Under the pieces are notes generated by a model that worked only from the letters and a program-made list of their open reading frames with translations, was not told the origin of the DNA and did no database searches. Positions 1 to 21,696 of a DNA stretch of 21,696 bases are shown piece after piece. How positions within the stretch are numbered: position 1 is the stretch's first letter; each line of letters begins with the position of its first letter. Source of the stretch: Bryobacterales bacterium (GTDB lineage Bacteria; Acidobacteriota; Terriglobia; Bryobacterales; Bryobacteraceae); contig DOZZ01000048.1 in NCBI GenBank assembly GCA_003517725.1, forward strand, positions 3,317 to 25,012, in the 5' to 3' direction. The translations under genes and the position numbers were made by a program.

Positions 1-396
1 CACAACTTCGGGCCCTATCCTTACGTGATGGGGCGGGATCCGGAGGAGGTCACCGACGAGGCTTCGAAGGTCAACATTTTGAACCCTGCCAACCCGCTGT
101 TTCAGTGGCCTAACAAGATCACGGCGAAAGATTTCGAGGGCTGGGTGGAAGAGCGCGGCTCGAAGTGGTGGAAGACGTGGGACCCGCATTATGAAGCCCT
201 GCTCGAGACCCACGACGCGGATCAGCCGCCGCAAAAGGGCGGCCTGCTCTATGCGCGCTATGGTAAAGGCATCTATATCTACAACGCTTACGCGTTTTAC
301 CGGCAGTTGCCGGAAGGCGTGCCCGGCGCGTTTCGGTTGATGGCCAATATGCTGAGTTTGGCGAAAAATCCGGAGTTAGCGGCGCAGATCAAATAG
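1..396 (+). CDS. C-terminal fragment of PIG-L/LmbE-like deacetylase family protein (5' end outside window)
   Basis: The reading frame is open from base 1 (HNFGPYPYVMGRDPEE...) to a TAG at 394-396, so this is the last ~131 residues of a longer protein. The ATG at 25 is internal and is not the likely start. The tail contains W-x-DPHYE around residue 60, a QKGG segment, and GKGIYIYNAYAFYRQLPEG followed by GAFRLMANMLSL. From memory this resembles the C-terminal glutamine-amidotransferase-like region of large exported PIG-L family deacetylases of Acidobacteria and Bacteroidetes. The catalytic deacetylase domain is not in the window, so function is inferred from the tail alone. The gene converges on the TPR gene, and the two 3' ends overlap by 21 bp. 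Confidence 0.6.
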   Translation, partial: HNFGPYPYVMGRDPEEVTDEASKVNILNPANPLFQWPNKITAKDFEGWVEERGSKWWKTWDPHYEALLETHDADQPPQKGGLLYARYGKGIYIYNAYAFYRQLPEGVPGAFRLMANMLSLAKNPELAAQIK

Positions 397-1719
397 AAAC
401 TTTTCGACGGTTTCGGCACGACGCGCGCTCAGGTCCGATTCGCGCCGGGAAGCCTCCTGCTGCAGCCGATTCTGTTCGGCCGCCAGATCTTTCAGTCCCA
501 GCTGGCGGTAGATACGCGCCAGCCGGTAGTGCCCTTCAGTGGCATCGGGCTGGAGGGCCACACAGGCTTCCATCTCAACGCGGGCCTGGGCCAGGCGGTT
601 GGCCCATTCGTACGCTTTGCCCAGTTGGCAGCGGGCCAGTGCGTCTTTGGGCGTGGATCGGGCGGCTGCCTCCAGTTTCGCGATGATGGCAGAGCGGCCG
701 CTGGCGTCTCCATTTTCGTCCGCCAGCCGCAGCAGGATTGCGGCGCACACGGTTTTTTCGCGCGTGGCGCGGCAGATGACATCGACGGCGCGCGGTTCCG
801 GCGTGGCCGTGTCGAGCCAGGTCAGCTCGGCCAGATAGTGCATCGGAAGATCTTCGGATGGGGCCAGCGCGACGGCTTGCAGCAAGGCCTGGATGGCGTC
901 GTGCGAGCGATCCACCAGATAGTAATTGAGCCCTAGCAGCACGCGCACACGCGCCGAAGCCGGGAACAACTGCGCGGCTTGCTCCAGTACGGCCAGCGCC
1001 GCGGGAAACGTCTGATGCCGCAACAACTCGAGCGCCAGAGCGACGCGATAGCGCTCTTCGCGCGGCGCGAGTTCCACGGCCGACTGATAGGCATGCACAG
1101 CCGCGAGGGCATCGCCGCGCCTTTCCTCGATATCGCCGCGCAGCAGTTGCAGCGCCGCGCTATTGCCCAGGGCTTCGGCACGCTTGGCGGACGCCGCGGC
1201 GGGCTCGATGAATCCGGCGTTGAATTGCGCCAGCGCGGTGTTGAAGGCGATGTCGGGGCGCTCGGGCGCGAGCGCTGCGGCGCGCTCCAGCACGTGGGCG
1301 GCATCGGCGTAGGCGTGGACGCCCACCAATATTTGCGCGGCTTGCAGACGCATGGCCAGTTCGGCCGGAGGGGCCAGTGGAATCGCATCGAGCCGCGCTA
1401 CCGCGGGCGTCCAGTCGCCTTTGGCCGCCTGCAGCGCGGCGATGCCTGCCGCCACCTGCAGGTCAAGGTTGTCCGGCGCCAATTGCAGCGCGGCCTGCAT
1501 CTCGGCGGCGGCGCCTACGGCATCGTTTAATCCCGAAGCTATGGCCGCTTTCAGGCGATGGTACGCCAGCAGCTGCGCGGGCTCGGACGGCACCGGCGCG
1601 CCGGCTATTTCGCGGGATGCCTCGCGGTAACGATGTGCGCGCGCCAGTTCGAGCGCGCGCTCCAAAGTCGCGGCTGGCAGCAGAGACGTCACCAACAGCG
1701 CGAGGGCAAGAGTCCGCAT
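376..1719 (-). CDS. Exported tetratricopeptide-repeat protein
   Basis: This 447-residue protein starts with a short basic-hydrophobic segment (MRTLALALLVTSLLPAAT) that looks like a signal peptide, so it probably acts in the periplasm or at a membrane. The rest is nearly all alpha-helical TPR repeats with the usual A/G/L pattern and recurring "ALxLAP" turns, for example near residues 75-85, 145-155, 210-220, 275-290 and 385-395. About eight to ten repeats are visible. The C-terminus is charged (EASRRESDLSARRAETVEKFLFDLRR spread over the last ~27 residues). TPR proteins are protein-interaction scaffolds and no catalytic motif is seen, so partner and role are unknown. It is transcribed away from the APC permease gene, with 48 bp between them. 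Confidence 0.85.
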   Translation of the reverse strand: MRTLALALLVTSLLPAATLERALELARAHRYREASREIAGAPVPSEPAQLLAYHRLKAAIASGLNDAVGAAAEMQAALQLAPDNLDLQVAAGIAALQAAKGDWTPAVARLDAIPLAPPAELAMRLQAAQILVGVHAYADAAHVLERAAALAPERPDIAFNTALAQFNAGFIEPAAASAKRAEALGNSAALQLLRGDIEERRGDALAAVHAYQSAVELAPREERYRVALALELLRHQTFPAALAVLEQAAQLFPASARVRVLLGLNYYLVDRSHDAIQALLQAVALAPSEDLPMHYLAELTWLDTATPEPRAVDVICRATREKTVCAAILLRLADENGDASGRSAIIAKLEAAARSTPKDALARCQLGKAYEWANRLAQARVEMEACVALQPDATEGHYRLARIYRQLGLKDLAAEQNRLQQEASRRESDLSARRAETVEKFLFDLRR

Positions 1720-1767
1720 TCATTTCGATTCTTCCACACGCGCGGGACAGTCCGTTGACGTGCGAAA

Positions 1768-3132
1768 ATGTGGGTCTTGCCCGACACTGCTCCGCACGGT
1801 TTAAAGCGCACCCTGGGCGTCTGGCAAGCCACCGCGGCCAACATGCTCGATATGATCGGCGTGGGGCCGTTCCTAACCATTCCGCTGCTGCTGAAGAGCA
1901 TGAACGGGCCGCAGGCCATGCTGGGCTGGCTGATCGGCGCGGTGGTGGCGATGTGCGACGGGCTGGTGTGGGCGGAGCTCGGCGCGGCCATGCCGGGCAC
2001 CGGAGGTCCCTATGTTTATTTGAACGAGGCGTACGGCCCACGCGGCATGGGGCGCATGATGAGCTTCCTGTTCATCTGGTCGACGGTGTGCGTGGCGCCG
2101 CTCTCGATTGCGGCCGGCGCCGTGGGCTTCGGCCAGTACACCCGCTTTCTGTGGCCCGCGATGAGCGCCTGGCAGGAGAAGGGCATGGCCATTCTGGTGT
2201 GCGTGGCCATTACCGTGCTGCTCTATCGAGACACACGCTCGATTGGGCGGATGGGGATTGTGATGTGGATGGTGGTGCTGTTCACGGTGCTGTGGATTAC
2301 GATAGCGGGCCTGTTTAATTTCCGCGCGGATCGCATCTTCGATTTTCCGCCTCACGCTTTCGACATGTCCTGGAATTGGTTCGCGGGTCTGGGCGGCGCC
2401 ACGCTGCTGGCGATGTACGACTACGGCGGCTACAACAACGTGTGCTTCTTCGCGGGCGAGGTGAAGAGTCCGGCGCGTGTAATCCCGCGCTCCATCCTGT
2501 GGTCGATCGCGGTGGTCGCGGCGTTGTATCTGACGATGAACATGACCATCATCGGCGTCGTGCCGTGGCGCGAGGCGGTGCAGTCGAAGTTCATCGTGTC
2601 GGACTTTATCCAGCGCATTCACGGGTCGGTGGCGGCGCAGTGGGCCACCGGGCTGATTCTGTTCACCACCTTCGCTTCGTTGTTTGCGGTGCTGCTGGGA
2701 TATTCGCGCGTGCCCTACGCGGCGGCTGTGGACGGCCGCTTCTTCGCCGCGTTTGGGAAGCTCCACCGCACGCGCAATTTTCCAGCGTTTTCGCTGCTCT
2801 TTTTTGGCGCGACCTCGGCGCTGGCCTGCCTGCTGGATCTGGCGGACCTGTTGACGGCACTGATTGTGATCCAGATCATGGTGCAGTTCATGGCGCAGGT
2901 GGTGGCTGTCACGCTGATCCGCCGCAACCGGCCCGACATCGAGCGGCCCTTCCGCATGTGGCTGTATCCGTGGACCAGCGTGGTGGCGTTCGGCGGCTGG
3001 GCCTTCATTCTGGCCGCTAGCGAACTGAAATTTATACTGTGGGGCGTGGCGCTGCTGATCGCCGGCATTCTGGCTTATCTTTGGAGGGCGCGGGCAGCGG
3101 CCGAGTGGCCCTTCGCGCGGGTGACGGCATGA
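1768..3132 (+). CDS. APC-superfamily amino acid/amine permease
   Basis: This 454-residue protein is highly hydrophobic, with about 12 predicted membrane helices. The first begins near residue 25 in the NMLDMIGVGPFLTIPLLL segment, which corresponds to the substrate-binding unwound helix 1 of APC transporters. A family-like motif, AELGAAMPGTGGPYVYLNEAYGP, spans residues 69-91 between helices 2 and 3. It probably imports an amino acid, amine or other small organic ion with a proton or sodium ion; the substrate cannot be read from sequence. It is the first gene of an operon: its TGA overlaps the ATG of the PfkB kinase gene (ATGA at 3129-3132). An APC carrier leading a sugar-kinase/glycosidase operon is unusual and suggests the substrate may be an amino- or acyl-linked glycoside (inference). 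Confidence 0.85.
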   Translation: MWVLPDTAPHGLKRTLGVWQATAANMLDMIGVGPFLTIPLLLKSMNGPQAMLGWLIGAVVAMCDGLVWAELGAAMPGTGGPYVYLNEAYGPRGMGRMMSFLFIWSTVCVAPLSIAAGAVGFGQYTRFLWPAMSAWQEKGMAILVCVAITVLLYRDTRSIGRMGIVMWMVVLFTVLWITIAGLFNFRADRIFDFPPHAFDMSWNWFAGLGGATLLAMYDYGGYNNVCFFAGEVKSPARVIPRSILWSIAVVAALYLTMNMTIIGVVPWREAVQSKFIVSDFIQRIHGSVAAQWATGLILFTTFASLFAVLLGYSRVPYAAAVDGRFFAAFGKLHRTRNFPAFSLLFFGATSALACLLDLADLLTALIVIQIMVQFMAQVVAVTLIRRNRPDIERPFRMWLYPWTSVVAFGGWAFILAASELKFILWGVALLIAGILAYLWRARAAAEWPFARVTA

Positions 3133-4004
3133 GCGCGCAGGTGACGGCGCTGGTAGCGGGCGATCTTTATCTGGACCTGATTTTGACGGGTTTCCCGTTC
3201 TGGCCGGCGCCGGGCGAGGAGTCGTTCGCGCGCGCCATGCACCGCGACATCGGCGGCGGCGCGGCAATCACGGCCTGCGGCCTGGCCAAACTCGAGGTGC
3301 CCACCGGCATCGTTGGCACCGTCGGCGCGTCGGACTGCGAGTGGGTGGTGGAGCGTATGGAGGGATATGGCGTGAACACCTCGGCCCTGCGACAGGATGC
3401 GGGCGATTATACGGCGGTCACAGTCGCGGTCTCGGACGCCAAAGACCGCGCGTTCTTCACGTATGCGGGCCCTAACGAAAGGACGCGCGAAATTCTCGAG
3501 AAGGAACCGCTGCCCACCGCGCGGCATATCCACCTGGCCTGCATCCCGACGCTCGACGCGATGCGGCGGCTGCGCGCCGACGGCTACACCATTTCCGTGG
3601 ATATCGGCTGGCATCCCGACTGGCTGGCCGATGCCCGCAACGCCGAAATTCTGCACCTGGCCGATATCTTTTTCCCGAACCAGCGCGAGGCAGCAGCCAT
3701 CCGGCCCTGGATCGGCGAACTGGAGGGTATCATGCTGGTAACCAAGCACGGGGCGCGGGGCGCGGAGGCGCAGCGGGCCGGAGAGCGCGTGGAGCATCCG
3801 GGGTTCCGGGTCGAGACTCGCGAGACGACGGGCGCCGGGGATTGCTTCGACGCCGGTTTCCTGGCCGCGTGGCTGGAGGGTAAAGCGCTGGCGGAGTGCC
3901 TGCGCATCGGCAACGCTTGCGGTGCTCTCTCGACGCGCGAAGTGGGCGGCATCGCGGGCATGCCGACTAAAATTCAATTGGAGGAATTTCTGTGCGCAAC
4001 GTAG
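3129..4004 (+). CDS. PfkB-family (ribokinase-like) carbohydrate kinase
   Basis: The ATG at 3129 overlaps the permease stop (ATGA). This start gives 291 residues and begins directly at the first strand (VTALVAGDLYLDLIL); upstream in-frame sequence is permease gene in another frame. The N-terminal GGGAAITACGLAKL segment (residues 42-55) is PfkB signature 1, and ETTGAGDCFDAGFLAAW (232-248) is signature 2 with catalytic Asp238 and the anion hole GAGD. PfkB enzymes phosphorylate sugars, nucleosides or related alcohols with ATP; the substrate is unknown. Its stop overlaps the GH4 start by 13 nt. The GH4 family often needs phosphorylated glycosides and no PTS gene is nearby, so this kinase may supply the phosphorylated substrate (inference). 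Confidence 0.9.
   Translation: MSAQVTALVAGDLYLDLILTGFPFWPAPGEESFARAMHRDIGGGAAITACGLAKLEVPTGIVGTVGASDCEWVVERMEGYGVNTSALRQDAGDYTAVTVAVSDAKDRAFFTYAGPNERTREILEKEPLPTARHIHLACIPTLDAMRRLRADGYTISVDIGWHPDWLADARNAEILHLADIFFPNQREAAAIRPWIGELEGIMLVTKHGARGAEAQRAGERVEHPGFRVETRETTGAGDCFDAGFLAAWLEGKALAECLRIGNACGALSTREVGGIAGMPTKIQLEEFLCAT
3980..3984 (+). promoter_or_regulatory. Shine-Dalgarno site for the GH4 GTG start
   Basis: GGAGG sits within the 3' end of the pfkB-type gene, 7 nt before the GTG at 3992. It decides the start of the overlapping GH4 gene. Confidence 0.8.
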
Positions 4005-5347
4005 CGGTGCTGGGCGGCGGTGGTTTGCGCACGCCTCTGCTGATTCACGGCATTGCCCAATCCCAGGCGGCGCTGGAGATTGGCGAACTGCGGCTCTATG
4101 ACATTGACCCGCGGCGCGCCGAAATTATGGCGGGGCTGGGCCGGGAAATTGTGCGCAAACTAGGCGCCGATATCCGGATTACGACGCAGCCCTCCGTGGA
4201 ATCGGCCGTCGAGGGCGTCGATTTCGTGCTGAGCAGCCTGCGCGTGGGCGGCATGGCGGCGCGCGCGCGCGACGAAGGCATCGCCATGCTGCACGGACTG
4301 GCGGGCCAGGAGACCACCGGGCCGGGCGGACTGGCCATGGCGCTGCGTACGGTTCCGGTGGCGCTCGAACACGCGCGCGTCATCGAAAAGGCGGCGCCGC
4401 ACGCCTGGTACATCAACTTCACGAACCCCGCGGGATTGATTACGCAAGCGCTCTCGCAGCTCAGCCAAGTGCGCGTGATCGGCATCTGCGACACGCCGGC
4501 GGAACTGTTCCACCGCATCGCGTGGGCACTGGGCGAGCCGAGCGAGCGCGTGGTCTGCGACTACGCGGGATTGAATCATCTGGGCTGGGTGCGCGGCGTC
4601 ACGGTGAACGGCCGCGATGTGACGGACGAGATCCTGGGCAACATCGAGCTGTTGCGCGGGCTCTACTCCGCGGACCTGTTCGACCCCGAACTGATTCGCG
4701 TGCTGCGGCTGATTCCGACCGAGTACCTGTTTTTTTACTACAGCCAGCGCAAGGCCTACCGCAACCAGGTGCGTGCCGGCACGACGCGGGGCGCCGAGCT
4801 GGAACGCATGAACACCGCGCTCTTCGCCGAGATGCAGACGCAGGACGCCGCGGCATCGCTGATCACCTATCGCAATTATCTGAATCAGCGCAACGCGTCG
4901 TATATGAAGCTGGAAGCCGAGGCGGGCACGGCGTTCGGTAACGCGCACCAGGAGGACGATCCGTTTATGGGCGCCACCGGGTACCACCGCATTGCCGTCG
5001 AAGTGATGACGGGGCTGGTCAGCGAAACTCCGCGTGAGGTGGTTGTCAACGTACGGAACGAAGGCAGCATCGCGGATCTGGAAGACGACGATATCGTGGA
5101 AGTGCCGTGCCACATCACGACCGGCGGCGCGCGGCCGGCGCACATCGGCAAACTGCCGGAAGCGGTGCGCGGGCTGGTGCTGGCGGTAAAGGCATATGAG
5201 CGCACGGCGATTCGCGCGGCGGTGGCGCGCTCGGGCGATCTGGCGCAACTGGCTATGCTGGAACTGCCGATCGTCGGGCAATGGGAGATCGCGCGCGAAA
5301 TTCGCGAGGCGCTCGATCGCAGCGACCCCGGTTTGTTCCGGCAATGA
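3992..5347 (+). CDS. Glycoside hydrolase family 4 protein (6-phospho-beta-glucosidase-like)
   Basis: The GTG start at 3992 lies 7 nt after a GGAGG ribosome-binding site (3980-3984) and gives 451 residues, normal for GH4. An N-terminal Rossmann fold for NAD (VAVLGGGGLRTP, residues 4-14) is followed by LYDID (35-39), the NPAG motif (145-148), the metal-site cysteine in GICDTP (Cys166) and a metal-site histidine in GLNHLGW (His196). A YLFFYYSQRKAYRNQ segment near 245-259 probably holds the catalytic tyrosine. GH4 enzymes cleave glycosides by a redox-elimination mechanism using NAD and a divalent metal, usually on 6-phosphorylated substrates. The residue after the metal cysteine is Asp here, whereas I recall Asn in well-studied 6-phospho-beta-glucosidases; this may mark a different substrate group. 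It is the third gene of the operon. Confidence 0.88.
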   Translation: MRNVAVLGGGGLRTPLLIHGIAQSQAALEIGELRLYDIDPRRAEIMAGLGREIVRKLGADIRITTQPSVESAVEGVDFVLSSLRVGGMAARARDEGIAMLHGLAGQETTGPGGLAMALRTVPVALEHARVIEKAAPHAWYINFTNPAGLITQALSQLSQVRVIGICDTPAELFHRIAWALGEPSERVVCDYAGLNHLGWVRGVTVNGRDVTDEILGNIELLRGLYSADLFDPELIRVLRLIPTEYLFFYYSQRKAYRNQVRAGTTRGAELERMNTALFAEMQTQDAAASLITYRNYLNQRNASYMKLEAEAGTAFGNAHQEDDPFMGATGYHRIAVEVMTGLVSETPREVVVNVRNEGSIADLEDDDIVEVPCHITTGGARPAHIGKLPEAVRGLVLAVKAYERTAIRAAVARSGDLAQLAMLELPIVGQWEIAREIREALDRSDPGLFRQ

Positions 5348-5360
5348 TAAGGTAAGTGCC

Positions 5361-5933
5361 ATGAAAATTACGTTCCTGATCGGATATTTTGTGGCGGCGG
5401 CCTTGATGACCGCTGCTCCGCCCGCGCCCGAGACACAGATTGCGCAGGCGGTGTTGGCGGCTCCGGCCGAGATGCGCGAGGGCGCCGCCGTGCTGGGTTA
5501 CAACGCGCAAGGCGAGTTGGTGAAGCTGCGCGAGGGCAAGAACGAACTGATCTGCCTGGCTAGCGATCCGGCCAAAACCACGATCAGCGTCGCGTGTTAT
5601 CACAAGGACCTGGAGCCTTACATGGCGCGCGGACGTGAACTTGTCGCGCAGAAAATCACCGGGCAAAAGCGCAACGACATCCGCTGGAAGGAAGTGGCCG
5701 ACGGCAAGCTGCAGTTGCCGCGCGAGCCGCGCACTCTATACGTGCTGACGGGCAGCGCCTATGACGCCGCCACCGGGAAAGTGTCCGACGCATACCTGCG
5801 CTGGGTGATTTACACGCCCTTTGCGACGCCCGCGACCACCGGCCTCTCGACCAAGCCCAGCGATGGCGCTCCGTGGCTGATGTCGGGCGGTACCGCTGGC
5901 GCCCATATCATGATCAACCCGCCGAAGAAATAG
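5361..5933 (+). CDS. Small exported protein of unknown function
   Basis: The ATG at 5361 (13 bp after the GH4 stop, with a weak AAGG-type site upstream) gives 190 residues. Residues 1-20 (MKITFLIGYFVAAALMTAAP) look like a signal peptide with cleavage near TAA/AP. The mature part is soluble. It has a VLGYNAQGELVKLREGKNELICLASDP region near 45-70, one CYHKDLEP segment near 80, and a C-terminal TPSDGAPWLMSGGTAGAHIMINP-like region; I recognise no catalytic motif. It may be periplasmic, and a link to the glycoside operon is suggested only by its close spacing. I do not recognise a named family. Confidence 0.75.
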   Translation: MKITFLIGYFVAAALMTAAPPAPETQIAQAVLAAPAEMREGAAVLGYNAQGELVKLREGKNELICLASDPAKTTISVACYHKDLEPYMARGRELVAQKITGQKRNDIRWKEVADGKLQLPREPRTLYVLTGSAYDAATGKVSDAYLRWVIYTPFATPATTGLSTKPSDGAPWLMSGGTAGAHIMINPPKK

Positions 5934-6000
5934 AGGGGCGCTGCCAGCCCATTTGTGCGGCCTGCGCCCTGGGCCCTCGATTGCTGCAAGATTGGCAGAC

Positions 6001-7131
6001 ATGACCACTCCAACCGTTTCCTCACCGGGCCGCCTGAGCGTGGCGCGGCTCACAGAACTGGCGACCGCGCAGGGCCCCTGCATTACGCTCGTGATACCGC
6101 ACTCCGATGGCGACAGTTTTCGAATCAAAATCAAGGATGTCTTGCGCCAGGTGGAAGAGCGCGCGGGAGGCTTGGCGCCGGCCGTACGCGCGACTCTCTC
6201 GAACGCTGCGGCAGATGGCGTCCAGCCCGGCACGTTCGTGCTGCTGCAGTGTGGCGCGACGGCCGAGCATTTCGAGACGCCGGAACTGCTGCGTGAACAG
6301 GTCTCAATTGGCCCTCGATTCTCGCTTCGGGCGCTGCTGCCGCTGCTCAGCCGGCCTCAGGAATTTCTGCTGCTGGCGCTTAGCCAAAACCGCACACGGC
6401 TTTTGCGCTGCACCGCCACTACGTCGGAGGAGATTGCGTTTCCCGCCGGCGTGCCCACCAGTCTGGAGGACGCCATGCAGACCAGTCAGCCCGACCATAT
6501 GCTCGATAACCGGTCCGCTGGCGGCCCCTCGATGGGTTCGATGCGCGGCGTAATGTTCGGCACAACCACGGAACGCGAAGACAAGTATGAACGCCTGCTG
6601 CAATTCTTCTCGGCCCTCAACCGAGGCTTGCAGCCGCTGTTTGCGGAGAACATTCCAGTCGTGCCGGTGGGCGTGGAGCACGAACTGGCGCTGTATCGCA
6701 CGGTAAATACTTATCCGCATCTGGTGGAGCCCGGCATACACGGCGCACCGGATGGCCTGAAAGGTGGAGAGATGCACCGGCGCGCGCTCGAACTGCTGGG
6801 CGCGACGCTGCCCGAACCGATTCGTAAAACGCTCGAAAATTTCGACAAGCAGGTGGGCACCGGCCACGCTTCCGTGCATGCGCAGGAGATTGTGAAGGCT
6901 GCGTTCGAGGGCCGGGTGGCGAGTCTATTTTTGCAACAGGATGCCCAGTATCACGGAGACTTCGACGCCGCCCGGCAGCGCGTCAGGCATGCGGAAGATT
7001 CCGAGGAGAACGATCTGCTGAACGACGCCATCGTTCAGACCATCGCCAACGGCGGTTTCGCGGCGGTGCTGCCTGCCTCGGCCATGCCGCAAGGCGTGCC
7101 GGTTTGCGCGACCTTCCGCTATCCGCTTTAG
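6001..7131 (+). CDS. baeRF family 3-like protein (bacterial archaeo-eukaryotic release factor fold)
   Basis: The ATG at 6001 gives 376 residues; an in-frame ATG at 5953 would add 16 residues lacking domain character and lies closer to the preceding gene. The segment RFSLRALLPLLSRPQEFLLLALSQNRTRLLRC (from about residue 98) and a later EDKYERLLQFFSALNRGLQP helix region match my memory of the baeRF family 3 group, relatives of the eRF1/Pelota release-factor fold. No GGQ is present, so peptidyl-tRNA hydrolysis is not expected. Family members have been proposed to act on ribosomes or in stress, but this remains prediction. It stands alone, and its stop is 3 bp from the stop of the convergent redoxin gene. 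Confidence 0.7.
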   Translation: MTTPTVSSPGRLSVARLTELATAQGPCITLVIPHSDGDSFRIKIKDVLRQVEERAGGLAPAVRATLSNAAADGVQPGTFVLLQCGATAEHFETPELLREQVSIGPRFSLRALLPLLSRPQEFLLLALSQNRTRLLRCTATTSEEIAFPAGVPTSLEDAMQTSQPDHMLDNRSAGGPSMGSMRGVMFGTTTEREDKYERLLQFFSALNRGLQPLFAENIPVVPVGVEHELALYRTVNTYPHLVEPGIHGAPDGLKGGEMHRRALELLGATLPEPIRKTLENFDKQVGTGHASVHAQEIVKAAFEGRVASLFLQQDAQYHGDFDAARQRVRHAEDSEENDLLNDAIVQTIANGGFAAVLPASAMPQGVPVCATFRYPL

Positions 7132-7134
7132 GCG

Positions 7135-8283
7135 CTACTTGGAAGCCCAGTACGCGCGGTGGCCGATGTAATCCGGGTCGGGCAGATTGGCCAGAATAAT
7201 GCGGCGGAGATCGAGCGTATCGACTTCGCCCTGCTTCTGGTAAATGACTTTCCCGCCCGGCGCGATCACCATGGTGAACGGCACGCCGGCTTCCCACTTG
7301 GCGTCGAACGCCGCCTGCATGGCGTAGGTGTCGTCTGAGGCGAACTGCAAATTGCGCCCCGACGCGTGCTGCTTTTCGAGAGCTTTCAAAACGCCGGCGC
7401 GCTCATCCGGCAGATTGGTCGCGACCGTCACCAGTTCGAAATCGCGCCCTCGAAACATGCGGTACGTGGTTTCGAGATCGGGGAATTCGTTGATGCACGG
7501 TCCGCACCAGGTGGCCCAGAAATTCACCAGCAGTACTTTGCCGGTGGAGTTCGCCCGCAATGCCTTGAGCCCTTCGGCCGTGACCGGCTCGACCGTTACG
7601 GGCTCGGCTTCGATCTTGCGCAACTCGTCGGCGCGGCTCGCCTGTTTCGATTTCCATTTAGTGGAACAGCCAAACACGCCGGTGTGGTTTACGGCCACCT
7701 GCTGACCAGCCAGAAGCGCATCGATGGCGGCGCGCGCCTCCTGCTTCTTCACCAGGCTCTCGCGCTGGCTGTTATCGATGTGGCCCTCGTAGCGCAGCTT
7801 GCGCTCTTTATCGAAAATAAAGATGTGAGGCGTCGCTTTGGGCCCGTAGGCGCGCGACACGGACTGTGTTTCGCCGTCGTAAAGGTAGGGGAAATCGAAG
7901 TGGCGGTAGGCCGCGCGGATCTTCATCTCCTCCAGGCTGTCGCTGACGTCGGTGTAGCCCAATTCGTTCAGCCGAATGGCCGTGGGGTCGTTGGGCTCAA
8001 TGGCGACCAGCGTCACGCCGCGTCCGCGATAGTCGTCGGCCAGCTTCTTGATGCGGCCTTCATACAATTGCGCCGTGGGGCAGTGGTTGCACGTGAAGAC
8101 GATGGCCAGCACGCGCGCGCCCGCATAGTCGCTCAGGCGGTGCGCCTTGCCGTCAATCCCGGGCAGCGAAAAATCCGGGGCGGGGGATCCGATGGCGAGC
8201 GTCGGATGAGTATCGTCTTCGGCTGACCGGCCGGCCACTGGCGTCAGCAGCGCCAGCAGGCCGAGAGCGAGAAGGAACCGCAT
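7135..8283 (-). CDS. Exported double-thioredoxin-fold protein (AhpC/TSA-like plus TlpA-like)
   Basis: This 382-residue protein starts with a signal-like segment (MRFLLALGLLALLTPVAGRSA). Domain 1 (about residues 30-190) has the peroxiredoxin/redoxin layout PAPDFSLPGIDGK...LSDYAG, then a CNHC pair (Cys65 and Cys68). Domain 2 (about 225-375) is TlpA/ResA-like with VNFWATWCGPC (Cys260 and Cys263) and a cis-Pro segment GVPFTMVI. It should act outside the cytoplasm as a thiol-disulfide oxidoreductase, for example in cytochrome maturation, disulfide repair or oxidant defence; the partner is unknown. A strong AGGAGG ribosome-binding site lies 8 nt before the ATG. The two CxxC domains in one chain could pass electrons between them (inference). 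Confidence 0.85.
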   Translation of the reverse strand: MRFLLALGLLALLTPVAGRSAEDDTHPTLAIGSPAPDFSLPGIDGKAHRLSDYAGARVLAIVFTCNHCPTAQLYEGRIKKLADDYRGRGVTLVAIEPNDPTAIRLNELGYTDVSDSLEEMKIRAAYRHFDFPYLYDGETQSVSRAYGPKATPHIFIFDKERKLRYEGHIDNSQRESLVKKQEARAAIDALLAGQQVAVNHTGVFGCSTKWKSKQASRADELRKIEAEPVTVEPVTAEGLKALRANSTGKVLLVNFWATWCGPCINEFPDLETTYRMFRGRDFELVTVATNLPDERAGVLKALEKQHASGRNLQFASDDTYAMQAAFDAKWEAGVPFTMVIAPGGKVIYQKQGEVDTLDLRRIILANLPDPDYIGHRAYWASK

Positions 8284-8291
8284 GGTGTTTG

Positions 8292-8297
8292 CCTCCT
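8292..8297 (-). promoter_or_regulatory. Shine-Dalgarno site of the double-redoxin gene
   Basis: The plus strand reads CCTCCT, so the minus strand reads AGGAGG, 8 nt before the ATG whose first base is 8283. It is the best ribosome-binding site in the window and confirms this start. Confidence 0.85.
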
Positions 8298-8473
8298 GAA
8301 ACTTCTAGTGTAGTGCGTCCGCTTTTTTGCGGCTTTTCCCCGAATAGGGCCTTGCGGCCCACTTGGCGCGCAGGGTCGAAAAAAACTTAGTCTGGTGCGA
8401 CCGCTGTCTGAAATCCGTTAGTCGGGCACGCTGAATCAACTTCGCGCGGCAGTCCCCTCGGGCCAGCCGCCGA

Positions 8474-8479
8474 TATAAA
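8474..8479 (+). promoter_or_regulatory. Possible -10 element upstream of the CADD-like gene
   Basis: TATAAA ends 9 nt before the ATG at 8489. If it is the -10, the transcript would start only a few bases before the ATG and be almost leaderless. No convincing -35 is visible. The rest of 8284-8488 (about 205 bp between divergent starts) holds only a 5-bp GGGCC/GGCCC hairpin at 8347-8360 without a T-tract and an A7 run at 8379-8385; I see no gene or RNA in it. Confidence 0.35.
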
Positions 8480-8488
8480 CTAGATCGC

Positions 8489-9163
8489 ATGACCGCCGAA
8501 ATTCAGTCTCTCGATCAACAGATTGCGTCGAAAAGTCTCTTGCAACATCCCTTCTACGTCGCCTGGAGCCGCGGCGAGTTGTCGCTTCCGGCCCTGCGCG
8601 AGTACGCCGTGCAGTATTACCGGCATGTGGCCGCTTTCCCGACTTACATCTCCGCGGTGCACGCGCAGTGCGACGACCTCGCGGTCCGCCGCCATCTGCT
8701 GGCCAACTTGAGCGATGAGGAAGCAGGAAGCCCCAATCATCCGGAGTTGTGGCTGCAGTTCGCCGCCGGTTTGGGCGTTTCGCAAGATGACGTGGAAGCA
8801 GCGCAGCCGTGGCCAGAGACGCAGCGTCTGATCGACACGTTCCGTGCGGCGTGCGGCACCGCCGGTGTCGCCGCGGGCGTGGCCGCGCTTTACGCTTACG
8901 AGAGCCAGATTCCGGCGGTGGCGGAATCCAAGATCAGAGGCTTACGCGCGTTTTACGGCATCGAAGACGCGGCATCGCTCGAGTACTTTACAGTCCATGA
9001 AGCCGCCGACCGCGAACACTCGGCCGTCGAACGGGACCTGCTCAGTAGCCGCGTGCATGCCGAAAATCTGGAACAGGTTAGCTCCGAAACCGGCAAAGTA
9101 CTGAACGCATTGAACGGCGTCCTGTCCGCCGTTTGCGTGCGTCACGGCATCACGCAAAACTAG
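8489..9163 (+). CDS. CADD-family diiron protein, probable para-aminobenzoate synthase (folate metabolism)
   Basis: This 224-residue helical protein has the TenA/PqqC-like fold and matches the family of the Chlamydia CADD protein. The C. trachomatis metal ligands (Glu81, His88, Glu142, His174, Asp178, His181 as I recall) all map here with a constant offset of four: Glu77, His84, Glu138, His170, Asp174, His177. The tyrosine consumed to make pABA in CADD (Tyr27) maps to Tyr23 in HPFYVAW, and its essential Lys152 maps to Lys148 in AESKIRG. So the enzyme is probably a self-sacrificing oxygenase that builds p-aminobenzoate from its own tyrosine, feeding folate synthesis in place of PabABC. It lies alone, facing away from the redoxin gene, and is followed by the small paired genes. 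Thiaminase II or PqqC activity is less likely given the residue match. Confidence 0.85.
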   Translation: MTAEIQSLDQQIASKSLLQHPFYVAWSRGELSLPALREYAVQYYRHVAAFPTYISAVHAQCDDLAVRRHLLANLSDEEAGSPNHPELWLQFAAGLGVSQDDVEAAQPWPETQRLIDTFRAACGTAGVAAGVAALYAYESQIPAVAESKIRGLRAFYGIEDAASLEYFTVHEAADREHSAVERDLLSSRVHAENLEQVSSETGKVLNALNGVLSAVCVRHGITQN

Positions 9164-9219
9164 AGCCGCGCCCGGGATTTGGCCCGGCACATGCAGTCCA
9201 TCTTGCCGAGGTTGTAAAG

Positions 9220-9786
9220 ATGGAAACTTCAACTCTAATCATTATCGTTGCCGTAGTGATCGCGGTCGCGGCGGTGGCTTGGTTCATGCTGCAGAAGCGT
9301 CGAACCGAAGCACTGAAACATCGCTTTGGACCGGAGTACGATCGAGCCGTTAAAGAGCACGGGGACCCGCGCAAAGCCGAGGCCGCTCTGGGTGCTCGCG
9401 AAAAACGCGTGGAGACGTACCACGTGGTCAGCTTAAATCCCGCCGACCGCGACCGTTTCGCCGCGGAATGGAAAGCGGCTCAGGCTCGCTTTGTCGATAG
9501 CCCGAAGGCCGCCATACAGGACGCCGACCGTCTGGTCGGCGAGGTCATGAAAACGCGTGGTTACCCCATGTCGGATTTCGAACAGCGGGCCGCCGACATC
9601 TCGGTGGACCATCCGCGCGTGGTCGATAACTATCGCCGGGCGCATGCCATCGCCCTTCGGAACCAGAAGGAAGGCGCTACGACGGAGGAATTGCGGACGG
9701 CCATGGTGCATTACCGGACGCTGTTCGAAGACTTGTTGGATTACCCGGTAGCACAGCACGCAGAACACACGGAGGTGCGTAGATGA
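9220..9786 (+). CDS. Membrane-anchored small protein with a domain shared with the next gene
   Basis: The ATG at 9220 is chosen over the in-frame ATG at 9133 because it begins right at the membrane helix and the upstream stretch overlaps the previous gene. It gives 188 residues. Residues 5-24 (TLIIIVAVVIAVAAVAWFML) form one membrane helix followed by a basic QKRR, so the rest should face the cytoplasm. The soluble part has a RDRFAAEWKAAQARFVDSP helix near 80-98, a DADRLVGEVMKTRGYP stretch and ends with TTEELRTAMVHYRTLFEDLL. The same pattern recurs in the next gene. No enzyme motif is visible. The two genes overlap (ATGA), so both products are likely made together. Confidence 0.75.
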   Translation: METSTLIIIVAVVIAVAAVAWFMLQKRRTEALKHRFGPEYDRAVKEHGDPRKAEAALGAREKRVETYHVVSLNPADRDRFAAEWKAAQARFVDSPKAAIQDADRLVGEVMKTRGYPMSDFEQRAADISVDHPRVVDNYRRAHAIALRNQKEGATTEELRTAMVHYRTLFEDLLDYPVAQHAEHTEVRR

Positions 9787-10193
9787 CGGAATCAAACGAA
9801 TACTCGACGGCTGATTTTGTAAAGGTTGGCGAAGGCGGACGCGGAACCGAGGCCCTGGCGGCGGAGCCACCCACTGGAGCGGCGGGGGCTCGCATGGCGC
9901 GAGAACCCGAGCGGGAAGCCGCGGCCGCGCTCTTCGCGGAAGATGAGACCCAAAGCTTTCGCGGTAAATGGACCGACATTCAGGCCGAGTTCGTGGACGA
10001 GCCCAAGAAGTCGGTCGAGAAGGCGGATCACCTGGTGGCCGAAACCATCAAGCGCCTGGCCGAGATCTTCGCGGAGGAGCGCAACAAGCTGGAACACGAG
10101 TGGTCGCGCGGTGAAGATCGCGTGTCGACCGAAGATTTACGAGTAGCGTTGCGGCGGTACCGGTCGTTCTTCGACCGGCTGTTGTCGGTCTAG
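9783..10193 (+). CDS. Small soluble protein, paralogous to the C-terminal part of the upstream gene product
   Basis: This 136-residue protein starts within the stop of its neighbour (ATG 9783-9785, TGA 9784-9786). The first ~50 residues are low-complexity, rich in Gly, Ala, Glu and Pro. The remainder aligns by eye with the upstream product: FRGKWTDIQAEFVDEPKKSV against FAAEWKAAQARFVDSPKAAI, DHLVAETIKRLA against DRLVGEVMKTRG, and VSTEDLRVALRRYRSFFDRLL against TTEELRTAMVHYRTLFEDLL. It lacks the membrane helix. The pair may form a heteromer with one anchored and one soluble partner (inference). Its last 4 bases overlap the end of convergent moaA. Confidence 0.7.
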   Translation: MTESNEYSTADFVKVGEGGRGTEALAAEPPTGAAGARMAREPEREAAAALFAEDETQSFRGKWTDIQAEFVDEPKKSVEKADHLVAETIKRLAEIFAEERNKLEHEWSRGEDRVSTEDLRVALRRYRSFFDRLLSV

Positions 10194-11185
10194 CCGCCGA
10201 TTGAATACATCGGACGTGGCGGGGCTACGAAACGAGAGCTATTGATTTCGTGGCCCAGCCACTTTTCCTTCACATTTCCCCTGATACAGTCGGCAATCTG
10301 AGCATCGGTGCCGCCGCCGCGCAGCAGCGTGCGCACGTCGGCTTCTTCGATTGCGAACAGGCAGTAGCGCAGTTTGCCTTCAGACGTCAGGCGCAGGCGG
10401 TTGCAGTTCAGGCAAAACGGCTTGGTTACCGAAGCGATGAAACCCACCGAGCCGCCGCCGTCGGCATAGCGGTATTCGGTGGCGGGCGCGCGCGGATCGG
10501 CGTCGCGCACCGGCAGCAGGGGAGCGATTTCGCGCGAGAGCGTCTCGATCATCTGGTCGGCGGTCAGCACGCGGCCGCGTTCCCACAGGTGTTGCGCATC
10601 GAGCGGCATGAACTCGATGAAGCGCGGCTCAAAGCCGTTCTCGCGGCAGTAGCGCGCCATCGGAACCAGATCCGGCTCGATCAGATCTTTCACCGCGACC
10701 ACATTAATCTTGATGGGCCCGAAGCCCAGGCGCCGGGCCGCATTGATACCGCGCAGCACCGCCGGCAGATCGTCGCGGCGCGTGATTTGCTGAAATCGCG
10801 CGCGATCCAGGGTATCGAGGTGAATGTTCAGCCTGCGCAGCCCCGCGTCGTAGAGCGCGGGCGCAAACTCTTCGAGCAGTACGGCATTCGTGGTCAATGC
10901 CAAGTCGCGTATACCGGGGACTTGCATCAGCCGCTCGATCAACACCGGCAAACCCCGTCGCAGCAGCGGTTCGCCGCCGGTCACGCGGATCTTAGTGATG
11001 CCCAGTTCCGCGGCAATGCGGGCCACGCGTTCGATCTCTTCGAATGTCAGCAGCTCTCCGCGCGGCATGAACTTCACCCCGGTTTCGGGCATGCAGTAGA
11101 AGCAGCGAATGTTGCATCGGTCGGTAACGCTGATCCGCAGGTTGTCGTGGAGGCGTCCGAAACCGTCGATCAGCGGGGCGCTCAC
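10190..11185 (-). CDS. moaA: GTP 3',8-cyclase (molybdenum cofactor biosynthesis, radical SAM)
   Basis: This 331-residue protein starts at the GTG whose first base is 11185, overlapping the nadA stop (GTGA). A longer open frame continues upstream to 12142, but that part is nadA read in another frame. The N-terminal cluster site CNIRCFYC has Cys24, Cys28 and Cys31 (CxxxCxxC), binding the radical SAM [4Fe-4S]. A second cluster site near the C-terminus has Cys258, Cys261 and Cys275 (CxxC-x13-C), where GTP binds. The chain ends in Gly-Gly, as in functional MoaA. It converts GTP to the 3',8-cyclo intermediate in molybdopterin synthesis. Length and motifs are normal. Downstream moa genes are not in the window. 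Confidence 0.95.
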   Translation of the reverse strand: MSAPLIDGFGRLHDNLRISVTDRCNIRCFYCMPETGVKFMPRGELLTFEEIERVARIAAELGITKIRVTGGEPLLRRGLPVLIERLMQVPGIRDLALTTNAVLLEEFAPALYDAGLRRLNIHLDTLDRARFQQITRRDDLPAVLRGINAARRLGFGPIKINVVAVKDLIEPDLVPMARYCRENGFEPRFIEFMPLDAQHLWERGRVLTADQMIETLSREIAPLLPVRDADPRAPATEYRYADGGGSVGFIASVTKPFCLNCNRLRLTSEGKLRYCLFAIEEADVRTLLRGGGTDAQIADCIRGNVKEKWLGHEINSSRFVAPPRPMYSIGG

Positions 11186-12111
11186 CGCAGGGCCAGCATG
11201 CGCTCGATGGGCAGCCGCGCGCGTTCCATCAACTCGGCCGGCAGTTCCACGCGGGGCTCCAGGTTGCTGAGGCAATCGCGCAGCTTCTCGAGCGTGTTCA
11301 GCCGCATGTAAGGGCACTCGCTGCAATTGCAGTTCTCGTTGGCGACGAAGTAAAACTGCTTGTCGGGCGAGTCGCGGCGCAGGGAATGCTGCACGCCGCT
11401 TTCGGTCATGATGATGAACTCGCGCGCCGGGCTCTTGGCCGCGTAATCGATCAGCGCCGAGGTCGAGCCGATGAACTTGGCATACCGCAGCACGCTCTCC
11501 GGGCATTCTGGATGGGCGATCACTACGGCGTCGGGATGCGCGGCTTGCATGTCCAGCAGACGGCGCGCCGGAAAGGTCGCGTGCACGATGCAGGCGCCCT
11601 GCCAGATCTTCATGTTCTGGCGGCCGGTTTGCTGCTTGACGTAATTGCCCAGATTGCGGTCCGGCAAAAACAGGATGGTCTTGTCGGCCGGAATCGAATT
11701 CACCACCTGAACCGCGTTGCGCGAGGTGCAGATGATGTCGCTCTCGGCCTTCACTTCGGCCGCGGTGTTGATGTAGCTGACGATGACGTGGTCCGGATTG
11801 CGCCGCCGGTACTCGCGAATGGGCTCCGGCGGACAGCCTTCCACCAGCGAACAACTGGCCGCGCGGTCGGGCACCACGACCGTCCGGTGAGGGTTCAGGA
11901 TCTTGGCCGTCTCGGCCATAAACCACACGCCGCAGAACGCGATCACGTCGCCTTCGAAGCTCTGGGCTTTGCGCGCCAACTCCAGGCTGTCGCCAATGAC
12001 GTCGGCTAGTTCCTGGATCTCGGTTTCCTGGTAGTGGTGCGCCAGGATGATGGCGCGGCGGTCGCGCTTGAGTTCCTGAATCTCTTCGGTGATGGTTGGC
12101 GTGGCCAGCAT
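11182..12111 (-). CDS. nadA: Quinolinate synthase A (NAD biosynthesis)
   Basis: This 309-residue protein has the three cluster cysteines of NadA: Cys87 (ASCSLVEGC), Cys174 (GACIVH) and Cys266 (CNCSECPYM). Their spacing agrees with E. coli Cys113, Cys200 and Cys297; the first two are 87 apart in both. The motifs AHHYQ near residue 24 and FMAETAKILNPHRTV near 64-78 are also typical. It condenses iminoaspartate with dihydroxyacetone phosphate to quinolinate on a [4Fe-4S] cluster. The expected partner nadB is not adjacent. moaA follows with a 4-nt GTGA overlap, so the two Fe-S enzymes are likely co-translated. Confidence 0.95.
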   Translation of the reverse strand: MLATPTITEEIQELKRDRRAIILAHHYQETEIQELADVIGDSLELARKAQSFEGDVIAFCGVWFMAETAKILNPHRTVVVPDRAASCSLVEGCPPEPIREYRRRNPDHVIVSYINTAAEVKAESDIICTSRNAVQVVNSIPADKTILFLPDRNLGNYVKQQTGRQNMKIWQGACIVHATFPARRLLDMQAAHPDAVVIAHPECPESVLRYAKFIGSTSALIDYAAKSPAREFIIMTESGVQHSLRRDSPDKQFYFVANENCNCSECPYMRLNTLEKLRDCLSNLEPRVELPAELMERARLPIERMLALR

Positions 12112-12166
12112 TGCGGGGCTTGCTTTCTCTTAAGTTTATCAAGTGTGCCGATAATGAATTGAACCC

Positions 12167-13507
12167 GTGCGCGTTCTGCTCATTTCGACCTACGAACTCG
12201 GCCGCCAGCCTTTCGGACTAGCCTCGCCCGCGGCCTGGCTGCGTCGCCGCGGACATCAGGTGGCCATGGTTGACTTGTCCTGCGAGACTCTTTCGCGCGC
12301 GCAAGTGGCGCACGCCGAAGCCATCGCTCTATATTTACCGATGCACACGGCCACCCGTACGTCGCTAAAATTAATCCCGAACCTGCGCGAAATCAACCCA
12401 ACGGCGCGTTTGTGCGCCTACGGCTTATATGCGTCGATGAACGCGGCGCACCTGAAAAAGCTGGGAGTCGAGACCATCATCGCCGGAGAATTCGAGCAGC
12501 GCCTGGTGGATTGGGTCGAAGACAATCCGCCGGCCGGCGAGGCGATGGACCGGCTGCTGTTCATCACGCCGGATCGCGCCGGGCTGCCGCCGTTGAACCG
12601 CTACGCCAAACTGCTGGGCATGGGCGAGCCGCGCCGCGTGGGCTACACCGAGGCCAGCCGCGGCTGCAAACATCTATGCCGCCATTGCCCGGTAGTGCCG
12701 GTGTATCAGGGGACGTTTCGCGTGGTGCAGCGCGAGGTGGTGCTGGCCGATATAAGGCAGCAGGTCGCGGCCGGCGCCCGGCACATCACCTTCGGCGATC
12801 CCGATTTCTTCAATGGCATTGGCCACGCGCTGCCGCTGGTGCGCGCGCTGCATCGGGAATTTCCGGCGCTCACCTACGACGTCACCATCAAAGTGGAACA
12901 TCTGCTGCAGCATCGCGGTGCGCTGCCGGAGCTGAAGGCCACGGGCTGCCTGTTTATCGTCAGCGCTGTCGAATCGCTTGACGATGCCGTATTGGCGCGT
13001 CTCGCCAAAGGTCATACCCGCCAGGATTTCTTCGAGGCCGTGGATCTGGTGCGCGCAGCTGGCCTGCAACTGGCGCCCACCTTCGTCACGTTCACGCCGT
13101 GGACATCCCGTCAGGATTTTCTGCATCTGATGGGAACGATCGACCAGCTCGATTTGGTGGAGGCCGTCGCTCCAATCCAACTTGCGATACGGCTGCTGAT
13201 CCCCTCTGGTTCGCTGCTGCTGGAGCTCGACGAAGTAAAACGGCTGGTCGACGGTTACGATGCCGAAAAACTGGCGTGGACCTGGCAGCATCCGGATCCT
13301 TCGATGGACCGCCTTTGCGCCGATATTCAGAAGTTGGTGCGGCACAAGCCGAAAGCATCGCGCGCCGAGCTCTTCGAGGATATCTGGCGCCTCGCGGGGG
13401 GCTCGCGGCCGGATTTTGTGACGCCGGACCGCGCGACCGTGCCGTACCTGAACGAGCCCTGGTACTGTTGAGCGGAGCCTGAGGAAGAGCCGGTGGCTCT
13501 TGTGTAA
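12167..13507 (+). CDS. CUAEP-tail radical SAM selenoprotein with N-terminal B12-binding-like domain; TGA at 13469-13471 read as selenocysteine
   Basis: The GTG start at 12167 gives 434 residues to the in-frame TGA, or 446 if the TGA is decoded as Sec. Residues 1-120 resemble a cobalamin-binding Rossmann domain (MRVLLISTYELGRQPFG), although no DxHxxG is visible. The radical SAM site is RGCKHLCRHC with Cys167, Cys171 and Cys174. The last codons before the TGA encode NEPWYC; after it come Ala-Glu-Pro-Glu-Glu-Glu-Pro-Val-Ala-Leu-Val and TAA. Cys-Sec-Ala-Glu-Pro is the CUAEP tail of a known radical SAM family with Sec or Cys (CCAEP) members. A hairpin with a GGU loop follows at 13485-13501, as expected of a SECIS. 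The enzyme is predicted to modify a substrate through a 5'-deoxyadenosyl radical; the substrate is unknown. The ATP-grasp gene starts within its extended 3' end. Automatic annotation would drop the tail. Confidence 0.88.
13485..13501 (+). promoter_or_regulatory. Candidate bacterial SECIS hairpin for selenocysteine insertion
   Basis: A perfect 7-bp stem pairs AAGAGCC (13485-13491) with GGCTCTT (13495-13501) around a GGT triloop (13492-13494). The loop starts 21 nt after the last base of the TGA. The E. coli fdhF SECIS presents a GGUC loop at a similar distance (about 18-19 nt, from memory), and SelB reads the loop guanines. No T-tract follows, so it is not a typical terminator. The hairpin lies inside the extended coding region, as bacterial SECIS elements do. 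Confidence 0.8.
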
Positions 13508-14705
13508 ACCACGCATTCTGCTGGTGGCCGCGACCACCGGCTACCAGGTCCGCTCCTTCGATGCCGCCGCGCGGCAGCTCGGTGTGGAACTGTCGCTGGC
13601 CACGGATCGCTGCCACATCTTGGAAGATCCGTGGGCGGACCGCGCCATCCCGGTGCGCTTTGAAGATCCCGCGCAGTCGGCGGTTCAGGTGCAGGGCCGG
13701 TTCGACGGCATTCTGGCGGTGGGAGATCGCCCGGCATTGCTTGCGGCGCATTTGGCTGAACGCCTCGGTATGAAGTTTCACGGTCCGGCAGCCGTGGCTG
13801 CGTGCGGTGATAAGCACGTCTCTCGAGAACTGTTTGCCGCCGCTGGCCTGCCGACTCCCGCGCACTGCATGCTTGGGGTTCACGATGAGACGTTCGTCGA
13901 TCTGGCGTACCCCTGCGTGCTGAAAGCGCTGCATCTATCGGCATCACGCGGTGTGATCCGAGCCGACGATCTTGGGCAATTTTGCGCCGCCCGCGACCGT
14001 ATTGCCGCTATTACGCGCGAGCCTCACCTGCAGGTGGAAACCTACATCCCGGGGCGCGAGTTCGCTCTGGAGGGCCTGATGCGCAGCGGCCGGCTGCAAT
14101 GCCTGGCGATCTTTGAAAAGCCCGACCCGCTCGACGGCCCGTTCTTTGAAGAGGCCATCTACGTGACGCCGCCGCGCGAAAGTCCCGCCGCGCAACAGGC
14201 CATCGTCGAAGCCACGCAGCGCGCCGTCACGGCGCTGGGTCTGAGCGACGGGCCGATCCACGCCGAGATGCGTGTCAACGCGAGCGGCGTCTGGATGCTG
14301 GAGGTAGCGGCGCGTCCCATAGGCGGGCTGTGCGCGCAGACTTTGCGCTTCGAGCCAGGCGCGCTCTCGCTCGAAGCTCTGCTGTTACGACATGCGCTGG
14401 GTGAAGACACCTTAGAGTTCATCCGCGAGCCGCAGCCATCCGGCGTCATGATGATTCCGGTGCCCGGACACGGGATTCTGCAAAGTGTCGAGGGTGTCGA
14501 ACAGGCGCGCGCTGTGCCGGGGATCGAAGATGTCGTGATCACCGCCAAGCTAGGCGAGGAGCTGATTCCGCTGCCTGAGGGCGCCAGCTATCCCGGCTTT
14601 CTCTTCGCGCGAGCCGATACCGCCGATGCCGTGATCGATGCCCTCCGGCGATCTCATGCGGCGCTCTCGTTTAGCCTCACGGCCAAGCTCAAAGTTTTGG
14701 TCTGA
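13500..14705 (+). CDS. ATP-grasp amino-acid/peptide ligase-like protein
   Basis: The TTG at 13500 is the first plausible start in this frame and gives 401 residues; the next, GTG at 13524, would remove part of the first strand (PRILLVAATTGYQ). The middle has ATP-grasp features: Lys142 in CVLKALHLSASRG, Glu180/Glu188 around VETYIPGREFALEG, and a metal site with Glu256 (HAEMRVN), Glu268 and Arg272 (EVAARPIGG). The C-terminal ~90 residues (IPVPGHGILQSVEGVEQARAVPG onward) resemble the second C-terminal domain of L-amino acid ligases. Such enzymes join a carboxylate to an amine through an acylphosphate using ATP. The start overlaps the Sec-extended radical SAM gene by 8 nt, and the pair likely belongs to one pathway of unknown product. 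Its start codon lies in the 3' arm of the SECIS hairpin, so coupled translation is likely. Confidence 0.8.
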   Translation: MCKPRILLVAATTGYQVRSFDAAARQLGVELSLATDRCHILEDPWADRAIPVRFEDPAQSAVQVQGRFDGILAVGDRPALLAAHLAERLGMKFHGPAAVAACGDKHVSRELFAAAGLPTPAHCMLGVHDETFVDLAYPCVLKALHLSASRGVIRADDLGQFCAARDRIAAITREPHLQVETYIPGREFALEGLMRSGRLQCLAIFEKPDPLDGPFFEEAIYVTPPRESPAAQQAIVEATQRAVTALGLSDGPIHAEMRVNASGVWMLEVAARPIGGLCAQTLRFEPGALSLEALLLRHALGEDTLEFIREPQPSGVMMIPVPGHGILQSVEGVEQARAVPGIEDVVITAKLGEELIPLPEGASYPGFLFARADTADAVIDALRRSHAALSFSLTAKLKVLV

Positions 14706-14720
14706 TTTTTTGCGGGCTAC

Positions 14721-15053
14721 TCACTCGAAAATCGGCGATATCCTCGCCAGCACCTCGTCCATGACCGCGCCCGGAATCATCTCCAGCTTCCTGCCGCCGC
14801 GGGCGACGAGATCGAGCGCGCGGGGCTGGTCGCACCGGACAACGCCCGTGGTTTTGGCGCCGGCGCCTGTCAATGGTACGGCGAAACCGGCCGTCCGCGC
14901 GAAATTACCGCCGCTCGTGATCGGAAGAACTATCGGGAGCTTCGTGATCCGGTTGAAGACCTCGGGCGACACGATAAGCACCGGACGGCGGCCCTTTTGC
15001 TCGTGCCCCGACGTAGGATCGAGGCTGACGAGCCAGATTTCGCCGCGCTTCAT
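14721..15053 (-). CDS. MazF/PemK-type toxin (endoribonuclease)
   Basis: This 110-residue protein begins MKRGEIWLVSLDPTSGHEQKGRRPVLIVS, the beta-barrel start of PemK/MazF toxins with the conserved G-EIW and RPVLIVS motifs. It also has the core segment VVRCDQPRALDL near residues 72-83, which is the family's RNA-binding strand with Cys/Asp and the Q-x-R element. MazF toxins cleave mRNA at short motifs, stopping translation until the antitoxin neutralises them. Length is normal. Its ATG shares one base with the stop (TAATG) of the antitoxin gene upstream, the usual antitoxin-first order. Confidence 0.9.
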   Translation of the reverse strand: MKRGEIWLVSLDPTSGHEQKGRRPVLIVSPEVFNRITKLPIVLPITSGGNFARTAGFAVPLTGAGAKTTGVVRCDQPRALDLVARGGRKLEMIPGAVMDEVLARISPIFE

Positions 15054-15310
15054 TAGATGAGCTCGCCGCCCACGGGTTTACTATCGAGCCATGCCTGCTC
15101 TTCCCTGGCGCGCGGCGCTTTGGCATCGCATTGAGCCAGCAGTTCGTTCAAGGTATAACGATGCCGCGGCTGCGGCTCGACGATGAGACGTCCGCTTTCG
15201 ACCGCGATGCCGACCTTAGCGCCTGGCTGCAAGTGCAGAATATCGAGCAGCGCGGGCGGCACGGCCAGCATGACCGAGCCCCCGACCTTGCGCAGATTGG
15301 TGATGTGCAT
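15053..15310 (-). CDS. MazE/AbrB-like antitoxin
   Basis: This 85-residue protein has an N-terminal swapped-hairpin AbrB/SpoVT domain: LRKVGGSVMLAVPPALLDILHLQPGAKVGIAVESGRLIVEP covers residues 6-46. The C-terminal part (HRYTLNELLAQCDAKAPRAREEQAWLDS) is charged and probably disordered until it wraps around the toxin. AbrB-type antitoxins bind DNA as dimers and repress their own operon. Its ATG lies directly next to a palindrome (15311-15332), a likely operator. It is divergent from metY. Confidence 0.9.
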   Translation of the reverse strand: MHITNLRKVGGSVMLAVPPALLDILHLQPGAKVGIAVESGRLIVEPQPRHRYTLNELLAQCDAKAPRAREEQAWLDSKPVGGELI

Positions 15311-16653
<1,343 letters not shown>

Positions 16654-16701
16654 GGCGCTTCCGCGACGGCTTCGTGTGACCAACTCGTCGCGGGGCGCAT
16701 C

Positions 16702-16707
16702 TATAAT
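16702..16707 (+). promoter_or_regulatory. Candidate -10 element of the DUF1385-prfA-prmC operon
   Basis: A perfect TATAAT lies 16 nt before the GTG at 16724, and a GAAGAGG ribosome-binding site (16711-16717) is placed 6 nt before that GTG. No good -35 is seen at the normal spacing. The 70-bp gap after metY contains nothing else. Confidence 0.5.
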
Positions 16708-16723
16708 GGAGAAGAGGTAATTT

Positions 16724-17694
16724 GTGAACTTCCGTACTTTCGTTCGGGTTTTTTCCTATTCGCAAATGTTGCCGGTGCTCGAAAGCGGTGAAGAGACGCT
16801 GGTCGGCGGGCAAGCCGTGGTGGAAGGCGTCATGATGCGCGCGCCCCACAGCTATTGCGTGGCCGTGCGGCGGCCCGATGGCCAGATCGTGACGGAAGAG
16901 ATGGCCGTGCCGCGCATGTCGGAAAAATATCGCATCTTCAAACTGCCCGTGTTCCGCGGCGTCGGCACCTTGTTTCAAGCCATGTCGCTCGGCATGAAAG
17001 CTCTGCGCTTCTCGGCTCAGGCGGCGCTGGTGGAAGAAGGCCCGGATGCCAAACCGATCTCTTCGTGGGCCATGGGCGCCAACGCGCTGCTGTCGGTCGG
17101 CTTCTTCATCTTCATGTACAAATTCATTCCGCTGTGGCTGGCCACCAAGCTGGCCCACGCGTATCCCGCGCTGAGCGGGCAGATCGCGCTGAATGGCATC
17201 GACGGGCTGATCCGCATGGTGATTTTCATCAGCTTCCTGCTGCTGCTCTCGCGCGCCAAGGACATCCGGCGCGTGTTTGAATACCACGGCGCGGAACACA
17301 AGGTGGTCTTCAATTTTGAATCCGGCAAGGCCGTGAATGTCGAAAACGCGCAGAAGTTCCAGACATGGCATCCGCGCTGCGGCACCAGTTTCCTGCTGGT
17401 CGTGATGGTGCTCTCGACCTTGATCTACATGCTGGTCCCGATCCACGGTTTCGCGGCCAAGATGCTGTTCCGCGTGGCCATGCTGCCGGTAGTCGCGGGG
17501 CTGAGCTATGAGCTGATCCGTTTCGCGGCCAAGAGCCCGGGCATCGGCATGCGCCTGCTGACGGCGCCCGGCTTGTGGCTGCAGCGCATCACCACTAAGC
17601 CGCCGTCGGACGATCAGGCCGAAGTCGCAATTCACGCGCTCGACCGCGCCATGGCGCTCGAGACGCAGCAGGGCGGGGAACTGGTTATCGCCTG

Positions 17695-17695
<1 letters not shown>
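16724..17695 (+). CDS. DUF1385 family membrane protein
   Basis: The GTG at 16724 has a GAAGAGG site 6 nt upstream and gives 323 residues. The conserved [15 protein letters not shown] motif (residues 27-41) and [14 protein letters not shown] (about 186-199) mark DUF1385, as does the later [11 protein letters not shown] near 216-226. Several membrane helices are visible, around residues 120-145, 165-182, 225-245 and 248-265. Family members are widespread and usually sit next to prfA and prmC, as here, but their function is unknown. The gene is the first of the operon: its TGA shares one base with the prfA ATG (TGATG). A role connected to translation termination is suggested only by this conserved neighbourhood. 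Confidence 0.92.
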
Positions 17696-18804
<1,109 letters not shown>

Positions 18805-19599
18805 GCTTCTCGAAGACGCCGGCATCCAGGCGCCGCGGCTGACCGCCGAAGTGCTGCTGGCGCACGCCACGCACCGCCGCCGCGAATATTTCTTCGCGCA
18901 TCCCGAACAGCAACTGACCGATATCGAGTGGCTGCACTATGGCCGCTACCTGCACCAGCGGCTGCAAGGCCGCCCGACGCAGTACATCACGGGCCGCCAG
19001 GAGTTTTACGGCCGCGAGTTCAAGGTGGACGCGCGCGCGCTGATCCCGCGGCCCGAAACCGAGCACTTGATAGAAGCCGTGCTGCCTCGCGCAGCCGGCG
19101 CGCCGCTCATCGTCGATGTCGGCTGCGGCTCGGGTGCGATTGCGGTCACGCTGGCGCTCGAATTACCTCAGGCTCGCGTGATCGCCAGCGACATTTCGTG
19201 GGCCGCTCTCCAACTGGCGCGTGAAAACGCCGCCGCTCTCGGTGCCAACGCGGCGTTCGTGGCTGGCGATCTGCTCGCTGCCGTGAAGGCCGTGTCGGTC
19301 GACATCGTCGTCTCCAATCCCCCGTATGTGGCGGCTGAATCCCGCGCGGAATTGGCGACCGAAGTGCGCGACTGGGAACCTTCGCTGGCGCTGTTCGGAG
19401 GCGCCGACGGCTTCGAAATAACCGCGCGCCTGCTGCCCGATGCCGCGCGCGTGCTGCGTCCCGGTGGACTGCTGGTGATGGAGATGGGCGCCGGACAGTG
19501 GGCCGCCCACGAGCAAAAGGCGGCCGCGTACTTCACCGATATCGAGCCTCTGTTTGACCTAGCGGGGATTCACCGCGCGCTGATGGCCCGGCGTAAATC

Positions 19600-20781
19600 C
19601 TAAGCCGTCTGCAAGAAGCGCTGGATGTTGCGCGTGGCCTGCCGCAGACGGTGCTCGTTCTCGATCAGCGCGAAGCGCACGAAGCCCTCGCCCATGGGTC
19701 CAAAGCCGACGCCCGGCGATACTGCCACCAGCGCTTTTTGCATCAGCAGCTTGGAAAATTCGAGCGAGCCCTGCGCCCGGTACGCCTCGGGCACCGGCGC
19801 CCACACGAACATGGAGCCGCGCGGCTTGGCGACGTGCCATCCGGCACGGCACAGCCCATCCACCAGCACATCCCGCCGCTTCTGGTAGTTCAGGCAGATC
19901 TCGCGGGTGTCGGCTTCGCATTCGCGCAGCGCGATGATGGACGCGATCTGAATCGGCTGGAAGACTCCGTAGTCGAGATAGCTCTTGATGCGCGCCAGCG
20001 CCGCGATGATCTTGCGGTTGCCGAGGCAGAATCCCACGCGCCAGCCCGCCATGTTGTAGCTCTTCGAAAGCGAAAAAATTTCCACCGCGATCTCTTTGGC
20101 GCCGTCCACCTGCAGAATGCTGGGCGCTTTATAGCCGTCGAAGCACAGGTCGGCATAGGCGAAGTCATGGATGACGTAGGTGCCGTGATGCGCGGCCAGC
20201 GCGATCAGGCTCTTGAAGAAGTCGAGATCGACGCACGTAGTGGTCGGGTTGTGCGGAAACGACACCAGAATCATTTTGGGCGCGGGCCCTTTGCGGTAGA
20301 GATCCTCCAGGCCGTTCAGGAATGTGGCGGCATCGGGCATGGGCAGCATGCAGGCGTGCCCTTCCGACATGATCACGCCGTATTGATGAATGGGGTACGC
20401 GGGATTCGGCGAGACCACCACGTCACCGGGGCCGATGGTGGCGAACATCAGGTGCGCCAGCGCGTCTTTGGCGCCGATGGTGACGATGGCCTCGTGTTCG
20501 GGATCAAGCGTGACGCCGTAATTTTTCTGGTAGCGCGCGACGATGGCATTGCGCAGCTGCGGAATGCCGCGCGACATCGAGTAGCGATGGTTCCGGGGAT
20601 TCTTCGCGGCTTCGGTCAGCTTGGCGACCACCGGGGCGGGCGTGGCGCCGTCGGGATTGCCCATGCCGAGGTCCACCACATCCTGCTGGTCCGCGCGCGC
20701 TCGTGCCTTCATCTCATTGATGACGCTGAACACGTAGGGGGGCAGCTTCTGGATGCGGTAGAACGATTCGTCTGAGGACAT
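19600..20781 (-). CDS. alaC: AlaC-like alanine/aspartate-type aminotransferase (fold type I PLP enzyme)
   Basis: This 393-residue protein has Lys240 in SLSKSYNMAGWRVGF as the PLP lysine, Asn178 in FPHNPTTTC, Asp206 and Tyr209 in HDFAYAD, and the carboxylate-binding Arg in GFVRFALIEN near the C-terminus. The start SFYRIQKLPPYVFSVINEMK and the SRGIPQLRNAI segment are typical of the AlaC/LL-DAP aminotransferase-like subgroup. It probably exchanges the amino group of alanine (or a related acid) with 2-oxoglutarate; LL-DAP transaminase is a lesser possibility. It lies 10 bp after the sortase stop in the same direction, so the two could be co-transcribed, although they have no known functional link. 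Confidence 0.85.
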   Translation of the reverse strand: MSSDESFYRIQKLPPYVFSVINEMKARARADQQDVVDLGMGNPDGATPAPVVAKLTEAAKNPRNHRYSMSRGIPQLRNAIVARYQKNYGVTLDPEHEAIVTIGAKDALAHLMFATIGPGDVVVSPNPAYPIHQYGVIMSEGHACMLPMPDAATFLNGLEDLYRKGPAPKMILVSFPHNPTTTCVDLDFFKSLIALAAHHGTYVIHDFAYADLCFDGYKAPSILQVDGAKEIAVEIFSLSKSYNMAGWRVGFCLGNRKIIAALARIKSYLDYGVFQPIQIASIIALRECEADTREICLNYQKRRDVLVDGLCRAGWHVAKPRGSMFVWAPVPEAYRAQGSLEFSKLLMQKALVAVSPGVGFGPMGEGFVRFALIENEHRLRQATRNIQRFLQTA

Positions 20782-20791
20782 TCTCTCTATT

Positions 20792-21421
20792 CTAAGCGGG
20801 CGGATGGTTCAGGTTGGCGTCCTGCTTCGCAATGTTCTCGACGCGCTCGAGCGGCGCCGTGACCACGAAGCGTTTGGGCGCGTTGCCCACGAAATAGAAC
20901 GGGTAGCAGGTGATCAGGTGCAGCTCGGCCGAAGGCGTCGGCATCAGGCATTTGGTGTTGGTGGGCAGAATTATTTGCGTGTCGCTGACGCGGTAATGGT
21001 AGGCGGCCTGATGCGTTTCGACGACTACCTCGTCGCCAACTTTGATGTTGCGCAGCTGGCGGAACACGGTATCGCGATGGCCCGCGATGGCGCAGTTGCC
21101 GGTGGGTCCGGGCAGGGCCGTGCCCACGACATGCCCGGGGCCGTTCTCGAGATCGGCCAATTCGGAGCCTTCCACCACGTAGAGCGATGCTCCGAGCCGC
21201 GGAATCGACAGACGCCCGACCGACTCGCCGCGCAGCAGGCGCTCAGGCTTCTTTAGCGCGGGAGGCGGCGCGGAGACCGGCGGTTTGGGCTTAGCTTCTT
21301 CACGCGACCACTCGGCGGCCGCGCGCTGTTGCGCCGCGTGCGACTTCCAGACCTGTCGAACGCCAAGATAAGCCACCACTACTCCCACGATGACCAGCAG
21401 CCAGGCGAAAAAATTGCGCAT
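20792..21421 (-). CDS. Class D-type sortase
   Basis: This 209-residue protein has an N-terminal anchor (residues 3-21, hydrophobic) and a proline- and lysine-rich stalk (40-62), then a sortase beta-barrel. The catalytic residues are His115 (AIAGHRDTVFR), Cys172 (LITCYPF) and Arg184 (KRFVV). These motifs fit class D. Sortases cleave a surface protein at a sorting motif and join it to an amine acceptor. In a diderm, the acceptor is uncertain. A terminator separates it from the upstream gene, whose product ends with a probable sorting signal and is the obvious substrate candidate. Confidence 0.9.
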   Translation of the reverse strand: MRNFFAWLLVIVGVVVAYLGVRQVWKSHAAQQRAAAEWSREEAKPKPPVSAPPPALKKPERLLRGESVGRLSIPRLGASLYVVEGSELADLENGPGHVVGTALPGPTGNCAIAGHRDTVFRQLRNIKVGDEVVVETHQAAYHYRVSDTQIILPTNTKCLMPTPSAELHLITCYPFYFVGNAPKRFVVTAPLERVENIAKQDANLNHPPA

Positions 21422-21452
21422 GTGATGTCTCTATTATGGAAGGCGCGAATGC

Positions 21453-21490
21453 AAAAAGGGTTGCCGCAAGCCCCGTGGCTCCGGCAACCC
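21453..21490 (-). terminator. Rho-independent terminator after the anchored protein gene
   Basis: On the minus strand a 9-bp stem pairs GGGTTGCCG (plus-strand 21482-21490 reversed) with CGGCAACCC (21458-21466 reversed), with an inner AGCC/GGCT stem, followed by TTTTT (21453-21457). It ends transcription from the surface protein gene before the sortase start at 21421. Outside it, 21422-21452 and 21491-21517 contain no other feature; CATAAT near 21435 could be a weak -10 for the sortase gene. Confidence 0.88.
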
Positions 21491-21517
21491 CCGGTGAAAC
21501 GAATTGAAGCCGACTGG

Positions 21518-21696
21518 CTACGCGTTGCGGCGGCGCAGCAGCAGCCCGAACATCGCCGTCAACGAACCGATCAGAACCAGCGCAAACCAGTTGCTGGCCG
21601 TGTGCGGCATGCGGGGCATCGGAGCGGGGGCCGGAGCGCTTTCGGGCGCGTTGTTCGACGCCGTCACTTCAGGGGCTGGCGCCGGGGCCGGAGCGG
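21518..21696 (-). CDS. C-terminus of a sortase-anchored surface protein (5' part outside window)
   Basis: The minus strand reads through 21696 in frame to a TAG at 21518-21520, giving the last 59 residues. They comprise a repeat of Ala-Pro (PAPAPAPE), a second AP-rich stretch (SAPAPAPM), and then MPHTASNW, a hydrophobic helix (FALVLIGSLTAMFGLLL) and the positive tail RRRNA. This is the classic layout of an LPxTG-type cell-wall sorting signal, with MPHTA in place of LPxTG and resembling the LPxTA variants used by class D sortases. The function of the exposed part is unknown. It lies next to a sortase gene but has its own terminator. Confidence 0.8.
   Translation of the reverse strand, partial: APAPAPAPEVTASNNAPESAPAPAPMPRMPHTASNWFALVLIGSLTAMFGLLLRRRNA

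What the first reader, a model, noticed from the sequence alone, without database searches (positions are those of the whole stretch)
13463..13507. Radical SAM gene with in-frame TGA encoding a CUAEP selenocysteine tail
After the Cys codon (13466-13468) the frame has TGA, then Ala, Glu, Pro, and goes on to a TAA at 13505-13507. The Cys-Sec-Ala-Glu-Pro tail is the hallmark of a radical SAM family with Sec and Cys (CCAEP) versions. A conventional gene call ends 12 residues short and misses a selenoprotein.
Basis: partly seen in the sequence, partly recalled or inferred. Interest (0 to 1): 0.95.

Follow-up and report, generated by a model that had tools for sequence, protein, structure and literature searches.

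The report
Selenocysteine-tailed radical SAM enzyme gene
This bacterium carries a radical SAM enzyme gene with an in-frame TGA just before its true end, which is predicted to be read as the rare amino acid selenocysteine; it is a new member of a family already catalogued (CUAEP/CCAEP-tail), whose reaction I found nowhere described and which likely resembles an enzyme that builds arsenic-containing antibiotics.

Summary
The radical SAM gene (GTG 12167) reads ...Trp-Tyr-Cys-TGA-Ala-Glu-Pro-...-TAA, with TGA at 13469-13471 and TAA at 13505-13507. It scores 605 bits (cut-off 500) against NCBIfam NF040546, CUAEP/CCAEP-tail radical SAM (seleno)protein, so the kind is known. Selenocysteine is strongly supported. 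Of the best 80 named related loci 65 have TGA and 15 a Cys codon there. A hairpin about 13 nt after the TGA is kept in 71 of 80 distinct TGA tails, 7.3 expected. In one genus 7 of 7 scored TGA genomes have SelB or tRNA-Sec, and 6 of 6 Cys genomes neither. The window's genome holds SelA and SelB in pieces and a SelD with its own in-frame TGA; tRNA-Sec was not found in this 81%-complete assembly. Function is open. The nearest model of known function is ArsL (279 bits, below its cut-off), which ends in a Cys-Cys tail; an ATP-grasp ligase gene adjoins in 30 of 67 CUAEP loci and lies in both ArsL clusters read. I infer an ArsL-like transfer with a Cys-Sec tail.

The parts
12167..13507 (+). radical SAM gene of the CUAEP/CCAEP family, 446 residues with TGA read as selenocysteine
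   Evidence: translation; NF040546 605.4 bits (cut-off 500); PF04055 44.5 bits
12665..12688 (+). CX3CX2C motif (Cys167, Cys171, Cys174) expected to hold the [4Fe-4S] cluster
   Evidence: sequence; the three Cys are invariant in 15 and 50 aligned family members
13466..13471 (+). Cys434 (TGT) followed by the recoded TGA (Sec435): the vicinal Cys-Sec pair
   Evidence: TGA/TGC/TGT exchange at this codon
13472..13504 (+). tail AEPEEEPVALV after the TGA; Ala-Glu-Pro kept while third codon positions vary
   Evidence: codon table over 72 distinct TGA tails; AEP in 80 of 80 named loci
13485..13501 (+). predicted bacterial SECIS hairpin AAGAGCC-GGU-GGCUCUU, 13 nt after the TGA
   Evidence: 29-nt piece chosen around it: -9.5 kcal/mol, z -2.28; conserved with compensating changes in relatives
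13500..14705 (+). ATP-grasp ligase gene (TTG start, overlapping the selenoprotein stop by 8 nt), recurrent partner
   Evidence: PF13535 85.7 bits and LAL_C2 56.2 bits; adjacency in relatives

Best explanation
This gene encodes a radical SAM enzyme of the catalogued CUAEP/CCAEP family whose in-frame TGA is predicted to be read as selenocysteine under direction of the hairpin just behind it, so that the protein would end in a Cys-Sec pair likely used in its reaction. Steps shown by sequence comparison: the open frame through TGA, Cys at the same codon in relatives, the conserved hairpin, and Sec machinery genes in the genome. Inferred: SelB with Sec-tRNA decodes the TGA at the hairpin (established bacterial mechanism, not measured here). 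Inferred with much lower confidence (about 0.35): the enzyme works like its nearest relative of known function, ArsL, that is, it cleaves SAM to a 3-amino-3-carboxypropyl radical and joins it to a soft acceptor held by the Cys-Sec tail, and the neighbouring ATP-grasp ligase couples the resulting amino acid to another one. The confidence given below is for the selenocysteine reading and family membership.
For: Family: NF040546 605.4 bits, cut-off 500. Cys/Sec exchange: 65 TGA, 12 TGC, 3 TGT in 80 named loci. Protein-level constraint after the TGA: the tail finder required Ala and Glu codons and found a tail in 111 of 111 loci given; Pro, not required, is kept in 72 of 72 distinct TGA tails; third positions vary. 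RNA-level constraint: stem of 6 or more pairs in 71 of 80 distinct TGA tails, against mean 7.3 and maximum 16 in 1000 synonymous recodings; in Cys tails 5 of 26 (null mean 2.0, maximum 7). Compensating pairs among the 68 tails that fold in the main register: position 20-30 A-T 61, C-G 5, G-C 2; 18-32 A-T 50, G-T 11, G-C 5, C-G 1, T-T 1; without that selection the six pairs stand in 60 to 72 of 72 tails each. Machinery: SelB broken by a run of N, SelA on two contig ends, SelD 360 bits over cut-off with a TGA that aligns to the first Cys of AGCGCK in the solved selenide, water dikinase 3u0o. Co-occurrence: SelB or tRNA-Sec in 91 of 93 TGA genomes and 12 of 19 Cys genomes; one of the two TGA exceptions is the window's genome itself, whose SelB is in pieces. 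Genus g64: TGA 7 of 7 with SelB or selC, Cys 6 of 6 with neither, the Cys tails shortened and without the hairpin. ArsL likeness: window 279 bits to the ArsL model, two ArsL proteins 364 and 366 bits to the CUAEP model, Cys-Cys at the ArsL C-terminus, an ATP-grasp gene in both ArsL clusters looked at.
Against: No tRNA-Sec found in this assembly: the three best hits are tRNA-Ser (only 150 of 800 first-look candidates were scored) and a selC pattern search found none. The window hairpin alone is weak evidence: P = 0.049 in synonymous recodings, and 39- and 48-nt pieces prefer another pairing (z -1.3 and -1.0). 12 of 19 Cys genomes still have Sec machinery, so Cys also serves where Sec is available. 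For function: the ArsL score is below the curated cut-off, identity is 32-34%, I saw no arsenic gene among the 25 most recurrent neighbour clusters (read by eye), and 35 of 53 TGA loci with 1.5 kb downstream lack the ATP-grasp gene within 600 nt (6 of the 35 have it elsewhere in the locus).
Confidence: 0.93

Rival explanations
1. The TGA is a normal stop; the conserved stretch behind it is a regulatory hairpin between the radical SAM gene and the ATP-grasp gene.
For: A hairpin is conserved there, and in the window it lies just before the ATP-grasp start. selC was not found in this assembly.
Against: Ala-Glu-Pro is kept in frame in 80 of 80 named loci with variable third positions; Cys homologues read straight through to the same AEP; the hairpin is kept in 26 of 29 TGA loci with no ATP-grasp gene in the stretch held.
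Confidence: 0.03
2. The TGA is a nonsense mutation or an assembly error in a Cys-type gene.
For: A single base separates TGA from TGC or TGT.
Against: TGA stands at this place in 65 of 80 named loci, and 93 of 112 genomes of the order that could be scored have the TGA form.
Confidence: 0.01
3. TGA is read as tryptophan or another amino acid through a changed code.
For: The frame is open through TGA.
Against: The exchange partner is a Cys codon in 15 of 15 named loci without TGA; 7 of 15 likely window genes that I picked end in TGA, among them NadA, which ends where its family model ends; Sec machinery is present.
Confidence: 0.01
4. Selenoprotein as claimed, but the Cys-Sec tail is a mobile redox pair (compare the Gly-Cys-Sec-Gly tail of mammalian thioredoxin reductase, recalled) that carries electrons or resolves a disulfide, and the enzyme is not an aminocarboxypropyl transferase.
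For: The modelled tail is of low confidence, as flexible tails are (pLDDT under 50 at 438-446); a vicinal Cys-Sec pair near the C-terminus fits; the nearest solved folds (AprD4, OxsB, MgmA, TsrM) catalyse other reactions.
Against: The closest family of known function by sequence is ArsL, not those enzymes (279 bits against 40.1 or less).
Confidence: 0.35

Closest known systems
NCBIfam NF040546, CUAEP/CCAEP-tail radical SAM (seleno)protein
   Same: whole length, score over cut-off, TGA before AEP at the C-terminus; 7 of the 120 listed homologues carry this name from NCBI
   Different: nothing that sets it apart; a detail of the window is that the ATP-grasp start overlaps the tail stop by 8 nt, as in a few relatives
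ArsL (NF040542), radical SAM enzyme of arsinothricin biosynthesis
   Same: 32-34% identity over a common architecture, vicinal Cys pair at the C-terminus, ATP-grasp gene in 2 of 2 clusters read
   Different: below the ArsL cut-off; tail is CUAEP instead of RCCLKC, behind about 36 extra residues; no arsenic gene seen among its recurrent neighbours (by eye)
AprD4 and the radical SAM enzymes OxsB, MgmA, TsrM
   Different: 14-19% identity; the reactions in their titles differ; I did not compare their C-termini
Radical SAM selenoproteins TIGR04167 and TrsS (NF045646)
   Same: radical SAM enzymes listed as selenoproteins in a 2026 review (PMC13188914, passages)
   Different: other families; NF040546 and CUAEP do not occur in that review's main text

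Membership tests
NCBIfam NF040546 (CUAEP/CCAEP-tail radical SAM) | score over the curated cut-off of 500 bits | tested here: met
   605.4 bits, profile 1-467 of 468
NCBIfam NF040546 (CUAEP/CCAEP-tail radical SAM) | C-terminal C-(U/C)-A-E-P motif | tested here: met
   CUAEP at residues 434-438
NCBIfam NF040546 (CUAEP/CCAEP-tail radical SAM) | radical SAM CX3CX2C motif | tested here: met
   C167, C171, C174, invariant
Bacterial selenoproteins | in-frame TGA aligned with Cys in homologues | tested here: met
   65 TGA, 15 Cys codons in 80 named loci
Bacterial selenoproteins | SECIS hairpin shortly after the TGA with G in the apical loop (recalled rule) | tested here: met
   stem of 6 or more pairs in 71 of 80 distinct TGA tails; window stem of 7 pairs, loop GGU; a longer window piece folds otherwise
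Bacterial selenoproteins | SelA, SelB, SelD in the genome | tested here: met
   SelD 360 bits over cut-off; SelB (131.9 and 120 bits) and SelA (216.8 and 181.7 bits) each in two pieces, broken by N or contig ends, each piece below the cut-off alone
Bacterial selenoproteins | tRNA-Sec (selC) in the genome | tested here: inconclusive
   not found; assembly 81% complete
Bacterial selenoproteins | selenium in the protein | not testable with these tools
   needs mass spectrometry or 75Se labelling
ArsL (NF040542) | score over the curated cut-off of 450 bits | tested here: not met
   279 bits
ArsL (NF040542) | RCCLKC C-terminus | tested here: not met
   tail is WYCUAEP...
ArsL (NF040542) | transfer of 3-amino-3-carboxypropyl to As(III) | not testable with these tools
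   needs the purified enzyme
Cobalamin-binding radical SAM enzymes | B12-binding domain | tested here: inconclusive
   PF02310 28.2 bits, cut-off 32.1; the database copy of this protein carries a precomputed PF02310 (P0002); fold of residues 1-120 matches B12-domain and response-regulator chains alike

The most novel reading that the evidence does not exclude
The CUAEP family is a selenocysteine-tipped sister of ArsL: a 3-amino-3-carboxypropyl transferase whose Cys-Sec tail grips a soft metalloid or chalcogen and makes a new organo-element amino acid, which the ATP-grasp ligase turns into a dipeptide. In genomes arranged like this window, reading through the TGA also brings the ribosome to the overlapping start of the ligase gene, so that ligase output would rise with selenium supply.
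Probability: 0.2. Interest if true: 0.75.

Novelty: new member of a known kind. Interest (0 to 1): 0.38.

Why it matters
A gene call with TGA as stop cuts this protein at the Cys and loses the residue that is probably its most reactive one. Even the Thermomicrobium roseum record, named after the family, ends at the Cys although TGA, AEP and a 6-pair hairpin follow. The family is common in the window's order (over the cut-off in 111 of 257 genomes), and I found no reaction assigned to it. The tie to ArsL, the shared kind of neighbour and the within-genus switch between Sec and Cys forms give a concrete test of what the selenium is for.

Tried and rejected
Stop-codon, nonsense-mutation and changed-code readings were considered and rejected (see rivals). 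Single-sequence folds of longer tail pieces gave no clear support (z -1.0, 39 nt, z -1.3); the 29-nt piece that does (z -2.28) was chosen around the hairpin. The real support is the comparison across relatives. Rfam with gathering cut-offs found nothing in the window; ARAGORN found no tRNA there. A search for selC by family and by pattern in the own genome failed. L007, a weak tRNA-Sec hit, was not called as a tRNA by ARAGORN; by eye its anticodon reads TAA, not TCA.

Papers. CUAEP occurs in none of the open-licence PubMed Central papers held (where 10 of 1,384 papers were listed); CCAEP in five unrelated ones; arsinothricin with radical SAM and selenocysteine in none. Searches gave listings in whose titles I saw no account of the family. 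Two papers by Haft and co-authors, cited in PMC13188914 and the likeliest to name the family, are not held, so absence from print is not claimed. PMC13188914, PMC9312934, PMC8552651 and PMC12013277 were seen as passages only.

Limits. The position of the tail relative to the iron-sulfur cluster could not be measured, because model coordinates are not given; the cluster loop (167-173) and the tail end (438-446) are both under pLDDT 50. Rows dropped before counts: L067 and L119 of 111 tails, plus L165 of 132 (contig ends), then identical tails merged. In one search genomes whose match does not reach the tail (G204, G220, G226, G234) and second copies (G157, G231) were left out. The tail state there was read from stop counts; the codon itself was read for 19 of 19 Cys and 32 of 93 TGA genomes, always in agreement. 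The thresholds for SelB (E below 1e-63) and selC (E below 1e-9) are mine; three g64 Cys genomes have unexplained SelB-like hits of 1e-49 to 1e-56. Fisher's P of 4e-5 treats related genomes as independent.

Full report
What is there. On the + strand a gene starts at GTG 12167 and runs to a TGA at 13469-13471; read through that TGA it continues for 11 codons to TAA 13505-13507, giving ...PYLNEPWYC-U-AEPEEEPVALV. The protein scores 605.4 bits against NCBIfam NF040546, CUAEP/CCAEP-tail radical SAM (seleno)protein, cut-off 500, covering 1-467 of 468 profile positions, and 44.5 bits against Radical_SAM of Pfam. The family is therefore catalogued and named; 7 of the 120 homologues listed in the protein search carry that name from NCBI (which scored a capped 7999 candidates).

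Is TGA read as selenocysteine? Four lines agree. First, Cys homologues: in the best 80 of 471 related named loci the codon is TGA in 65, TGC in 12, TGT in 3, followed by Ala-Glu-Pro in 80 of 80. Second, protein constraint behind the TGA: Ala, Glu and Pro are kept in 72 of 72 distinct TGA tails while their third codon positions vary (the tail finder required Ala and Glu codons, but found a tail in 111 of 111 loci given). Third, RNA constraint: 71 of 80 distinct TGA tails form a stem of six or more pairs with a 3-6 nt loop in the expected place; 1000 sets of synonymous recodings gave 7.3 on average and 16 at most. Cys tails show it in 5 of 26 (null 2.0, maximum 7), a weak excess that fits relics such as L031 and L037, judged by eye. 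Changes compensate: pair 20-30 is A-T, C-G or G-C, and pair 18-32 A-T, G-T, G-C or C-G with one mismatch, in the 68 tails of the main register. A second register occurs in some relatives (GGGACC-AGTT-GGTCCC). The window's own hairpin is AAGAGCC-GGU-GGCUCUU at 13485-13501; taken alone it is only weakly significant (P 0.049), and longer pieces fold otherwise. Fourth, machinery: the window's genome (326 contigs, 81% complete) has SelD over its cut-off with an in-frame TGA, at the first Cys of the AGCGCK motif of the solved enzyme 3u0o, SelB broken by a run of N, and SelA on two contig ends. The pieces of SelA and SelB are each below cut-off alone.

The open point is selC. In the own genome the three best hits of the tRNA-Sec model are tRNA-Ser (150 of 800 candidates scored), and a pattern from relatives' selC genes does not occur. 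Over the order, 228 of 257 genomes have a tRNA-Sec over cut-off and 205 of 257 a SelB over cut-off. Among 112 genomes whose tail could be scored, SelB or selC was found in 91 of 93 TGA genomes and in 12 of 19 Cys genomes. The two TGA exceptions are the window's genome, with its SelB in pieces, and G237, 64% complete. Another 14 TGA genomes have SelB at my threshold without selC, so a missed selC is common in these drafts.

A natural experiment. In genus g64 thirteen genomes could be scored: seven have TGA and six Cys. Seven of seven TGA genomes have SelB or selC (G173 only selC, G176 only SelB); six of six Cys genomes have neither, and their tails are shortened to CCAEPAPQV or CCAEPLPV with the hairpin gone. 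Loss of the Sec system and the switch to Cys go together there. Against a simple story, 12 other Cys genomes keep the machinery, and three of the six g64 Cys genomes have SelB-like hits of E 1e-49 to 1e-56 that I did not resolve.

Inference. I commit to an ArsL-like reaction, with the Cys-Sec pair holding a soft acceptor and the ligase then using the new amino acid; I give this about 0.35 as a function claim. A redox role of the tail is about as likely. It is not a member of ArsL: cut-off and tail were tested and not met.

A detail of the window. The ATP-grasp start (TTG 13500) overlaps the selenoprotein's stop by 8 nt, whereas a ribosome that stops at the TGA would end 28 nt upstream. Inferred starts that overlap the tail's stop also occur in L118, L128, L136 and L138 of the 30 adjacent loci; in 2 of the 30 no start was found. 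Two of these four are Cys forms. Translation of the ligase may thus be coupled to read-through; this is untested, and the hairpin does not depend on the ligase: it is kept in 26 of 29 TGA loci without that gene in the stretch held.

Verdict. Observation confirmed, interpretation supported, kind already known. The remaining interest lies in the unassigned chemistry and the Sec/Cys switch.

Noticed in passing
L018:468-1391 (G000 contig C257): SelD of the same genome carries its own in-frame TGA at the active-site Cys, a second predicted selenoprotein.
   Followed up: yes
L144:7330-7430 (Thermomicrobium roseum plasmid NC_011961.1): The annotated CUAEP/CCAEP-tail protein ends at Trp-Phe-Cys, but TGA, Ala-Glu-Pro and a 6-pair hairpin follow: probably a truncated annotation of a selenoprotein outside Acidobacteriota.
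   Followed up: partly
window 10190-12111: moaA and nadA lie on the opposite strand, divergent from the radical SAM gene; moaA recurs in 19 and nadA in 15 of 81 loci, always on that strand (contig ends not corrected for; the window's own moaA is not in the 19).
   Followed up: partly
L068:10826-11152 and 23 other loci: A bacterial Fe(2+) trafficking gene (PF04362) is found near the radical SAM gene in 24 of 81 loci, 22 of them on the other strand (the family was scanned for one member only).
   Followed up: partly
window 14721-15310: Two small ORFs on the - strand look by eye like a MazF-type toxin and MazE-type antitoxin pair; no family search was run.
   Followed up: no
G231 (C102 and C190), G157 (C747 and C138): Two copies of the family in one genome: G231 one with and one without TGA, G157 both with TGA.
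   Followed up: no
G178, G179, G184: Intermediate SelB-like hits (E 1e-49 to 1e-56) in Cys-type genomes in which no tRNA-Sec was found; unresolved paralogue or decaying SelB.
   Followed up: no
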